From Alistipes sp. (GTDB lineage: Bacteria > Bacteroidota > Bacteroidia > Bacteroidales > Rikenellaceae), in contig JAFTWZ010000001.1 of the NCBI GenBank assembly GCA_017465055.1, positions 119,046 through 183,045 of the forward strand: 64,000 nucleotides of DNA, written 5' to 3'. The position numbers were made by a program, and so were the translations under genes. Positions 1-64,000 of this stretch are shown in pieces. Position 1 is the stretch's first letter, and every line of letters starts with the position of its first letter. The notes below the pieces were generated by a model that did not search any database, was not told where the DNA came from, and was given only the letters and a program-made list of their open reading frames with translations.

Positions 1-21
1 ACTTTGTTTCGTAGTGCTTGT

Positions 22-44
22 GCTCTCCACCACGGGAGCTATTA
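22..44. terminator. Weak hairpin at window start
   Basis: An imperfect six-pair inverted repeat (GCTCTC against GGGAGC) is followed by an AT-rich stretch. It could end a transcript entering from outside the window. The rest of the DNA up to the first gene is AT-rich leader with no other recognisable feature. Confidence 0.3.
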
Positions 45-226
45 TATATATAGGTACAAAGATTTTTGGCCATATCTATAGCGATGCATAACGGCAGGGG
101 AATATAATTGATCAGAAAGTAATATTTTTTCAAAATTAATTGTAAATAGTTTGGCCGTTTAAAAAAAAAGCATTAATTTAGTAGTGCGAAACGAAATTTA
201 TATTTAATCTTAATATTCGACAAGTT

Positions 227-472
227 ATGATTATTACATTTAACGAATTGCGTCGCATCAAGGATAAGTTGCCCAGTGGCAGCTCGCAGCGCATAGCAGA
301 CGAATTGGGAATCGATGTTGACACCGTACGTAACTATTTTGGCGGTAAGCACTTTGAGGCTAAGGACGGTATCGGTATTCATATTGAGCAGGGCCCCGAT
401 GGTGGCGTTGTTACATTGGATGACACTACGATTTTCGACGCTGCAATGCGTATTCTTAACGAGCAGAAATAA
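227..472 (+). CDS. Small helix-turn-helix DNA-binding protein
   Basis: An 81-residue protein. The N-terminal part (about residues 5-40) reads as a helix-turn-helix: a helix with alternating basic residues, then QRIADELGIDVDTVRNYFGG, a pattern of the type that lets small Bacteroidota regulators contact DNA. The C-terminal half (FEAKDGIGIHIEQGPDGG) is an acidic, glycine-rich beta-like extension. Proteins of this size and pattern are annotated as DNA-binding or hypothetical in Bacteroidales; no target is known to me. The gene stands alone, with an AT-rich upstream region and a hairpin just downstream. Its last 19 bp are repeated exactly 1.2 kb downstream, which marks its 3' end as a breakpoint or integration site. 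Identity as DNA-binding is inferred from the helix-turn-helix pattern only. Confidence 0.7.
   Translation: MIITFNELRRIKDKLPSGSSQRIADELGIDVDTVRNYFGGKHFEAKDGIGIHIEQGPDGGVVTLDDTTIFDAAMRILNEQK
454..472 (+). repeat. 19-bp direct repeat, left copy (3' end of HTH gene)
   Basis: The final codons and stop of the small DNA-binding protein gene (TCTTAACGAGCAGAAATAA) recur exactly at 1662-1680. The two copies bracket 1.2 kb that holds a family A repeat, a structured leader and a small lipoprotein gene. This could be an attachment-site duplication or the remnant of a lost tandem paralogue. Confidence 0.8.
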
Positions 473-494
473 TATTTGTGCTGAGGCACGAATT

Positions 495-521
495 TAGGGC
501 TGGCTGAATTAGTCAGCCCTA
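495..521 (+). terminator. Hairpin after HTH gene
   Basis: The stem TAGGGCTGgCT pairs with AGTCAGCCCTA around a short AT loop, followed by an AT-rich tail without a pure T-run. It is probably the terminator of the upstream gene. Confidence 0.55.
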
Positions 522-572
522 ATTATTTATACGAATGGAGTTCTTTGCCAGAAGCCCATTGGTTATTTTGAT

Positions 573-895
573 TCAGTCGTAAGTTCCAGTAGAGAGAATA
601 TAAATATCGTCACCCCGAGGAGGAGCAAGTATTAGTTTGCAGAGAGTGATAACTCAACTATGCTCCGACGTGGGGGTCTTCCGCTTTTTATAGAGCCGTG
701 CGGAGTGTGATTGATAGTCGTGCGTGACGTGCGGAGACTATTATAACTCTTACGTATCAGTGCGGAAGTATAAACAAAGGAAGATCGCCACAGAATTGCA
801 TAGACCCAAGTAGGTATCACCACCGCTATTAGATGCAATTCTTCGCGATGACGTATTAATGTTATTTATTACTCCACCAGAATTTCATACTAATC
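573..895 (+). repeat. MITE-like dispersed repeat family A, copy 1
   Basis: One of four copies in this window (others near 8.2, 17.1 and 36.2 kb). Each contains two imperfect palindromes. One pairs CACCCCGAGGAGGAGCA with TGCTCCGACGTGGGGGT. The other pairs CGCCACAGAATTGCAT with ATGCAATTCTTCGCGATG. The outer ends are imperfect inverted repeats of the form CAGTnnTAARTTCYRGTRGAG and CTCCACCAGAATTT. No transposase is encoded; short open frames on either strand are palindrome artefacts. The structure fits a non-mobile MITE or composite REP-like element. Confidence 0.75.
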
Positions 896-925
896 CGTTA
901 TTTTACAAGTAATACTCCTGGAGTA

Positions 926-956
926 TTGTTTGTTTTCAAAATTCTTAGTATATTTG
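926..956 (+). promoter_or_regulatory. Bacteroidota-type promoter
   Basis: A TTGT box is followed after 19 bp by TATATTTG, matching the Bacteroidota -33/-7 consensus. It drives the structured leader and possibly the small lipoprotein gene that follows. Confidence 0.6.
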
Positions 957-1059
957 TAACGCTATTCTTGCAGATTAGCAGACATATTGAAAGTGTTTTT
1001 CGCAGTCCTTGTTAGAAAATGTGGAAGTTTTCAAGGAAGAGGACAGACGAACAGCACTC

Positions 1060-1180
1060 ATTCCTTGTATAGCTATGTGGCTATGCACGTTTCTTGTGCA
1101 TACACCCCATACTATTCAGGTGTGGGGCATTGTATCGTTTATTCTTCCTTAGGTCTTTCCACAACCTTCTAACAGATAAA
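1060..1180 (+). other. Structured leader with three successive hairpins
   Basis: Downstream of the promoter, three short inverted repeats follow each other: TAGCT/GGCTA, GCAC/GTGC, and CCCCATAC paired with GTGTGGGG. A pyrimidine-rich segment comes next. A 61-codon frame (987-1172) spans it, but its composition follows the hairpins, so I do not call it a protein. It could be a cis-regulatory leader of the lipoprotein gene or a short non-coding RNA. Confidence 0.35.
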
Positions 1181-1259
1181 CGGAAATCGACTCCACACTT
1201 TCTTATTTGTTATAATCTACCGCATAGGAGTTGATACGGTACACAAATAGTTTAATAGT

Positions 1260-1661
1260 ATGAGAAAGAGTTTATCTGTAATTGGTTCATTCTGTTTGGG
1301 CATCGGCCTAAGCATTGCAGCTCTTGCGTGCGCAGATGACAACCAACATTCAACGTCATCGCCAGAAATTCACATTAGCGATTGTATACCAACAATTTTA
1401 AGTTGTAGTAATGATAGTGGCCGTAATGATTCATTTTATTATGATGATAATGGAAGATTAATTAGGTTAGAAAGATATATTCCTTACGTTGATGTTGTGG
1501 AGACAGACTACGATATCAGCTATAGCGGAACAACTATAAACATTTTGAGTCATAATAGCATTGGTCTCACATACACAACAACAATAACCGTGTCAGAAGA
1601 GGATATAGATAATGTTCATGCATACAACTTAGCTGTTCTATTACTATTACAGTTATCATAA
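1260..1661 (+). CDS. Small putative lipoprotein or secreted protein
   Basis: A 133-residue protein of unknown function. Residues 1-24 form a signal peptide (basic start, hydrophobic core SVIGSFCLGIGLSIAALAC); the cysteine after ALA could be lipidated, although the -3 position is not the preferred leucine. The mature part is serine-, threonine- and aspartate-rich with beta-strand-like stretches (YYDDNGRLIRLERYI), reminiscent of short YD-type repeats. It lies between the two copies of a 19-bp direct repeat and after a structured leader. The AT content is higher than in the flanking housekeeping genes, which fits recent arrival. The last residues (LLLLQLS) look truncated, so the gene may be a fragment. 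Confidence 0.5.
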   Translation: MRKSLSVIGSFCLGIGLSIAALACADDNQHSTSSPEIHISDCIPTILSCSNDSGRNDSFYYDDNGRLIRLERYIPYVDVVETDYDISYSGTTINILSHNSIGLTYTTTITVSEEDIDNVHAYNLAVLLLLQLS

Positions 1662-1680
1662 TCTTAACGAGCAGAAATAA
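1662..1680 (+). repeat. 19-bp direct repeat, right copy
   Basis: An exact copy of the 3' end of the small DNA-binding protein gene at 454-472, starting directly after the stop codon of the small lipoprotein gene and followed by a strong terminator. Confidence 0.8.
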
Positions 1681-1714
1681 GGACACACATATTTTTGACG
1701 ACTATAGAGAGTCA

Positions 1715-1740
1715 GAGCCGCACCAAAAAGGTGCGGCTCT
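1715..1740 (+). terminator. Strong intrinsic terminator
   Basis: A perfect 11-bp stem (AGAGCCGCACC/GGTGCGGCTCT) with an A5 loop is followed by TTATT. It ends the lipoprotein transcript and may originally have been the terminator of the small DNA-binding gene. Confidence 0.8.
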
Positions 1741-1751
1741 TATTGTGTATA

Positions 1752-1985
1752 GGGGGGGGGTACTATGTGTTATAATGGGATTCTATGGGTTACTATGGGT
1801 TACAATGAGTTACTATGGCAGGAAGGTTTGTGCGTTAACTTCGTAGTCGCTTACATAGCAACTCATCTTAACTCATCTTAACTCATCTTAACTCATCTTG
1901 ACTCATCTTGACTCATCTTGACTCATCTTAACCCATCTTGACCCATCTTAACCCATCTTAACTCATTTGCTCACGCGTAGAAATT
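1752..1985. repeat. Family C variable-arm inverted repeat, copy 1
   Basis: A G9 tract is followed by a left arm of 10-bp units (GGTTACTATG, TTACAATGAG), a middle holding TTTGTGCGTTAAC (the family core in reverse), and a right arm of about 10.7 units of ACTCATCTTR starting at 1861. The right arm is nearly the reverse complement of the left. No gene lies between this element and the promoter at 2142; that gap also holds short palindromes ending in CTACCCT. Confidence 0.7.
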
Positions 1986-2141
1986 AAGGGTAGTTAAGCG
2001 TGCAAGCCAGACGGTGAGTCTCGATCGTTGCTACTCGCTCCCCTTTAGGCGCGAGCTACACTTTCTACTACCCTATAACTACCCTCTCCGCCTCAGCGAT
2101 GGCCGCAAGGTAAAACAAAATGGCTAATTGCTCACAGTTAA

Positions 2142-2171
2142 TTGATAATTGAAAACTTTTTACTACCTTTG
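2142..2171 (+). promoter_or_regulatory. Promoter of the HU/sigma54/LptE/SecG cluster
   Basis: TTGA and TACCTTTG boxes about 18 bp apart. Transcription would start only about 14 nt before the GTG start codon of the next gene. Confidence 0.65.
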
Positions 2172-2191
2172 TACGTTATATACACAAACAA

Positions 2192-3076
2192 GTGGAGCTG
2201 ATTACAAACATACTCATAGAGTACCTCAAGCACAACAAGCGTATTGTTGTGCCTAAGCTCGGAGCATTCATCGTAAAGCAACCATCGGGCATTATACGAT
2301 TCTCCGAACTTATGCGCAACGACGATGGTGTGCTCAAGGCCCTGCTTATGGCCTACGGTGTGCAGGAGCTTGAGGCCTCGGGGATGATTAGCCGCTTCGT
2401 GTTCGAGATACGACACGCCATTACCAGCGGCAAGAGCTTCACCGTAGATCGCCTCGGAGAGTTTATCCCCGGGGAGAACAACACGATAACGTTTAGGTAT
2501 CAGCACGAGCCCGTGGTCTTCGGCGGCAACATCAAGCCCCCAGTTATCACGCTCGACATCGAGAAGGAGCGACTACAGCGTGAGCAGGGACGGCGCACCG
2601 TAGCGCCACAGCCTGAGGAGAGTAGCTCGACTGATGAGCAACGTAGCAGGCGAAACAAGAAACGCGGTAGGCGTGGCGACGTAGACCAGACTACGGTGTC
2701 ATCGGGGCGTCCCGAGGCATACCTGCGCGGGCTGAAGTACGACAAGGAGAAGAAGAAGCGTGGCGACGACCGCACGGATGGCCGTAGGCAGCGCGGGCTA
2801 CACCCTCTGTTTATCATTATGCTTATAATGCTTGCCACTGGAGGAGCAATGTGGCTACTGTGGTTATGGTTAGATGGCACAGTAATAGGTAGTGCCGAGA
2901 GACAGACTCCTGCGATTAAGACAACAGAGTTTACTGAGCAGGCAAGGGCAATAAACGAGGCCGACACCACCCTACTTATCGGCAGAGACACCTCGCTTAT
3001 AGTGACGCCAACGCCGGTGGAGAGTATGGCGATACCAGCAGACGATGCCGCAGAGGTGCATATACCACAAAACTAA
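2192..3076 (+). CDS. HU-domain protein with one membrane anchor
   Basis: A 294-residue protein. Residues 1-110 form two HU-like subdomains of the CCDC81/prokaryotic HU type (ILIEYLKHNKRIVVPKLGAF, then ITSGKSFTVDRLGEF). A highly charged linker rich in Arg, Lys and Glu follows (about 125-205). One membrane segment lies near 206-230 (HPLFIIMLIMLATGGAMWLL), and a Thr/Pro-rich tail follows. In the family, HU domains bind DNA or related ligands and this membrane-linked form is common in Bacteroidota, but no firm function is established. The GTG start is chosen because the HU domain begins at once and the promoter lies directly upstream. It is first in a cluster with a sigma54 activator 30 bp downstream. 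Confidence 0.8.
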   Translation: MELITNILIEYLKHNKRIVVPKLGAFIVKQPSGIIRFSELMRNDDGVLKALLMAYGVQELEASGMISRFVFEIRHAITSGKSFTVDRLGEFIPGENNTITFRYQHEPVVFGGNIKPPVITLDIEKERLQREQGRRTVAPQPEESSSTDEQRSRRNKKRGRRGDVDQTTVSSGRPEAYLRGLKYDKEKKKRGDDRTDGRRQRGLHPLFIIMLIMLATGGAMWLLWLWLDGTVIGSAERQTPAIKTTEFTEQARAINEADTTLLIGRDTSLIVTPTPVESMAIPADDAAEVHIPQN

Positions 3077-3105
3077 CGTTTACAATTTCGTAACTGTAGT
3101 TAACT

Positions 3106-4335
3106 ATGACAACAAACGAACTTCTTGCAGTAAAGCAGCGTTTCGGTATTATAGGCAATACCGATGCGCTAAACACAGCCATAGAGGTGGCTATGCGAGT
3201 TGCACCAACCGACCTCTCTGTACTTGTTACGGGAGAGAGCGGCGTGGGTAAGGAGTTTTTTCCACAGATAATACACGCCTACTCGGCACGTAAGCACAAT
3301 AAATATATAGCCGTAAACTGCGGTGCTATACCCGAGGGCACTATCGACTCGGAGCTCTTCGGACACGAGAAGGGCTCGTTTACAGGGGCAATAGATAGCC
3401 GTAAGGGCTACTTCGAGGAGGCCGACGGTGGCACCATTTTCCTCGACGAGGTGGGCGAATTGCCTATCTCCACTCAGGTGCGCCTACTCAGAGTATTGCA
3501 GACAGGAGAGTTTATGCGCGTAGGCTCGGCGAAGGTGCAGAAGACCAACGTACGCGTGGTGGCAGCAACAAACAACGACCTAATGAAGTCCATCGCCGAG
3601 GGTCGTTTCCGCGAAGACCTATACTACCGACTAAATACCGTACCTGTGAGCGTGCCACCCCTGCGTGAACGTAAGGGCGACATATATCTACTCTTCCGCA
3701 AGTTTGCCAGCGACGTAGCAACGCAGTACAATATGCCAGCCATAGCCTTAGACGAGGGTGCTCGCTTAGTGCTCGAGAACTACCACTGGCGCGGAAACAT
3801 ACGACAACTGAAGAACGTAGCCGAGCAGATATCTGCCGTAGAGCAGAGCCGTAATATCACCGCCGAGATACTACGTCGCTACCTGCCCAACGAGGAGTAC
3901 TCGGTGCGCACGATAGGCTCAGGCGGTCGCGATAGCTACGAGGATATGACCACCGAGCGCGAGCTACTATACAAGATACTCTTCGATATGCGTAGCGACA
4001 TAAACGAACTGAAGCGTATGATGAGCGAGGCGTTGCGTGGCAATATGGGCGACCAGAGGCCCCCTGTACACACGCCTCACGAGGTAGTAGGGCTACTTCC
4101 CGAGGCGAGCAGCTCGACACATAGCCATTACGACGATGACGACACCGTAGAGGTGGTGGCCGACATCCCGGAGCGCGAGGTGACCAAGAGCGATGTGCAG
4201 CGCGAGCAGATACTCCAGGCACTGCAGCGCCACAACTTCCGCCGTAAGGATGCGGCTAAGGAACTATTCATCTCGGAGCGCACACTATATCGGCGAATGA
4301 AGGCTTTAGGCATTGACGATAACGACATAAAATAG
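3106..4335 (+). CDS. Sigma54-dependent transcriptional activator, no receiver domain
   Basis: A 409-residue AAA+ enhancer-binding protein that remodels sigma54-RNA polymerase. Visible motifs: Walker A GESGVGKE (about residue 44), the sigma54 contact loop as GSFTGA instead of GAFTGA, Walker B GGTIFLDEVGELP, the sensor I region and the RLNTVPVSVPPLRERK segment. After a poorly conserved linker comes a C-terminal Fis-type helix-turn-helix (QILQALQRHNFRRKDAAKEL, then ISERTLYRRMKALGI). There is no N-terminal receiver or PAS domain, so activity must be controlled another way. Bacteroidales genomes commonly place such a gene ahead of lptE and secG. It overlaps or abuts the next gene, which implies co-transcription. 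Confidence 0.9.
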   Translation: MTTNELLAVKQRFGIIGNTDALNTAIEVAMRVAPTDLSVLVTGESGVGKEFFPQIIHAYSARKHNKYIAVNCGAIPEGTIDSELFGHEKGSFTGAIDSRKGYFEEADGGTIFLDEVGELPISTQVRLLRVLQTGEFMRVGSAKVQKTNVRVVAATNNDLMKSIAEGRFREDLYYRLNTVPVSVPPLRERKGDIYLLFRKFASDVATQYNMPAIALDEGARLVLENYHWRGNIRQLKNVAEQISAVEQSRNITAEILRRYLPNEEYSVRTIGSGGRDSYEDMTTERELLYKILFDMRSDINELKRMMSEALRGNMGDQRPPVHTPHEVVGLLPEASSSTHSHYDDDDTVEVVADIPEREVTKSDVQREQILQALQRHNFRRKDAAKELFISERTLYRRMKALGIDDNDIK

Positions 4336-4340
4336 TGATT

Positions 4341-4871
4341 ATGAAATATATACAAAAACGCATATGGTCTATCATAGCGATGGCCACGGTTATGATTGCG
4401 GCCTGTGGCTGTGGCTACAAGGTAACATACAACCTATCGGGAGGCTCTATACCCCCAGAAGCCAAGACCTTCTCGGTGGCATACTTCCCCAATAACGCAC
4501 CTATGGTTGCACCTACGCTGAGCAACGTACTTACAGAAGCCCTTCGCGACAAGTTCTCGCGACAGACGCGTCTCGAGCAGGTCGAGGAGGGTGGCGACTT
4601 CGCCTTCGAGGGAGAGATTACGAACTACACCTCTACCACATCGTCGGTATCGAGTGGTGACTACGCCTTGCAGAACCGACTGACAATAACAGTAAAGGTG
4701 AACTTCCAAAATGCTGTAGACCAGACACTATCGTTCAACAACAAAACCTTCTCGTCGTATGCCGACTACGATGCTGCGCAGCTTCTTGTCGACGTGCAAG
4801 ATCAACTTATCGAAGAGATTGTCGACGCACTGGTCAACGATATATATATGTCGGCAGCGGGTAACTGGTAA
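4341..4871 (+). CDS. LptE-family outer membrane lipoprotein
   Basis: A 176-residue lipoprotein related to LptE, the partner of the LptD barrel that inserts lipopolysaccharide into the outer membrane. A signal peptide ends in a lipobox IAAC (second cysteine two residues on). The start of the mature protein, GYKVTYNLSGGSIPPEAKTF, and the segments APTLSNVLTEALRDKFSRQT and GDFAFEGEITNYTSTTSSV match the family pattern. A GTG six bases upstream overlaps the stop of the sigma54 activator; the ATG is preferred as start. Co-transcription with secG puts two envelope-biogenesis genes in the same unit. Confidence 0.85.
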   Translation: MKYIQKRIWSIIAMATVMIAACGCGYKVTYNLSGGSIPPEAKTFSVAYFPNNAPMVAPTLSNVLTEALRDKFSRQTRLEQVEEGGDFAFEGEITNYTSTTSSVSSGDYALQNRLTITVKVNFQNAVDQTLSFNNKTFSSYADYDAAQLLVDVQDQLIEEIVDALVNDIYMSAAGNW

Positions 4872-4885
4872 TAACGACTACATCA

Positions 4886-5353
4886 ATGACCACACCTAAG
4901 AGATATAGCCACGAGGAGCTTAGCAAGGCCATAGAGCAATACCCCTGGTGGGGCGGTGCGCGTATGGCATTACTCAGAGAGGATGGCAGCGCCGAGATAA
5001 AAGACCATATTACGCTGCTGCACGCTACCCTACGACCACTTGCAACAATAGCCACAACGAATGTCGATATCGAGCGCCTCACACACCTCTCGACCGACGA
5101 CCTCATTGCGCGCTTCCTCAAACGCGATGACTACCGCATCGTAGCCGAGGAGGGTGCCGCCGAGGACCTTTCAGAGCACGATATGGGCGATGAGGAGGAT
5201 ATGGTGAGTGAGGAATTGGCAGAAATTTACCTCAATCAAGGATTATATGACGCTGCAATCGATACTTATCGCAAATTAAGTTTGCTAAATTCAGAAAAAA
5301 GTGTTTACTTTGCAGGACTTATCGCAGAAATTGAAGATAAGAAAAAGAAATAA
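4886..5353 (+). CDS. Conserved protein with C-terminal TPR-like hairpin
   Basis: A 155-residue cytoplasmic protein without a signal peptide. The N-terminal half contains a short helical segment with AIEQYPWWGGARMALL. An acidic linker follows (about 108-122). The C-terminal segment (SEELAEIYLNQGLYDAAIDT, then YRKLSLLNSEKSVYFAGLI) reads as one tetratricopeptide-like helix pair. The same arrangement sits between lptE and secG in other Bacteroidales, but I know of no proven role. The last third of the gene is visibly more AT-rich than the first part. It lies 14 bp after lptE and 33 bp before secG. Confidence 0.7.
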   Translation: MTTPKRYSHEELSKAIEQYPWWGGARMALLREDGSAEIKDHITLLHATLRPLATIATTNVDIERLTHLSTDDLIARFLKRDDYRIVAEEGAAEDLSEHDMGDEEDMVSEELAEIYLNQGLYDAAIDTYRKLSLLNSEKSVYFAGLIAEIEDKKKK

Positions 5354-5386
5354 CGATAAGAAATAATTAAATTTATAATAAGTTCT

Positions 5387-5794
5387 ATGTATACATTTTG
5401 TATTATTATGATTGTTATCGCAAGTATCCTTTTGATACTTGCAGTGTTGGTTCAGAGCCCAAAGAGCGGTATGGCTGCTAACTTCGGCGCTGCAAACCAG
5501 ACTATGGGTGTTCGCCAGACTACCGACTTCCTCGAGAAGTTCACGTGGGCAATGGTTGCAGGCATCGTATTCTTCAGCCTTCTCTCAGTAATCTCAATGC
5601 CTAAGGCTGATCAGCAGCAGGCAATCATCGGTACTGAGGAGATCTCAGCAGCCCTTGAGGAGGGCAACAAGGTTGTTGACGAGACTATCACCGTAGGTGA
5701 GGAGGATATCGTTATCAACGCTGATGCTGAGGGTGCTACCGTAGCAACTGAGGAGGCTGCAGCAGAGACTACTACCGAGGAGCAGGCAGAGTAA
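5387..5794 (+). CDS. secG: SecG, preprotein translocase subunit
   Basis: A 135-residue inner-membrane protein that forms the SecYEG channel. Two membrane segments are visible: residues about 3-22 (FCIIMIVIASILLILAVLVQ) and about 52-72 (WAMVAGIVFFSLLSVIS). The typical cytoplasmic loop lies between them (SPKSGMAANFGAANQTMGVR). After the second segment comes a long acidic tail rich in Glu, Ala and Thr (about 60 residues), usual in Bacteroidota but absent from E. coli SecG. It is last in the cluster and followed by a structured 3' region and a strong terminator. Confidence 0.93.
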   Translation: MYTFCIIMIVIASILLILAVLVQSPKSGMAANFGAANQTMGVRQTTDFLEKFTWAMVAGIVFFSLLSVISMPKADQQQAIIGTEEISAALEEGNKVVDETITVGEEDIVINADAEGATVATEEAAAETTTEEQAE

Positions 5795-5818
5795 TCTGAG
5801 CCGCACCACCAGAGAGGG

Positions 5819-5876
5819 TGGGTAAAAAATTGAGCATTCGAGGGCCACGAATAGAGTGGAGTTGCTCAAGTAACCC
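5819..5876 (+). other. Structured 3' untranslated segment of secG
   Basis: Nested pairing is visible: GGGT with ACCC outside, TTGAGCA with TGCTCAA (perfect 7 bp) inside, and CCAC with GTGG innermost. It lies between the secG stop and the terminator, so it could be an RNA structure stabilising or processing the mRNA end. Confidence 0.3.
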
Positions 5877-5895
5877 GAGTCCCGAAAACACAGAT

Positions 5896-5933
5896 AAAGG
5901 GGATGACTAAAAAGTAAATTTGTCATCCCCTTT
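5896..5933. terminator. Bidirectional terminator next to family B repeat
   Basis: A perfect 12-bp stem AAAGGGGATGAC/GTCATCCCCTTT around an AT-rich loop. The same hairpin, with compensated stem changes and a conserved CTAAAA loop side, sits beside the other family B copies near 37.9 and 63.7 kb. Confidence 0.85.
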
Positions 5934-5940
5934 ATGTTAT

Positions 5941-6060
5941 GAGGTTGAATAAAAAGATGTAGTTTTAGGCTTGCGATGCCCGAAAAAGCGGAGTTTACTG
6001 AGCGTAAATGAGCATTTTGAGGGCGAGCATAACGACAAAATACACTTTTTATTCAGCCTC
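5941..6060 (+). mobile_element. MITE-like family B element, short form (120 bp)
   Basis: Terminal inverted repeats of 16 bp with one mismatch: GAGGTTGAATAAAAAG at the left and CTTTTTATTCAGCCTC at the right. The interior is nearly identical to the left half of the 247-bp copy at 37919-38165 but lacks about 127 bp. No coding capacity and no clear target-site duplication. It lies directly upstream of the tspO-like gene. Confidence 0.8.
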
Positions 6061-6126
6061 TTTGTACATATATATGGTACACTCTTTGCGAGACGTGGTA
6101 GGAGTAAACTAATAAACAACACTCTT

Positions 6127-6582
6127 ATGAAACGATTTTTACGCTACCTGCTGCCTATAGTACTCTGCTTCGTCGTTGGGTGGATATCGTCGATATTCCA
6201 GCGCGATGCACTCATCGAGTGGTATCCATACCTCAATAAGCCAAGCATCACACCGCCTAATACTCTATTCCCAATAGCTTGGTCAATCCTATATATCTGC
6301 TCTGGACTATCGTTCGGCCGACTATGGGATTTGGGCGAGAAACGTTATACGGGCCTGTGGTTCTTGATACTGGCTCTCAACTTCCTCTGGAGCCCTATGT
6401 TCTTCTTCGTCGAGTCGCCAATATCAGGATTGGCCATAATACTTATGCTCGACATCGCTGTGCTTAGCTATGTGCTACTAACGTGGCGCTCAAGTGCCCT
6501 TGCATCGATACTGATGATACCCTACTTAGCTTGGGTATGCTTCGCCTCATATATCAACTTTTACGTATGGCTATTTAACTAA
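6127..6582 (+). CDS. tspO: TspO/MBR family membrane protein
   Basis: A 151-residue integral membrane protein with about five hydrophobic segments. It matches the tryptophan-rich sensory/benzodiazepine-receptor family (KPSITPPNTLFPIAWSILYI near residue 38, then LALNFLWSPMFF and YLAWVCFASYINFYVW). Family members bind porphyrins and related tetrapyrroles and are linked to stress signalling; the ligand here is unknown. An in-frame extension upstream runs through a MITE-like element, so the ATG at the first hydrophobic helix is chosen. It is followed 43 bp later by a rubredoxin gene, possibly co-transcribed. Confidence 0.85.
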   Translation: MKRFLRYLLPIVLCFVVGWISSIFQRDALIEWYPYLNKPSITPPNTLFPIAWSILYICSGLSFGRLWDLGEKRYTGLWFLILALNFLWSPMFFFVESPISGLAIILMLDIAVLSYVLLTWRSSALASILMIPYLAWVCFASYINFYVWLFN

Positions 6583-6625
6583 TTAACAATATCGTGGCAA
6601 TAATCACATAAACCGTTAATTGAAT

Positions 6626-6784
6626 ATGAAAAAGTATGTTTGTACCGCCTGTGACTACGTCTATGACCCCGAGAAGGGCGATCCAGAGAATGGTATCGCA
6701 GCAGGCACCCCATTTGAGAAACTTCCAGACGATTGGGCCTGCCCTCTGTGCGGTCTTGGCAAGGAGGTATTCGTAGAGATGTAG
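6626..6784 (+). CDS. rub: Rubredoxin
   Basis: A 52-residue iron protein. Two Cys-x2-Cys pairs (CTAC at residue 6 and CPLC at residue 39) hold the single iron. Between them lie the typical [19 protein letters not shown] and LPDDWACP segments. Rubredoxins carry electrons in the cytoplasm of anaerobes, often to oxygen- or peroxide-reducing enzymes. The length equals the family norm of 50-54 residues. It follows the TspO-like gene on the same strand. Confidence 0.95.
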
Positions 6785-6804
6785 AGACTCACGCAATGCC
6801 GTTA

Positions 6805-6912
6805 ATGGGCCTACAATGAGTCTTGATAAGTTTAAATGAGTTACTATAAAGAGAAGGTTAACGCATATACCTCTCCTTCGTAGTAACTCATTTTAACTCA
6901 TAGTAACACATA
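6805..6912. repeat. Family C variable-arm inverted repeat, copy 2
   Basis: Left arm ATGAGTTACTA-GAGAAGG, core GTTAACGCATATACC, right arm CCTTC-GTAGTAACTCAT followed by more CTCAT units. The arms are complementary over about 16-18 bp. It separates the rubredoxin gene from the ribosomal operon promoter. Confidence 0.65.
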
Positions 6913-6958
6913 TAATATACATAGATGGAAATTAACGAAAAATAATTTGTCGGAATTA

Positions 6959-6988
6959 TTGGAGATTAGAAAAAAAGTACTACCTTTG
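6959..6988 (+). promoter_or_regulatory. Promoter of the S6-S18-L9 operon
   Basis: A TTGG box is followed after about 18 bp by TACCTTTG. The start codon lies about 40 nt further on. Confidence 0.65.
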
Positions 6989-7026
6989 CAGCGCATTATG
7001 CAAAAAACTAATAAATTTTTAAACGT

Positions 7027-7374
7027 ATGAACAATTACGAAACCGTTTTCATTGTCACTCCCGTGCTCTCTGACGCACAGGTGCAGGAGGTAGCTGACAA
7101 ATTCCAGGGCGTAATCACCGAGAACGGCGGTCAGATTGTGAATGTGGAGAACTGGGGCCTCAAGAAGCTCGCTTACCCTATTCAGAAGAAGACTACCGGT
7201 TTCTACTTCCTTGTAGAGTTTACTGGTGAGGGCTCTATCATCAACACTCTCGAGACACAGTATCGTCGCGATGAGCGCATCATTCGTTTCTTAACCTTCA
7301 AGCAGGACAAGTTCGCTGTTGAGTACTCTCAGAAGCGTCGTGCTAAGCTTGCTAACAAATCACAGGAGGAGTAA
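7027..7374 (+). CDS. rpsF: Ribosomal protein S6
   Basis: A 115-residue small-subunit protein. It begins [16 protein letters not shown], the usual S6 start, and contains [17 protein letters not shown] and the [11 protein letters not shown] segment. S6 binds S18 on the platform of the 30S subunit. It is first in the conserved rpsF-rpsR-rplI operon with its own promoter. Codons favour GCT, GTT and ACT, as in highly expressed genes. Confidence 0.97.
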
Positions 7375-7377
7375 ACT

Positions 7378-7659
7378 ATGGCAGAGAACACACAGCAGGG
7401 TGCATCAGAGATTCGTTATCTCAACCCCGTATCAGTAGACGTTAAGAAGAAGAAGTACTGTCGCTTTAAGAAGCTCGGTATCAAGTATGTAGATTATAAG
7501 GACGGTGAGTTCTTGAAGAAGTTCCTTAACGAGCAGGGTAAGATTTTGCCACGTCGCCTCACTGGTACTTCTCAGAAGTTCCAGAAGAAGGTTGCTCAGG
7601 CTGTTAAGCGTGCTCGTCACCTCGCAATCCTTCCATTCGTAACCGATTGTATGAAATAA
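7378..7659 (+). CDS. rpsR: Ribosomal protein S18
   Basis: A 93-residue small-subunit protein with the family core [17 protein letters not shown], then [20 protein letters not shown] and [12 protein letters not shown]. It starts three bases after the S6 stop and so is translated from the same message. The N-terminal extension of about 20 residues is normal in Bacteroidota. It forms a heterodimer with S6 on the 30S platform. Confidence 0.97.
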
Positions 7660-7677
7660 TAAAGAGGAGGAAAGACT

Positions 7678-8115
7678 ATGGAAGTAATTCTTATCAAAGA
7701 CGTAGAGAACTTGGGCTACGCAAACGACATCGTTAACGTACGTCCTGGCTATGCCAACAACTACTTGATTCCTCAGGGTTTCGCTAAGGCTGCTACCGCT
7801 TCTGCAAAGAAGGTATTGGCTGAGAACCTCCGTCAGCGCGCTCACAAGGACGCTAAGATTTTGGCGGACGCTCAGGCTTTGGCCGAGACTATCAACAACC
7901 TTCACCTCACTCTCACAGCTAAGGCTGAGGAGGAGAAGATCTTCGGTGCTATCACCGCAGCTGACCTTGCAGCAGCTTTGCTCGAGAAGGGCGTAGAGGT
8001 AGACCGCAAGAACATCACTGTAGACTCAGTAAAGACTCTTGGCGAGTTCGAGGCTACTGTGAAGCTCCACCGCGAGGTTAAGGCTACTATCAAGTTTGCA
8101 GTAGTTGCTGAGTAA
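7678..8115 (+). CDS. rplI: Ribosomal protein L9
   Basis: A 145-residue large-subunit protein: an N-terminal RNA-binding domain (MEVILIKDVENLGYANDIVN, VRPGYANNYLIPQGFAKAAT), a long central helix, and a C-terminal domain (IFGAITAADLAAALLEKGVE to the end). L9 binds domain V of 23S rRNA at the base of the L1 stalk. It is last gene of the operon, followed by a clear terminator. Confidence 0.97.
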   Translation: MEVILIKDVENLGYANDIVNVRPGYANNYLIPQGFAKAATASAKKVLAENLRQRAHKDAKILADAQALAETINNLHLTLTAKAEEEKIFGAITAADLAAALLEKGVEVDRKNITVDSVKTLGEFEATVKLHREVKATIKFAVVAE

Positions 8116-8142
8116 GCAATACACTAGATATACAACCTTGCG

Positions 8143-8170
8143 CAACGCAGATCCTTAGGGGTCTGCGTTG
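8143..8170 (+). terminator. Terminator of the ribosomal operon
   Basis: The stem CAACGCAGATCC pairs with GGGTCTGCGTTG around TTAG and is followed by a T-rich tail. Confidence 0.85.
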
Positions 8171-8178
8171 TTGTATTT

Positions 8179-8560
8179 CAGTGGGAAGAAGTAAATATCG
8201 TCACCCCGAGGAGGAGCAAGTATGAGTATGCGGAGTGTGATAACGCCACTATGCTCCGACGTGGGGGTCTTCCGCTGTTTATAGGGCCGTGTGGAGTGAG
8301 ATTGATAGTCGTGCGTATCGTGCGCAGTGTGATTGCAACTCTTACGTATCAGTGCGGAAGTATAAACAAAGGAAGATCGCCACAGAATTGCATAGACCCA
8401 AGTGGGTATCACCACCGCTCGTAGATGCAATTCTTCGCGATGACGTATTGATATCATTTATTACTCCACCAGAATTTCAGACTGAGCCGCTATTAGATGT
8501 AATTCTTCGCGATGACGTACTATGTTATTAATTACTCCACCAGTATTATCGCCTGATCCC
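8179..8560 (+). repeat. MITE-like dispersed repeat family A, copy 2
   Basis: The left terminus is degenerate (CAGTGGGAAGAAG), the two palindromes are intact, and the right end is duplicated: the segment ATTCTTCGCGATGACGTA to CTCCACCAG appears twice (8400-8475 and about 8490-8545). The rest of the gap to 8660 shows a GAGGTTCAACCTC palindrome but no gene. Confidence 0.75.
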
Positions 8561-8660
8561 ACAATCCTCGTGGTTTGCACAATGACGAAGAGGTTCAACC
8601 TCATTTTATTATCGCATTTAGACCTTTTGTTATAACGTAGTTATAATGTGCTACGATTAA

Positions 8661-8692
8661 TTTGGATATTCGAAAAAAAATTTCTATCTTTG
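8661..8692 (+). promoter_or_regulatory. Promoter of fimbrillin-like gene 1
   Basis: TTTG and TATCTTTG boxes 20 bp apart. About 180 nt of leader follows before the ATG, including a small hairpin (AGAGG/CCTCT near 8771-8786). Confidence 0.7.
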
Positions 8693-8879
8693 CTCTGAAA
8701 ATATGAGGCTTGATATTTTACGAATAAGCATCTAACTATCAAACCATTACGTGTGAGTGACTTGAGATTGGGAGAGGTGTGAGCCTCTGTCTCTTGTTGC
8801 GCATATATTAGTTTTATGTAGTGCGACACAAACTAAACACATACAAACAAACAATTTTTATTAATTAAAACAACACACA

Positions 8880-11800
8880 ATGAAAAAGCTTTTATCTTTT
8901 TTGGCGTTGGCTCTCTGTTTTGTAGCCTGCCAGAATGAGGCTGTGGAGAGTGTAAGCAACGGCGACTTAGCCAACGTTGTTCTTACTATCGACGCTCCAG
9001 AGCTTGGCGTGACACGTGCTGATGACGATGCAAATGCTGCCAAGAACAGTGCGTTTGGTGCAATCGACTTCCTTAGCGATGCCGATTGGGCTAACTACGA
9101 TTTGCGTTACATCCTCGAGGTGTACGCTGCTGACGAGAATGGTACAGGTGAGCCTATCTATCGTGAGCGTTTGGTAAACTGCTTGGACAAGTATGCTCCA
9201 ACTACTTTCGAGTTGCGTCTTGTTCCTGGCCGCGACTACAAGTTCGTTGTATTTGCTGACTTCGTAGCTGAGGGCAACGCAGAGCTCACTGAGCCTGCTG
9301 ACAAGCTTGCTATCAAGGACCTCTACTACAACACAGCAGACCTTCGCAACATCTCGGCTATCACTAACGAGCCTACTTGGAACGCTATGAACGAGATTCG
9401 TGATGCTTACTTCATCACTAAGAATGTACACGTTACAACTGGTCTTAACGAGACTCTTACCTTGACTCGTCCATTCGCTAAGTTGCGTGTTATCGCTACT
9501 GACCTTGATTACATCAAAGGTTACTCAACTCCAGGTTATGTGGAGGTTACCTACAAGAACGAGACTATCTACAAGTCATTCAACGCTGTAAATGGCGAGC
9601 TCAACGAGGAGATGACTGGTGACGAGCTCTCTTATGGCTATAATGTTAGCAAGGCTATCCCTTACACTGCTGGTTACGATGAGTTCTCTACAAACCAGAC
9701 TCTCTTCACCGACTACCTCTTGGCTAAGGAGGGTGAGCAGACTGCAGTAAACTTCGAAATGGTTGTTTACGAGTCTAAGGGCGGCCGTGAGATCCACAGC
9801 CAGGATTTCAGCACTCAGATTCCTATCCAGCGCAACCACCTTACTACTATCATTGGTGACTTGCTCACTACTCAGGCAAACATCACTATCGAGATCAACG
9901 ACAACTTCGAGGATGAGTTTGTTATCGGCTGGGGCGATGATAACGCTACTAAGATCAACGTATGGAACGCTGGCGAGTTGAACACTGATGGCGACTACAC
10001 ATTCGTTGTTAATGGTGAGAATGATTTCAAGGTAACTGTTAACGGCGCTGCTGTTAAGAATCAGAAGCTTACTGCTGGTGACTATGTATTGGCACAGGAC
10101 GCTAAGGAGGGTGCTGAGCTCACATTCACTGTTGAGGAGCTTCAGGCTAACGAGACTACACGTGCATTGGCTAACGTTGAGGTAATCGGCGGTACAATGG
10201 AGGTTGTTGTTAATGGCGAGGAGTATGCAATCACTCTTGACCTCGTTCTTCAGTTCGTTGAGAACAAGGACGTTCGTCACGCTATCTACACTTACGAGGG
10301 TCCTATCTCCTTCGGTAAGGTGCTTGAGACTCCTGAGGTTAAGGCTGCTGTTGAGGGAAACGTAATCACTCTTACTTGGAATGCTGTTGATGGTGCTACC
10401 TCATACACTGTTTCTGGTGTTGCTGAGATGCCAGTTGTTACTGAGGAGACTTCATACGTATTCACTGGTGAGTACGAGACTGAGTATACATTCACTGTTG
10501 TAGCTGTTAGCGACGACCTCGCTTCACAGCCATACACCGTAGTTGTTATTACTGAGGCTGCTCCTGTTGTTGAGGATGGTTACAAGCTCTACTTCCACAA
10601 TGTTGCTGAGTGGTCTAAGGTTTATGCTCACATCTGGGCTAACGAGGGCGAGGATCTCGGCCTTGAGTCTGTAGAGTGGCCAGGTCGTGAGCTTACTGAG
10701 ACTGAGGAGCTTGATGGCGTTACTTACTATGTATTCCAGCTCCCAGCTGAGGCTACTGGTAAGACCGTAAACGTTGTATTCAACGATGGCGCTGGCTCAC
10801 AGACTAAGGATCTCTCAGGTGTAGTTGAGGGTAACCTCTTCTTCGACAACTACGTAGAGCCAGTAGCTCCATCAGAGGTTGTCCTCTACTTGCAGCCTAA
10901 TCAGAATTGGAATGCAGACAATGCTCGTTTCGCTGCTTACTTCTTCGGCAATGGCGAGACTTGGGTAGATATGACTCTTGTTGAGGGCGAGACTAACATC
11001 TACGCTGTTACTGTTCCTGCTGGCTTCGAGAACATCATCTTCTGCCGTATGAATCCTGGTGCTGCTGCTAACAACTGGAACAACAAGTGGAATCAGACTG
11101 CTGACCTTACAGTTCCTACTGATGGCACTAACCTCTACACCGTAACCGAGAACACTTGGGATAAGGGCGGTGGCGTATGGAGCGTTTACACAGCGGCATC
11201 TGCTCCTGTTGAGCCTACAGTTCTTGCAACTCCTGTTGTAACTGCTGTTGCTAAGGAGAACACCGTAACTCTTACTTGGGAGGCTGTTGAGAACGCTGCT
11301 CAGTATGGTATCACCGTAGGTACTGAGATGCCTGTATTCGTTGAGGAGACTACTTACACATTCACTGGCGAGTACGAGACTGAGTACACATTCAACGTTG
11401 TAGCTGTTCCTGCTGACGAGGAGAAGTTTGCTGTTTCTGAGGCTGCTGTTGTTACTGCTACTACCGAGGCTGCTCCAGTTGTTGAGCCAACTTACACAAC
11501 TGTTGCTGAGTTCTTGGCAGCTGATGTTGATGATGCTACATTCTACACATTGAAGGGTACTATCACACGTGTTGCTAACACTAATTACGGCAACTTCGAC
11601 CTTACTGATGAGACAGGTACTATCTATGTATATGGTCTTTACAGCGAGGATGGTGCTACTAACAAGTACTGGGCAGCTTCAGGTGCTCAGCTTGGCGATG
11701 ATATCGTAATCAGCGCTGTACGTGCAGAGTACAATGGTTCAGCACAGGCTGGTTCGGCTCGTTTCTTGGGTCTTACTTCTCCTGGTACACTTGCTTTCTG

Positions 11801-12455
11801 GTCATTCTCTAAGACCGCTACTACTTTCACATCAACTGGTGGCGAGCAGGTTATCACTGTTGATGCTTACAACTTGACTGACGCTGTCTCTGTTGCATCT
11901 GACAATGCACAGTTCACTGCATCATATGCTGATGGTACTTTGACCATCACTGCTGCTGAGAACACTACTACTGAGACTATCAATGGTAACATCACTGTTA
12001 CTGCTGGTGCTTTGAAGCAGGTTATCACTGTCGCTCAGGGTGGTGTATCAGTAGGTGGCGGTACCGAGGTTGTTGCTGAGGCTACAATGAATAGCTTCGG
12101 TTGGGCTAACTCAAATAGTGTTACGGAGGCTAAGATTGATGACAACGTAACTGTTAAGTTCTTCCAGGGCGGTGCTTCTACAGCTCCTGCATACTACACT
12201 TCAGGTGAGGCTGTACGTCTCTATCAGAATGGTGCATACATGACTGTTTCAGCAAATGGTAAGACAATTAAGTCTATGGAGATTACATTTGCTAACAATA
12301 TGTACTATGTAGCTGCTGATAGTGGAGAACTTACTGAGGAGGCTGCAACTCGTACATGGACAGGTGATGCTACTGAGGTAAAGATTACATGTACTGGTAC
12401 TGATAAGAACCACCGTGCATACATTGCCGCAATCAAGGTTACTTACGTTGACTAA
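8880..12455 (+). CDS. Large mosaic fimbrillin-like surface lipoprotein
   Basis: A 1191-residue lipoprotein: signal peptide and lipobox (LCFVAC, Cys 17). Residues to about 350 match the DUF6562 fimbrillin-like pattern (DLRYILEVYAADENGTGEP, FELRLVPGRDYKFVVFADFV, RPFAKLRVIATDL). Then come a short beta domain (about 355-475), a fibronectin-III-like domain (about 480-557), two beta domains resembling starch/carbohydrate-binding modules (about 565-660, with YFHNVAEWSKVYAHIW, and 665-770), a second FN3-like domain (780-863), an OB-fold-like region (870-970), a BACON-like domain (973-1055) and a C-terminal beta domain. The two FN3 copies share nearly identical segments (EETxYxFTGEYETEYTF). Codon use resembles that of the ribosomal protein genes, suggesting high expression. 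Role inferred: cell-surface binding or polymer; carbohydrate binding unproven. Confidence 0.8.
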   Translation: MKKLLSFLALALCFVACQNEAVESVSNGDLANVVLTIDAPELGVTRADDDANAAKNSAFGAIDFLSDADWANYDLRYILEVYAADENGTGEPIYRERLVNCLDKYAPTTFELRLVPGRDYKFVVFADFVAEGNAELTEPADKLAIKDLYYNTADLRNISAITNEPTWNAMNEIRDAYFITKNVHVTTGLNETLTLTRPFAKLRVIATDLDYIKGYSTPGYVEVTYKNETIYKSFNAVNGELNEEMTGDELSYGYNVSKAIPYTAGYDEFSTNQTLFTDYLLAKEGEQTAVNFEMVVYESKGGREIHSQDFSTQIPIQRNHLTTIIGDLLTTQANITIEINDNFEDEFVIGWGDDNATKINVWNAGELNTDGDYTFVVNGENDFKVTVNGAAVKNQKLTAGDYVLAQDAKEGAELTFTVEELQANETTRALANVEVIGGTMEVVVNGEEYAITLDLVLQFVENKDVRHAIYTYEGPISFGKVLETPEVKAAVEGNVITLTWNAVDGATSYTVSGVAEMPVVTEETSYVFTGEYETEYTFTVVAVSDDLASQPYTVVVITEAAPVVEDGYKLYFHNVAEWSKVYAHIWANEGEDLGLESVEWPGRELTETEELDGVTYYVFQLPAEATGKTVNVVFNDGAGSQTKDLSGVVEGNLFFDNYVEPVAPSEVVLYLQPNQNWNADNARFAAYFFGNGETWVDMTLVEGETNIYAVTVPAGFENIIFCRMNPGAAANNWNNKWNQTADLTVPTDGTNLYTVTENTWDKGGGVWSVYTAASAPVEPTVLATPVVTAVAKENTVTLTWEAVENAAQYGITVGTEMPVFVEETTYTFTGEYETEYTFNVVAVPADEEKFAVSEAAVVTATTEAAPVVEPTYTTVAEFLAADVDDATFYTLKGTITRVANTNYGNFDLTDETGTIYVYGLYSEDGATNKYWAASGAQLGDDIVISAVRAEYNGSAQAGSARFLGLTSPGTLAFWSFSKTATTFTSTGGEQVITVDAYNLTDAVSVASDNAQFTASYADGTLTITAAENTTTETINGNITVTAGALKQVITVAQGGVSVGGGTEVVAEATMNSFGWANSNSVTEAKIDDNVTVKFFQGGASTAPAYYTSGEAVRLYQNGAYMTVSANGKTIKSMEITFANNMYYVAADSGELTEEAATRTWTGDATEVKITCTGTDKNHRAYIAAIKVTYVD

Positions 12456-12480
12456 GTAATTTGATTCAATACCTTCAAAG

Positions 12481-12512
12481 GCACTCGGCCGAAGCCGAGT
12501 GTCTTTTTTTTT
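12481..12512 (+). terminator. Terminator of fimbrillin-like gene 1
   Basis: The stem GCACTCGG/CCGAGTGT with a 6-nt loop is followed by a run of nine T residues. Confidence 0.9.
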
Positions 12513-12529
12513 GTTTGGGGCGTAGAGGG

Positions 12530-12870
12530 GTGGCGCGTAGAGGATCGAGGGAAGTTCGTGCCTAAAGGCGATGAAGAGTAGTGCGCGCCTGCGGCGCTAA
12601 AGGGAGATTAGGGAATTTAGTGAGATTAAGGAGTTTAGCGCCAGCGACAACGGTTTAACGCACAAACCTCTCCGTCATAGAGACTCATTATAACCCATCG
12701 AAACTCATAGTAACCCACTCTCACGCCAACAACAACCCCACAACTGCACCAACCTCATTGTTCCCTTCACTATCCTTTAGCTCGCGTCAGCGAGCGAACT
12801 ACCCTTTAGCTCAGAAGGCGCGCACTACCCTTAACTCTTCACGCGCAAGCTAACCCCTCGCACCAGCACG
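12530..12870. repeat. Family C variable-arm inverted repeat, copy 3
   Basis: The outer left part holds GTAGTGCGCGCCTGCGGCGC and TAAAGGGAG. An inner arm of AGATTAGGGAATTTAGTGAG type follows, then the core GGTTTAACGCACAAACC, a right arm of ACTCATnnTAACCCAT units, and outer right blocks CCTTTAGCTCGCG and GCGCGCACTACCCTT that mirror the outer left. This fills most of the 535-bp gap between the fimbrillin terminator and bamD; no gene is seen. Confidence 0.65.
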
Positions 12871-12946
12871 CAGCGCAAGTCTCGCAAACCTAACGGCTTT
12901 TCTATAATAATTTCGGCACATTGTTCGTTTATTCAAAAATATTGTG

Positions 12947-12954
12947 TAACTTTG
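12947..12954 (+). promoter_or_regulatory. Promoter box of the bamD cluster
   Basis: A TAACTTTG -7 box about 36 nt before the start codon; the -33 box is not clear. Confidence 0.55.
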
Positions 12955-12990
12955 TGCGCTTATGCGCATAAGCGCAAGTAACAACAGACG

Positions 12991-13821
12991 ATGATGAGAG
13001 CTTTTGGCGGATATATAGTGACTTTGGTTGCAACAGTGATGCTCGTAGCGTCGTGCAGCGTGGTAAACGAGGCCATAAAGTCTGGCGACCCGCAGTACGC
13101 ATATCAGCAGGCGGTGATGCTCTACGACAACGGTAAGTGGGACAAGGCTTCGTCGCTATTCGAGGCGTGCAGACATATATATATGGGTACGCCACGCGAA
13201 GACTCACTATCGTTCTACAACGCGCGTTGCAAGTTCAAGCTCCACAGTTGGGATGAGGCATCGACGCTCCTCGACGAGTATCGACGTAAGTTCGGACGTA
13301 GCCCTTTTATAGAGGAGGCTGAGGGTATGTATGCCCTATGTCACTACTATATGGCACCGCCCCCAGAGCGCGACCAGACGATGACCTCGCAGGCGATAAT
13401 AGCCATTACAGAGTTTATGTCGCGATACCCCGAGTCGGAGAACTACGACGAGTTTCAGGATATGCTCGACAACCTCACCGACCGACTGATGGAGAAGAGT
13501 TATATGAACGCCTACACGTACTTCAAAATTGGTCGTTACAAGGCCGCAATAGTAGCCTTTAAGAACGCGATGAAGCAGTATCCCGAATCGCCACGCACCG
13601 AAGAGATGATGTACTACGCCACGGTAGCGGCATATCGCTTAGCCGAAAACTCGGTAGAGTCGAAGCAGCTCGATCGTTACCTCGCAATGCTCGACCACTA
13701 CTATTCGTTCCTCGCCGAGTACCCCGAGTCGAAGCACATAAAGGAGTTGGAGCGTATGGCTAAGGCGTCGCGAAACTTCATCGACAAAAACCGTACGACA
13801 GAGGATAGCGCAGATATATAG
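12991..13821 (+). CDS. bamD: BamD, outer membrane assembly lipoprotein
   Basis: A 276-residue lipoprotein of the BAM complex, which folds barrels into the outer membrane. A signal peptide ends in the lipobox LVASC (Cys 22). Tetratricopeptide repeats follow: YQQAVMLYDNGKWDKASSLF, FYNARCKFKLHSWDEASTLL, TYFKIGRYKAAIVAFKNAMK and DHYYSFLAEYPESKHIKELE. Two adjacent ATGs are possible starts. It leads the bamD-rpoZ-coaBC-recN set that is conserved in Bacteroidales. Confidence 0.92.
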   Translation: MMRAFGGYIVTLVATVMLVASCSVVNEAIKSGDPQYAYQQAVMLYDNGKWDKASSLFEACRHIYMGTPREDSLSFYNARCKFKLHSWDEASTLLDEYRRKFGRSPFIEEAEGMYALCHYYMAPPPERDQTMTSQAIIAITEFMSRYPESENYDEFQDMLDNLTDRLMEKSYMNAYTYFKIGRYKAAIVAFKNAMKQYPESPRTEEMMYYATVAAYRLAENSVESKQLDRYLAMLDHYYSFLAEYPESKHIKELERMAKASRNFIDKNRTTEDSADI

Positions 13822-13877
13822 CAACACTGCGCATAGGAACACAACAGCAGATAAATATAAACAACAAAATAGAAGCT

Positions 13878-14198
13878 ATGGAGATTAAGAAGAACGTTCC
13901 CAGCAACACCGTAACACGCAAGTTGGTAGACCTCGACAGCCCAACAGGCAACATCTACGAGAGCATCAACATCATCGCTCGTCGTGCCAACCAGATTGCA
14001 ATAGAGCTTAAGGCTGAGCTCACACGTAAGCTCGCCGACTTCTCAGCACCTACAGATAGCGCTGTGGAGGAGACCTTCGAGAACCGCGAGCAGATAGAGA
14101 TATCGCGCCACTACGAGCGTCTGCCTAAGCCTGCGCTCATTGCTACCGAGGAGTTCCTCGATGGCGACATCTACTTCCGTCGTGGCTCGGAGAAGTAG
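13878..14198 (+). CDS. rpoZ: RNA polymerase omega-like subunit
   Basis: A 106-residue protein matching the Bacteroidota omega family: VPSNTVTRKLVDLDSPTGNI, YESINIIARRANQIAIELK, FENREQIEISRHYERLPKP, then ALIATEEFLDGDIYFRR. Omega helps assemble the beta-prime subunit. Its place between bamD and coaBC is the usual one. It begins 56 bp after bamD, probably in the same transcript. Confidence 0.88.
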   Translation: MEIKKNVPSNTVTRKLVDLDSPTGNIYESINIIARRANQIAIELKAELTRKLADFSAPTDSAVEETFENREQIEISRHYERLPKPALIATEEFLDGDIYFRRGSEK

Positions 14199-14237
14199 GA
14201 ACACCCTACCCCTCTTAAAATATTAAAGAGTAAGATA

Positions 14238-15434
14238 ATGCTTAACGGAAAGCACATAATACTCGGCATAACAGGCAGCATAGCAGCTTACAAGGCAGCT
14301 ATGCTGTGCCGTCTTTTAGTCAAGGAGGGTGCTGAGGTGCGTGTAGTGATGACACCCCTGGCCAAGCAGTTTATAACGCCCCTGACGATGGCTACGCTAT
14401 CGAAGCACCCCATACTCGTGGAGTTCTTCAACCCCGAGAATGGCGAGTGGAACTCACACGTGTCGCTCGGCGAGTGGGCCGACCTGATGCTCATAGCACC
14501 AGCAACGGCAAATACGCTTGCCAAGATGACTACGGGCATAGCCGACAACCTTCTGATGACCACATACCTCTCGGCACGTGCAAAGGTGGCCGTAGCACCA
14601 GCTATGGACCTCGATATGTATGCTCACGTGACCACGCAGCAGAATCTCCGCACCTTAGCCGAGCGCGGCGTGGCAATAATAGAGCCTGAGGCTGGCGAGC
14701 TTGCCTCGGGACTCGTGGGCAAGGGACGTATGGCCGAGCCTGAGGAGATTGTGGAGCAGGTAAAGAGAATCTTGGCTGGCAATAACGCAAAGACCCTATC
14801 GGGTAAGCGATACATAGTCACCGCAGGAGCTACGATAGAGGCGATAGACCCCGTAAGGTTTATCACCAACCACTCATCGGGCAAGATGGGCTACGCCATT
14901 GCTGGCGAGCTGGCACAGCGTGGTGCTGAGGTGACGCTGATAACGGGACGCACGTCGCTGGCGACGCCCTACGGCGTGAAGCGCGTAGAGGTGGTCTCGG
15001 CAGAGGATATGTACAATGCGGCGGTCGAGGCGTGGCGCGAGGCTGACGGTGGCGTGATGTGTGCCGCAGTGGCCGACTACACCCCCGTGACGGTGGCTGA
15101 CCATAAGCTCAAGAAGTCGGATGACGATATGGTCATAGAGCTTAAGCGCACGAAGGATATAGCCAAAGAGCTTGGAGCTAAGAAAGAGGGTCGCATACTC
15201 GTAGGCTTTGCTCTCGAGACCGACAACGAGGAGGCTAATGCCGAGGGTAAGCTCGAGCGCAAGAACTTCGACTTTGTGGTACTCAACTCGCTACGCGACA
15301 AGGGTGCTGGCTTCCGTGGCGACACCAACAAGGTGACAATCATAGACCGCGAGGGTCGCACGGAGCATCCACTGATGTCGAAGCGCGAGGTGGCACGTAT
15401 AATAGTAGATAAGATTGAGAGCCTAAACCAATAA
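14238..15434 (+). CDS. coaBC: CoaBC, bifunctional pantothenate-cysteine ligase/decarboxylase
   Basis: A 398-residue flavoprotein performing two steps of coenzyme A synthesis: joining 4'-phosphopantothenate to cysteine (C-terminal CoaB) and decarboxylating the product (N-terminal CoaC). CoaC motifs: GITGSIAAYKA, SHVSLGEWAD with the catalytic His, and APATANT. The PAMNxxMW clamp reads PAMDLDMY, and the E. coli Cys158 position (ACGxxGxGRM) is Ser157 here (ASGLVGKGRM); I recall both as usual in Bacteroidota. CoaB begins near 187 (GKRYIVTAGATIEAIDPVRF, ITNHSSGKMGYAIA). It lies six bases ahead of recN. Confidence 0.93.
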   Translation: MLNGKHIILGITGSIAAYKAAMLCRLLVKEGAEVRVVMTPLAKQFITPLTMATLSKHPILVEFFNPENGEWNSHVSLGEWADLMLIAPATANTLAKMTTGIADNLLMTTYLSARAKVAVAPAMDLDMYAHVTTQQNLRTLAERGVAIIEPEAGELASGLVGKGRMAEPEEIVEQVKRILAGNNAKTLSGKRYIVTAGATIEAIDPVRFITNHSSGKMGYAIAGELAQRGAEVTLITGRTSLATPYGVKRVEVVSAEDMYNAAVEAWREADGGVMCAAVADYTPVTVADHKLKKSDDDMVIELKRTKDIAKELGAKKEGRILVGFALETDNEEANAEGKLERKNFDFVVLNSLRDKGAGFRGDTNKVTIIDREGRTEHPLMSKREVARIIVDKIESLNQ

Positions 15435-15440
15435 CAGAGA

Positions 15441-17081
15441 ATGCTTAAGAGCCTAAAGATAGAGAACTACGCACTCATTGAGAGCCTCAGTGTCGAGTGG
15501 GATAAGAGCCTAAACATCATCACTGGTGAGACAGGTGCTGGTAAATCGATACTCCTCGGCGCCCTGGGTCTGCTACTCGGAGCTAAGAACGAGGGACAGG
15601 CACTCAAGGACCTCGAGCGCAACTGCATAATTGAGGCTACGTTCGACATCGAGGGCTACGGTCTGGAGACTCTGTTCGAGGATAACGACCTCGACTACGA
15701 GAGTGAGATGACCATACGTCGCGTTATCACGCCAGCAGGCAAGAGTCGTGCTTTTGTGGGCGATATGCCTGTGCAGCTAAGCCTGCTCAAGGAGTTAGGC
15801 TCACGACTTGTCGATATACACTCGCAGCACCAGAACCTGATACTCTCATCCGAGGAGTTTCGTATCTCGGTGCTCGACACACTCGCGGCAAACAGCGAGA
15901 TCGCGACGCGATACACTACCCTACTTTACTCTTTGCAGAGGCTACGCAGCGACTACCGCACGATGTGCGAAGAGATGGAGGCTGCACGCCGCGATGAGGA
16001 GTGGCTACGATACACCGTAGAGGAGCTACGTGCCGCAAAGCTCAAGCCGGGAGAGCAGGCCGAGACCGAGCAGCTGCTGGCGACATTGGAGAGTGCCGAC
16101 CGCATAAGTGAGGCGCTGACCACACTGCGCAACACATTAGACGACGAGGAGTTAGGCGCTGTGGTAGCCCTCTCACGCTCAGAGCGCGACCTCGGGGCGT
16201 TAGGTGAGCACTATGCCGCAGGAGCAAGCCTCGCCGAGAGGCTTAAGTCGGTAGTTGCCGAGCTTAAAGATATAAGCTCTACGGCCGCAGACCAGGCCGA
16301 GCGCATAGATGCCGACCCTGAGCGCATACAGCAGCTGAGCGAGAGGCTGAGCACCATATACTCGCTCGAGATGAAGCACCGCGCAGAGTCGTACGACGAC
16401 CTATTAGATAAGTTCGCAGAGCTGGAGGCTCGCCTGGCTACGATAGATAACAGCGACGCCGAGATTCGGGCTATGGCCGAGCGCATAGAGGCTGCCGAGG
16501 CGGAGTGTAGGGCCGCGGCCAACGAGCTGAGCGCAAGCCGTAAGGAGGTCTGCCCGAAGCTCGAGAGCTACATCGAAGATATGCTCCATATGCTCGGTAT
16601 GGAGGATGCACGCTTCGTAGTTGAGATTGGCTCGGCAGAGAAGTTTACACCTACGGGACGTGACTGCGTGGCATACCTATTCACCGCTAATCGCACCTCG
16701 AAACCCAGTGCCGTGGAGCGCATAGCATCGGGAGGCGAGCTATCGCGTATTATGCTTGCACTCAAGTCGTTGCTGGCAGAGCGCAGGTCGCTACCTACGG
16801 TGATATTCGACGAGATAGATACGGGTGTATCGGGCCGCGTTGCCGACGCTATGGGCGACATCATCGCCAAGCTATCTGAGTCGATACAGGTCATTGACAT
16901 CACCCACTTGCCACAGGTGGCCTCGAAGCCTGGTACTCACTTTGTGGTCTACAAGGAGTCGGGACACAGCAACATACGCCGTCTGAGCAAGGCCGAGCGC
17001 GTAGACGAGATTGCAAAGATGCTATCAGGTAGCTCGATTACCGACGCGGCACGCAAGCAAGCCAAGATACTCTTAGGCTAA
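15441..17081 (+). CDS. recN: RecN, SMC-like DNA repair ATPase
   Basis: A 546-residue protein for double-strand-break repair. Walker A GETGAGKS lies at residues 29-36. Long coiled-coil arms run from about 150 to 385 with many Glu, Ala and Arg heptads. The ABC signature is SGGELSRIMLALKSL, Walker B is PTVIFDEIDTGVSG, and the H-loop segment is VIDITHLPQVASKP. The length fits the family (about 550). Only six bases separate it from coaBC, so the two are co-transcribed. A family A repeat begins right after its stop. Confidence 0.95.
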   Translation: MLKSLKIENYALIESLSVEWDKSLNIITGETGAGKSILLGALGLLLGAKNEGQALKDLERNCIIEATFDIEGYGLETLFEDNDLDYESEMTIRRVITPAGKSRAFVGDMPVQLSLLKELGSRLVDIHSQHQNLILSSEEFRISVLDTLAANSEIATRYTTLLYSLQRLRSDYRTMCEEMEAARRDEEWLRYTVEELRAAKLKPGEQAETEQLLATLESADRISEALTTLRNTLDDEELGAVVALSRSERDLGALGEHYAAGASLAERLKSVVAELKDISSTAADQAERIDADPERIQQLSERLSTIYSLEMKHRAESYDDLLDKFAELEARLATIDNSDAEIRAMAERIEAAEAECRAAANELSASRKEVCPKLESYIEDMLHMLGMEDARFVVEIGSAEKFTPTGRDCVAYLFTANRTSKPSAVERIASGGELSRIMLALKSLLAERRSLPTVIFDEIDTGVSGRVADAMGDIIAKLSESIQVIDITHLPQVASKPGTHFVVYKESGHSNIRRLSKAERVDEIAKMLSGSSITDAARKQAKILLG

Positions 17082-17089
17082 GACTAAAC

Positions 17090-17496
17090 GGAATATAAAT
17101 ATCGTCACCCCGAGGAGGAGCAAGTATTAGTTTGTGGAGAGTGATAACGCCACTATGCTCCGACGTGGGGGTCTTCCGCTGTTTATAGGGCCGTTCGGAG
17201 TGTGATTGATAGGGCTCAGTCGTAAATTCCGGTGGGGATTGAAAGAGTAGTTCGCTCGCTAAACGAGAGAGACGAGAGGGACGAGAGAGACGAGAGAGAC
17301 AACAACGAAGTCTGGTATCATCTTTCTCTGTTGTCTCTGCTGTCTCTGTAGTCTCTGTAGTCTCTGTAGTCTCTGTGGTCTCTATTGTCACAGAATTGCA
17401 TAGGCCCAAGTGGGTATCACTGCCGCTATTAGATGCAATTCTTCGCGATGACGTATTGATATCATTTGTTGCTCCACCAGAATTATTGCCTGATCC
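17090..17496 (+). repeat. MITE-like dispersed repeat family A, copy 3, interrupted
   Basis: Both palindromes are present, but about 150 bp of GAGAC/GTCTC simple-repeat inverted DNA interrupts the middle, next to an internal copy of the terminal motif CAGTCGTAAATTCCGGTGG (about 17215). The right end is CTCCACCAGAATTATTGCC. It fills the convergent gap between recN and tsaB; the last 90 bp before tsaB hold a 30-codon frame that I cannot assign. Confidence 0.7.
17247..17393. repeat. GAGAC/GTCTC inverted simple-repeat element
   Basis: The left arm consists of GAGAGACGAGAGGGAC units, the middle is CAACGAAGTCTGGTATCAT, and the right arm of CTGTAGTCTCTGTAGTCTCT units. The reverse complement of the middle reappears with similar arms at 51610-51840, so this is a separate small family. 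Confidence 0.65.
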
Positions 17497-17584
17497 AAAA
17501 ATGCCGTCGATGGGTAGTACTTTGCGTACGTTCCACAGACGGCACTTATTATTAGCGGCAATAGATGCTGCTTACCACAACAAA

Positions 17585-18295
17585 TTAGAGTAGCTTCTTC
17601 TTCGACGGTATCACCACAAAATCCTTAAGATAGAAGGGCTCAAAGTAGGCCAAGTCCTCGAAACGTGAGGCGTTGAAGGCCTCCTCTGCAAGGCGGACAA
17701 TACCACGCGCAGAGGGCGACACGCTGACGCAGAGTGCATCATCAAGTACCTCGGCACACTTCTGTGCTCCGTTACCAAAGAGCACAATACGCCCCTTCTG
17801 GCGCCACTCTGAAAAACTCTCTGCATCGATAACCTCGGCCGAAACATCGGTCAACGAGTCTCCCGAGGTGCTAAATATCTGAGTATATACCTCCATACGA
17901 CGTGCATCGACCATAGGAACAAGGTAGGCGCCCGCCCACTCGTTATCCTCGAGGTCGAGGATGCCTGCGTCAAAGTCCTCGCGCGCAACCTCCGTAAGGG
18001 CATCGAGCGAGCCGATGGCGATAAGCGGAATGTCGAGAGCGTAGCACATACCCTTAGCAAACGACACGCCGATGCGCAGTCCTGTATATGAGCCAGGGCC
18101 TTTGCCCACAGCAATAGCATCGAGGTCATCGGGCTGCACGCCAGTCTCCTTGAGGAGCTCATCGACAAACAACGCCACCTTCTTCGCGTGGTCACGCCCC
18201 TCGTCACTCTCGCGCAGCGCCATAAGCTCGCCATCTTTGGCAAGGGCTACGGAGCAGATATCTGTTCCAGTCTCTATTGATAATATAAGTGCCAT
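17585..18295 (-). CDS. tsaB: TsaB, tRNA threonylcarbamoyladenosine synthesis
   Basis: A 236-residue ASKHA-fold protein. It binds TsaD and is needed for the t6A37 modification of ANN-decoding tRNAs. Family motifs: MALILSIETGTDICSVAL at the start, then AIAVGKGPGSYTGLRIGVSF and AKGMCYALDIPLIAIGSLDA. It lies 21 bp downstream of smpB on the minus strand and is probably co-transcribed with it. Length is normal for the family. Confidence 0.93.
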   Translation of the reverse strand: MALILSIETGTDICSVALAKDGELMALRESDEGRDHAKKVALFVDELLKETGVQPDDLDAIAVGKGPGSYTGLRIGVSFAKGMCYALDIPLIAIGSLDALTEVAREDFDAGILDLEDNEWAGAYLVPMVDARRMEVYTQIFSTSGDSLTDVSAEVIDAESFSEWRQKGRIVLFGNGAQKCAEVLDDALCVSVSPSARGIVRLAEEAFNASRFEDLAYFEPFYLKDFVVIPSKKKLL

Positions 18296-18316
18296 ATATT
18301 CAATTTATTACATTTA

Positions 18317-18781
18317 TTACCTGCGACCAGCCTTCATAGCCTTGTCCATCTCGCGCTTGGCGTCATTCTCCTTAATATACTCGCGCTTGTCGTAAGACTT
18401 ACGGCCACGAGCAAGGCCGATGGCCACCTTAGCCAAGCCCCTATCGTTGATGAAGAGCCTAAGGCCCACAACCGTGAGTCCACGATCCTGGAGCGAGCGC
18501 TGCAGCTTGTTAAGCTCCTTGCGGTTGAGCAGCAGCTTACGGTCGCGCTTAGGCACGTGGTTGTTGCACGTACCCCACGTGTACTCGGCGATGTTGACAT
18601 TACGAATCCACAACTCGCCACGCTCGAAGTAGCAGTACGAATCGACAAGCGAGGCCTTGCCGAGGCGCAGAGACTTAATCTCGGTGCCGACAAGAACGAT
18701 ACCTGCGATATACTCCTCCAAAATCTCGTAGTCGAAGGTCGCACGCTTATTGCGTATGTTTACATTTTTATAGTCTGCCAT
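18317..18781 (-). CDS. smpB: SmpB, tmRNA-binding protein
   Basis: A 154-residue partner of tmRNA in trans-translation, which rescues stalled ribosomes. Visible: [75 protein letters not shown] and the basic C-terminal tail ([19 protein letters not shown]). A TTG two codons upstream is possible; the ATG (MADYKNVN) is chosen. It is followed by tsaB. Confidence 0.95.
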
Positions 18782-19034
18782 AGTCAAATAATCAATACCT
18801 TAAGCTCCGTAAATACCTTATTCTACGTCGCATATTTTTCGCTCCGTCACGCTCCCTCGGCACGTCTTTTGCCACTTGTCGAGGTGGGTGGGCCCGGATA
18901 AAGGTAACTAATTCTTTTATCTTTGATATGTTTTACACATCTTTTAAGTTTATTTTCTGTTTGCACACTGCCAGCGTAGTGATACGTCGGCGCTCCGAGG
19001 CCCACCCTTTTTCACTTAGCCATAAGCCAGCGTG
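18782..19034. other. Structured intergenic region between dnaG and smpB
   Basis: No gene seen. A perfect 8-bp complement (GGTGGGCC near 18889, GGCCCACC near 18998) closes about 110 bp. Inside lie a second hairpin (GCCAGCGTA/TACGTCGGC) and, on the plus strand, a TATCTTTG box near 18917. On the minus strand TACCTTTA near 18902 could be the smpB promoter. It might hold a small RNA, but the evidence is weak. Confidence 0.3.
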
Positions 19035-21032
19035 CTAAATAAGCCTGCCGAGGTTCTTCGATATCACCACACGTGCCGACTTATACTTGGCCAGCAGAGC
19101 CAGGATAGACTCTAAATCCTCGCCCTCGACAACCAAACGCGCCTGAAGCTCTGCGATGCGATTATCTAAATATCGCCACTTGTAGAGCGACACAGCCTTA
19201 GGCACTGCCACAGCGAGCTGCTCCTCGACGCTCTCGATATGCACATCCTTCTGCTCCCAAATCTTGCTGATGACGTAGTTGTCGTCTGCGGTGAGCAGAT
19301 CGATGCTCACACGGCTAAGGTTGGGATCGTGGTGGTTGATAAATATGTGCGACGGCACCTCCACACCCTCACCCAGTCGCTCCCACTCAGATCGGTAAAG
19401 TTCCATAATCGTGCGATATACATCGATACTGAACTGCAGGTTATCTTCGTCGAGTTGCTGGAATATGTAGCTTGCAACGTTAAACTCTATGACCTGATTA
19501 TTATCGTCGAGGGCCGAGCAGTTGCAGTGACCATACTTTATAAGGTACTTTGTCAGGTCACGCTCCAGAGTCTCCGATGTCGTTCCTGCGGTATAACTCT
19601 TGCCCCAGGGCGCATCTGAAGGCGTCTGAGGCTTCTCGACATATAGCGACGAGGCGGTAGCCTTCTGCCTCTCGCGCAGCTGCTGACGCTGAAGGAAGTC
19701 CTGGGCCTCGCCATTACCCTTGATGCCATCTAACTTACGAGCTACTGCCACAGCGAGCGTCTGCTGGTCGATGGCCATAATCTCGGCACAGTAGCGCACA
19801 TACTCCGAGCGCTTAATTTCGTCGGGGATAAGGGCTATAGAGCCTACCATATCGTTGATTGCTGCCGAGCGCTTAAGCGGGTCACCCGTGGCCTCGCCAA
19901 GCAAGAGGCGTGCCTTGAAGGCCAGGAAATCCTGGGAGTTATCCTTGATATATGCTCTCAGCGTCTCGGAGTCATTGGCTCGAGCAAAGGTGTCGGGGTC
20001 GTGCTCCTCGGGAAGAAGCACTATGCGCACGTTCATACCCTCCTTGAGGATGACGTCGACACCACGCAGCGCCGCCTTGACACCTGCAGCATCGCCATCG
20101 AACATAAGCGTGACATTCTGCGTAAAGCGGCCCAAGAGGCGCACCTGCTCCTCGGTAAGCGACGTACCCGACGAGGCAACGACATTCTCTACGCCTGCCT
20201 GATGCATCGATATAACGTCGGCATAGCCCTCGACAAGTATCGCCGTATCCTCCTGCTGTATGGCCTTCTTAGCAAAATAGAGGCCATACAACTCGCGGCG
20301 TTTGTTATATATATCGCTCTCGGGCGAGTTCTGATACTTGGCAACCTTCTTATCCGTACGCAACGTACGACCGCCGAAGCCCACGATACGGCCAGAGATA
20401 TTATGGATTGGGAATATCACTCTATCGTAGAACCTATCGCGCAGACGACCATCGCTCTCGCGCTCAATGCTGAGACCTGTCGATAGCAGAAACTCGCGCT
20501 GATAGCCTGCCGAAATTGCCTCCTGCGAAAACCTATCGCCCGACGAGGGGCAGAAGCCGAGGCCAAAGCGGTTGATGGTGGCGTCGGAGAAGCCACGCAG
20601 CGAGCTGAAGTAGCTAAGGGCCACGCTGCGACCCTCATCCTCGGTCATCATATAGCGACGGAAGTACTCCATAGCCCACCCGTTAAGCGCAAACATACTC
20701 TCGCGGCTGTTGTTGCGAGCTATATCCTCGTCGGTCATAGCCTCCTCGCGTACCTCGATGCCGTAGCGCTTGGCGAGGATGCGCAGCGCCTCGGGATAGG
20801 TGGCACTCTCGCTCTCCATAACGAAGTTTACTGCGTTGCCCGACTTGCCGCAACCGAAACACTTGTATATGCCACGTGCTGGTGACACCTTGAACGAGGG
20901 CGTCTTCTCCTGATGGAATGGACAGCAGGCCTCGTAGTTGGTACCCTTGCGACGCAACGTGACATAGTCACCCACAATATCTACGATATTGAGAGCGGCA
21001 TATATCCTATCTATAGTTTCGCGATCAATCAT
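19035..21032 (-). CDS. dnaG: DnaG, DNA primase
   Basis: A 665-residue primase that makes RNA primers at the replication fork. The N-terminal zinc-binding domain has CCPFH and CFGCG (about residues 37-62). The RNA polymerase core and Toprim fold follow (GRIVGFGGRTL, ILVEGYADVISMHQAGVENV, MFDGDAAGVKAAL). The C-terminal part would contact the helicase. A TATCTTTG promoter box lies only four bases before the ATG, suggesting a leaderless message. A 76-bp tandem duplication abuts that promoter. Confidence 0.96.
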   Translation of the reverse strand: MIDRETIDRIYAALNIVDIVGDYVTLRRKGTNYEACCPFHQEKTPSFKVSPARGIYKCFGCGKSGNAVNFVMESESATYPEALRILAKRYGIEVREEAMTDEDIARNNSRESMFALNGWAMEYFRRYMMTEDEGRSVALSYFSSLRGFSDATINRFGLGFCPSSGDRFSQEAISAGYQREFLLSTGLSIERESDGRLRDRFYDRVIFPIHNISGRIVGFGGRTLRTDKKVAKYQNSPESDIYNKRRELYGLYFAKKAIQQEDTAILVEGYADVISMHQAGVENVVASSGTSLTEEQVRLLGRFTQNVTLMFDGDAAGVKAALRGVDVILKEGMNVRIVLLPEEHDPDTFARANDSETLRAYIKDNSQDFLAFKARLLLGEATGDPLKRSAAINDMVGSIALIPDEIKRSEYVRYCAEIMAIDQQTLAVAVARKLDGIKGNGEAQDFLQRQQLRERQKATASSLYVEKPQTPSDAPWGKSYTAGTTSETLERDLTKYLIKYGHCNCSALDDNNQVIEFNVASYIFQQLDEDNLQFSIDVYRTIMELYRSEWERLGEGVEVPSHIFINHHDPNLSRVSIDLLTADDNYVISKIWEQKDVHIESVEEQLAVAVPKAVSLYKWRYLDNRIAELQARLVVEGEDLESILALLAKYKSARVVISKNLGRLI

Positions 21033-21036
21033 TGCG

Positions 21037-21044
21037 CAAAGATA
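21037..21044 (-). promoter_or_regulatory. Promoter box abutting the dnaG start codon
   Basis: Minus-strand TATCTTTG ends four bases before the ATG, so transcription would begin at or next to the start codon. The -33 region would fall in the tandem duplication. Confidence 0.55.
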
Positions 21045-21048
21045 GCAA

Positions 21049-21197
21049 AAAGTATGGAATCTCCACCACTTGAAGCATACTTAGCTGTAAAAACCTTACT
21101 GTAGAGGATGCGTCATTATGACGCAAAGTATGGAATCTCCACCACTTGAAGCATACTTAGCTGTAAAAACCCTACTGTAGAGGATGCGTCATTATGA
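21049..21197. repeat. 76-bp tandem duplication upstream of dnaG
   Basis: Two copies (21049-21124 and 21125-21197) with one visible mismatch. Each contains AGTATG...CATACT as an inverted pair. The first ends in a 15-bp palindrome GCGTCATTATGACGC, which is broken in the second. It lies between the DUF4294 gene and dnaG. Confidence 0.85.
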
Positions 21198-21241
21198 GAA
21201 ATAAAAGTATAAAAGAGGTATGGGGCGAGGTTTTACCGCGG

Positions 21242-21835
21242 CTACAGGAGTCCTGCCTTGTAATACTTTACGATATGTTCGAGCATCTCATCCTCGCCAT
21301 CGGGGTCGTACTCGAGCTTCAGGTCATTGCCAAAGAGCTTAGCCATAGCCTGATAGAAGCCTGCAGTGAATCCCGAGCGAAAGTCCTTGATGATACCAAA
21401 TACCGTATGGTTTGTCTCGCGGTCGATGAGCTTGAGAAGTATCTTACCCTCGTAGCGCGTCATCTTCCAGAGCATAGGAGTAATCTCCTCCTTCAGAGCA
21501 TCCTCAATGGCCTTAGTATAGGCCTTGCGATCCTTGCGACGCTCATACTTGGCAAGCTCTTCGTCGAGGTTCTCCATACGCTTTGCCGCCTCGATGGCCA
21601 GGGGGTATACCTTCTTCACGGCACGCACCATACGCTGGTAGTTCTTCAAGTCGCGCGCACGGTGATATATCCTCACCTCGGGGAGCGTGACGTAGAGCGT
21701 AGAGTCGCCACGGTTGTCAACACCCCAGTGTATGCTCCTCGCGCCACGCACACGCTTGTAGCGCTGCGCCGAGACCTCGTCGCAGGCCGTAAGCAGCAAA
21801 AGAGCCACCAGGAGAGTGTTTAGGAGTCGTTTCAT
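21242..21835 (-). CDS. DUF4294 family lipoprotein
   Basis: A 197-residue exported protein. The signal peptide ends in the lipobox LLTAC (Cys 18). The rest matches the DUF4294 pattern of Bacteroidota: LPEVRIYHRARDLKNYQRMV, YPLAIEAAKRMENLDEEL, LKEEITPMLWKMTRYEGKIL, LKLIDRETNHTVFGIIKDFR. Function is unknown; conserved Asp, Glu and Arg clusters hint at an enzyme or binding role. It lies upstream of dnaG on the same strand with the tandem duplication between them. Confidence 0.8.
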   Translation of the reverse strand: MKRLLNTLLVALLLLTACDEVSAQRYKRVRGARSIHWGVDNRGDSTLYVTLPEVRIYHRARDLKNYQRMVRAVKKVYPLAIEAAKRMENLDEELAKYERRKDRKAYTKAIEDALKEEITPMLWKMTRYEGKILLKLIDRETNHTVFGIIKDFRSGFTAGFYQAMAKLFGNDLKLEYDPDGEDEMLEHIVKYYKAGLL

Positions 21836-21959
21836 ACGACAAATATAACGTTTTTTCTGTGGGGAAAATTACTGAGAGGGAAATTTATTTGACGCGTATC
21901 GACAATTGGCAGAGGGGCGAGCGTGGGAATCTCATTATGTGAAAGTGTGGCTTGCGCGT

Positions 21960-22253
21960 GGAGGGTTAAGGGTAGTTCGCTCGCTGGCGCGAGCTAAAGA
22001 GTAGTTCGCAGGCAGAGCCTGCTAAAGAGTAGCTCGCTCGCCTAAAGCGAGCTAAAGGGTAGTTAAGGGAGCAGGAAGGCAAGTGCGGTTGTGGCGTTGC
22101 CGCTGGCGTTGTCGCTGGCGAGTGAGTGGGTTACGATGAGTTGCTATGAGTTACTATGGGTTACTATGACGGCAAGGTCAGTGCGGCAAACCGTTGTCGC
22201 TAACACTAATCACCTTAAGCTCCTTAATCTCCTTAAACTCCTTAATCACCAAG
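21960..22253. repeat. Palindrome-studded intergenic DNA, family C copy 4
   Basis: Three successive blocks read AAAGRGTAGYTCGC followed by a small hairpin (CTCGCTGGCGCGAG; GCAGGCAGAGCCTGC; CTCGCTCGCCTAAAGCGAG). Then comes a left arm of GGTTACTATG/GAGTTACTAT units, a degenerate core near 22170 and a right arm of CTCCTTAA units. It fills the space between the DUF4294 gene and the tRNA terminator. Confidence 0.6.
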
Positions 22254-22285
22254 AAAAAAGGCCATACGGGAGACTCCGTATGACC
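22254..22285 (-). terminator. Terminator of tRNA-Gln
   Basis: On the minus strand the stem GGTCATACGG/CCGTATGGCC with a short loop is followed by TTTTTT. Confidence 0.9.
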
Positions 22286-22291
22286 CTCTGG

Positions 22292-22365
22292 TGGTTGAGC
22301 TACCGAGATTCGAACTCAGAATAACAGAACCAAAATCTGCTGTGTTACCGTTACACCATAGCTCA
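22292..22365 (-). tRNA. tRNA-Gln (anticodon TTG)
   Basis: Minus-strand cloverleaf: acceptor TGAGCTA with TAGCTCA, anticodon loop TTTTGGT giving TTG, T-arm with GTTCGAATC, and an encoded 3' CCA. A TATCTTTG promoter lies 20 bp upstream and a terminator just downstream, so it is an independent unit. Confidence 0.95.
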
Positions 22366-22385
22366 ATCGTTGCTCGTAAGCGGTG

Positions 22386-22393
22386 CAAAGATA
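22386..22393 (-). promoter_or_regulatory. Promoter box of tRNA-Gln
   Basis: Minus-strand TATCTTTG about 20 bp before the mature tRNA 5' end. Confidence 0.6.
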
Positions 22394-22488
22394 GTGTAAA
22401 GATTTGAAACCGCAAAATTTTTCGCTACTAATGATTTGCCAATGGTCGGCGTATGTTCCGATGCTGGCTCCGTAGAGCCACCGCAAGA

Positions 22489-23391
22489 CTACCGCTTAGC
22501 GTTTATCAAGGCGCGATACTCACTCGGCGTCATACCCATCTCGCGGCGAAAGAGACGCGAAAGATGATGCGGATACTTAAACCCCAGGGCGTAGCTTATC
22601 TCGCTGATGCTGTGGCGGCCATAATGCAGCTGGTGCATCACCTCGTTGATTATAAAGTGGTGGATATATGTTTGTGCCGACAGCGACATAGTGTTGCGCA
22701 CCACATCGCCTAAGTAGTTTGCCGAGATACCGAGCTGACGAGCACACGAGGCCACCGTAGGTAGTCGTTTGTCGTTGCTCGGAGCGAGGTGCAGATAGTC
22801 GTCGAGGAGCTTATTGAGGTTGTTGATGATAGTGCGCGACGAGTTCTTCATCGCCGAGTGCTGGCGCTCGTAATAGCGCATACTGACGTTCAGCAGCACG
22901 GCGATACCTGCGGCCAATATGCGCGAGGAGAACCTATCCTCGGGGGTCTCTATCTCCTCGCGGATACTCTGCATACAGTTGACGATAATCCTACACTCGT
23001 TGGCGGTCAGGGCGAGGAGGTTGCACGACGTAGAGTTGAAAAATGGATACTCGAAAAGTCGACTGTAGAGTAGCGTGTTCTTCATCAGCTCGCCATCGAA
23101 CGTAAGCAGCCAGCCAGAGTAGCTGGGAGGCACATCGTCGAGGTGGCGCTCATACTGCCCCGGGGCGTAGAATACCAGCGAGGCCTCGCGGTCGGTCCAG
23201 TGCCGATGCGAGTTTGTCGACGACCAATAGCAGGCTATGGCAAATATGCCGAAGTGTTTGGGAAAGAAGTCAGCCTTGTCGGCATTCTCGAATCGGATAA
23301 TCGTAACTTGTGGATGCTGAGGAGCTATGCCCAGCACTCTGTTAAACTCGGCAATATCGCTAAGCTCAACAACATCTTTTTTTGTATCCAT
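22489..23391 (-). CDS. AraC-family transcriptional regulator
   Basis: A 300-residue regulator. The N-terminal part (about 30-170) is a cupin-like sensing domain (HFGIFAIACYWSSTNSHRHW, LVFYAPGQYERHLDDVPP). The C-terminal part (about 195-297) is the double helix-turn-helix of the AraC/XylS family: VASCARQLGISANYLGDVVR, then SISEISYALGFKYPHHLSRL, FRREMGMTPSEYRALI. Ligand and target are unknown. No obvious target operon is adjacent; upstream is a candidate small RNA on the opposite strand, and downstream is tRNA-Gln. Confidence 0.9.
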   Translation of the reverse strand: MDTKKDVVELSDIAEFNRVLGIAPQHPQVTIIRFENADKADFFPKHFGIFAIACYWSSTNSHRHWTDREASLVFYAPGQYERHLDDVPPSYSGWLLTFDGELMKNTLLYSRLFEYPFFNSTSCNLLALTANECRIIVNCMQSIREEIETPEDRFSSRILAAGIAVLLNVSMRYYERQHSAMKNSSRTIINNLNKLLDDYLHLAPSNDKRLPTVASCARQLGISANYLGDVVRNTMSLSAQTYIHHFIINEVMHQLHYGRHSISEISYALGFKYPHHLSRLFRREMGMTPSEYRALINAKR

Positions 23392-23479
23392 ACCTCATCA
23401 TTTTAAGCTAACATAGTATGCAATTAGTGGCCGAAATATCACTTCAGTAATATTGGTTAAAAGTTCGGTAATCTATCTA

Positions 23480-23510
23480 TTGTACGAATAGCACTACCCA
23501 CCTACCTTTG
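23480..23510 (+). promoter_or_regulatory. Promoter of candidate small RNA
   Basis: TTGT and TACCTTTG boxes 19 bp apart on the plus strand, with no gene following on that strand before the thioesterase gene on the other strand. Confidence 0.65.
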
Positions 23511-23516
23511 CACCGT

Positions 23517-23612
23517 CGATATTTGGCCAGTGCGTATCGTCCTTACAACATATGATGAGGCTTTCATTTGGGTAACAGTTGTTTGGACTTTGGGGGAGCG
23601 CACTGGCTTTTT
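23517..23612 (+). ncRNA. Candidate small RNA of about 96 nt
   Basis: It starts about 6 nt after a good promoter. A perfect 9-bp pair (GCCAGTGCG at 23526, CGCACTGGC at 23599) closes the structure and is followed by TTTTT, so the closing stem doubles as a terminator. The interior has no long open frame. It does not show the conserved loop of SRP RNA. Class unknown. Confidence 0.5.
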
Positions 23613-23678
23613 CTCTATTCTACATTCTACATAGCTATACTAATAGTTACTACACATCATCTGTTTTGGTTAATCTGG

Positions 23679-24050
23679 CTACAGTTTACCAAGAAACTTC
23701 TCGCGGTTGACGATAAATCGCGTATGGTGTCCCTCGCCGATGAGTTTATCGCCATCGTAGGCCTCAATCTTAAAGCTCAGCTTGCGCCCCTCTATCGCCG
23801 TTAGCTCGGCAATAGCACTTATGGTGTTACCCACCTTCGACGCCTTGATGTGCGACGTTGCTATCTCGGTGCCTACGGTAGTATCGCCCTCGTCGAGGTG
23901 TAGAGCCACAGCGAGCATCGCCGCATTCTCCATAAGAGCAATCATCGCCGGCGTAGCCAACACAGCCATATCGCCCGAACCTATAAACTCGGCAGTGTTG
24001 CCCTCCATCACGCGCATCACGCTCTGATGCTTAAGTCCTATCTCTAACAT
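23679..24050 (-). CDS. Hotdog-fold thioesterase
   Basis: A 123-residue protein resembling the fluoroacetyl-CoA thioesterase-like family: SVMRVMEGNTAEFIGSGDMA, VLATPAMIALMENAAMLAVA, TTVGTEIATSHIKASKVGNT and GEGHHTRFIVNREKF. Such proteins hydrolyse acyl-CoA thioesters in the cytoplasm; the substrate is not evident. A longer in-frame start would run through the promoter, so the ATG beginning MLEIGLKHQS is chosen. It is divergent from pheT, with which it shares a mirror-image promoter region. Confidence 0.85.
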   Translation of the reverse strand: MLEIGLKHQSVMRVMEGNTAEFIGSGDMAVLATPAMIALMENAAMLAVALHLDEGDTTVGTEIATSHIKASKVGNTISAIAELTAIEGRKLSFKIEAYDGDKLIGEGHHTRFIVNREKFLGKL

Positions 24051-24078
24051 ATCTTCAATTTTACGGTTGTTACTAATG

Positions 24079-24158
24079 CAAAGATACGAAAAAGTTTTGA
24101 AATTTGCAATCAGCCCCAAACAGCTAATTGCAAATTTCAAAACTTTTTGTTATCTTTG
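24079..24158. promoter_or_regulatory. Mirror-image divergent promoters (thioesterase/pheT)
   Basis: Arms of 26 bp with one mismatch (24089-24114 and 24123-24148; shared part GCAAATTTCAAAACTTTTT) are inverted around an 8-bp centre. Exactly 2 bp beyond each arm sits TATCTTTG: on the minus strand at 24079-24086 and on the plus strand at 24151-24158. Each arm therefore provides the -33 and spacer region for its own gene. Confidence 0.8.
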
Positions 24159-24204
24159 TGCGATTATAGCTACCGCTTTAGACTAATATTAATAAACAGA
24201 TACT

Positions 24205-26670
24205 ATGAATATTTCTTTCAACTGGCTAAAACGCTATCTCGACGCCGACGTCACCGCAGAGCGTCTCGCTGAGATTCTCACAGAGTTAGGACTCGAAGTC
24301 GAAGAGTTTGAGAAGATTGAGACCATAAAGGGTGGACTTAAGGGTGTCGTCGTGGGCGAGGTGCTCACCTGCGAGGATCATCCCGACTCAGACCACCTAC
24401 ATATCACCACCGTTGACGTGGGTGCTGAGGCTCCCCTCCAGATAGTATGTGGCGCAGCAAACTGCCGCAAGGGACTTAAGGTTATGTGTGCTACGGTAGG
24501 CGCAGTGCTATATCCCATCGACTCGGACGAGGAGTTCAAAATCAAGCGTAGCAAGATACGTGGCGTTGAGTCGCTCGGTATGTTATGCGCCGAGGATGAG
24601 CTGGGCATAGGTCGCAACCACGAGGGTATTATGGAGCTTCCTGCCGACGCCGTAGTGGGCACCTCGGCAAAGGAGTATCTCCACATCGCCGACGACTATC
24701 TTATCGGCATAGGCTTGACACCCAACCGCGTAGATGCCGCCTCGCACATAGGCGTAGCGCGCGACGTAGCGGCATACCTAAAGAGCCGTGGCGAGAGAGT
24801 GGAGTATCGTCTGCCCTCGGTCGAGGAGTTCAAAGTTGACGACACGTCACGTAAGATAGAGGTAGAGGTGATAAACAGCGAGGCAGCACCACGCTACGCA
24901 GGCATCACGGTGAGTGGCTGTAAGATAGCGCCATCGCCCGAGTGGATGCAGAACGAGCTACGTGCCGCAGGTATAAACCCCAAGAACAACCTTGTCGACA
25001 TAACCAATTATGTGCTCTTCGAGCTCGGACAGCCGCTCCACGCCTTCGATGCCGACAAGATTGAGGGCGGCAAGGTGGTAGTACGCTCAGCTACCGAGGG
25101 AGAGAAGTTCGTTACGTTAGACGACGTAGAGCGCACGCTCACGGCCAACGACCTTATGATCTGCTCGGCAGAGCGACCTATGTGTATCGCGGGCGTTTAC
25201 GGTGGTAAGGAGTCGGGCATCAGCGACGAGACGGTAAACGTATTTATCGAGAGCGCCTACTTCCACCCCGTATGGGTGCGTAAGACCGCTAAGCGCTTCG
25301 GCCTTAACACCGACGCATCGTTCCGCTTCGAGCGCGGCATAGACCCCAACATCCAGGTATATGCTCTTAAGCGTGCAGCAATGCTTATGAAGGAGCTGGC
25401 TGGCGGCCGCATAACCTCCGAGATTATCGATATCAACCCACGCCCTGCGCAGCACTTCGAGTTTGAGTTCTCGCTCGACCGCGCGCGCAAACTCATAGGT
25501 AAGGATATCCCCGAGGCTACCATCCTCGGCATTCTCGAGGCGTTAGAGGTCGAGGTGCGTGGTCGCGAAGGCGAGGTGCTCAAGGTCGCCGTACCACCCT
25601 ACCGCGTAGATGTGCAGCGCGAGGCCGACCTTGTAGAGGATGTGCTACGCGTATATGGCTACAACAATATCGAGATTTCGGACCACGTCAACTCTACGTT
25701 GTCATACGCTCCAAAGCCAGACAAGAGTCGTCTGCAGAACATAGCTTCGGACTACCTCACAGCAGGCGGATTTACCGAGATTATGTCGAACTCGCTCACC
25801 AAAGCATCGTACTACGAGGGTTGCACTACATACCCCGTGGAGCGCTGCGTAAGGATTCTTAACCCTCTGTCGCAAGATCTCAACGTTATGCGTCAGACGC
25901 TGCTATTCAACGCACTGGAGGCCGTAGAGCTAAATGTTAACCGCCGCAATGCTAACCTCAGGATGTACGAGGTGGGCAACTGCTACGCCTACGCCGAGGC
26001 GAAGGCTTCGGAGGATAACGTGCTGGCTAAGTACGAGGAGAGCTTCCGTATAGGCATCACCGTAACGGGCTTGGCTACGCAGCTCTCGTGGAACAGCAAG
26101 GCCGAGGCATCGTCGTTCTTCACGCTGCGCGCCGCTGTTGAGCGCCTACTCAAGCGCTTCGGCATCGACATCTACGCGCTGCAGTGCGAGGGTCTAGAGT
26201 CGGATCTCTACGCCGATGCAATAGTATTCAAGCAGGGACCTAAAGAGGTTGTGCGTATGGGTGTTGTATCGCCCGTGGTGCGCAAGAAGTTCGACATCAA
26301 GCAGGAGGTATACTACGCCGAGATCGACTTCGACCAGCTTATCAAGATGACCAAGAAGGCTAAGGTGCAGTTCAAGGAGCTCTCTAAGTTCCCCGAGGTT
26401 AAGCGCGACTTGGCACTGCTGGTAAATAAGAGCGTCACCTTCGCCGAGCTCCGCGCCATAGCCTTTGCTGCGGAGAAGAAGCTACTTAAGTCGGTGTCAC
26501 TCTTCGATGTCTACGAGGGTGACAAGCTCCCCGAGGGCAAGAAGTCATACGCCCTGAGCTTCATCCTCGAGGATAGAAACCAGACGCTTACCGACAAGCA
26601 GATTGAGCGCACTATGGCCAACATCCAGGCACAGCTCGAGCAGAAGGCTGGTGCCGAGGTGAGAAAGTAG
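24205..26670 (+). CDS. pheT: Phenylalanyl-tRNA synthetase beta chain
   Basis: An 821-residue subunit of the alpha2-beta2 enzyme that charges tRNA-Phe. It begins MNISFNWLKRYLDADVTAER. A tRNA-binding EMAP-like domain lies at about 40-150 (LTCEDHPDSDHLHITTVDVG, VCGAANCRKGLKVMCA). B3/B4 editing (IGLTPNRVDAASHIGVARDV), B5, and a C-terminal FDX-ACB domain (FKELSKFPEVKRDLALLVNK) follow. Length is normal. The alpha chain is not in the window. It is transcribed from the mirror-image promoter region. Confidence 0.97.
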   Translation: MNISFNWLKRYLDADVTAERLAEILTELGLEVEEFEKIETIKGGLKGVVVGEVLTCEDHPDSDHLHITTVDVGAEAPLQIVCGAANCRKGLKVMCATVGAVLYPIDSDEEFKIKRSKIRGVESLGMLCAEDELGIGRNHEGIMELPADAVVGTSAKEYLHIADDYLIGIGLTPNRVDAASHIGVARDVAAYLKSRGERVEYRLPSVEEFKVDDTSRKIEVEVINSEAAPRYAGITVSGCKIAPSPEWMQNELRAAGINPKNNLVDITNYVLFELGQPLHAFDADKIEGGKVVVRSATEGEKFVTLDDVERTLTANDLMICSAERPMCIAGVYGGKESGISDETVNVFIESAYFHPVWVRKTAKRFGLNTDASFRFERGIDPNIQVYALKRAAMLMKELAGGRITSEIIDINPRPAQHFEFEFSLDRARKLIGKDIPEATILGILEALEVEVRGREGEVLKVAVPPYRVDVQREADLVEDVLRVYGYNNIEISDHVNSTLSYAPKPDKSRLQNIASDYLTAGGFTEIMSNSLTKASYYEGCTTYPVERCVRILNPLSQDLNVMRQTLLFNALEAVELNVNRRNANLRMYEVGNCYAYAEAKASEDNVLAKYEESFRIGITVTGLATQLSWNSKAEASSFFTLRAAVERLLKRFGIDIYALQCEGLESDLYADAIVFKQGPKEVVRMGVVSPVVRKKFDIKQEVYYAEIDFDQLIKMTKKAKVQFKELSKFPEVKRDLALLVNKSVTFAELRAIAFAAEKKLLKSVSLFDVYEGDKLPEGKKSYALSFILEDRNQTLTDKQIERTMANIQAQLEQKAGAEVRK

Positions 26671-26709
26671 TCGCCAAAGCGCTATCGTCGTTACGTAATG
26701 CCTCCCTAA

Positions 26710-26737
26710 GCAATGCGAAGGGTGGCATTGCTGTTTT
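26710..26737 (+). terminator. Terminator of pheT
   Basis: A perfect stem GCAATGC/GCATTGC with an 8-nt loop, followed by TGTTTT. Confidence 0.8.
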
Positions 26738-26739
26738 AA

Positions 26740-26870
26740 CGGAGATAACGTTAGTGAGATTAGGGAATTTAATGAGTTTAGGGAGACGCAAAGACCCAGA
26801 GACGCAGAGAGTGCCAACGCTTTAACGCACCGACCTACCTGCTCCGTTCACCACCCTTTACCTCGCTCAG
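26740..26870. repeat. Family C element, copy 5
   Basis: A left part of AGATTAGGGAATTTAATGAG type, then GAGACGCAGAGAG, the core CAACGCTTTAACGCACCGACC and a short CTCCGTTCACC right part. The arms are less complementary than in other copies. It lies between convergent pheT and the DJ-1 gene. Confidence 0.55.
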
Positions 26871-26891
26871 TGACGTGTGGCGAGGCTGAGG

Positions 26892-27446
26892 CTACACCTC
26901 CATACCGCGGCGAGTGCGCAAGAGCACCTCGTCGCTGACAAGGCGCGCGGCAATAGCCAACGCAAACTCTACCGACGTGCCAGCACCTGCAGATGTGATA
27001 AGGTTGCCATCCTCGACAACCGCATCACCTACATACTCGTAATCGCCCATCTGGTCGACAACCGTGCTGTGGCACGTAATCCTGCTGCCACGAGCAACAC
27101 TCGCCATAGCCAACACCGTAGGCGCACCACATATAGCGGCCACGACCCTTCCCGAGGCGTAGTAGTCGCCGACAACACGGCACACGCGCTCCGAGCTACG
27201 CAGATTGAGGTAGCCAGGGTTACCACCAGGGAGTATCAGAGCATCGCCATCCGTAAAGTCGGCGTCCCCAAGTAACAAGTCGCAGCGCAGCGTAACTAAG
27301 TCGTGCGACGAGGTCACCTCGAGCGAGCCACCCACAGCGACGCGCACAACATCGACGCCCGCGCGATTCATCACATCTATGGGAGCAATAGCCTCCACGG
27401 CCTCGAAGCCGTCGGCAAGGAGTATATAGACACGTTTCATATCCAT
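26892..27446 (-). CDS. DJ-1/PfpI family protein
   Basis: A 184-residue protein of the DJ-1/YajL group: RVYILLADGFEAVEAIAPID at the start, VAVGGSLEVTSSHDLV, ALILPGGNPGYLNLRSSERV and the nucleophile elbow AAICGAPTVLA with the reactive cysteine. Members are reported as glyoxalases, chaperones or deglycases; the activity here cannot be told. The start may instead be the second Met (MKRVYILL). It lies 33 bp downstream of aroB on the same strand. Confidence 0.9.
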   Translation of the reverse strand: MDMKRVYILLADGFEAVEAIAPIDVMNRAGVDVVRVAVGGSLEVTSSHDLVTLRCDLLLGDADFTDGDALILPGGNPGYLNLRSSERVCRVVGDYYASGRVVAAICGAPTVLAMASVARGSRITCHSTVVDQMGDYEYVGDAVVEDGNLITSAGAGTSVEFALAIAARLVSDEVLLRTRRGMEV

Positions 27447-27479
27447 CGTATTCTGATTACAATCAATTATTTATATCAA

Positions 27480-28496
27480 TCATTTAAACATATTTTCAAA
27501 GCACTCTAACGACATCTCGCGCACCACACAGCGCCCTATGGCCTCGGGGATGACCACGCGAAGGATGTTATCCTGCCTCTTTTTATCGTAACGCACGGCA
27601 CGCATAATGGCAGTCACGGGAACTGGAGGCTCGATGCTCAGGCCGAGTGCACGCACAACGCTTGCGATACGCTCAGCATCGCGCTCGGGGAGCATACCCT
27701 CCTTAGCCGCAGCCTTAGCTATAGCCACCAGACCCATAGCCACAGCCTCGCCGTGGTTTACCGCGCGCGTAGACTTCTCTATGGCGTGGCCTATGGTGTG
27801 TCCGAGGTTAAGCAGGCGGCGCAGGCCTCGCTCGCGCTCGTCGGCCTCGACGATGGCAGCCTTGACCCTTACGGCGCGCAGCACGATATTTCGCATCTGC
27901 TCTGAAGAGTGGTAGAGAGTGTCGGCAGCCCACCTCTCGATATAGTCGAATAGCTCGGCATCGCCAATAATCGCGCTCTTGACCACCTCGGCCATACCGG
28001 CACGTAGCTCACGCTCGGAGAGTGTGCGTAGCATCTCGACGTCGGAGATTACGAAGCGAGGGTGCACGATGGTGCCCACCATATTCTTGTAGTCGGCGAC
28101 ATTGACACCGTTCTTACCACCTATCGAGGCATCTACCTGGCCCAGTAGTGTCGTCGAGATAAAGCCAAAGTCGAGGCCTCGCATATACGTAGCCGCCACA
28201 AAGCCCGAGATATCGGTAACGATGCCTCCGCCAATGCCGAGGATGAATGTCGAGCGATCCGCACCCATTTTCATAAGCCTGTCGTAGATGGTAGCCACCG
28301 TAACCAAGCTCTTGTTTGCCTCGCCACCGCCGATGATTATATGCTCGTAGCGGCGCACAAGGTCGGGATAGAGTCTATCGATATTGGCATCGGTAATGAC
28401 CACCACGCGGCACTTGGGCACCACGCTCTCCACAAGCTCCTTGACCGGGCCGACATATAGCCGAGTCTGCTCTCTGATAGTTATACAGCTCTCCAT
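27480..28496 (-). CDS. aroB: 3-dehydroquinate synthase
   Basis: A 338-residue enzyme for the second shikimate step, converting DAHP to 3-dehydroquinate with NAD and a metal. Family motifs: FILGIGGGIVTDISGFVAAT, STTLLGQVDASIGGKNGVN, AGMAEVVKSAIIGD, and metal ligands in LLNLGHTIGHAIE and NHGEAVAMGL. An upstream in-frame start would lie close to the promoter; the ATG beginning MESCITIREQ matches family alignments. The promoter is TACCTTTG about 64 bp upstream; DJ-1 follows. Confidence 0.94.
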   Translation of the reverse strand: MESCITIREQTRLYVGPVKELVESVVPKCRVVVITDANIDRLYPDLVRRYEHIIIGGGEANKSLVTVATIYDRLMKMGADRSTFILGIGGGIVTDISGFVAATYMRGLDFGFISTTLLGQVDASIGGKNGVNVADYKNMVGTIVHPRFVISDVEMLRTLSERELRAGMAEVVKSAIIGDAELFDYIERWAADTLYHSSEQMRNIVLRAVRVKAAIVEADERERGLRRLLNLGHTIGHAIEKSTRAVNHGEAVAMGLVAIAKAAAKEGMLPERDAERIASVVRALGLSIEPPVPVTAIMRAVRYDKKRQDNILRVVIPEAIGRCVVREMSLECFENMFK

Positions 28497-28559
28497 AGAT
28501 ATCCTATTATTGTTACGACGGGCAACATTCGCACCAAACGAAATTGCCGTTACGATGCT

Positions 28560-28567
28560 CAAAGGTA
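28560..28567 (-). promoter_or_regulatory. Promoter box of aroB
   Basis: Minus-strand TACCTTTG preceded by a T-rich stretch. Confidence 0.6.
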
Positions 28568-28640
28568 CAAAAAAAGTGTGTAATATCCATCTCTGTTGTC
28601 GCTCATATCTCGCCTAAAGCGAATTTTATTTGCTAAAAAG

Positions 28641-28671
28641 TTGCAATATACTCGAATGTTTCCTAAATTTG
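28641..28671 (+). promoter_or_regulatory. Promoter of mdh
   Basis: TTGC and TAAATTTG boxes about 19 bp apart; a leader of about 110 nt follows before the ATG. Confidence 0.6.
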
Positions 28672-28789
28672 CGTGGTATTTGGCTATCCCTTCGACATAG
28701 GCCCTGAGCATAGCGTAGCGGTGGCAAGTACCTAAGCAGTGATGTGTATTTATTAATATAGTATAACAACTTAAAAAACGTTTAAAACT

Positions 28790-29782
28790 ATGGCTTTTCT
28801 TACAAACGACAAGCTCGTAATCGTTGGAGCTGCTGGCATGATTGGCTCTAATATGGTTCAGTCAGCCCTTATGATGGGTCTTACTAACAACATCTGCCTC
28901 TACGACGTATTCTCGCCAGAGGGTGTTGCCGAGGAGATGCGCCAGAGCGGCTTCGACAATGTAAATATCACAGCTACTACCGACGTAGCTGAGGCTTTCA
29001 AGGATGCTAAGTATATCATCTCATCGGGTGGCGCTCCACGTAAGGAGGGTATGACTCGCGAGGACCTGCTCAAGGGTAACTGCGAGATTGCTGAGCAGCT
29101 CGGCAAGAACATCAAGACATACTGCCCCGACGTTAAGCACGTGGTTATCATCTTCAACCCTGCTGACCTTACAGGCCTTGTAACCCTTCTCTACTCTGGT
29201 CTTAAGCCAGGTCAGGTTACTACGCTCGCAGGTCTCGACACCACACGTCTTAAGAGCGCACTGGCTAAGAAGTTCGGCGTTATGCAGAGCGACATCGAGG
29301 GTTGCGCAACTTACGGCGGCCATGGCGAGCAGATGGCTGTATTCGGCAGCGCAGTGAAGATTGCTGGTCGTAAGCTCACCGACATCATCGGCACTGATGA
29401 GTTCCCAGCTGAGGAGTGGGAGCAGATGAAGAAGGATGTAACCCAGGGTGGTGCTGCTATCATCAAGCTCCGCGGTCGTTCATCGTTCCAGAGCCCTTCG
29501 TATCTCTCTGTAGAGATGATTCGCTCGGTGATGGGTGGCGAGCCTTTCCGCTTCCCTGCAGGTACTTACGTATGCAACGAGAAGTACAACCACATCATGA
29601 TGGCTATGGACACTGTTCTCGATGAGAATGGTTGCTCATACAAGATGCCAGTGGGCACTGAGGAAGAGCTTGCTAAGCTCGACGCTTCATACGCTCACCT
29701 CTGCAAGATGCGCGACGAGTTAGTTACTTTGGGTATCGTTCCTGCTATCGAGGAGTGGTCAAAGATTAACCCTAACTTGTAG
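28790..29782 (+). CDS. mdh: Malate dehydrogenase
   Basis: A 330-residue NAD-linked enzyme interconverting malate and oxaloacetate; in Bacteroidales it feeds the reductive branch toward fumarate and succinate. Visible: nucleotide-binding VIVGAAGMIGSNMVQ near residue 10, SSGGAPRKEGMTREDLLKGN, NPADLTG, AGLDTTRLKSALAKKFGV, and the catalytic His in TYGGHGEQMAVFGS. It is the Bacteroidota-type LDH/MDH with a long C-terminal helix. Codons favour GCT and GTT in part, consistent with strong expression. It pairs metabolically with the frd operon at 43.5-47 kb. Confidence 0.95.
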   Translation: MAFLTNDKLVIVGAAGMIGSNMVQSALMMGLTNNICLYDVFSPEGVAEEMRQSGFDNVNITATTDVAEAFKDAKYIISSGGAPRKEGMTREDLLKGNCEIAEQLGKNIKTYCPDVKHVVIIFNPADLTGLVTLLYSGLKPGQVTTLAGLDTTRLKSALAKKFGVMQSDIEGCATYGGHGEQMAVFGSAVKIAGRKLTDIIGTDEFPAEEWEQMKKDVTQGGAAIIKLRGRSSFQSPSYLSVEMIRSVMGGEPFRFPAGTYVCNEKYNHIMMAMDTVLDENGCSYKMPVGTEEELAKLDASYAHLCKMRDELVTLGIVPAIEEWSKINPNL

Positions 29783-29820
29783 TCATTTGCTATAGACGAC
29801 GCATTTGCGACGCTTAAGTC

Positions 29821-29860
29821 ATCGGGGCGATTGAGAGCATTCTCACCCGCCCCGATTTTA
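29821..29860 (+). terminator. Terminator of mdh
   Basis: The outer stem ATCGGGGCG/CGCCCCGAT with an inner GAGA/TCTC pair is followed by TTTTA. Confidence 0.85.
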
Positions 29861-29894
29861 CTTACCACAAACTCATTAATCGACAATCAGAAGT

Positions 29895-30251
29895 ATGAAG
29901 ATAGCTGTACCTACACGCGATGGGCACGTCGACGACCACTTCGGCCACTGCGCCTACTACACGATATTTGAGGTCGAGAACAACGAGATTATCGCCACCA
30001 CGCGCCTTGACTCACCCGAGGGGTGTGGTTGCAAGTCGAACATAGCTTCGGAGATGGAGACCATGGGCATCGAGCTGATGCTCGCAGGCAATATGGGCCA
30101 GGGGGCTAAGAATAAGCTCGAGAGTCATAATATCAAGGTTATACGTGGCTGCAAGGGCGACATCAAGGCCGTTGTCAGGGGCTACCTCACGGGCTTCATC
30201 ATGGACTCGGGCGAGGGATGCGACCACCATAACTGCGGCAACCACAATTAG
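29895..30251 (+). CDS. NifX/NifB-associated iron-molybdenum cofactor-like protein
   Basis: A 118-residue protein with the dinitrogenase iron-molybdenum cofactor fold: MKIAVPTRDGHVDDHFGHCA at the start, YTIFEVENNEIIATTRLDSP, and ELMLAGNMGQGAKNKLESHN. Cysteines in GCGCKS and a C-terminal His/Cys tail (EGCDHHNCGNHN) could bind metal or an Fe-S cluster. Proteins of this type occur widely in anaerobes without nitrogenase, often near Mrp-type ATPases; no nif gene is visible here. A LuxR regulator follows after 20 bp. Confidence 0.85.
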   Translation: MKIAVPTRDGHVDDHFGHCAYYTIFEVENNEIIATTRLDSPEGCGCKSNIASEMETMGIELMLAGNMGQGAKNKLESHNIKVIRGCKGDIKAVVRGYLTGFIMDSGEGCDHHNCGNHN

Positions 30252-30271
30252 CAGTCCACAAACCTCGTCAG

Positions 30272-31045
30272 ATGGATATTCTACGGAAAGAACTTACAGA
30301 CTTCTACGCCTCACAACAGCTCGGCAATGAGAAGCTTAATAGTGCCATCGTCACTCAATATAAGAGTAAGATAGAGGCACTATCATCCATAAATAACGCA
30401 TGCTACGTTATCACAGATGCCCACGCAGACATCTGCTACATATATACAGGCTCACTATTTCACATGCTTGGCATCTCCAACACGTTGAATGGCTACAGCG
30501 AATATGATTCGAGTGACGAGGATATCATATACAACTGTATGCATCCCGAGGACTTGGTCGAGAAGCGCATGCTTGAATACGACTACTTTCGCTACGTTGA
30601 CCGCATGGGAGCAGAGGAGAAGTTGCAATATGTAGCCACCTGCCGCATACGCATACGTAATAGTGCGGGTGAGTACATATATATTCGCAACACCACACGC
30701 ATACTAAACCCATCGCCGCATGGTAAGGTATGGTTGATACTATGTTCATACGAACAGACATCCGAACAAGAGCCGTCGACAGACATATCTCCCGCCATTA
30801 TCAACAATCATACGGGGGAGGTGCAACGCCTACACCTAATACACAGACGCGACCAGATACTATCCACACGCGAGAAAGAGATTCTAAACCTTGTGAAAGA
30901 TGGTAAATCAAGCAAACAAATAGCCGACATCCTATCCATAAGTATAAATACCGTTAACCGCCACCGTCAGAATGTATTAGAGAAACTCAGCGTCGGCAAC
31001 TCTCATGAGGCCATCACAGCAGCCATAGCCATGAAACTCCTTTAG
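30272..31045 (+). CDS. LuxR-type transcriptional regulator with PAS-like sensor
   Basis: A 257-residue regulator. The middle (about 40-165) looks like a PAS fold (NACYVITDAHADICYIYTGS, CRIRIRNSAGEYIYIRNTTR). The C-terminal 65 residues are a GerE/LuxR helix-turn-helix: LSTREKEILNLVKDGKSSKQ, IADILSISINTVNRHRQNVL. The signal is unknown. It lies 20 bp after the NifX-like gene and about 80 bp before the GH13 gene on the same strand, so it could control either. Confidence 0.85.
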   Translation: MDILRKELTDFYASQQLGNEKLNSAIVTQYKSKIEALSSINNACYVITDAHADICYIYTGSLFHMLGISNTLNGYSEYDSSDEDIIYNCMHPEDLVEKRMLEYDYFRYVDRMGAEEKLQYVATCRIRIRNSAGEYIYIRNTTRILNPSPHGKVWLILCSYEQTSEQEPSTDISPAIINNHTGEVQRLHLIHRRDQILSTREKEILNLVKDGKSSKQIADILSISINTVNRHRQNVLEKLSVGNSHEAITAAIAMKLL

Positions 31046-31097
31046 ACTCACAGCATAATGGTTATAAATCAGTATTGCGCGTTACGTCATCATAGCG

Positions 31098-31105
31098 TAA
31101 CTTTG
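31098..31105 (+). promoter_or_regulatory. Promoter box of the GH13 gene
   Basis: TAACTTTG about 22 nt before the start codon; preceded by TTACGTCATCATAGCGTAA, an imperfect palindrome that could be an operator. Confidence 0.55.
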
Positions 31106-31127
31106 CGGTGTACTAATCTACTTCTGT

Positions 31128-32834
31128 ATGAAAAAGTTTACACTTGCAACACTCATGTTGCTCCTTGGTCTAAGTAGTACTCGAGCAACCGAGCCCGACA
31201 ACTTCGCATGGCGTAATGCCCTGGTCTACTTTGTTATAACCGATCGCTTCTATAATGGTGATAGCTCCAACGACATCAACTATGGCCGTATTGTTGACTA
31301 TGGCAGCGAGAGGCTCAATGCTGCCACCTTTCACGGTGGTGACTTCGCGGGCATACTACTAAAGGCACGCGAGGGTTACTTCTCAAGCATGGGCATAGAC
31401 GTTGTATGGATGACGGATGTCTATGAACAGATACACGGATGGATGTCTGGCAGTGGTACAATAAACGATTTTCCACACTACGGCTACCATGGCTACTACC
31501 CCTTGGACTACACGCAGATAGACAAAAACTATGGCACCGTAGAGGAGTTTCGCGAGTTGGTAGACTATCTACATTCGCAGAATATACGCGTAATGCTCGG
31601 CGCCAACCTTAACAACCCAGGCTACCCAACACTTTTAGATGCTGTGCAGTTAGGATTTGCAGACACAGGGTATGACGAGAACGAGGCCGCCACACATATC
31701 AGAGAGTGGAACTACGACAGTTTTTTCGCGGATTGCGCTACATGGAAAGGATGGTATGGTCGTGAGTGGATACGCATGGCTGACGAGAATTGGGATGAAA
31801 GCGCCCCGCTACAGACTACTCTCTTTGGCATGCCCGACTTCAAGGATGAGAGTGACGCTCGTGTCTCAATTCCCGACTTTCTAAAATATAAATGGCATAG
31901 CGAAGGTACAGCAAACAATGCGTGGGTTAACCCCACAGCCGCGAAGCTACGCCAAGACCGTGACTGGTCACCCGAGGAGTATATCATCGCATGGATTGCT
32001 TCGTGGGTCGAGGAGTTTGGCATCGACGGCTTCCGCTGCGACATAGTCGAGAATGTACATCTATATCGCTGGAAGGAGCTTAATGATGCCTGCAATAGCG
32101 CCCTCGCGAGATGGCGTGCTTCTCACCCCAACGATCCTGCCTCGACGTGGGATGAGCCATTCTACATGACGGGGGACTACGACCATGCTACGATAGATTA
32201 CAAGAACGACTACGCCGAGGCTGGCTTCTCAAGCCTCGTGAACTTTTACTTTCCCAAGTCGGGAGACTTAGATAGCATCGTCTATCTATGGCAAGCCTAC
32301 TCCGACAATATCGAGGCACACCCCGACTGGCATCCATTTAGCTATCTTAATAACTCGTACAACCGTGAGGCTAAGATGGATAATATGATTAATTGCGCCA
32401 CTACACTACTGCTTGCACCAGGCATAGCACAGATATTCTACGGCGACGAGACACTCCGAGAACTTAGCGACGCTCGCCTAAATGTCGATAGCAACCAGGC
32501 TTTCCGTTCCGACATGAACTGGGAAACGGCCGATAGAACCACCCTCGAGCACTATCGTAAGTTAGGAACGATACGTAAGATGCACCCCTCGGTGATTGCT
32601 GGTCGTCAGGAGGTTATCGACACGCACACATGCGCCCGCATAGGTGACGAGTGCGTGATAATACGACTACGCCCCGAGGAGTGCTCAGCAATTAATGTTG
32701 CCCCCTACTTTGCAGATGGCGATGCCGTAATAGAACTATACAGTGGCAATGAGGCCATCGTAAAGAATGGCACAGTTGTCTTTGCCGCCTATTCAAACAG
32801 CGTAGCCATAATCGTCAAAAAAAATGCGCACTAA
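31128..32834 (+). CDS. MalS-like GH13 family protein, catalytic residues altered
   Basis: A 568-residue exported protein with a signal peptide (cleavage near residue 20). Overall it follows periplasmic MalS-type alpha-amylases: NALVYFVITDRFYNGDSSND, YHGYYPLDYTQIDKNYGTVE, EEFGIDGFRCDIVENV, LLLAPGIAQIFYGDETLREL, RSDMNW. Catalytic motifs deviate: conserved region I DVVMNH reads GANLNN, the acid/base Glu of MTGE is Asp350 (MTGDYDHA), and the HD of SYLSSHDTR is Ser410-Tyr411 (SYLNNSYNR). Only the nucleophile Asp305 (GFRCD) is kept. The frame is intact, so a non-hydrolytic or strongly altered role is likely; alignment is from memory of E. coli MalS. Confidence 0.85.
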   Translation: MKKFTLATLMLLLGLSSTRATEPDNFAWRNALVYFVITDRFYNGDSSNDINYGRIVDYGSERLNAATFHGGDFAGILLKAREGYFSSMGIDVVWMTDVYEQIHGWMSGSGTINDFPHYGYHGYYPLDYTQIDKNYGTVEEFRELVDYLHSQNIRVMLGANLNNPGYPTLLDAVQLGFADTGYDENEAATHIREWNYDSFFADCATWKGWYGREWIRMADENWDESAPLQTTLFGMPDFKDESDARVSIPDFLKYKWHSEGTANNAWVNPTAAKLRQDRDWSPEEYIIAWIASWVEEFGIDGFRCDIVENVHLYRWKELNDACNSALARWRASHPNDPASTWDEPFYMTGDYDHATIDYKNDYAEAGFSSLVNFYFPKSGDLDSIVYLWQAYSDNIEAHPDWHPFSYLNNSYNREAKMDNMINCATTLLLAPGIAQIFYGDETLRELSDARLNVDSNQAFRSDMNWETADRTTLEHYRKLGTIRKMHPSVIAGRQEVIDTHTCARIGDECVIIRLRPEECSAINVAPYFADGDAVIELYSGNEAIVKNGTVVFAAYSNSVAIIVKKNAH

Positions 32835-32923
32835 CACGCATGTAATAGACTGACAAACAGAACCATCAATGCATAGCGCGACAAAATAATGATAAAGATA
32901 TTGGAAAAAACTGTCGAAAAATT

Positions 32924-32953
32924 TTGTCGATTGCAAAATATTGTCTACATTTG
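32924..32953 (+). promoter_or_regulatory. Promoter of tRNA-Leu
   Basis: TTGT/TTGC and TACATTTG boxes; the tRNA begins 25 bp later. Confidence 0.6.
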
Positions 32954-32977
32954 CAAACCATTTCAGAGAAATCTGAT

Positions 32978-33061
32978 GCCCAGATGGCGGAATCGGTAGA
33001 CGCGCTGGTCTCAAACACCAGTAGGTTCACCCCTGTGCCGGTTCGACCCCGGCTCTGGGTA
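32978..33061 (+). tRNA. tRNA-Leu (anticodon CAA)
   Basis: A class II cloverleaf: acceptor GCCCAGA with TCTGGGT, anticodon loop CTCAAAC giving CAA, a long variable arm (TAGGTTCACCCCTGT), T-arm GCCGGTTCGACCCCGGC. The 3' CCA is not encoded. Confidence 0.95.
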
Positions 33062-33066
33062 CTGAG

Positions 33067-33160
33067 GCGGGGAGGGAGTTATCCTTCCCCGTTTTTTTGT
33101 ATGGAGCTATCCTTCCCCATCTTTTGTATGGGGTTATCCTCCGCCGTTTTGTGTATCAGG
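33067..33160 (+). terminator. Terminator of tRNA-Leu, triplicated
   Basis: The stem CGGGGAGGG/CCTTCCCCG is followed by TTTTTTT. Two further degenerate units of about 28 bp follow, each with GTATGG, TATCCT and a T-run, giving three successive terminator-like repeats before uvrC. Confidence 0.8.
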
Positions 33161-33178
33161 CCCTATGGCATTACGACG

Positions 33179-34999
33179 ATGAGCACAGAGAGAGAGAAAC
33201 ATATCAAGGAGTTAGTCTCGGCACTACCCCACTTGCCTGGCGTATACCAATTCGTCAACCGCACAGGCGTGGTTATATATGTGGGCAAGGCCAAGGACCT
33301 GAAGCGCCGCGTATCGTCATACTTCATCGACAACGACCGCCGCTCGGCGAAGGTCATAGTCTTAGTGCGCCAGGTCGTGGACATACGCCACATTGTCGTA
33401 GACAGCGAGCAGGATGCTCTACTTCTGGAGAACTCGCTAATCAAGACGTTGCAGCCACGCTACAACATACTTCTTAAAGACGACAAGACCTACCCCTGGA
33501 TAGTGATACCTCGTGAGCCCTTTCCGCGAGTGCTCTCCACACGCCAATTAGTGCGCGACGGCTCGCGATACTTCGGCCCCTACGGCTCGATATCGACACA
33601 GCGCTCACTGCTGGAGTTCATACGCGAGGTAGTGCCACTACGCACGTGCAAGCTCAAACTAACACCTGCTTCAATCAAGGCTGGTAAGCACAGCCTATGT
33701 CTACAATATCACCTCGGCAACTGCAAGGCTCCCTGCGTGGGCTACCAGAGCGAGGAGGAGTACAACAGCACCATAAGCCTCGTGGAGTCGATACTCAAGG
33801 GCGACCTGCGCCCCGTGCGAGAGTGGCTCGAGTCGGAGATGCTGCGTGCGGCCGAGGAGCTACGCTTCGAGGTTGCCGAGCAGTATAAGCAGCGTCTACG
33901 CTCACTCGTGGACTACCAGTCGCGCTCGGTAATCGTCAGTTCGAAGATTGTCGACTGCGACGTATTCTCGCTCCTCAGGGATGACGACATCGCCTACTGC
34001 AACTTCCTGAGCATACGCCACGGCTCGATAGTCGCGGTGCAGACAATACGCCTAAGTGTGGGTTTGGAGGCTACGGACGAGGAGCTGCTGTCTCGCGCCA
34101 TAGAGCACATAGTCGAGAGCACGGGAATAACCCTTGCGCGCGAGGTCATAGTCCCGGTGATACCCTCGGCAGCGATACTCTTCGACGGCATAACATTCAC
34201 CACACCCAAGCGAGGCGAGAAGGCCAACCTTGCCGAGTTCTCGCTGCGCAGTGCACGTATCTACCGCGCCGAGATTCTTAATAATATGGAGATTAAGAAT
34301 CCCGAGCGCCACACCGAGAGACTTATGGAGGCTATGCGCCGCGAGCTACGTCTGGAGCGTCAGCCACGACATATAGAGTGCTTCGACAACTCAAATCTTC
34401 AGGGCACTAACCCCGTAGCCTCGTGCGTGGTATTCCGCGATGGCAAGCCCTCGAGGAAGGAGTATCGGCACTTCAACATCAAGACCGTCGAGGGCCCTGA
34501 CGACTTCGCCTCGATGCGCGAGATAATCTCTCGCCGCTACACGCGCCTACTGGCCGAGGGCTCGGAGCTTCCCGACCTCATAGTGGTCGATGGTGGCAAG
34601 GGGCAGCTCTCGAGTGCCTACGCCATACTTCAGGAGTTAGGCATCGCTGAGCGTGTCCCCATCGTGGGCCTTGCCAAGCGCCTCGAGGAGGTATTCTACC
34701 CCAACGACCCCTACCCCTACTACCTCAGCCGTACGGGCGAGCCTCTTAAGGTCATCTGCCACCTGCGCGACGAGGCACACCGCTTCGGCATCACGTTTCA
34801 CCGCCAGAAGCGCGACAAGGCGCTTATCGACAGCGAGCTAAAGCATATCCCAGGCATTGGCGAGAAGAGCCTTATGTTGCTGCTGAGACGCTTTAAGAGT
34901 GTGCGTGCCGTACGCTCAGCCTCGCTCGAAGAGCTTAGCGAGGTGGTGGGCAACAGCCGCGCCAAGGCTATCATCGACTATTTTGGCGATAAGGCGTAG
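33179..34999 (+). CDS. uvrC: UvrC, excinuclease subunit C
   Basis: A 606-residue nuclease of nucleotide excision repair that cuts on both sides of a lesion. The N-terminal GIY-YIG nuclease (LPGVYQFVNRTGVVIYVGKA, KDLKRRVSSYF) is followed by CLQYHLGNCKAPC, a UVR motif (about 200-235), the RNase H-like endonuclease (RHIECFDNSNLQGTNPVAS, VVDGGKGQLSSAY) and C-terminal helix-hairpin-helix motifs (IPGIGEKSLMLLLRRFKSVR). The frame is open upstream through the tRNA, but the start MSTEREKHIKEL agrees with the domain start. Confidence 0.96.
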   Translation: MSTEREKHIKELVSALPHLPGVYQFVNRTGVVIYVGKAKDLKRRVSSYFIDNDRRSAKVIVLVRQVVDIRHIVVDSEQDALLLENSLIKTLQPRYNILLKDDKTYPWIVIPREPFPRVLSTRQLVRDGSRYFGPYGSISTQRSLLEFIREVVPLRTCKLKLTPASIKAGKHSLCLQYHLGNCKAPCVGYQSEEEYNSTISLVESILKGDLRPVREWLESEMLRAAEELRFEVAEQYKQRLRSLVDYQSRSVIVSSKIVDCDVFSLLRDDDIAYCNFLSIRHGSIVAVQTIRLSVGLEATDEELLSRAIEHIVESTGITLAREVIVPVIPSAAILFDGITFTTPKRGEKANLAEFSLRSARIYRAEILNNMEIKNPERHTERLMEAMRRELRLERQPRHIECFDNSNLQGTNPVASCVVFRDGKPSRKEYRHFNIKTVEGPDDFASMREIISRRYTRLLAEGSELPDLIVVDGGKGQLSSAYAILQELGIAERVPIVGLAKRLEEVFYPNDPYPYYLSRTGEPLKVICHLRDEAHRFGITFHRQKRDKALIDSELKHIPGIGEKSLMLLLRRFKSVRAVRSASLEELSEVVGNSRAKAIIDYFGDKA

Positions 35000-35277
35000 C
35001 CAATATATCGACATTTCACCCCCTATTTTGGTCACTTCACCTGGGGATATTTGCCAGTCGTTAGCATAGATAATTACTCTAACTTGCTGTGTGGCACGTG
35101 TTTTGCTACTCAGAGTCGAGAATTTTAGTTGGGCAGTGCTAACGATAATAGGATGAAGATATTTTGCAGTCTCGAAAATTATTTATATCTTGCAATCGAA
35201 ATAATATATTTATTAACACTAAAACCGTACTGCCTATCGAAAAAATTCTGCTCTTGAACACACTAAAATAGAAGAGT
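35000..35277. other. AT-rich intergenic region before ECF sigma gene
   Basis: No gene or repeat recognised. A TTTG near 35162 and TATATCTTG near 35186 might form an unusual promoter; an autoregulated sigma factor could use a non-standard one. A weak CCCC...GGGG pair follows the uvrC stop. Confidence 0.3.
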
Positions 35278-35862
35278 ATGAACGTGAATGTATTGAGCGA
35301 TCGTGTATTGCTTAACAACTATCTTTTGGGCGATAGGAGTGCTATATCTGAACTTATCGAGCGCCACTCGAAGCGTGTGCGCAGCTACATCGGTATGATG
35401 GTCAAGGACGACGATGTGGCAGATGATATATTCCAGGAGACATTTATTAAGGCCGTAAAGGTCATTGACGAGGGTCGTTATACCGATAACGGCAAGTTCC
35501 TCTCGTGGGTGTTGCGCATAGCCCACAACCGCGTACTCGACCACTTCCGCCGCGAGAAGGCGAGCAAGCAGATTAATGAGTCGGAGGCTGGCTACGACGT
35601 CATAGGCACGCTACGCTTCTCGGAGCCTACGGCCGAGGACGATATCGTACACGGCGAGGTGGAGCAGACCATACGCTCGCTTATCGAGCTACTCCCCGAC
35701 GAGCAGAAGGAGGTTGTGCGCCTACGCTACTACTCGAAGCTGTCGTTCCAGGAGATTGCCGAGCATACCGACGTGAGCATAAACACGGCGCTGGGGCGTA
35801 TGCGCTATGCGCTTATCAACCTTCGCAGATTGATAAAAGAGCATAATATCGTATTAAATTAG
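35278..35862 (+). CDS. ECF-type sigma-70 factor
   Basis: A 194-residue sigma factor of the extracytoplasmic type. Region 2 spans about 15-85 (FQETFIKAVKVIDEGRY, GKFLSWVLRIAHNRVLDHFR). Region 4 spans about 130-185 (LPDEQKEVVRLRYYSKLSFQ, EIAEHTDVSINTALGRMRYA). There is no region 1.1 or 3. No membrane anti-sigma gene follows, only a 46-residue acidic ORF, so control must be elsewhere or by that small protein. Such sigma factors are common in Bacteroidales. Confidence 0.92.
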   Translation: MNVNVLSDRVLLNNYLLGDRSAISELIERHSKRVRSYIGMMVKDDDVADDIFQETFIKAVKVIDEGRYTDNGKFLSWVLRIAHNRVLDHFRREKASKQINESEAGYDVIGTLRFSEPTAEDDIVHGEVEQTIRSLIELLPDEQKEVVRLRYYSKLSFQEIAEHTDVSINTALGRMRYALINLRRLIKEHNIVLN

Positions 35863-35927
35863 CATCGGGGTGCAATAATGTTGCAATCATAGGCGTTATA
35901 GGAGTAAAATCCCTAAAATTGTTGCCT

Positions 35928-36068
35928 ATGAGTGAACTTGACCCACAAACTCTTAAGCTCTTCAGCGAGGAGCATCTATTGCTTAACGATGTGGTACAGG
36001 AGGATGCCGACCTACTCTTCTTAGACACCTACCTGACCGACATCTTCAAGTGCAGAGAGTGCCAGTAG
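35928..36068 (+). CDS. Small acidic protein after ECF sigma factor
   Basis: A 46-residue frame beginning MSELDPQTLKLFSEEHLLLN and ending in a Cys-x2-Cys (CREC). It is acidic and Leu-rich, likely helical. It lies 65 bp after the sigma gene and ends inside a strong terminator, so it belongs to that transcript. Coding is suggested by its position and regular codon use. It could be a small sigma-binding regulator, but nothing proves it. Confidence 0.5.
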   Translation: MSELDPQTLKLFSEEHLLLNDVVQEDADLLFLDTYLTDIFKCRECQ

Positions 36069-36092
36069 CCAGCCTACTGGCTCTCTTTTTTT
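36054..36092 (+). terminator. Terminator of the ECF sigma operon
   Basis: The stem AGAGAG-GCCAGTAG pairs with CTACTGGC-TCTCT and is followed by TTTTTTT; it overlaps the last codons of the small ORF. Confidence 0.9.
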
Positions 36093-36183
36093 GTGGGCGA
36101 TGGTGGGGGTAGAAGAGGAAAGGAACAATAGGGCTTACTGTAAAATTCTGGTGGGGCATAAAAAAACGGGCGAAAATTGGGAT

Positions 36184-36542
36184 CAATCAGTAATTCTTGT
36201 GGAGTAATTAATAACATTAATACGTCATCGCGAAGAATTGCATCTAATAGCGGTAGTGAGACCTACTTGGGTCTATGCAATTCTGTGGCGATCTTCCTTT
36301 GTTTATACTTCCGCACTGATACGTAAGAGTTGTAATCACAATTCGCATCGCACACAGGACTATCAATCACACTACGCGCGTCACGCACGACTATCAATTG
36401 CGCTCCGCAGGCCCTATAAACAGCGGAAGACCCCCACGTCGGAGCATAGTGGCGTTATCACTCTCCGCAAACTCATACTTGCTCCTCCTCGGGGTGACGA
36501 TATTTAATATTTATATTCTCCCCACCAGAAATTTACAGTGAG
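36184..36542 (-). repeat. MITE-like dispersed repeat family A, copy 4 (inverted)
   Basis: An opposite-orientation copy with both palindromes and an expanded centre (short repeats of CTATCAATCACAC type near 36360-36400). The right terminus is CTCCCCACCAGAAATTTACAG. A further terminus-like motif (CTGTAAAATTCTGGTGGGG) lies just before it at about 36138. Confidence 0.75.
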
Positions 36543-36574
36543 CAGAAAGAGTAGCTCGCGCCTACGGTGCTAAA

Positions 36575-36725
36575 GGGGGAGGTAGGGAGATTAGGGAGGT
36601 TAGAGAGGTTAGTGAATTTAGTGGCAACGCTTTAACGTACTAACCAGCCTGCTCCCTAAATTCTCTAATTTCACTAAATTCCTTAAAACTATTTCACGCG
36701 CAAGCTAAATCCCACGCACAAGCTA
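36575..36725. repeat. Family C element, copy 6
   Basis: Left arm AGGGAGATTAGGGAGGTTAG plus TTAGTGAATTTAG, core CAACGCTTTAACGTACTAACC, right arm CTCCCTAAATTCTCTAATTT plus CACTAAATTCCTTA. The arms are largely complementary. Outer CTCGCGCCTACGGTGC and CACGCGCAAGC flank it. Confidence 0.7.
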
Positions 36726-37796
36726 TCACCCGACCGTGACACGCTCGATAGGCTGCTGCCGTACGCGGTCGAGAGGATGAGACTGATAATTCACCGTAGC
36801 AAAGTCGATAGTGCGCAGATCGATACACCGTATCGTATTGTTATAGGCCGTCTTATAGTAGACGCAGCGATTGCTGAGATCTATGGCCGAGGTCCACTGC
36901 GTAGCACTCGGTAGCGACTTTTCGTCGGGATTTTCGGCAGCGATGGGAACGTCGAAGTTATTGAGTATATGGAGACACTCGAGCACCGTATCGTGGCCCG
37001 TGGCGCGCTGGGGCGCAGAGCCACAGAAGAACGCTGCACGCACAAAGCGCGAAGGGGGTGTGAAGTCGCCAGGAAGGCCCAACAGCGCCGAGCTGCCACC
37101 CAAAGGCTCGAGCGTAACGTCTCCGAGCGCATAGTTTGCGGCACTGCCAGGGCGCAGGTTTACGTAGTTGTTCATATTTGCCAAGTGCCACTCGAAGCCT
37201 GGGGCGTTGGTAAGTACGCCGATGGTGTTTTCGTAGAAGTTTATCTCTCCACCGACAATCTCCATAACCACCTGCCTACCCGATGGCTCGCCGATGCGCC
37301 AGTGCACCACCGATGATGGCTCCAGAGCGACGATATTTACGCTCTGCACCGCACGCTTAACATCGTCTATCGTGGCGCACTGTGTGAGCATCCACTGCAC
37401 CACCTGCAGATCGGCAAGCGTGGTGCTATCCTTCGCCGCGTCGTAAGCCTCGTAGCTGCCGTAGCGCGGGAAGAAGAAGAGCCCAGCCGAGAGACCCTCT
37501 TCGTTTATCCCCTCGGCGATAAACTCACGCTCGACAACCGCCAGGCCCACGACGCCATAGCGTGCCACGAAACGCAGTCCATTAGCTCCTGTTGGGGTGT
37601 AGGACTGCAGCTTCTCGCCACGAGGGATGATGACATACTCGCTCTTCAGCTCCCCTTTGGCCCACTCGATGGTACGTGCCTGAACGTAGCTGCCATCGGC
37701 GGCAGTAAGCGAGATGCCCGTACAGGCCAATGAGTAGTATGCTCCAGAGGCCATAGCCACAGCCCCGAGCAATAATCCTTTGGTAATCTTTCTCAT
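36726..37796 (-). CDS. Choloylglycine hydrolase-like linear amide hydrolase
   Basis: A 356-residue Ntn hydrolase of the bile salt hydrolase/penicillin V acylase family, exported by a signal peptide ending before Cys25. Cys25 (CTGISLTAADGSYVQARTIE) would become the N-terminal nucleophile. Other family positions: Arg in QARTIEW (with Glu where bile salt hydrolases have Asp), Asn in LTNAPGFEWHLANMNNY, and Arg in TPPSRFVRAAFF. The substrate (bile salt, N-acyl amino acid or lactone) cannot be told. Upstream in-frame codons run through non-coding DNA, so this ATG is chosen. Confidence 0.88.
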   Translation of the reverse strand: MRKITKGLLLGAVAMASGAYYSLACTGISLTAADGSYVQARTIEWAKGELKSEYVIIPRGEKLQSYTPTGANGLRFVARYGVVGLAVVEREFIAEGINEEGLSAGLFFFPRYGSYEAYDAAKDSTTLADLQVVQWMLTQCATIDDVKRAVQSVNIVALEPSSVVHWRIGEPSGRQVVMEIVGGEINFYENTIGVLTNAPGFEWHLANMNNYVNLRPGSAANYALGDVTLEPLGGSSALLGLPGDFTPPSRFVRAAFFCGSAPQRATGHDTVLECLHILNNFDVPIAAENPDEKSLPSATQWTSAIDLSNRCVYYKTAYNNTIRCIDLRTIDFATVNYQSHPLDRVRQQPIERVTVG

Positions 37797-37876
37797 AATA
37801 GCAATGGTTTTATTGTGTAACAACCGATTTACACCGCCAAATAGACCAGCACAAACCACGCCACAGAACACAAAAA

Positions 37877-37914
37877 AAGGAGTGGCTAAAAAGTTAATTA
37901 GCCACTTCCTTTTG
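37877..37914. terminator. Hairpin terminator beside family B copy 2
   Basis: The stem AAGGAGTGGCTAA/TTAGCCACTTCCTT. Compared with the hairpin at 5896 both sides of the stem have changed together, while the A-rich loop is kept. On the minus strand it would end the M16 protease transcript. Confidence 0.8.
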
Positions 37915-37918
37915 TAAT

Positions 37919-38165
37919 GAGGTTGAATAAAAAGATGTAGTTTTAGGCCTGCGATGCCCGAAAAAGCGGAGTTTACTTGGCGTAAATGAGCATTTTGAGG
38001 GCGAGCATATTTGTTGTGAGAAGGCATTAGATACAACACTCGACAAATTTCGAGGCGATGGGCTGTACTTTGACGTACTGCCCATTGCCAAGATAATTTG
38101 TTAGCGGTAGCAGATGATGCCTTATCTCAACAAAGAACGACAAAATAGACTCTTTATTCAGCCTC
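37919..38165 (+). mobile_element. MITE-like family B element, long form (247 bp)
   Basis: The left end GAGGTTGAATAAAAAG and right end CTCTTTATTCAGCCTC form inverted termini. About 127 bp in the centre, absent from the 120-bp copy, lie between GAGGGCGAGCAT and AACGACAAAATA. There is no transposase. It separates the M16 protease gene from the amide hydrolase gene. Confidence 0.8.
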
Positions 38166-38190
38166 AGATTATCTAAGTGCAAAGGCAATG

Positions 38191-41022
38191 TTACTCAGCA
38201 TCTGCTGCCTCGGGACGCATAACAACCAACGTACGGTTGCCATCCTCGAGCATCTTAGCTGCGAAGGCCTTAACATCCTCCAAAGTTACGCTCTCCAATA
38301 CGCCGAGGTACTCCTCCTTGTAGTTGTAACCCTCCTCGTACCAGCGAGTGATAGCCGACATCCAGCCACCGTTGTTCTCGAGTACGTTGTTATAGTTCTT
38401 CTGCAAGAACTCCTTAGACTTAGCAACATCCTCAGCCAATGGGCCCTCCTCAGCAATCTTCTTAATCTCCTTATCGCAGATCTCGATAAGCTCGTCAGCA
38501 AGCTGCTCGTTGGTATCGAATATGATAGCCATCATATACTCCTCAGTTGGGTACTTCTCGATACCACCCTGAACTGAAACGCCATAGGTACCACCCTTCT
38601 CCTCGCGGATAGAGATCATATAGCGAGAATCGAGAGCGCGGCTTAGAAGCTCAACAATCATACGATTCTTAGCGTTGTCCTCCATATCGCCAGAGTAAAC
38701 AAGGCGTACAGACACCTTAGGCTGCTGCATAGCTGTGCGGAAGTCGTTTACTACATTGCCATCAACGAATCGTACGCCATCGTCTACTACAGCATACTCA
38801 ACCTTCTTTGATGTAGGAAGCGAACCGAGATACTTCTCAACAAGTGGCTTCAAAGTATCAAGGTCTACATTACCTACGATAAGGAAACGGAAGTCGTCAG
38901 CATAGCCATAGAGCTTAGAGTGGATGGCCTGCAAAGTAGGGATGTTAAGAGCCTCAATCTGCGCTGCAGAGGTAATCTGACGACGTGCGTGGTTGCCGTA
39001 CATAGTCTTCTGGAACTCGCGACCAACGATATAGTTAGGATCCGACTCCATATTCTTAAAGTAAGGAACGTACATATTCTTCATATTCTGAAGGTCTGTC
39101 TCGTCGAAGCGTGGAGCAGTGAAGTTAAGGTAAACGAGCTGCAAGATAGTCTCGATATCCTTAGGCGAGCCACCAGCGTTTACGGTGTGCTCATACTCAC
39201 CTGCACCCAACGAAGCGTAAGCACTCTTACCCGAGAGCTGCTTAGCAAGCTCCGTAGCCGAGAACTTGCTGATACCAGACTGACCCATAACCATACCGAG
39301 GAATGCACCCTGATAGTACTCCTCATCGGTAAGCATTGAGAGACCACCCTTTGATGTAGCTGTTACGAATACCTCGTCAGCCTTAAGAGTTGAAGGACGT
39401 ACAACAACCTTGATACCATTCTTCAAAGTCCACTCAGTGTAGCCGAGAGACTCATTAACGCCGGTAACCTTAGCCTTAGAGCCCTTGAGCGCAACGCTTG
39501 GGTCGATAAGTGGCTCAATAACGGTATTGTCCTGGTAAGGCTCAATCTCAGCAGCCGATACCTCTGCGATGATAGCGTTAATCTGCTCCTCGGTAGGAAC
39601 TACCACACCCTCCTTCTTAGGCGAGCGAACGAGGATTACGAGATTCTCATTAGGACGAACCATCTGGCTGTATGCCTGGTTAACCTGGTCAACAGTGAGG
39701 CTGTTGATAAGAGCCTGGTCGAGCTGCCACTCTGTCTCGGCATCCAACATAGGAGTACCCTCGGCATAGTGATCGAGGCAGCGCTGTGCATACTCTGCAT
39801 TCTTCACATCGTTGCGGTTGGTATACTGACGCTCAGCCCAGCGGAGAATCTCCTGCTTAGCACGCTCGAACTCACCAACGGTGAAGCCGTGGCGACGCAT
39901 ACGCTCCATCTCGGTGTACATAGCTCGGAAAGCCTCATCTGTACGGCCCTCGTGAGCTGTAACAGAGAACATTGTAGACTCCAATGTAGGGCAAATACCG
40001 ATACCACCCTCTGACATACCGCCACCGAGGAATGGAGCATCAGCAGCCTGTGCAATCTCGTCGAAACGAGCGCTCATCATCTGCATTACAAACGAGTAGA
40101 TGTAGTTGTAAGAGATACCAATCAACGTATTCTTAAACTCCTTAGGCATAGCCTCGCGACGTGCGAACATCATTACGCTTGACTGAGTGAGCTCTGGGTC
40201 GGTAAATACCGAGATGATAGGCTCCTCGGTTGCAGGAACAGTGATAACAGCCTTCTGAGCAGCATCTGCTGGCGATGCAGGGATGTCGGCCATAAGGGTC
40301 TTAATCTTTGCCTCTACCTGGTCAACGTCGATATCGCCAACGATAACGAGCGCCTGATACTCTGGGCGATACCACTTCTTGTAGAAGTTCTCCAAAGCTG
40401 TGTGGTCGAACGACTTAAGGCCATCGAGGTAGCCGATAAGGTTGCGATGCTCGTAGAGCGAACCCTTGAAGAGCTTCTTAATCATATCGTTCTGAGCACG
40501 TAGCTGTGCACCATCGCGCGTACGGAGCTCCTCCATAATAACGCCACGCTCCGAGTCAATCTCCTCTGGCTCAAGAGCGATAAACTGCGACCAGTCGTGG
40601 AGGATAAGAAGTGCAAGGTCTACATTCTCCTCGGTTACAGGCAGATCCATAACCATATACTGAGTGCAGTCCCACGATGTGAAGGCGTTGAGGTTGTTAC
40701 CGAACTGAACACCTATAGTCTCGAGCTTCTCGATAAGCTGCTTATCTGGGAGATTCTTAGTACCGTTGAAGGCCATATGCTCAAGGAAGTGAGCAAGACC
40801 CTGCTGGTCATCATCCTCCTGGATAGCACCAACGTCGTGGTAGATGTAGAAGCTCGCCTGGCCCTTAGGCTTATCGTTGTGGCGAATAAAGTAGGTCATA
40901 CCGTTATCCAGCACACCTACGCGAACTGCTGGATCCAAAGGCAGTGGCTGCGTGGGATCCTGAGCGAAGATGCTCGACACTCCTACGAAGAGCATTACGA
41001 GCATAGAAAATAGTTTTCTCAT
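38191..41022 (-). CDS. M16 family zinc metalloprotease
   Basis: A 943-residue exported protease (signal peptide to about residue 20). It has two fused M16 halves. The first carries the inverted zinc motif HFLEH (residues 78-82, in AHFLEHMAFNGTKNLPDK) and the distal Glu region (ERGVIMEELRTRDG). The second half (from about 500) lacks the motif and has RMIVELLSRALDSRYM and REEKGGTYGVSVQGG, the substrate-binding signature. This PqqL/insulinase-like arrangement usually degrades peptides in the periplasm. Codon use is optimised (GCT, ACC, AAG). Confidence 0.93.
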   Translation of the reverse strand: MRKLFSMLVMLFVGVSSIFAQDPTQPLPLDPAVRVGVLDNGMTYFIRHNDKPKGQASFYIYHDVGAIQEDDDQQGLAHFLEHMAFNGTKNLPDKQLIEKLETIGVQFGNNLNAFTSWDCTQYMVMDLPVTEENVDLALLILHDWSQFIALEPEEIDSERGVIMEELRTRDGAQLRAQNDMIKKLFKGSLYEHRNLIGYLDGLKSFDHTALENFYKKWYRPEYQALVIVGDIDVDQVEAKIKTLMADIPASPADAAQKAVITVPATEEPIISVFTDPELTQSSVMMFARREAMPKEFKNTLIGISYNYIYSFVMQMMSARFDEIAQAADAPFLGGGMSEGGIGICPTLESTMFSVTAHEGRTDEAFRAMYTEMERMRRHGFTVGEFERAKQEILRWAERQYTNRNDVKNAEYAQRCLDHYAEGTPMLDAETEWQLDQALINSLTVDQVNQAYSQMVRPNENLVILVRSPKKEGVVVPTEEQINAIIAEVSAAEIEPYQDNTVIEPLIDPSVALKGSKAKVTGVNESLGYTEWTLKNGIKVVVRPSTLKADEVFVTATSKGGLSMLTDEEYYQGAFLGMVMGQSGISKFSATELAKQLSGKSAYASLGAGEYEHTVNAGGSPKDIETILQLVYLNFTAPRFDETDLQNMKNMYVPYFKNMESDPNYIVGREFQKTMYGNHARRQITSAAQIEALNIPTLQAIHSKLYGYADDFRFLIVGNVDLDTLKPLVEKYLGSLPTSKKVEYAVVDDGVRFVDGNVVNDFRTAMQQPKVSVRLVYSGDMEDNAKNRMIVELLSRALDSRYMISIREEKGGTYGVSVQGGIEKYPTEEYMMAIIFDTNEQLADELIEICDKEIKKIAEEGPLAEDVAKSKEFLQKNYNNVLENNGGWMSAITRWYEEGYNYKEEYLGVLESVTLEDVKAFAAKMLEDGNRTLVVMRPEAADAE

Positions 41023-41091
41023 AGATTTGATAATTAGTAAGTTATATAAAATTTCGTTGTATTAAGTCACACTTACACAAAGTTAATTAAG

Positions 41092-41099
41092 CAAAGGTA
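41092..41099 (-). promoter_or_regulatory. Promoter box of the M16 protease gene
   Basis: Minus-strand TACCTTTG, about 70 bp before the ATG. Confidence 0.6.
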
Positions 41100-41290
41100 C
41101 ACTTTTTTGCTTAATTCCACACTTTTTTTGCTATATTTTTTGTTTATAAAATGATAAATAATTCCTATTGGCACAATATTCTAACGCACAGAAACGATTA
41201 TTATTACACGATTATTGCATTAATTGTATTAATATCTCGCCAACACGAAATCTAACGCCTTAATTAATTGCGAGCATTCAAAAAAAATCG

Positions 41291-41298
41291 TATATTTG
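41291..41298 (+). promoter_or_regulatory. Promoter box of acyl-ACP thioesterase gene
   Basis: TATATTTG overlaps an in-frame TTG at 41296, which rules that codon out as start; the ATG at 41320 would have a leader of about 15 nt. Confidence 0.65.
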
Positions 41299-41319
41299 CA
41301 TGAGAAACAAACTACTTTT

Positions 41320-42054
41320 ATGGCAACAATATCGACCTACAAATACACCATTCAGCCACAGGATGTGGACTTTACGTTGCGCGCCTCGGCATCGTCTATC
41401 GTTAACTATATGCTCAACGTCGCAGGTCTCGATGCCCACAACAAAGGCTTCGGCGTCGAGGTACTGCAGGATAGCTCGCTCACGTGGGTGCTACTGCGCT
41501 TCTGCACCGAGATTAACTACCGCCCAGAGCAGTATGAAACGGTAGAGATAGATACCTGGATTAGTGACTTCAACCGCCTGTCGTCGACACGTAACTTCCG
41601 TATGCGCATAGGTGACCGCGTAATCGCATCGGGCGTATCGATGTGGTGTGTGCTCAATATGGAGACTCGCCAGTCAGCCGATATGTCGATGATGAAGGAG
41701 GCCCACGACAAGTTTATCGTCGCCGAGCCATCGCCCATAGCAGCGCCTGGTAGACTCAGAGCTATCGAGTCCGCGGTAACCGTTTCGCGCCCCGTGGTGT
41801 ATAGCGATATCGACTTCAACCGCCACGTGAATACTATGCGATACGTAGATATGGTGTTCGATAGCTATCCGCTCGAGATATTCGAGGCAAAGGACGCTAT
41901 GCGCCTCGATATCAACTTCCTCGCCGAGGCTCGCTACGGAGAGACTATCTCCGTAGGATATGTCGAGGAGGAGAACAATCGTCAGTTCGAGATTACCTCG
42001 GATAGTGGCAAGACGCTATGTCGAGCAAAGGTCGAGATAAAGAAAAACTTGTAA
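41320..42054 (+). CDS. Acyl-ACP thioesterase
   Basis: A 244-residue double-hotdog enzyme of the FatA/FatB-like family, which releases fatty acids from acyl carrier protein. Evidence: QPQDVDFTLRASASSIVNYM, YETVEIDTWISDFNRLSSTR, then the second hotdog with VVYSDIDFNRHVNTMRYVDM, whose Asp/Asn/His positions match the family catalytic set. The start is fixed by the promoter box just upstream. A glycosyltransferase gene starts 16 bp later in the same unit, so the two may act in envelope lipid or glycolipid formation. Confidence 0.88.
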   Translation: MATISTYKYTIQPQDVDFTLRASASSIVNYMLNVAGLDAHNKGFGVEVLQDSSLTWVLLRFCTEINYRPEQYETVEIDTWISDFNRLSSTRNFRMRIGDRVIASGVSMWCVLNMETRQSADMSMMKEAHDKFIVAEPSPIAAPGRLRAIESAVTVSRPVVYSDIDFNRHVNTMRYVDMVFDSYPLEIFEAKDAMRLDINFLAEARYGETISVGYVEEENNRQFEITSDSGKTLCRAKVEIKKNL

Positions 42055-42070
42055 ATAGGGTCGCAGCATC

Positions 42071-43216
42071 TTGGAGAATCGTAAGCTAAAAATAGCCATC
42101 GTAGGCCCAGCACACCCCTATCGCGGTGGTTTGGCATCGATAATGGAGAGTATGGCCCGCGAGTTTCAGTCGCGAGGCTACGAGGTAGACATCCTCACCT
42201 TCACACTTCAATACCCCAAGCTGCTCTTCCCAGGCAAGAGCCAGACCGTCGACACCCCAGCGCCTCGCGACCTAAAGATTCGCCGCCGAGTGTCGACCGT
42301 AAACCCGCTCTCGTGGATAAGCGTGGGACGCGAGCTACGCAACGCCCGTCCCGACATAGTGCTGATGAAGTACTGGACACCATTTATGGCGCCCTGTTTT
42401 GGCACCATAGCACGCATAGCACGTGGCAATGGCCACACTAAGGTACTCTGCCAGATAGACAACGTAGAGCCTCACGAGAGCCATATAACGGACCACCTCT
42501 TTAACCGCTACTTCCTCGGCTCGATGGATGGCTTTATCTATATGTCTGAGCAGGTGCACCGCGAGCTTACGGCCTACACCTCGAGGCCTGCGTTATTCTC
42601 TCCACACCCTATGTTCGAGAACTTTGGAGCGCGAAGTTCACGCAAGGAGGCCTGCGAACGCTTAGGTCTCGACCCCGGCGTGCACTACACAATGTTTTTC
42701 GGTCTTATACGCGACTACAAGGGGTTAGACACGCTACTTGAGGCGTGGCACGACTTCCGCCGCGAGGGACATAAGCTACTCATCGCTGGAGAGTTCTATG
42801 CCTCGCGCAGTAAGTATATCGATATCATCGAGCGCCTCGGCCTCGAGGAGGATATCGTGTTGCACGACTACTTCATCCCCGACCACAACGTGCGCCACTA
42901 CTTCTCAGTGGCCGACTGCGTAGTACTCCCCTACAAGACGGCGACGCAGAGTGGCGTGACGCAGATATGCTACAACTTCTGCACCCCAGTTATAGTCACC
43001 GACGTTGGTGGCCTTGCTGAGATAGTCCCCGATGGACGTGTCGGCTATGTATGTCCGCCTACCAAAGAGGGTGTTTTAGAGTCGTTAGAGCGCATATATA
43101 CTGGCGATACGCTCCGCACCTTCGCCGATGCTATGGTCGAGGAGCGCAAACGTTTCTCGTGGCGCGCTATGTGCGACAAGATTGAGGCTCTCTACGACAC
43201 CACACTCAAGGAGTAG
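42071..43216 (+). CDS. Family 4-type glycosyltransferase
   Basis: A 381-residue GT-B enzyme. The N-terminal domain starts LKIAIVGPAHPYRGGLASIM. The C-terminal donor domain begins near 205 (YTMFFGLIRDYKGLDTLLEA) and includes DYFIPDHNVRHYFSVADCVV and TDVGGLAEIVPDGRVGYVC, typical of GT4. The start is TTG; no ATG is available before the conserved first strand. The acceptor is unknown; it is co-transcribed with an acyl-ACP thioesterase gene. Confidence 0.88.
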   Translation: MENRKLKIAIVGPAHPYRGGLASIMESMAREFQSRGYEVDILTFTLQYPKLLFPGKSQTVDTPAPRDLKIRRRVSTVNPLSWISVGRELRNARPDIVLMKYWTPFMAPCFGTIARIARGNGHTKVLCQIDNVEPHESHITDHLFNRYFLGSMDGFIYMSEQVHRELTAYTSRPALFSPHPMFENFGARSSRKEACERLGLDPGVHYTMFFGLIRDYKGLDTLLEAWHDFRREGHKLLIAGEFYASRSKYIDIIERLGLEEDIVLHDYFIPDHNVRHYFSVADCVVLPYKTATQSGVTQICYNFCTPVIVTDVGGLAEIVPDGRVGYVCPPTKEGVLESLERIYTGDTLRTFADAMVEERKRFSWRAMCDKIEALYDTTLKE

Positions 43217-43269
43217 CAATAAAGCAGGCTGATCGGCACGATTAAAAGCGTGGTCGCTAAACTCCCGAA

Positions 43270-43490
43270 ACTCCTTTAGCTCCCTACAATCCTCAGAATG
43301 GATGTGGGTTACGATGGGTTATAATGAGTTACTATGGGGTACTATGACTGCAAGGACGGCGCGTTAAAACGCCTCCCTAACCTCCCTAACCTCCCTAATC
43401 TCCCTAACCTCCCTACAAACCTCAGCTTGCGCGTTAATGCGTTATCTCCGCCGCTCACTGCAACCAGCTCTCCCACTGCCCTTTCAACGC
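43270..43490. repeat. Family C element, copy 7
   Basis: Units of GGGTTACGAT/GGGTTATAAT/GAGTTACTAT form the left arm. A GGCGCGTTAAAACGCC palindromic core follows. The right side is six tandem units of CCTCCCTAA. Here the two arms are not complementary, unlike in other copies. No gene is seen in the 340-bp gap. Confidence 0.6.
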
Positions 43491-43500
43491 CCCCACCACA

Positions 43501-43528
43501 AAAAAGGGCCGGCTGAAGTAGCCGACCC
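43501..43528 (-). terminator. Terminator of the frd/sdh operon
   Basis: On the minus strand the stem GGGTCGGCT/AGCCGGCCC (one mismatch) with a 5-nt loop is followed by a T-run. Confidence 0.8.
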
Positions 43529-43559
43529 TGAGCATATTGCTATATATCCCTCCGAGGGA

Positions 43560-44303
43560 TTAGTCCTGGAGCTTCGCAGCCAAGAACTCACGGTTGAGAC
43601 GTGCGATGTGTGCGATAGAGATTGACTTAGGGCACTGAGCCTGGCAAGCACCTGTGTTAGTACAGTTACCGAAACCGAGCTCGTCCATCTTAGCAACCAT
43701 CGACTTAGCACGACGTGCACCCTCTACGCGGCCCTGAGGCAGCTTAGCGAGCGACGATACGCGAGCAGCAACGAACAACATTGCCGAGCCGTTCTTACAA
43801 GTAGCAGCACAAGCACCACAACCTACGCAAGCAGCAGCATCCATAGACTCATCAGCATCGGCCTTAGGAATAGGAATAGCATTACCATCGGGTACAGAGT
43901 TGGTGCGCACCGATACGAAACCACCAGCCTGCAAAATCTTATCGTAAGCCGAACGGTCAACAACCAAGTCGCGGATTACGGGGAAAGCTGCCGAGCGCCA
44001 AGGCTCGATAGTGATAGTCGAGCCATCCTCGAACTTACGCATATACATCTGGCAAGTTGTAACAGCCTGCGATGGGCCGTGAGCGTGGCCATTGATATGC
44101 ATTGAGCACATACCGCAGATACCCTCGCGGCAGTCGTGGTCGAAGGCTACGGGCTCCTTACCTGCGTGGATAAGGTCGTTGTTGAGGATGTCCATCATCT
44201 CGAGGAACGACGTGTCGGCCGAGATATTCTCAACCTTGTAGGTCTCGAATGCACCCTGTGACTTAGCGTCTCTTTGACGCCATATCTTTAATGTAAAATT
44301 CAT
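43560..44303 (-). CDS. frdB: Succinate dehydrogenase/fumarate reductase iron-sulfur subunit
   Basis: A 247-residue iron-sulfur protein passing electrons between the quinone site and FAD. A [2Fe-2S] ligand set sits in [12 protein letters not shown] with a later Cys in TTCQMYM. Two more Cys clusters, [14 protein letters not shown] and [15 protein letters not shown], hold the [4Fe-4S] and [3Fe-4S] centres. It is last gene of the three-gene operon. In Bacteroidales this complex works mainly as fumarate reductase in anaerobic respiration. Confidence 0.95.
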
Positions 44304-44335
44304 AATCTCTCTTTATTAAAGGTTAACGTCAAAAA

Positions 44336-46282
44336 TTAGTCTTTGTAGTTACGCTGTGCACGGTGTACGAACTCGTAGTCGAGAGGCTCGATGGTCATCT
44401 CAGGCACATTGTCGATGCCCTTGTACTCCCACACTGCGGCATAAGCGAACTTGTCGTCGTGACGCAAAGCCTCGCCATCCTCGGTCTGGTGCTCCGAGCG
44501 GAAGTGGCCACCACAAGACTCCTCACGGTTGAGGGCGTCGCGTGCCATAAGCTCACCGAGCTCGAGGAAGTCCTCGAGACGAAGAGCCTTCTCAAGCTCA
44601 ACGTTGAACGACTCGTTGTCGCCTACCAACTTAAGATCCTTGTAGAACTCCTTACGAAGTGCCTGAATCTCGACGATAGCCCTCTCCAAAGACTCCTTAG
44701 TACGAGCCATACCTACGTTGTCCCACATAATGAGACCGAGACGCTTGTGGATATCGTCTACTGACTGGTTACCCTTGATTGCGAAGAGACGCTCGATACG
44801 TGCGCGAACGCCAGCCTCAGCCTCATCGAAGGCCTTAGTGTCGGTCTTAACCTTTGGCGCCTGAATCTTCTTCGAGAGGTAGTCGCCAATGGTGTAAGGC
44901 AATACGAAGTAACCGTCGGCCAAGCCCTGCATAAGAGCCGAAGCACCGAGGCGGTTAGCACCGTGATCTGAGAAGTTAGCCTCACCGATAGCGTACAAGC
45001 CAGGGATAGTGGTCATAAGGTTGTAGTCTACCCAGATACCACCCATTGTGTAGTGTACGGCAGGGAATATCTGCATAGGCTGCTCGTAAGGGTTCACGTC
45101 GGTGATCTCCTCGTACATATCAAAGAGGTTACCGTAACGCTGCTTGATAGTCTCCTTACCGAGGCGCTCGATAGCGGTCTTGAAGTCGAGGAATACGGCC
45201 AAACCAGTCTCGTTTACGCCGTAGCCAGCATCGCAACGCTCCTTAGCGGCACGCGAAGCAACGTCACGTGGCACGAGGTTACCGAAGGCTGGGTAACGAC
45301 GCTCGAGGTAGTAGTCGCGATCCTGCTCAGCGATATCTGATGGGAGCTTAGTACCCTTGCGGATAGCCTCCACGTCCTCCATCTTCTTAGGCACCCAGAT
45401 ACGGCCGTCGTTACGCAACGACTCCGACATAAGCGTGAGCTTAGACTGCTGAGTACCGTGTACTGGGATACAGGTAGGGTGAATCTGCGTAAAGCAAGGA
45501 TTAGCGAAACCTGCGCCCTTGCGGTAGCACTGGAATGCTGCCGAGCCGTTCGATGCCATAGCGTTTGTCGAGAGGAAGAATACGTTACCGTATCCACCTG
45601 TAGCGATAACTACGGCGTGAGCACCGTGACGCTCAATCTCGCCAGTCACGAGGTTACGAGCGATGATACCGCAAGCCTCGCCATTCTCGATAACGATGTC
45701 GAGCATCTCGTGGCGAGGATATGACTTTACAGAGCCAGCGGCGATCTCCTTGTTGAGGGCAGCATAAGCACCCAAGAGGAGCTGCTGGCCGGTCTGACCA
45801 CGAGCGTAGAACGTACGCGATACCTGTGCACCACCGAACGAACGGTTAGCCAACAAGCCGCCGTACTCACGAGCGAAAGGAACACCCTGAGCTACGCACT
45901 GGTCGATGATAAGGTTTGACACCTCAGCGAGACGATATACGTTAGCCTCGCGAGCGCGGTAGTCACCACCCTTGATAGTATCGTAGAAGAGGCGATAGAT
46001 AGAGTCGTTATCGTTCTGGTAGTTCTTCGCAGCGTTGATACCGCCCTGAGCGGCGATAGAGTGAGCGCGGCGAGGAGAGTCCGAGATACAGAAGATCTTG
46101 ACGTTGTAGCCGAGCTCGCCGAGTGAAGCAGCTGCAGAGGCGCCACCGAGACCAGTACCTACCACGATGATATCCAACTTACGCTTATTTGCTGGGCTAA
46201 CGACCTTAATAGCCGCTTTATGGTTGCTCCACTTCTGGGCCAACTCGCCAGCAGGCGTTTTAGCATCTAATTTATAAGCCAT
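44336..46282 (-). CDS. frdA: Succinate dehydrogenase/fumarate reductase flavoprotein
   Basis: A 648-residue catalytic subunit with covalently bound FAD. The dinucleotide fold is [20 protein letters not shown]; the FAD-linked His lies in [17 protein letters not shown]. Substrate-site elements include [10 protein letters not shown], a capping domain, and [12 protein letters not shown] with [19 protein letters not shown]. The length matches the Bacteroidota/Wolinella-like type (about 640-660). It lies between the cytochrome b and iron-sulfur subunit genes with gaps of about 35 bp. Confidence 0.96.
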
Positions 46283-46318
46283 AACTATTTAGTATTTTAT
46301 TGTTTGTCGATGGGATTA

Positions 46319-47041
46319 TTATGCAGCCACGAGGAGTGACTCGATAAGCTGTGGAGTGCTTACAAGGTAGCAGTAAACAGCAACTACGGCAAAGCCGAGG
46401 AAGATGAGTGTTGCCACGATGTTAGCCAAGCACTTGAGGCGTGGATACCAGGTGTCGTTAGCAAATCCAGCGGTCTGGAACATAGACCATACGCCGTGAG
46501 TGAGGTGGAACCAGAGAGCAGCGAACCATACGATGTAGAGCACTACGTTGTACCACTTCGAGAAGGTGATCATCATCAGTGCAGCGCCGTTTGTAGCAGC
46601 TACCTCATAACCCTCTACCAAAGCGGCGTGGTGGCCCATAATCTCCACGAGCTGCATCTTCGACCAGAAGTGTACGAGGTGGAGGCCAAGACCGAGAATA
46701 ACGATAACGCCCAACACGAGCATATTCTTCGATGCCCAGCTCACACCCTTCTCCTGCACGGTTACAGCGTAGCGCTGCTTGCCGCGAGCACGATAGTTGT
46801 CGATAGTGAGGATGAAGGCATAGACGAAGTGAACAACTACGCCAGCAGCGAGGATAACGGTAGCAGCGAGTGCGTACCAGTTAGCTCCGAGGAACTCACA
46901 GACAGCGTTGTACGCCGAGTGGCTGAAAAGCATTGTGAGGTTCATTGACATATGGAAAAGAATAAAGAGCACAAGGAAACATCCTGTGATACTCATAACA
47001 AGCTTCTTTCCCACCGATGAATTAGTTAAAAAACAGCTCAT
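46319..47041 (-). CDS. frdC: Succinate dehydrogenase/fumarate reductase cytochrome b
   Basis: A 240-residue di-haem membrane anchor with five hydrophobic segments. His residues in ILFHMSMNL, VVHFVYAF, LHLVHFW and FHLTHGVW are the likely haem ligands. It matches the Wolinella-type single-subunit cytochrome b558 (VGKKLVMSITGCFLVLFILF start). First gene of the frdCAB operon; it links the menaquinone pool to the iron-sulfur subunit. Confidence 0.94.
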   Translation of the reverse strand: MSCFLTNSSVGKKLVMSITGCFLVLFILFHMSMNLTMLFSHSAYNAVCEFLGANWYALAATVILAAGVVVHFVYAFILTIDNYRARGKQRYAVTVQEKGVSWASKNMLVLGVIVILGLGLHLVHFWSKMQLVEIMGHHAALVEGYEVAATNGAALMMITFSKWYNVVLYIVWFAALWFHLTHGVWSMFQTAGFANDTWYPRLKCLANIVATLIFLGFAVVAVYCYLVSTPQLIESLLVAA

Positions 47042-47137
47042 AGTGTAAAAATTTTAGTTATATTTGTAAATAGTTTTGTCGATTTAGTTTTCAAACGATA
47101 AAACATACTGCGCCGCCAAACGCAGTAAACGCTACCG

Positions 47138-47145
47138 CAAAGATA
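47138..47145 (-). promoter_or_regulatory. Promoter box of frdCAB
   Basis: Minus-strand TATCTTTG, with a leader of about 90 nt. Confidence 0.6.
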
Positions 47146-47243
47146 AGAATTGTTTGCATAATAACAATACCAAACAGACAATTTTTGTGCTTTTCGGCAG
47201 GTTATTTTATATAATGTATCACTTTTCTTGCTGTTGTTAGGCG

Positions 47244-47804
47244 ATGGCGAGACCAAATTTTCGATTTATGGAGGAGAAACTTACTATCCGTCGCGAGGTG
47301 CGCTCTCGCATCAAGGCTATGAGCTCGGAGGAAAAACTTAGCGCTGCGCGGGCTATCTTTCGCGCCGTGGAGCTTAGCGACGAGTTTCGCGCGGCAGGGT
47401 GCGTGGCGCTCTTCTGCGCTATGCACGACGAGGTACCCACGCACGACACCCTACTGCGCTGGCGCGATATGGGCAAGCGCGTTGTTGTGCCACGTGTCGA
47501 GGGCGATGTTATGCGCTTCTACGACTACTCTCCCGAGGCTATGACTATCGGAGCTTTCGGCATCGAGGAGCCTATGGGTGGTCGCGAGGTCGAGGCATCG
47601 GCTATCGACCTAATCATCGTTCCGGCACGCGCCTTCACTGGCGAGGGTGTGCGCTTAGGCCGTGGCGGAGGCTTCTACGATAAGTATATGTCGCTTGCTA
47701 CGTTCCGCGCCTTCAAGATAGGCGTCGCCTTCGAGTGCCAGATGTTCGACTCGCTCCCCTGCGACCAGCACGACATCTTGGTCGACCGAGTAGTCTGGGC
47801 ATAG
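47244..47804 (+). CDS. 5-formyltetrahydrofolate cyclo-ligase
   Basis: A 186-residue enzyme turning 5-formyl-THF into 5,10-methenyl-THF with ATP. Evidence: VALFCAMHDEVPTHDTLLRW, IDLIIVPARAFTGEGVRLGR and GGGFYDKYMSLA, the characteristic nucleotide/folate loop. Start may be the ATG eight codons later (MEEKLTIRREV), which fits alignments slightly better. It is divergent from the frd operon. Length is standard. Confidence 0.88.
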   Translation: MARPNFRFMEEKLTIRREVRSRIKAMSSEEKLSAARAIFRAVELSDEFRAAGCVALFCAMHDEVPTHDTLLRWRDMGKRVVVPRVEGDVMRFYDYSPEAMTIGAFGIEEPMGGREVEASAIDLIIVPARAFTGEGVRLGRGGGFYDKYMSLATFRAFKIGVAFECQMFDSLPCDQHDILVDRVVWA

Positions 47805-47902
47805 AGGCGCTGTAAACCCTCTATATATTATATAAGGTAAGAGCTGCCACGCGCTGCAATAAATACGACTTATAGTCCAATTCTTTTCTAAATGGGAATT
47901 TA

Positions 47903-47910
47903 CCCCCCCC
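47903..47910. repeat. C8 homopolymer tract
   Basis: Eight consecutive C residues in AT-rich DNA between the cyclo-ligase gene and the promoter of fimbrillin-like gene 2. Confidence 0.8.
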
Positions 47911-47980
47911 TATAATTTTTGCATAAAGACCATATTTATCCACCCGAACGTTTTGGGGCAAAAATTATTGGGGAAGAGTG

Positions 47981-48011
47981 TTGGAAGTTTGTGAAATTTT
48001 TCCTATATTTG
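47981..48011 (+). promoter_or_regulatory. Promoter of fimbrillin-like gene 2
   Basis: TTGG and TATATTTG boxes 19 bp apart. A leader of about 370 nt follows, much longer than usual. Confidence 0.65.
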
Positions 48012-48388
48012 CTCAGAATTCCATAACAAAAACATTTAGAGAAGTGCAACAAACTGGAGCAAATAACGTAGTTATCGTCCCTACCCGACGCATCGGGGGG
48101 GGGGATTTTGCATTCTCTATCAACAGGTTACGAGTCGACTAAATTATCTACGACCGACATATTAGCCAATAGCCACCTTACGCCACCAGGTGTTGGGTGC
48201 TTTGTCGTGTAGCTATACGTAAGCTGCGCGACAATTTGCACACTTTTTGGTATATGTAATTTTTATATCCAAAAAATGCTTACACGATAAAAATTTTTGA
48301 TTTTACATATTTGTTTTTTTTGAAATCAGAGATACTGAACATAAACACCAAAACACTTTATTTTTTTTAACATCTATTTTTAACAATT
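48012..48388 (+). other. Long leader of fimbrillin-like gene 2 with G10 tract
   Basis: No gene. A run of ten G (48095-48104) sits about 85 nt after the predicted transcription start. Further on, TGTCGTG-TAGC pairs imperfectly with GCTGCGCGACA (about 48200-48232), and a CATATTTG near 48306 could be a second, weaker promoter box. The G-tract could vary in length by slippage. Confidence 0.5.
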
Positions 48389-51300
48389 ATGAAAGCGAGA
48401 TTTTTAGCTCTTGCGGCATTGGTGCTCGGATTGGCATCGTGCCAGAACGACTTCGAGGCTGGCAACATCGTTGCTGGTGGCGAGGTTGACTTCCAGCTTT
48501 CTGTCGGCGCTGACGAGCTTGCAACACGTGCAGGCAAGGATGGCAACGACACGCTGAACGGTTGGAATAGCGCCTATGGTGCTATAGATTATCTTAAGGC
48601 AGAGGCAGACGTTCTCCGCGTTGATTGGACCGATGTAGACCTTCGTTACACTTTGGAGGTATACGATGTTGAGGATGATGGTACTGGTAACAAGGTGGTC
48701 ACTAACCTTGTCCCAGTTAAGGATCGTCAGGTTAAGATTGTTGATGCTTACGAGCCTGTAGTATTCGACCTTCGCCTTGTTCCTAACCGCGACTACCGTT
48801 TCGTTGTATTCGCTGACTTCGTTGCGCAGGGTGCTACTGCTAATCCTACTGTGGATGACCAGGCTAATATTGGTCTCCGCCACACCATCGGCAATACTTT
48901 GCAGGAGATCACTGTAAAGGAGAATGATGACGATGACAAGAGGCTTAACGACGAGGTTGCCGATGCTTACTTCGCATTTGAGGATATCAAGATTACCAAC
49001 TCAAATGCTCAGAATATGGTTCTTCGCCGTCCTTATGGTAAGCTCCGCGTTATCGCTACTGACCTTGCAGAGCTTAACCTCAACGTTGAGCCTAACAAGG
49101 TAAAGGTTACCTACACATCAGCTGCTAACCCTAACAAGTTCAACGCTGTAACTGGCGAGATTGAGGTTGATAACACTCCTATTGAGTACGTTATCAACTA
49201 CGATAGTAAGGCTGGCAAGACCTCTTTGGCAAACTACACCTACACTGAGGGTTACGATGCTAAGACTGTACAGAATGCTAACAATGAGACTCGTCACTCT
49301 CACATCACACTCTTTACTGACTATATCCTTGCCGAGGCAGAGCAGAATCCTATCAACTTCAAGATGGAGGTATTCGACCGCGATGGTGGTATCATCAAGG
49401 AGACTACGTTCAACACTGCTATCCCAGTTCAGCGTAACTACCTCACTACTGTTATCGGTAATGTGTTGACTACTGCTACTGAGATTGATGTACGCATCGA
49501 CGATAACTTCGCTGATGAGAATGGCGAGCCACAGCTTCACACTATTCTCGAGACTTTGATCAATGGTGGTGAGTTCACTCTTACTGAGGACCTCGAGATC
49601 AATGTTCCTACAACATTGACTGGCGATGCTATCATCAACCTCAATGGTCACAAGCTTACCTATACTATCCCAGCTGATTGCGAGGATAAGACTTCATATA
49701 TGATTATGACTCGCGTTGCTAATGGCTCTTCACTTACGTTCGTAGGCGATGGCGATGTTGTTTCTGATGGCTACATCGCTTCAGCTAACGAGGGTGGTAA
49801 GGTATATGTTAACGGTGGTAACTACTCGGGCGACACTTGCACACTCTTCCAGGCTAATGGTGGCGAGGTTTACATCTATGGTGGCGAGTTTAAGGCTGAT
49901 GAGTACAATGGCGACTATCGCTATACTCTTAACCACGTAGATAGCAAGAAGAACGTAGGTAAGATCGAGGTTACTGGCGGTAAGTTCTACAAGTACGATC
50001 CAGCTCAGAGTGCATCTGAGAACCCCGTAATGGACTTCGTTCCTAAGGGCTTCGGTGCTTATCCAGAGGGTGATTGGTATGTTGTAAAGCCAGTTTCTGA
50101 GGCTAATTACACAGCAAAACTCGGAAGTAGCAATAGTGGAAAAACAAGCGATTATGTAAAGTCTCTTATCGTTGCTATCTTCCACAATGGTGGTGAGCTT
50201 ACTATCGAGCGCAATGTAAATAATTATAATGATGTTGCCACTTTCAATAAGGCTCTTATCGCTGCTAAGGGAGATGTTGTACTTAACTTTACTGGAACAG
50301 ATTTGGCAGACGACGCATACCTTAAGGCTGACTACGTGTATGTTGAGAATAAGGTAGCTGCTCTTATCAGTGCACAGGATGGCACAACTGTCACTATCAA
50401 CGGTAATGGTAACATCGATGGTGGTGATGATGACTATGCTGTAGAGGCTCGTAACGGTGGTAAGGTTGTTCTTAACGGTGGTAATTACGTTGGTGCTGCA
50501 ACTGCTGTACAGTCTGCATACAATGGCGAGGTAACCATCAATGGTGGTACTTACTCGCTCAACGGCAACGTTGATACATTTGGCTACACTTACCTTCTCA
50601 ACCTCAAGGATAACACAAATGCTTCTATCAAGGTTTACGGTGGTAAGTTCAAGAAGTTCAACCCAATGGATAACGCTGCAGAGAATCCTAAGGTAAGCTT
50701 CTGCGCTGATGGTTGTTCAGTTTTCCATAATGATAATGGTGATTGGTTTGAGGTTTACTACGTAGGTGCTAACGTTACAATAGACGCTATTGTAAAAAAT
50801 ACTTCTGATCTTGAGAGCGCTTTGGCTGATGCTAACGTCAAGGTTATCTACCTTCTGAAGGACAAGTACCCAATTATCAAAGCTAAGAGCGAGATGACTA
50901 TCATCGGCTCTGCTGATGCTGAGGTAGGTTGCGTTGCACTTAATGGTGCTGACAAAGTAACTCTTATCAACATTGAGTTTGATGCTGCTGGTGCAGAGGT
51001 TGCCTATGATGGAAAGGGTAATGGAAAGCAGTATGCTAATATTCTCAGTGGCGATGTTAACAATAATGGAAGCGGTAGCGAGAACCTTGTAATCGATGGT
51101 TGCAAGTTCACTGGCACCTTTGCTAATGGCGGCGTTGCTATTGCTTTCACAGATCAGGGTCGTGGAAGTGGCCAGTCAGGTAATATCACCATTAAGAACT
51201 GTACTTTCGAGACAAAGAATGGTTACTACGACATCTACTGCCACTACTCAGGTAAGGGTGAGTTCGTTATCGAGAATAACGTCTTCAACTCTGAGATTCT

Positions 51301-51466
51301 CGGTTTACCAATCTACTTGGGTCGCTACCAGTCAAGCACTCCAGTTGTAGTTAAGGGCAACACATTCGCTCGTTGCGCTACCTTTGAAGATGCAGCATAT
51401 ATTCAGGCTCACAGCAACGCTTATAGTGTATCGTTTGATGCTTCAAACAACACATTTGCTAACTAA
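48389..51466 (+). CDS. Fimbrillin-like surface lipoprotein with beta-helix-like C-terminal part
   Basis: A 1025-residue lipoprotein (lipobox LASC, Cys 19). Residues to about 375 are a DUF6562 fimbrillin-like region paralogous to the gene at 8.9-12.5 kb: VDLRYTLEVYDVEDDGTGNK, FDLRLVPNRDYRFVVFADFV, LRRPYGKLRVIATDL. The rest is different: two copies of a repeated block (NGGKVYVNGGNYSGDT and NGGKVVLNGGNYVGAA, each followed by YGGEFKA/YGGKFKK segments) and then KNCTFETKNGYYDIYCHYSG, the periodic pattern of right-handed beta-helix proteins. It uses the same GCT/GTT/ACT-rich codons as ribosomal genes. Role inferred: surface adhesion or polymer interaction. Confidence 0.8.
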   Translation: MKARFLALAALVLGLASCQNDFEAGNIVAGGEVDFQLSVGADELATRAGKDGNDTLNGWNSAYGAIDYLKAEADVLRVDWTDVDLRYTLEVYDVEDDGTGNKVVTNLVPVKDRQVKIVDAYEPVVFDLRLVPNRDYRFVVFADFVAQGATANPTVDDQANIGLRHTIGNTLQEITVKENDDDDKRLNDEVADAYFAFEDIKITNSNAQNMVLRRPYGKLRVIATDLAELNLNVEPNKVKVTYTSAANPNKFNAVTGEIEVDNTPIEYVINYDSKAGKTSLANYTYTEGYDAKTVQNANNETRHSHITLFTDYILAEAEQNPINFKMEVFDRDGGIIKETTFNTAIPVQRNYLTTVIGNVLTTATEIDVRIDDNFADENGEPQLHTILETLINGGEFTLTEDLEINVPTTLTGDAIINLNGHKLTYTIPADCEDKTSYMIMTRVANGSSLTFVGDGDVVSDGYIASANEGGKVYVNGGNYSGDTCTLFQANGGEVYIYGGEFKADEYNGDYRYTLNHVDSKKNVGKIEVTGGKFYKYDPAQSASENPVMDFVPKGFGAYPEGDWYVVKPVSEANYTAKLGSSNSGKTSDYVKSLIVAIFHNGGELTIERNVNNYNDVATFNKALIAAKGDVVLNFTGTDLADDAYLKADYVYVENKVAALISAQDGTTVTINGNGNIDGGDDDYAVEARNGGKVVLNGGNYVGAATAVQSAYNGEVTINGGTYSLNGNVDTFGYTYLLNLKDNTNASIKVYGGKFKKFNPMDNAAENPKVSFCADGCSVFHNDNGDWFEVYYVGANVTIDAIVKNTSDLESALADANVKVIYLLKDKYPIIKAKSEMTIIGSADAEVGCVALNGADKVTLINIEFDAAGAEVAYDGKGNGKQYANILSGDVNNNGSGSENLVIDGCKFTGTFANGGVAIAFTDQGRGSGQSGNITIKNCTFETKNGYYDIYCHYSGKGEFVIENNVFNSEILGLPIYLGRYQSSTPVVVKGNTFARCATFEDAAYIQAHSNAYSVSFDASNNTFAN

Positions 51467-51488
51467 TTGTTATTAGCAATCAACTTTA

Positions 51489-51518
51489 GAGCAGCACTCC
51501 TCGGGGTGCTGCTCTTAT
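51489..51518 (+). terminator. Terminator of fimbrillin-like gene 2
   Basis: The stem GAGCAGCAC/GTGCTGCTC with inner TCC/GGG pairing, followed by TTATT. Confidence 0.85.
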
Positions 51519-51574
51519 TATATATATAGGTATAAGTAGTTTTGTTTGTCCTTGTGGACTGGGCTAATGTACGA

Positions 51575-51920
51575 TGAGGTGTTAAAGGGAAGGGTGCAGG
51601 CAGTGCGGGCTAAAGGGAGATTAGAGACAGCAGAGACAGCAGAGACAGCAGAGACAGCAGAGACAACAGAGACAACAAAACAGCAGAAACAGCAGAAACA
51701 GCAGAAACAGCAGAAACAGCAGAGACAGCAGAGACAGCAGAGACAGCAGAGACAGCAGAGACAGCAGAGACAGCAGAGAAATATGATACCCGACTTCGTT
51801 GTTGTCTCTTTCGTCCCTCTCGTCTCTCTCTTTCAACGGCTACGCCACAACCCATCAATCAGCCTGCTCCCTAAACTCTCTAATTTCTCTAAATTCCTTA
51901 AAACTATTTCACGCGCAAGC
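51575..51920. repeat. Composite family C element with GAGACAGCA array, copy 8
   Basis: The left is AAAGGGAGATTAGAGAC, then about 17 units of AGACAGCAG or AGAAACAGC (9 bp, 51627-51779). A middle of ATGATACCCGACTTCGTTG follows, then TCTCTTTCGTCCCTCTCGTC, and a right arm CTCCCTAAACTCTCTAATTT with CTCTAAATTCCTTA. The middle is the reverse complement of that at 17247-17393. Reading frames across it are low-complexity artefacts. Confidence 0.7.
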
Positions 51921-51999
51921 TAAAAACAAAATCCCCTGGCACAGCGACGTGATGTACCAGGGGGTAGTATCGCGTAGAGCGTTAGGCTCTAAACCGTGG

Positions 52000-52947
52000 C
52001 TACAAGCCCAACTTAATGCGGACCTTCTCCAACATATCCTTAGTCATAGACTCCAGATCCCACTCAGGCTTCCAACCCCACTCCTCGCGAGCACAAGTGT
52101 CGTCCAAAGAGTTTGGCCAGCTACGTGAGATAACATCCTTAACAGGGTCGACGTTGTAGTCCATCTGGAAGCCAGGAACGTGGCGCTCGACAACCTCGCG
52201 GATAATCTCGGGAGTGAAGCTCATAGAGGCAATGTTGAACGAGTTGCGGTGCTTGAGCTTCGAAGGATCGGCCTCCATAAGCTCGACAGTAGCACGCAAA
52301 GCATCGGGCATATACATCATATCCATATATACGTCGGGAGCAATGTTACAAGTGAACTTATTGCCCTTAACAGCCTCGTAGTAGATCTCGACAGCGTAGT
52401 CGGTAGTGCCACCACCAGGGAGAGTAACGTTAGAGATGATACCAGGGAAACGCACCGAGCGTGTATCTACGCCAAAGCGAGTGTGGTAGTAGTTTGACAA
52501 AAGCTCACCAGCGACCTTGCAGACACCATAGATGGTGTTTGGCTGCATAACGGTATCCTGTGGAGTCTTGTCGCGTGGGAAATCGCCACCAAAAGCACCA
52601 ATAGAGCTGGGAGTGAAGACAGCACAGCCCTTCTCGCGTGCAATCTCCAAAGAGTTCTCCAATGCGCCCATATTGATACGCATAGCAAGCTGAGGATTCT
52701 TCTCGCCAGTAGCCGACAACAGGGCTACAAGGTTGAAGATAGAGTCAATCTTATACTTCTCAACAAGCTCGGCATACTGCTTGGCATCCAAAGCATCCAA
52801 CGACTCGAAAGGACCTGCCTCGGCAAGCACAGCGTTGTGTTTTACATCGGTAGCAACAACATTAGATGCTCCGTAGATTGAGCGAAGATATGGCACCAAC
52901 TCAGATCCAATCTGACCTCCGGCACCCAAAACCAAAATGCGCTTCAT
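52000..52947 (-). CDS. L-threonine dehydrogenase-like NAD-dependent epimerase
   Basis: A 315-residue short-chain dehydrogenase of the extended type. Rossmann motif GAGGQIGSELVPYL at residue 8, then NLVALLSATGEKNPQLAMRI, the catalytic SSIGAFG serine region and YGVCK (YxxxK). RFPGIISNVTLPGGGTTDYA and YMDMMYMPDALRATVELM match the bacterial UDP-epimerase-like L-threonine 3-dehydrogenase group, which oxidises threonine to 2-amino-3-ketobutyrate. A sugar epimerase is less likely. The partner ligase gene (kbl) is not in the window. The gene is monocistronic here. Confidence 0.88.
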   Translation of the reverse strand: MKRILVLGAGGQIGSELVPYLRSIYGASNVVATDVKHNAVLAEAGPFESLDALDAKQYAELVEKYKIDSIFNLVALLSATGEKNPQLAMRINMGALENSLEIAREKGCAVFTPSSIGAFGGDFPRDKTPQDTVMQPNTIYGVCKVAGELLSNYYHTRFGVDTRSVRFPGIISNVTLPGGGTTDYAVEIYYEAVKGNKFTCNIAPDVYMDMMYMPDALRATVELMEADPSKLKHRNSFNIASMSFTPEIIREVVERHVPGFQMDYNVDPVKDVISRSWPNSLDDTCAREEWGWKPEWDLESMTKDMLEKVRIKLGL

Positions 52948-53152
52948 TTGTAAAGGTTAACTAAGTTAAGTATATTAAGTTTAATCGATTACTCTCCTAT
53001 ATCTTATCCATCGGCCGATTGCACACAAACAGACTCAGCCTAATCATCAACAAAAGTACACATTTTCTCGGAAATTGTAGCGTCGAGAGCCACTTTTTTT
53101 TCTTTTTTTTACATTCGCCCCTCTGCGCTACGGTCAAAACCTAAAAATGCAC

Positions 53153-53160
53153 TATATTTG
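53153..53160 (+). promoter_or_regulatory. Promoter box of the YqaA-like gene
   Basis: TATATTTG overlies codons 3-5 of a longer possible frame, so the ATG 32 bp downstream is the likely start. Confidence 0.6.
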
Positions 53161-53191
53161 TCAGCCGATAAAAACCTTAAAAACTACCGCA

Positions 53192-53644
53192 ATGGAGTGG
53201 CTACTCGACTTAGGATACATAGGCCTATTCATAGGCTCGCTGTTGGCAGCTACGGTATTTCCGTTTAGCTCCGACGTGCTCCTTGTCGGGATGCTCATAG
53301 CGGGCGGCAACCCCGTGACGACCGTAATAGTCGCCTCGCTCGGCAACTGGTGCGGAGGACTCATAGGGTACTGGATGGGTAGGCTCGGAAAGCTCGAATG
53401 GCTCGAACGCTGGTTCAAGGTGAAGCACGAGACAATAGTGAAGCATCAGGCCAAAGTAGAGAGGTATGGGCCACTGCTCGCACTGCTAACCTGGACACCA
53501 TTCGTAGGCGACATATTCGCCATAGTACTCGGATTCTACAAGGCGCGATTCTGGCCCTCGGCAATATGGATGCTCGTGGGAAAGTGTGGCAGGTATGTAT
53601 GCTGGGCCATACTCCACTTCTACGCTGCGCAGTGGTGGGGATAG
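53192..53644 (+). CDS. YqaA/DedA-like membrane protein
   Basis: A 150-residue inner-membrane protein with about four hydrophobic segments (LGYIGLFIGSLLAATVFPFS, VLLVGMLIAGGNPVTTVIVA, LLALLTWTPFVGDIFAIVLG, AIWMLVGKCGRYVCWAIL). It contains the GNWCGGLIGYWMGRLG segment of the SNARE-associated/YqaA family. DedA-type proteins move or scramble lipid carriers, but YqaA-type function is unclear. It lies about 50 bp upstream of the pyr operon promoter and appears to be separate. Confidence 0.8.
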   Translation: MEWLLDLGYIGLFIGSLLAATVFPFSSDVLLVGMLIAGGNPVTTVIVASLGNWCGGLIGYWMGRLGKLEWLERWFKVKHETIVKHQAKVERYGPLLALLTWTPFVGDIFAIVLGFYKARFWPSAIWMLVGKCGRYVCWAILHFYAAQWWG

Positions 53645-53694
53645 TGCCGAAGAGTAAGAATTTAAAGAACGTAGAGAAAATATGCGTCGGGGTG

Positions 53695-53725
53695 TTGCGA
53701 GGTTGATAAAAAATGCTTATCTTTG
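53695..53725 (+). promoter_or_regulatory. Promoter of the pyrimidine operon
   Basis: TTGC and TATCTTTG boxes exactly 19 bp apart. Transcription would start near 53732, giving a leader of about 150 nt before pyrC. Confidence 0.75.
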
Positions 53726-53742
53726 CACAAATTTATGAAACT

Positions 53743-53847
53743 ATGAGACGAGCGACTAATATACTGCCCGAAAATGCGCTGCCTAATGTGCAGTTGTCGG
53801 GTAATTGTCGACGTTTTAACGTTTTGGGAATCATTGTTTTTAATTGA
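53743..53847 (+). CDS. Putative leader peptide of the pyrimidine operon
   Basis: A 34-codon frame starting MRRATNILPENALPNVQL and ending at a TGA five bases before the terminator stem. Its last third is T-rich, with three runs of four to five T (53814, 53822, 53837), giving Phe, Val, Leu and Ile codons. In enterobacterial pyrBI, a leader ORF with U-runs and a terminator lets slow transcription at low UTP couple to translation and read through. The layout here is the same, although nothing proves it is translated. Confidence 0.5.
   Translation: MRRATNILPENALPNVQLSGNCRRFNVLGIIVFN
53767..53801 (+). other. Possible pause hairpin in the pyr leader
   Basis: CCCGA pairs with TCGGG, with an inner CTGC/GCAG pair. 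It lies just before the U-rich segment, where a pause structure would be expected. Confidence 0.5.
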
Positions 53848-53851
53848 TATT

Positions 53852-53879
53852 GGCGGCTTTATTGGCCGCCTATTTTTTT
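53852..53879 (+). terminator. Attenuator terminator before pyrC
   Basis: A six-pair all-GC stem (GGCGGC/GCCGCC) with a 7-nt loop is followed by T-A-T7. It ends about five bases before the pyrC start codon, inside the operon leader, so it can only serve as an attenuator. Confidence 0.8.
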
Positions 53880-53884
53880 AACAT

Positions 53885-55162
53885 ATGGGAGACAACAGAA
53901 CAATAATAAAGGGTGCGACCATAGTAGGTGGTAGCACAGAAGACATTGCAATAGCCAATGGCATCATCGTAGAGCGCGCAAGCGAGATAACACCCGGGGC
54001 TGGCGACACGGTAATAAATGCCGCAGGACTGGTGGCAGCACCAGCATTTGTCGACGTTCACGTGCACCTCAGAGAGCCAGGATTCGGATACAAGGAGCGT
54101 ATAGCGACAGGAACGGCAGCCGCAGCGCGCGGAGGATACTCGACAGTATGTTCTATGCCAAACCTCAACCCAGTGCCCGATACCGTAGAGACGCTCGGCG
54201 TGCAGCTCGACATAATCCGTCGCGATGCCAAGATAGAGGTGCTGCCCTACGCAGCGATAACCATAGGACGCAAGGGCGAGGAGCTAGTAGACATAGCAGC
54301 CTTGCAGGATAAGGTGTGCGCCTTCTCGGACGACGGCAGCGGCGTGCAGCACGACGCAATGATGGAGCGAGCAATGGCCGAGGCAGCCAAGCACGATGCC
54401 CTGATAGCGGCTCACTGCGAGGTGGAGGAGCTTCTGCGTGGCGGATATATACACGATGGCGAGTATGCGCGTAAGCACGGTCACAAGGGTATATGCTCGG
54501 AGAGCGAGTGGGAGCAGGTAAGGCGCGATATAGAGATTGCCGAGAAGCTCGGATGCCGCTACCACGTATGTCACATATCGACAAAGGAGACCGTAGAGCT
54601 GGTACGCCAGGCGAAGGCTCGTGGCGCTAAGGTTACCTGCGAGACAGGCCCTCACTACCTGATATTTACGGATATGGACCTTGAGGAGGATGCTCGCTGG
54701 AAGATGAACCCTCCGCTACGCTCGGCAGAGGATCGCGCAGCACTCATAGAGGGAATAAAGGATGGCACCATAGATATGATAGCCACAGACCACGCACCCC
54801 ACACCGTGGAGGAGAAGTCGCGAGGACTGAAGGATAGCGCTATGGGCGTCGTAGGCCTCGAGACGGCGTTTGCGGCGCTAAACACTCATCTTGTGCGCAA
54901 GGGTGTAATCACGCTTGAGAGACTCGTGGAGCTGATGAGCATAAACCCTCGCCGCGTATTCCGCATAGAGGGCGGCATCGAGGTAGGCAATCGCGCAGAT
55001 ATAGTGCTACTCGACGTAGAGCGCCAGTGGCGCGTAGATAGCACGAAGTTCTTGTCGATGGGCAAGATATCGATGTTCGACGGTCGCGAGATGGTAGGCG
55101 ACGTAGCTATGACCATACATCGCGGCAACGTAGTGTACGACAACAATACAAAACAATATTAA
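53885..55162 (+). CDS. pyrC: Dihydroorotase
   Basis: A 425-residue zinc amidohydrolase (class I type) closing N-carbamoyl-aspartate to dihydroorotate, third step of UMP synthesis. Metal ligands: FVDVHVHLREPG (HxH near residue 58), His in AAHCEVEEL, His in YHVCHISTKET, and Asp in IDMIATDHAPH. Other class I features: ATGTAAAARGGYSTVCSMPN and NPPLRSAEDRAALIEGI. First gene of the operon; the start codon lies directly after the attenuator U-run. carA follows after 11 bp. Confidence 0.95.
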   Translation: MGDNRTIIKGATIVGGSTEDIAIANGIIVERASEITPGAGDTVINAAGLVAAPAFVDVHVHLREPGFGYKERIATGTAAAARGGYSTVCSMPNLNPVPDTVETLGVQLDIIRRDAKIEVLPYAAITIGRKGEELVDIAALQDKVCAFSDDGSGVQHDAMMERAMAEAAKHDALIAAHCEVEELLRGGYIHDGEYARKHGHKGICSESEWEQVRRDIEIAEKLGCRYHVCHISTKETVELVRQAKARGAKVTCETGPHYLIFTDMDLEEDARWKMNPPLRSAEDRAALIEGIKDGTIDMIATDHAPHTVEEKSRGLKDSAMGVVGLETAFAALNTHLVRKGVITLERLVELMSINPRRVFRIEGGIEVGNRADIVLLDVERQWRVDSTKFLSMGKISMFDGREMVGDVAMTIHRGNVVYDNNTKQY

Positions 55163-55173
55163 ATATAGAGCAA

Positions 55174-56262
55174 ATGAAACCTTTTACCAAGAAACTTGTA
55201 CTTGAGAATGGCAAGGAGTTTCCCGGCTATGGATTCGGCGCAAACCGCAATGCGGTGTGCGAGATAGTCTTCAACACCTCGATGGTGGGATATCAGGAGA
55301 TTGTCTCGGACCCTACATACACCGACCAGATTGTGGTGATGACATACCCACTGATGGGTAACTACGGATTCGCCGACGAAGACTACGAGAGTAAGTTCCC
55401 CTCGATGGGCGGTATGGTAGTGCGCGAGTGCTGCGATGCACCAAGCAACTTCCGCTATACCAAGACCCTAAACGAGGCGTTCGAGGAGCTCGACGTGCCA
55501 GGCATCAGCGGCGTAGATACGCGTATGATAACACGCATAATACGCAACGAGGGCACACAGAAGGCTGCAATAGTAGACTACGCAATGTCGCACGACGAGG
55601 CTATGGAGCTGATACGCACAACGGAGCTTAAGTGTAACCTCTTAGAGAAGGTGAGCTGCAAGAAGCGTTGGTTCTCGCGCACGCCAAACCACAAGTGGGA
55701 CGTAGTGGCCATAGACTGCGGTATCAAGTACAGCTTCATACGTCAGCTCAACGCGAAGGGTTGCAACGTGACAATAGTGCCCTACAACTCTACGGCCGAG
55801 GAGATTATGGCCTTCAACCCCGACGGTATATTCGTATCGAACGGTCCAGGTAACCCCGCCGACTCGGAGGTTGTTTGCGAGGCACTCAGAACGCTACGCG
55901 GCAAGCGCCCTATCTTCGGCGTAGACCTCGGACATCAGCTCATAGCCATAAGCTACGGCGCCAAGAACACCAAGATGAAGGTGGGACACCGCGGTGCTAA
56001 CCACCCAGTAAGATGCCTCGAGAACGGCAAGCTCGAGATAGTGGCACAGAACCACGGCTACACCATCGATGAAGCCTCGCTTGCGAGCACTCCTCTCGTG
56101 GTGACACACCGCAACCTGCTCGACGACACCGTAGCGGGCATAGAGTCGCCAGCCGACAGAGTATTCTCGGTGCAGTATCAGCCCGACTGCTCGCCCGAGG
56201 CAAGCAACACATATCTTTTCGATAAGTTCATTAAACTAATGGAGGACGAGAAAAATGCCTAA
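55174..56262 (+). CDS. carA: Carbamoyl phosphate synthetase small subunit, glutaminase triad lost
   Basis: A 362-residue subunit. The N-terminal CarA domain ([40 protein letters not shown]) and the class I amidotransferase fold ([37 protein letters not shown]) are intact. The catalytic residues are not. The nucleophile Cys of GICLGHQ is Asp251 ([11 protein letters not shown]), and the HPE pair is Gln336-Pro-Asp338 ([13 protein letters not shown]). E. coli equivalents are Cys269, His353 and Glu355. The frame is intact with strong conservation elsewhere, so the subunit probably serves structure or ammonia channelling, not glutamine hydrolysis. It overlaps carB by 8 bp. Confidence 0.93.
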
Positions 56263-59200
56263 GAGAACAGATATCAAGAAAGTAATGGTCATCGGCTCAG
56301 GACCTATCGTCATAGGCCAGGCCGCAGAGTTCGACTACGCAGGTACGCAGGCCTGCTTGGCACTCAAGGAGGAGGGCTATCAGGTAATCCTGGTGAACTC
56401 TAACCCAGCAACCATAATGACCGACACACATATCGCCGATAAGGTATATATGGAGCCACTGACGCTCGAGTATGTTGCCAAGATTATCCGCTATGAGCGC
56501 CCCGATGCCATAGTTCCTGGTCTCGGAGGACAGACAGGCCTCAACCTCGCGGTGCAGCTCGCCAAGAAGGGTATTCTCGAGGAGTGTGGCGTAGAGATTC
56601 TCGGAACGTCGTTTACCTCGATCGAGGAAGCCGAGGATAGAGAGCTCTTCAAGGAGCTGTGCTTGCGCATTGGCGAGCCAGTGATTCCCTCGCGCATCAC
56701 AAACTCTATAGAGGAGGGTGTCGAGGCAGCGAAGGAGATTGGCTATCCCGTAGTATTACGTCCTGCCTTCACGCTCGGAGGTACGGGTGGTGGCTTTGCC
56801 GACAACGAGGAGGAGCTGCGCGACACTATGCGCAACGCCTTAGCGCTATCGCCTATCCACCAGGTGCTCGTAGAGAAGAGTATCAAGGGATACAAGGAGA
56901 TAGAGTTCGAGGTTATGCGCGACAAGAACGACACGGCCATAGCCATCTGCTCGATGGAGAATGTCGACCCTGTGGGTATTCACACCGGAGACTCTATCGT
57001 GGTAGCTCCAAGCCAGACGTTGGCAGCCAAAGAGTACAATATGCTACGCCAGAGCGCGCTGAAGCTCATCCGCGCACTCAAGATTGAGGGTGGATGCAAC
57101 GTACAGTTTGCCCTCGACCCACTATCGTTCAAGTACTTCATCATCGAGGTTAACCCACGCGTAAGCCGCTCGTCGGCGCTGGCATCAAAGGCCAGTGGCT
57201 ACCCTATTGCTCGTGTAACGGCTAAGGTGGCCATAGGTATGCACCTCGACGAGATACGCATAGCAAATACGCCTGCGAGCTTCGAGCCTACGCTCGACTA
57301 CATAGTAACAAAGGTTGCACGCTTCCCATTCGACAAGTTCAGCGACGCCTCGAACGAGCTGGGCACACAGATGAAGGCTACGGGCGAGGTTATGTCCGTA
57401 GGTCGTACATTCGAGGAGGGTTTGTTGAAGGCCGTACGCTCACTCGAGACTGGCGTGTGTCACATATATCACAAGAAGTTCGACACTATGTCCGTTGAGG
57501 GCATATTGGCATATATCCGCAAGGGTACTGACGACCGCATCTACGCCATCGCCGAGCTTATACGCCGCGGTGTAGATCTGCTACACGTCTACGACAACAC
57601 AAAGATAGACCTCTTCTTCCTCGAGAAGCTCAAGAATATCGTCGAGATGGAGAACGTGGTGAAGGCCAACGTGCGCGACACAGAGGTGCTGCGCGAGGCT
57701 AAGCGTATGGGCTTTAGCGATAAGTATATCGGCAAGCTATGGTCTATGACCGAGAGCGAAGTATTCCTCCTGCGCAAGGCCAACGCCATCTTCCCAGTAT
57801 ACAAGATGATTGACACGTGTGCTGCGGAGTTCGACTCTAAGGTACCATACCTCTACTCTACCTACGAGCAGGAGAACGAGTCGATAGTTTCCGACCGTAA
57901 GAAGATTATAGTCCTCGGCTCAGGCCCTATACGTATCGGCCAGGGCGTAGAGTTCGACTACTCTACCGTACACGCCATCTGGGCTATCCGCGAGGCAGGC
58001 TACGAGGCTATCATCATCAACAATAACCCCGAGACCGTATCGACAGACTACACCACAAGCGACAAGCTATACTTCGAGCCTCTGACGGTCGAGGATGTGA
58101 TGAACGTCATAGAGCTTGAGAGGCCTACAGGCGTAGTGGTATCGCTCGGAGGACAGACGGCCATCAACCTTGCCAAGCCACTTGCCGACTTGGGCGTAAC
58201 GATTATCGGTACGGGCATCGAGGCAATCAACAATGCCGAGGATAGAAAGTGCTTCGAGGCCATTATGCGCCGCGCTGGCATTCCACAGCCCGAGGCTGAG
58301 GCTATAACCGACATCGAGCGCGGTGTTGTCGCTGCTGAGCGCATCGGCTACCCCGTATTGGTACGTCCAAGCTATGTGCTCGGTGGTCGAGCAATGCAGA
58401 TTGTATCGAACGAGGAGGCTCTGCGCCACTACCTCAAGAACGCTGTGGAGATAAACGAGGATCAGCCCGTACTTGTCGACAAGTATATTATGGGTAAGGA
58501 GCTTGAGGTCGACGCCATATGCGACGGCACGGATGTATTCATCCCCGGCATTATGGAGCACGTCGAGCGTACGGGTATCCACTCGGGCGACTCTATAAGC
58601 GTATACCCTACGTTCAGCGTAAGCCAGAAGGTTAAGGATACGATTATCGACTACACCATACGCCTCGGTAAGGAGATTGGCATCTTAGGCCTCTACAACA
58701 TACAGTTTATCGCCGACAATCGCGATATGGTCTACGTCATCGAGGTAAACCCACGCTCGTCGCGTACCGTACCATTCCTCTCGAAGGCTACGGGTGTGCC
58801 AATGGCCAAGATAGCCACCAACGTGATGCTCGGACACTCGCTCAAGGAGCAGGGCATTACGGTTGTAGTCCCCGATGAGAAGAAGCGTTGGTATGTTAAG
58901 ACCCCAGCCTTCTCGTTTGCCAAGATTCGTGGCGTAGACTCATACCTATCGCCCGAGATGAAGTCTACGGGTGAGGCTATAGGCTACGACTCGTCGCTAC
59001 GCCGCGCACTCTACAAGTCGCTCCAGTCGTCGGGTATGACCATCGCCAACTACGGCACTATCTTCGTATCGATTGCCGACGTCGACAAGCCACGCGCACT
59101 GCCACTAATACGCCGTTTCTACGAGCTCGGCTTCAACATCGAGGCTACGAGCGGAACGACCAAGTTCTTGCGCGAGAATGGCATACGCACACGCTGTCTG

Positions 59201-59437
59201 AAGAAGCTCAGCGAGGGCTCGACCGAGATATTCGACTCGATACGCAAGGGCCACGTCAACTACGTTATCAACACCATAGATATCAACCAGCACAGCTCAC
59301 GCCTCGATGGCTACGACATTCGTCGCTGCGCCGTAGAGAACAACGTGACCATCTTCACAGCTCTCGAGACGGTAAGCGTACTGCTCGACGTGCTCGAGGA
59401 GATAACGCTGGGTGTATCTACAATCGACGCTGAATAA
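56255..59437 (+). CDS. carB: Carbamoyl phosphate synthetase large subunit
   Basis: A 1060-residue subunit with two homologous ATP-grasp synthetase halves: [20 protein letters not shown] at the N-terminus and [20 protein letters not shown] near residue 550. The first makes carboxyphosphate and carbamate; the second phosphorylates carbamate. ATP-grasp signatures include [20 protein letters not shown] and [22 protein letters not shown]-terminal MGS-like regulatory domain (about 925-1050) remains. Its start overlaps the end of carA. Because CarA lacks its triad, ammonia from solution is the likely nitrogen source. Confidence 0.96.
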
Positions 59438-60177
59438 TGTATAAGAAGAACATCTATAAGATTGCAAGTAACGAACCTCTGACACCTGCGGTATACCGTA
59501 TGGTGTTGGAGGGCGATACTCAGTACATCACTCGCTCGGGACAGTTTATCAACATCGAGCTCGAAGGTAAGTTCCTGCGCCGTCCCATCTCGGTGGCAGA
59601 CTACGACGCAAGGAGCATCACTATTATATATAAGGTAGTGGGTAGCGGTACCGAGCAGATGAAGGGACTAAAGGTTGGCGAGGAGCTTGACATACTCACG
59701 GGCTTGGGTAACGGCTTCGACACCGACAACGCATCGACAAAGCCACTCTTAGTAGGTGGTGGCGTGGGCGTGCCTCCGATGTACAACCTCTGCAAGAGAC
59801 TCATCGCCGAGGGTAAGCAGCCGAGGGTAATCATAGGCTTTAACACCGCAAGCGAGGTGTTCTACCTCGAAGAGTTCAGGGCTTTAGGCGTGGAGGTATA
59901 CTGCGCTACGGCCGATGGCACGATGGGCGATAAGGGCTTCGTTACGGATGTCATACGCCAGCGAGCAGTGGAGTTTGACTATCTATATACGTGTGGTCCA
60001 CTGCCTATGCTCAAGGCACTCTACGACGCCACGGAGGTTGATGGCCAGTACAGCTTCGAGGAGCGTATGGGCTGCGGCTTTGGCGCTTGTATGGGTTGCA
60101 CGTGCAAGACGAAGTACGGAAACAAGCGAATTTGTAAGGATGGTCCTATACTTAAACGTGAGGAGATAATATGGTAA
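59437..60177 (+). CDS. pyrK: PyrK, electron-transfer subunit of dihydroorotate dehydrogenase B
   Basis: A 246-residue flavo-iron-sulfur protein joining PyrD to NAD. The N-terminal FAD domain includes GQFINIELEGKFLRRPISVA (RPxS flavin motif). The NAD domain follows (LLVGGGVGVPPMYNLCKRLI). A C-terminal [2Fe-2S] site lies in CGFGACMGCTCKTK with a later Cys in RICKDGP. It overlaps carB by one base and pyrD by seven, showing translational coupling. Confidence 0.94.
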   Translation: MYKKNIYKIASNEPLTPAVYRMVLEGDTQYITRSGQFINIELEGKFLRRPISVADYDARSITIIYKVVGSGTEQMKGLKVGEELDILTGLGNGFDTDNASTKPLLVGGGVGVPPMYNLCKRLIAEGKQPRVIIGFNTASEVFYLEEFRALGVEVYCATADGTMGDKGFVTDVIRQRAVEFDYLYTCGPLPMLKALYDATEVDGQYSFEERMGCGFGACMGCTCKTKYGNKRICKDGPILKREEIIW

Positions 60178-61091
60178 AGCACTACGACACATCGGTTGAG
60201 CTCTACGGCGTCAAGCTCGACAACCCAGTAATTCCAGCCTCGGGAACATTTGGCTTTGGCCGCGAGTTTGCCGAGTACTACGACCTCGACTGCCTCGGTG
60301 CTATATCGTTCAAGGGTACTACGCGCGAGGCACGCTTCGGCAACCCAACGCCACGCATCGCCGAGTGCAGCGCAGGACTTATCAACTCTGTAGGCCTGCA
60401 AAACCCAGGCATCGACCAGGTGATAGCCGACGAGCTACCCCACCTGCGCGAGATATTCCACAAGCCTATAATAGCCAACATCAGTGGATTCTCGCTTGAG
60501 GAGTATGAGGAGTGTTGCGCGAAGATAGACAAGGAGGAGCAGGTTGCCATCATCGAGGTTAACGTCTCGTGTCCTAATGTACACAACGGAGGTATGAGCT
60601 TCGGCACACAGCCCGAGTCGGCAGCCGAGGTGACACGCCGCGTAAAGGCCGTAACCACAAAGCCCGTATTTATCAAGCTAAGTCCCAACGTTACGGACAT
60701 AGTATCTATAGCACGCGCGTGCGAGGAGGCTGGCGCCGATGGTATCTGCCTTATCAACACGCTACTGGGTATGCGCATCGACACTATGCGTCGCAGACCC
60801 GTTATAGCCAACAAGATGGGTGGTTTTTCGGGCGATGCTATCTTCCCCATAGCGGTGCGTATGGTCTACCAGGTGGCCAATGCGTGCAACATCCCAGTTA
60901 TGGGCTGCGGAGGCGTAAGCTCAGCTTCGGACGTCATAGAGATGATGATGGCAGGAGCTACAGCAGTGCAGGTAGGTGCTGCAAATCTACGCAATCCCTA
61001 CGCCTCGAAGGAGATTATCGAGGCACTTCCAAAGGAGATGGAGCGTTTAGGCATAGAGCGCCTCAGCGACATCATTGGCATAGTTAAGTAG
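60171..61091 (+). CDS. pyrD: Dihydroorotate dehydrogenase B catalytic subunit
   Basis: A 306-residue FMN enzyme oxidising dihydroorotate to orotate. Visible: NPVIPASGTFGFGREFAEYY, ISFKGTTREARFGNPTPRIA, the catalytic Cys in EVNVSCPNVHNGG, FIKLSPNVTDIV and the FMN phosphate site MGCGGVSSASDVIEMMMAGA. The Cys base and the adjoining pyrK mark it as class 1B, NAD-linked, suited to anaerobic life. Coupled to pyrK by overlap. Confidence 0.95.
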   Translation: MVKHYDTSVELYGVKLDNPVIPASGTFGFGREFAEYYDLDCLGAISFKGTTREARFGNPTPRIAECSAGLINSVGLQNPGIDQVIADELPHLREIFHKPIIANISGFSLEEYEECCAKIDKEEQVAIIEVNVSCPNVHNGGMSFGTQPESAAEVTRRVKAVTTKPVFIKLSPNVTDIVSIARACEEAGADGICLINTLLGMRIDTMRRRPVIANKMGGFSGDAIFPIAVRMVYQVANACNIPVMGCGGVSSASDVIEMMMAGATAVQVGAANLRNPYASKEIIEALPKEMERLGIERLSDIIGIVK

Positions 61092-61118
61092 AGTGATTAA
61101 AATTAAAACAACTAAGAT

Positions 61119-61820
61119 ATGAGTAAGCGAGATGTAATCATTGCTTGCGACTTTAGCAGTAAGGAGCAGACACTGAACTTTTTGGATAAGTTCACAGGTC
61201 GTAAGCCATTTGTCAAGATAGGTATGGAGCTTTTCTATGCCGAGGGCCCAGAGATTGTGCGCACAATCAAGGCGCGTGGTCACCGCATATTCCTCGACCT
61301 TAAGCTCCACGATATTCCAAATACGGTAAAGAAGGCTATGTCGGTGTTGCGTAACCTCGACGTCGATATGACCAACGTACACGCAGCAGGTACGGTAGAT
61401 ATGATGAAGGCTGCAATCGAGGGTCTCACGCGCGAGGATGGCACACGCCCACTACTTATCGCCGTGACGCAGCTGACCTCGACATCGGAGGAGCGTATGC
61501 AGAAGGAGTTGCTCATAGGCGCCTCGATAAACGACACCATCGTGAAGTATGCCGAGAATGCTAAGGCTGCAGGCCTCGATGGTGTGGTATGCTCACCTCT
61601 CGAGGCTCGTATGGTCAAGGATGCGTGCGGCGAGGAGTTTATGACCGTAACACCAGGTGTGCGCTTTGCCGATGGCGACGTGGGCGACCAGGTGCGCGTG
61701 ACAACACCCGAGAGAGCTAAGGAGATAGGCTCGGACTTCATCGTCGTAGGACGTCCTATCACCGCTGCTGATGACCCCGTAGCCGCTTACGAGCGCTGCC
61801 TACGAGAGTTTGCCGAGTAA
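61119..61820 (+). CDS. pyrF: Orotidine 5'-phosphate decarboxylase
   Basis: A 233-residue TIM-barrel enzyme giving UMP from OMP, the last step. Motifs: [40 protein letters not shown], the catalytic Lys-Asp set [16 protein letters not shown], and the phosphate-binding [17 protein letters not shown]. It lies 27 bp after pyrD and about 90 bp before pyrE. Length is usual for the group-I type. Confidence 0.95.
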
Positions 61821-61909
61821 CACAACGCCGCAAGGTGGTAATAAGAGGCTCGATTAGAGCCGTAACAAGAGCACAAATAGAGAGTATTAACACAAAACAC
61901 GAAGATATT

Positions 61910-62539
61910 ATGGAGAAGAAGATAGCAAAAGATCTATTGTCAATAGGCGCAGTATTCCTACGTCCCGAGCAGCCATTTACCTGGGCAAGTGGCATCAAGA
62001 GCCCTATCTATTGCGACAACCGCCTCACGCTGACCGCTCCCGAGGTGCGTAACCACGTCGAGGAGGGTCTTGCCGAGCTTATTCGTAAGCACTACCCCGA
62101 GGTAGAGGTGCTTATGGGCACGTCTACAGCAGGTATCGCCCACGCTGCAATCACAGCAACAATCCTTAACCTGCCTATGGGCTACGTACGCTCAGGCTCT
62201 AAGGATCACGGCCGTGGCAACCAGATAGAGGGTAAGCTCGAGAAGGGGCAGAAGGTTGTCGTTGTCGAGGACCTCATCTCTACGGCAGGTAGCTGCATCG
62301 AGGTAGTCGAGGCTCTGCGCGCTGCAGGTGCCGATGTTCTCGGTATCGTGAGCATCTTCACCTACGGTATGCAGAAGGGCTTGGATCGTCTGGCTGCTGC
62401 CGAGGCTAAGAACTACTCGCTCTCGAACCTCGACGCACTGGTAGAGGTGGCTGCCGACGAGGGATATATCAAGCCCGAGGATAAGGAGCGCATCCTTAAG
62501 TTCCGTAGCAACCCTTCGGACGAGTCGTGGATTAAGTAA
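61910..62539 (+). CDS. pyrE: Orotate phosphoribosyltransferase
   Basis: A 209-residue enzyme joining orotate to PRPP. Family evidence: [65 protein letters not shown] (mobile catalytic loop) and the PRPP motif [20 protein letters not shown]. An in-frame extension of 25 codons has no similarity to the family; the ATG starting [10 protein letters not shown] is chosen. Confidence 0.95.
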
Positions 62540-62564
62540 TAAATCGTTGTAAGCTACTGAAGAT

Positions 62565-63632
62565 ATGAAGCACTTGATTGACCCAACGGATTTATCGGTA
62601 TCGGAGATTTCGGAGATAATAGCCTTAGCCGAAGATATCATCGCCCACCGCGAGAGATATAGCGAGGCGTGCCGAGGCAAGAAGCTAGCCACGCTCTTCT
62701 ACGAGCCCAGCACGCGCACGCGCCTGAGCTTCACGGCAGCAATGATGGAACTTGGCGGCAACGTCATCGGCTTTGCCGATGCTAAGTCGTCGTCGGTATC
62801 CAAGGGCGAGACTGTGCAGGACACGGTGAGGGTTATCAACTGCTTTGCCGACATCATAGCTATGCGCCACAAGGTCGAGGGTGCTCCGCTGGCAGCTACA
62901 GAGGTATCGCGCACGCCTATCATCAACGCTGGCGATGGCTCGCACAGCCACCCTACGCAGACGATGACCGACCTATTGACCATCAAGCGCGAGCTGGGCA
63001 CGCTCAACAACCTCACCATAGGACTTGTTGGCGACCTTAAGTATGGCCGCACGGTGCACTCACTTATTAAGGCTATGACGCGCTACGAGGGTACTAAGTT
63101 TGTGCTTATAGCGCCTCCAGAGTTGGCCCTACCAGACTATATCAAGCACGACGTCTGCGACCGCTACGGCGTGGAGTACCGCGAGTCATCAGATATAGAG
63201 AGCGTAATCGGCGACGTCGATATCCTATATATGACTCGTGTGCAGCAGGAGCGTTTCACCGACCTCGAGGAGTATGAGAGGGTCAAGGATTGCTTCGTAT
63301 TAGACGCTGCAAAGATGCGCGGCGCTAAGGAGCATATGGCCGTTCTACACCCACTACCTCGTGTCAACGAGATAGCCATAGATGTCGATGCCGACCCACG
63401 CGCGGCATACTTCCGCCAGGTGGAGAATGGTAAGTTTGTGCGTATGGCCCTAATCCTCAAGCTACTTGAGTGGCAGGAGGATGCGGAGCGTAAGTTTGAC
63501 CACGGAGGCAAGGATTTGGGGTGCAAGTGTCCCAATCCGCTCTGTATCTCGAATCTCGAGCCTGTACGCCCACGCTTCGATAAGGCCGACGATGTGGTAA
63601 GGTGCGTGTACTGCGAGTCTAAGGCAGAGTAG
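62565..63632 (+). CDS. pyrB: Aspartate carbamoyltransferase with C-terminal zinc ribbon
   Basis: A 355-residue protein. Residues 1-308 are a standard catalytic chain: carbamoyl phosphate site FYEPSTRTRLSFTAAMMELG, loop SSSVSKGETVQDTVRV, DGSHSHPTQTMTDLL, and HPLPRVNEIAIDVDADPRAA. The last 40 residues add Cys322-x4-Cys327 and Cys347-x2-Cys350 (CPNPLCISNLEPV, VVRCVYCE), closely resembling the zinc domain of the regulatory chain PyrI. The nucleotide-binding allosteric domain of PyrI is absent. In E. coli this zinc domain contacts the catalytic trimer. Last gene of the operon. Confidence 0.95.
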   Translation: MKHLIDPTDLSVSEISEIIALAEDIIAHRERYSEACRGKKLATLFYEPSTRTRLSFTAAMMELGGNVIGFADAKSSSVSKGETVQDTVRVINCFADIIAMRHKVEGAPLAATEVSRTPIINAGDGSHSHPTQTMTDLLTIKRELGTLNNLTIGLVGDLKYGRTVHSLIKAMTRYEGTKFVLIAPPELALPDYIKHDVCDRYGVEYRESSDIESVIGDVDILYMTRVQQERFTDLEEYERVKDCFVLDAAKMRGAKEHMAVLHPLPRVNEIAIDVDADPRAAYFRQVENGKFVRMALILKLLEWQEDAERKFDHGGKDLGCKCPNPLCISNLEPVRPRFDKADDVVRCVYCESKAE

Positions 63633-63683
63633 GCACTCGTATAGTAGTGCGCTACGACGCGTCGGCGCGACAATATATTGACT

Positions 63684-63724
63684 AAGGAGGGGGTGACTAA
63701 AAGAAAATTAGTCATCCCCTTTTT
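63684..63724. terminator. Terminator of the pyrimidine operon (family B-type hairpin)
   Basis: GGGGTGACTAA pairs with TTAGTCATCCCC (G-T pair included), followed by TTTTT. It belongs to the same hairpin set as those at 5896 and 37877. Confidence 0.85.
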
Positions 63725-63725
63725 G

Positions 63726-63763
63726 TGCCTTATCTCAACAAAGAACGACAAAATAGACTCTTT
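63726..63763 (+). repeat. Fragment of family B element
   Basis: 38 bp identical to the right interior of the 247-bp copy (38118-38155), after which the sequences diverge and no terminal repeat is present. Confidence 0.75.
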
Positions 63764-64000
63764 CGGTTCACACCCATATAATGACGTTTCACAGGGATAT
63801 ATTGCCTGCTGACAGGAGCAGGTATAGATAAATAGTGCTTCGAGTGTAACTTTGTATTTAGAAGCTGTTTTGAATTTTATTGAAAGAGTTTGTTCGTTGC
63901 TGCAAAAGATAGTTTCGGCTTCTTTGAGGCTCTTTTCGGCAACTTTTCATTTGTGATAATTGGAAATAGTCCACTATTACCTGCATACCCCAAATGAAAA
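63764..64000. other. Non-coding end of window
   Basis: No complete gene. A CCTGCT/AGCAGG hairpin lies near 63805 and a TAACTTTG promoter-like box at 63847. The last 130 bp are T-rich and might be the upstream part of a gene or insertion element beyond the window; this cannot be decided here. Confidence 0.25.

Follow-up and report, generated by a model that had tools for sequence, protein, structure and literature searches.

The small subunit of carbamoyl phosphate synthetase (CarA) encoded in the 64,000-nucleotide stretch analysed here (the window) has all three residues of its glutaminase triad replaced, and this state is common to a whole clade of gut bacteria. Very probably, CarA of this kind does not hydrolyse glutamine and serves as a non-catalytic partner of CarB, which would itself make carbamoyl phosphate from free ammonia. 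The replacement is best read as part of a wider shift from glutamine to ammonia, which in related lineages appears to reach other nucleotide amidotransferases.

The carA gene is an open frame of 362 amino acids, whose product scores 410.8 bits against the CarA family profile TIGR01368 (cut-off 307.35) and over which PF00988 and PF00117 span almost their full profile length, the two-domain arrangement of the CPS II CarA family. When aligned with E. coli CarA (1c30_B and 1t36_B) and, in a multiple alignment, with its relatives, Cys269 falls on Asp251, His353 on Gln336 and Glu355 on Asp338, which bears out the replacements named in the original prediction. The Cys-His-Glu triad of glutamine-dependent CPS II is thus absent, and the protein has a glutaminase-like domain without catalytic Cys of the kind found in CPS I. 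The motifs NGPGNP, LGHQ and GHRGANHP are all present, in agreement with the claim that the surrounding fold motifs are intact. The source genome, 2.13 Mb in size and 84% complete, yields a single CarA match and no second one.

The gene lies in an operon with the order pyrC-carA-carB-pyrK-pyrD-pyrF-pyrE-pyrB (Table 1), and the proposed full UMP operon with an adjoining intact CarB was found as described. carA and carB are separate ORFs, not the single fused chain of CPS I, and CarB, with 1478.9 bits against TIGR01369, has two intact synthetase halves. All 16 residues checked, drawn from what we take to be the catalytic and tunnel residues of E. coli CarB and including the tunnel gate, are kept. 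Tunnel-gate residues of human CPS are given in PMC4655335. The gate residues of CarB are identical in the clades that lost the CarA Cys, so no clear adaptation of CarB is seen; 53 CarB columns altered in at least two loss groups were listed without comparison to chance and are not used as evidence. Both in the window (62565-63632) and at L428 14594-15676, the PyrB chain includes a PyrI_C zinc domain at its C-terminus, and no PyrI domain beyond PyrI_C was matched on the PyrB protein. Elsewhere in the window, a large ORF that has DUF6562 and weakly matches a pectate-lyase-like adhesin is followed directly downstream by a 9-base tandem repeat (51623-51779, 17.6 copies).

Table 1. Genes of the UMP operon in the window and codons of interest within carA
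Feature	Position	Strand	Basis
pyrC, dihydroorotase, first UMP operon gene	53885..55162	+	ORF list, profile
carA, carbamoyl phosphate synthase small subunit, triad replaced	55174..56262	+	ORF, profiles, alignment
Thr48 codon (E. coli Ser47)	55315..55317	+	placed from translation
Asp251 codon (E. coli Cys269, nucleophile)	55924..55926	+	placed from translation; alignment
Gln336 codon (E. coli His353)	56179..56181	+	placed from translation; alignment
Asp338 codon (E. coli Glu355)	56185..56187	+	placed from translation; alignment
carB, intact large subunit	56255..59437	+	profiles, residue check
pyrK, electron-transfer subunit of dihydroorotate dehydrogenase	59437..60177	+	
pyrD, dihydroorotate dehydrogenase	60171..61091	+	
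pyrF, OMP decarboxylase	61119..61820	+	
pyrE, orotate phosphoribosyltransferase	61835..62539	+	phosphoribosyltransferase domain; name from operon place
pyrB, aspartate carbamoyltransferase fused to PyrI_C zinc domain; carbamoyl phosphate user	62565..63632	+	

The genome search covered the window's genus (g1), which we infer from its named relatives to be Alistipes, and a neighbour genus (g20). The named relatives are mostly 'Alistipes sp.' or 'Rikenellaceae bacterium' assemblies, many of them from ruminant cecum, colon or rectum; nearly all genomes are drafts, and the named ones are mostly MAGs. A CarA match at E <= 1e-20 is present in 161 of 180 g1 genomes, and CarA genes were read from 156 of these (G220, G228, G242, G245 and G253 were left out); with six genes from g20, this gives 162 genes, of which 107 lack the Cys and 55 have Cys-His-Glu. 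Six residues replace the Cys (Asp, Ser, Gly, Ala, Asn or Glu), and in some Cys-less proteins the His position holds Gln, Asn, Tyr, Asp or Glu and the Glu position Asp, Ala, Thr, Ser or Asn. Several loss clades retain His and Glu, for example as Ser-His-Glu, in which the Ser is presumably inactive.

The clade of the window comprises 36 rows, its members being 79-93% identical to the window, and carries Asp (32) or Gly (4) at the Cys position, with His absent in 35 and Glu in all 36; the window's own residues recur as Asp251 in 32, Gln336 in 35 and Asp338 in 33 rows. The three losses originally described therefore stand as residue states but not as a peculiarity of one genome, and the question of whether the trait is lineage-wide can be answered with yes, the Cys being absent from every row of the clade and lost in other lineages as well. 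Since Gly codons (GGT/GGC) occur alongside Asp codons (GAC/GAT) within this one clade, a substitution path from Cys via Gly to Asp is suggested. The sister of the clade, three species with 70-72% identity to the window, has kept Cys-His-Glu. Beyond the triad, we take Ser47, Asn311, His312 and Gln273 of E. coli CarA to be glutamine-site residues: the Ser47 position is Thr in 36/36 rows of the window clade and Ser in 55/55 Cys-keepers, and another clade, of 26 rows, has lost Asn311 throughout, His312 in 24 rows or more and Gln273 in 13. Ruminant hindgut titles accompany 60 of 73 named Cys-less loci versus 0 of 6 named Cys-keepers, a tally that is biased because it comes from the top 80 matches to the window, with one partial row left out.

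On a tree built from CarA, with the triad columns removed, and CarB, the states Cys, non-Cys and deleted require at least seven changes, namely six between Cys and non-Cys and one deletion. The minimum rises to eight events (seven losses and one deletion) if regain is forbidden and to 16 changes if the letter at the Cys position is scored, a deletion counting as a letter; a 57-row tree with two states (deleted taken as non-Cys) also needs seven. Constraining all 18 non-Cys rows of the 34-row set to one clade was rejected (p-AU 7e-7), as was joining the three largest loss clades (p-AU 0.007), in tests whose groups were picked after the trees had been seen; a single ancestral loss common to all is ruled out by these tests under the model used. 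Ser is encoded by TCN in one loss clade and by AGY in another. On these trees, loss of the Cys is reconstructed in several lineages, within the genus as well as in its neighbour.

Both carA and carB are under purifying selection. Omega values (simple pairwise Nei-Gojobori estimates, given as medians over non-independent pairs) are 0.085-0.147 for the glutaminase domain in the four large loss clades versus 0.18 in Cys-keepers, and 0.054-0.093 versus 0.148 for the N-domain of CarA. For CarB, they are 0.033-0.051 in five loss clades, 0.035 in a lineage without carA and 0.116 in keepers; many of the CarB rows are partial. Relative to CarB, the glutaminase domain has diverged least in keepers (ratio 2.1), more in the g20 clade (3.0) and most in the four large loss clades (4.5-6.5). 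Because omega is low and this ratio is raised, the glutaminase part of CarA is, by these measures, relaxed but not dead, and CarA as a pseudogene is ruled out by the low omega. Purifying selection on carA could also mean that the protein was repurposed, with Asp251, Gln336 and Asp338 forming a new ligand site through which CarA acts as a sensor or regulator controlling CarB. The three residues are conserved across most of the 36 rows of the window clade (32, 35 and 33, respectively), which fits this idea but is weak evidence because the clade is 79-93% identical to the window, and other loss clades have other residues at the triad positions, so that we regard a new ligand site as unlikely.

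Nineteen g1 genomes have no CarA match. Four of them (G224, G247, G249 and G031) encode a full window-type CarB that is 77-78% identical, and each of the four has carB, pyrK and pyrD immediately after pyrC, without carA; the pyrC-carB gap measures 72 bases in G224 and 96 bases in G031, and the G224 operon continues to pyrF, pyrE and pyrB. These four form one lineage, whose sister rows carry Cys-His-Glu. Another four (G018, G206, G195 and G198) have only a CarB of 41% identity, beside which no carA was recognised in the stretches read; in five (G257, G260, G076, G265 and G081) the CarB match is incomplete, lying for several at the end of a contig, and hence uninformative, and six have no CarB match either. 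G042 (93% complete) has PyrG and no CarA, CarB or GuaA match, and is possibly a nucleotide scavenger. The absence of carA from one lineage, the g1 genomes with no PyrG or with neither CarA nor CarB, and the faster divergence of the whole of CarA relative to CarB in loss clades might all be taken as signs of a decaying operon, in which pyrimidines are salvaged and CarA is a pseudogene in progress. This reading is improbable, given that omega in loss clades (0.054-0.147 for CarA and 0.033-0.051 for CarB) is not above that of Cys-keepers, that frames are mostly open and the CarB active site is kept, and that the pyr genes are complete in the window as well as in the carA-free G224.

A second, canonical CarA was looked for as a possible source of glutaminase activity. 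In keeping with the result for the source genome, no second CarA match (E <= 1e-20) was found in 95 of the 101 Cys-less g1 genomes read, nor in 10 of the 11 with completeness of 95% or more and contamination of 5% or less. Two CarA matches occur in seven g1 genomes, the Cys-less G021, G073, G049, G201, G217 and G071 and the Cys-keeper G259. In G021, the second CarA is fragmentary, of the same kind as the first and with Asp (L107); in G073, a genome with 8% contamination, it belongs to a different type and has Gly in place of the Cys. In G049, G201, G217 and G071, the second CarA has Cys-His-Glu and 37-38% identity. The canonical carA of G201 and its carB adjoin genes for an arginine repressor, argininosuccinate synthase and argC- and argD-like proteins, and glutamine may therefore still feed arginine synthesis there.

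The ammonia-based reading accounts for these observations as follows. The window CarA would be inactive on glutamine, and CarB would combine bicarbonate, ATP and free ammonia, its probable nitrogen donor in vivo, into carbamoyl phosphate for the pyrimidine operon. In the ruminant hindgut, ammonia may have eased the requirement for a glutaminase; in the simplest account, selection on this activity lapsed repeatedly because ammonia meets the nitrogen need of CarB directly. The Cys-less CarA might stabilise CarB or shape how ammonia reaches it, much as the inactive domain may in vertebrate CPS I, and such a structural or access role would explain its retention in most lineages, with CarA gone in one. 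The support comes from sequence: triad loss across the clade, repeated loss of the Cys in the genus and its neighbour, carB with an intact active site even where carA is missing, most genomes lacking any other carA, and purifying selection on both genes.

The original prediction is supported for CarA, but overlooked the loss of glutaminase residues in other nucleotide amidotransferases of related lineages. GuaA was found in 27 of 30 genomes searched, 15 times in a short form that lacks the regions of the Cys, His and Glu and 12 times in a full form with all three. Across the genus, where its form was called from the profile score rather than gene by gene (frame lengths are mostly consistent with the calls, apart from a few frames cut short and a short-scoring G212 gene in a 513-codon frame), short GuaA is present in 57 of 92 CarA-losers (Cys-less or deleted) versus 0 of 47 Cys-keepers with GuaA; the full form is found in 35 losers and 47 keepers. 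This tally excludes 27 rows without a GuaA call, six of which are the g20 rows outside the score survey. Of the 35 losers with full GuaA, 31 belong to the window clade, and the other four are those that carry a second, canonical CarA. The association of GuaA form with CarA state has a Fisher p of 7e-15, uncorrected for kinship; in most of 200 draws of six independent pairs, five pairs point the same way, none the opposite way and one shows no difference (median p 0.0625). In the GuaA tree, the 15 short forms are one clade with a long stem and short branches across lineages and both genera, and spread by transfer is therefore suggested. Short Cys-less GuaA genes lie at L307 433-1740 (-) and at L327-L341, in several lineages and two genera, and the one at L307 adjoins a guaB-like gene (assigned by eye).

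PyrG was found in 24 of 30 genomes, with Cys in 21 and Gly in three (G218, G209 and G203), and gave no match in six of 30, including G030 (98% complete). CTP synthase (PF06418) was not found in G024, G001, G030, G056, G224 and G031, which are 85-98% complete. The first Cys is the nucleophile of PurF-class amidotransferases; among 25 genomes, PurF keeps ECGVFG in 15, starts with MSVL and lacks the Cys in five (G030, G031, G056, G218 and G224), is present only as a second type with an MSG start in three (G001, G184 and G209) and has no match in two (G195 and G198). A second PurF-like protein with MSG in place of MCG is encoded at L425 322-1743, and in G201 an MSG-start PurF-like protein coexists with a PurF that keeps ECGVFG. 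Loss in all amidotransferases is ruled out by PurL, in which the Cys motif, GICNG or GVCNG, is kept in 26/26 (only this motif was read), and by GlmS, in which MCG is kept in all six read, four of them in genomes with Cys-less CarA; the profile found few GlmS, and a seventh match (G079) was left unread. Loss limited to CarA is false outside the window clade. Within that clade, CarA is the only one affected among GuaA (full in five relatives), PyrG, PurF, PurL and CarA; in the source genome, PyrG retains its triad and both PurF and PurL retain their Cys, and neither this genome (G000, 84% complete) nor the clade relative G039 (98% complete) gave a GuaA match. As read from these genes, glutaminase erosion extends beyond CarA in related lineages, to GuaA, PurF and PyrG.

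Amidotransferase subunits are shared between enzymes in other systems, and another glutaminase or amidotransferase subunit might feed ammonia to CarB in trans, the complex remaining glutamine-run. We consider such a supply very unlikely: in the source genome (84% complete), the PF00117 profile finds only CarA and PyrG, further amidotransferases are also eroding in other lineages, and the docking partner itself is gone in carA-free genomes. An artefact of assembly or sequencing, conceivable in that the assemblies are drafts, is practically excluded, and sequencing error as such, which would have undone the original prediction, is ruled out, since the same residue states recur in separate assemblies from many animals and projects and are arranged in clades.

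Taken with the ammonia-based reading of CarA, these patterns make it somewhat probable that one group of Alistipes from the gut is moving its nucleotide synthesis off glutamine and onto free ammonia, one enzyme after another and in several lineages at once. The CarA glutaminase would be lost first, as in the window clade, where CarA alone is affected among the enzymes read; the native GuaA would give way to a horizontally spread one whose glutaminase domain is cut down and Cys-less, PurF would lose its N-terminal Cys or be displaced by a Cys-less form, PyrG would lose its Cys or its entire gene, and carA would be deleted in one lineage. GlmS cannot run on ammonia, and enzymes of this kind would for that reason be exempt and keep their glutaminase. 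If this is true, nucleotide synthesis of the group depends on the ammonia of its habitat. The genus offers a natural series from intact CarA through proteins that are Cys-less in many ways to carA-free operons, which opens to test how a channelled amidotransferase reverts to ammonia, what non-catalytic role its small subunit has and whether ruminant-gut ammonia shapes core metabolism. Profile-based names mislead here, because Cys-less CarA and short GuaA exceed the cut-offs of 'glutamine-hydrolyzing' families. Among the titles and abstract openings listed, from part of the literature, we recognised no description of Cys-less bacterial CarA, of carA-free pyr operons or of short GuaA in Alistipes.

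In E. coli, the large subunit reportedly, by the title of a 1987 paper by Rubino, supports in vivo synthesis from NH3. One review regards glutamine as the nitrogen donor in E. coli and, by extension, in every bacterial CPSase, and says that ammonia use by the E. coli enzyme needs very high, likely irrelevant concentrations (PMC6245113); two further papers place bacterial CPS in the glutamine-using type II (PMC6022934) and state that all CPS types except CPS1 use glutamine (PMC4655335), and another review notes that most amidotransferases also accept exogenous ammonia (PMC10526850). The enzyme described here resembles E. coli CarAB (CPS II) in its two subunits, its matches to TIGR01368 and TIGR01369 and its kept CarB active site, and differs in the changed triad, one changed glutamine-site residue and the absence of carA from one lineage. 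Like vertebrate CPS I, it retains an inactive glutaminase-like domain with the Cys replaced (human Ser294; PMC4655335); CPS I, however, is a single chain that needs N-acetylglutamate and serves the urea cycle, whereas here separate subunits are encoded in a pyrimidine operon, several lineages have lost the Cys, and the change extends to further nucleotide amidotransferases. In the fish Alcolapia, CPS III has also shifted convergently to ammonia, but it keeps its triad and has a changed glutamine-binding residue, unlike the window CarA (PMC7657897). Single-domain NAD synthetase is likewise a bacterial amidating enzyme that uses ammonia without a glutaminase, and its forms are described as subject to lineage-specific loss and transfer; there, the ammonia form is held to be likely ancestral (PMC3376133), whereas in the CarA studied here it is glutamine use that would have been lost.
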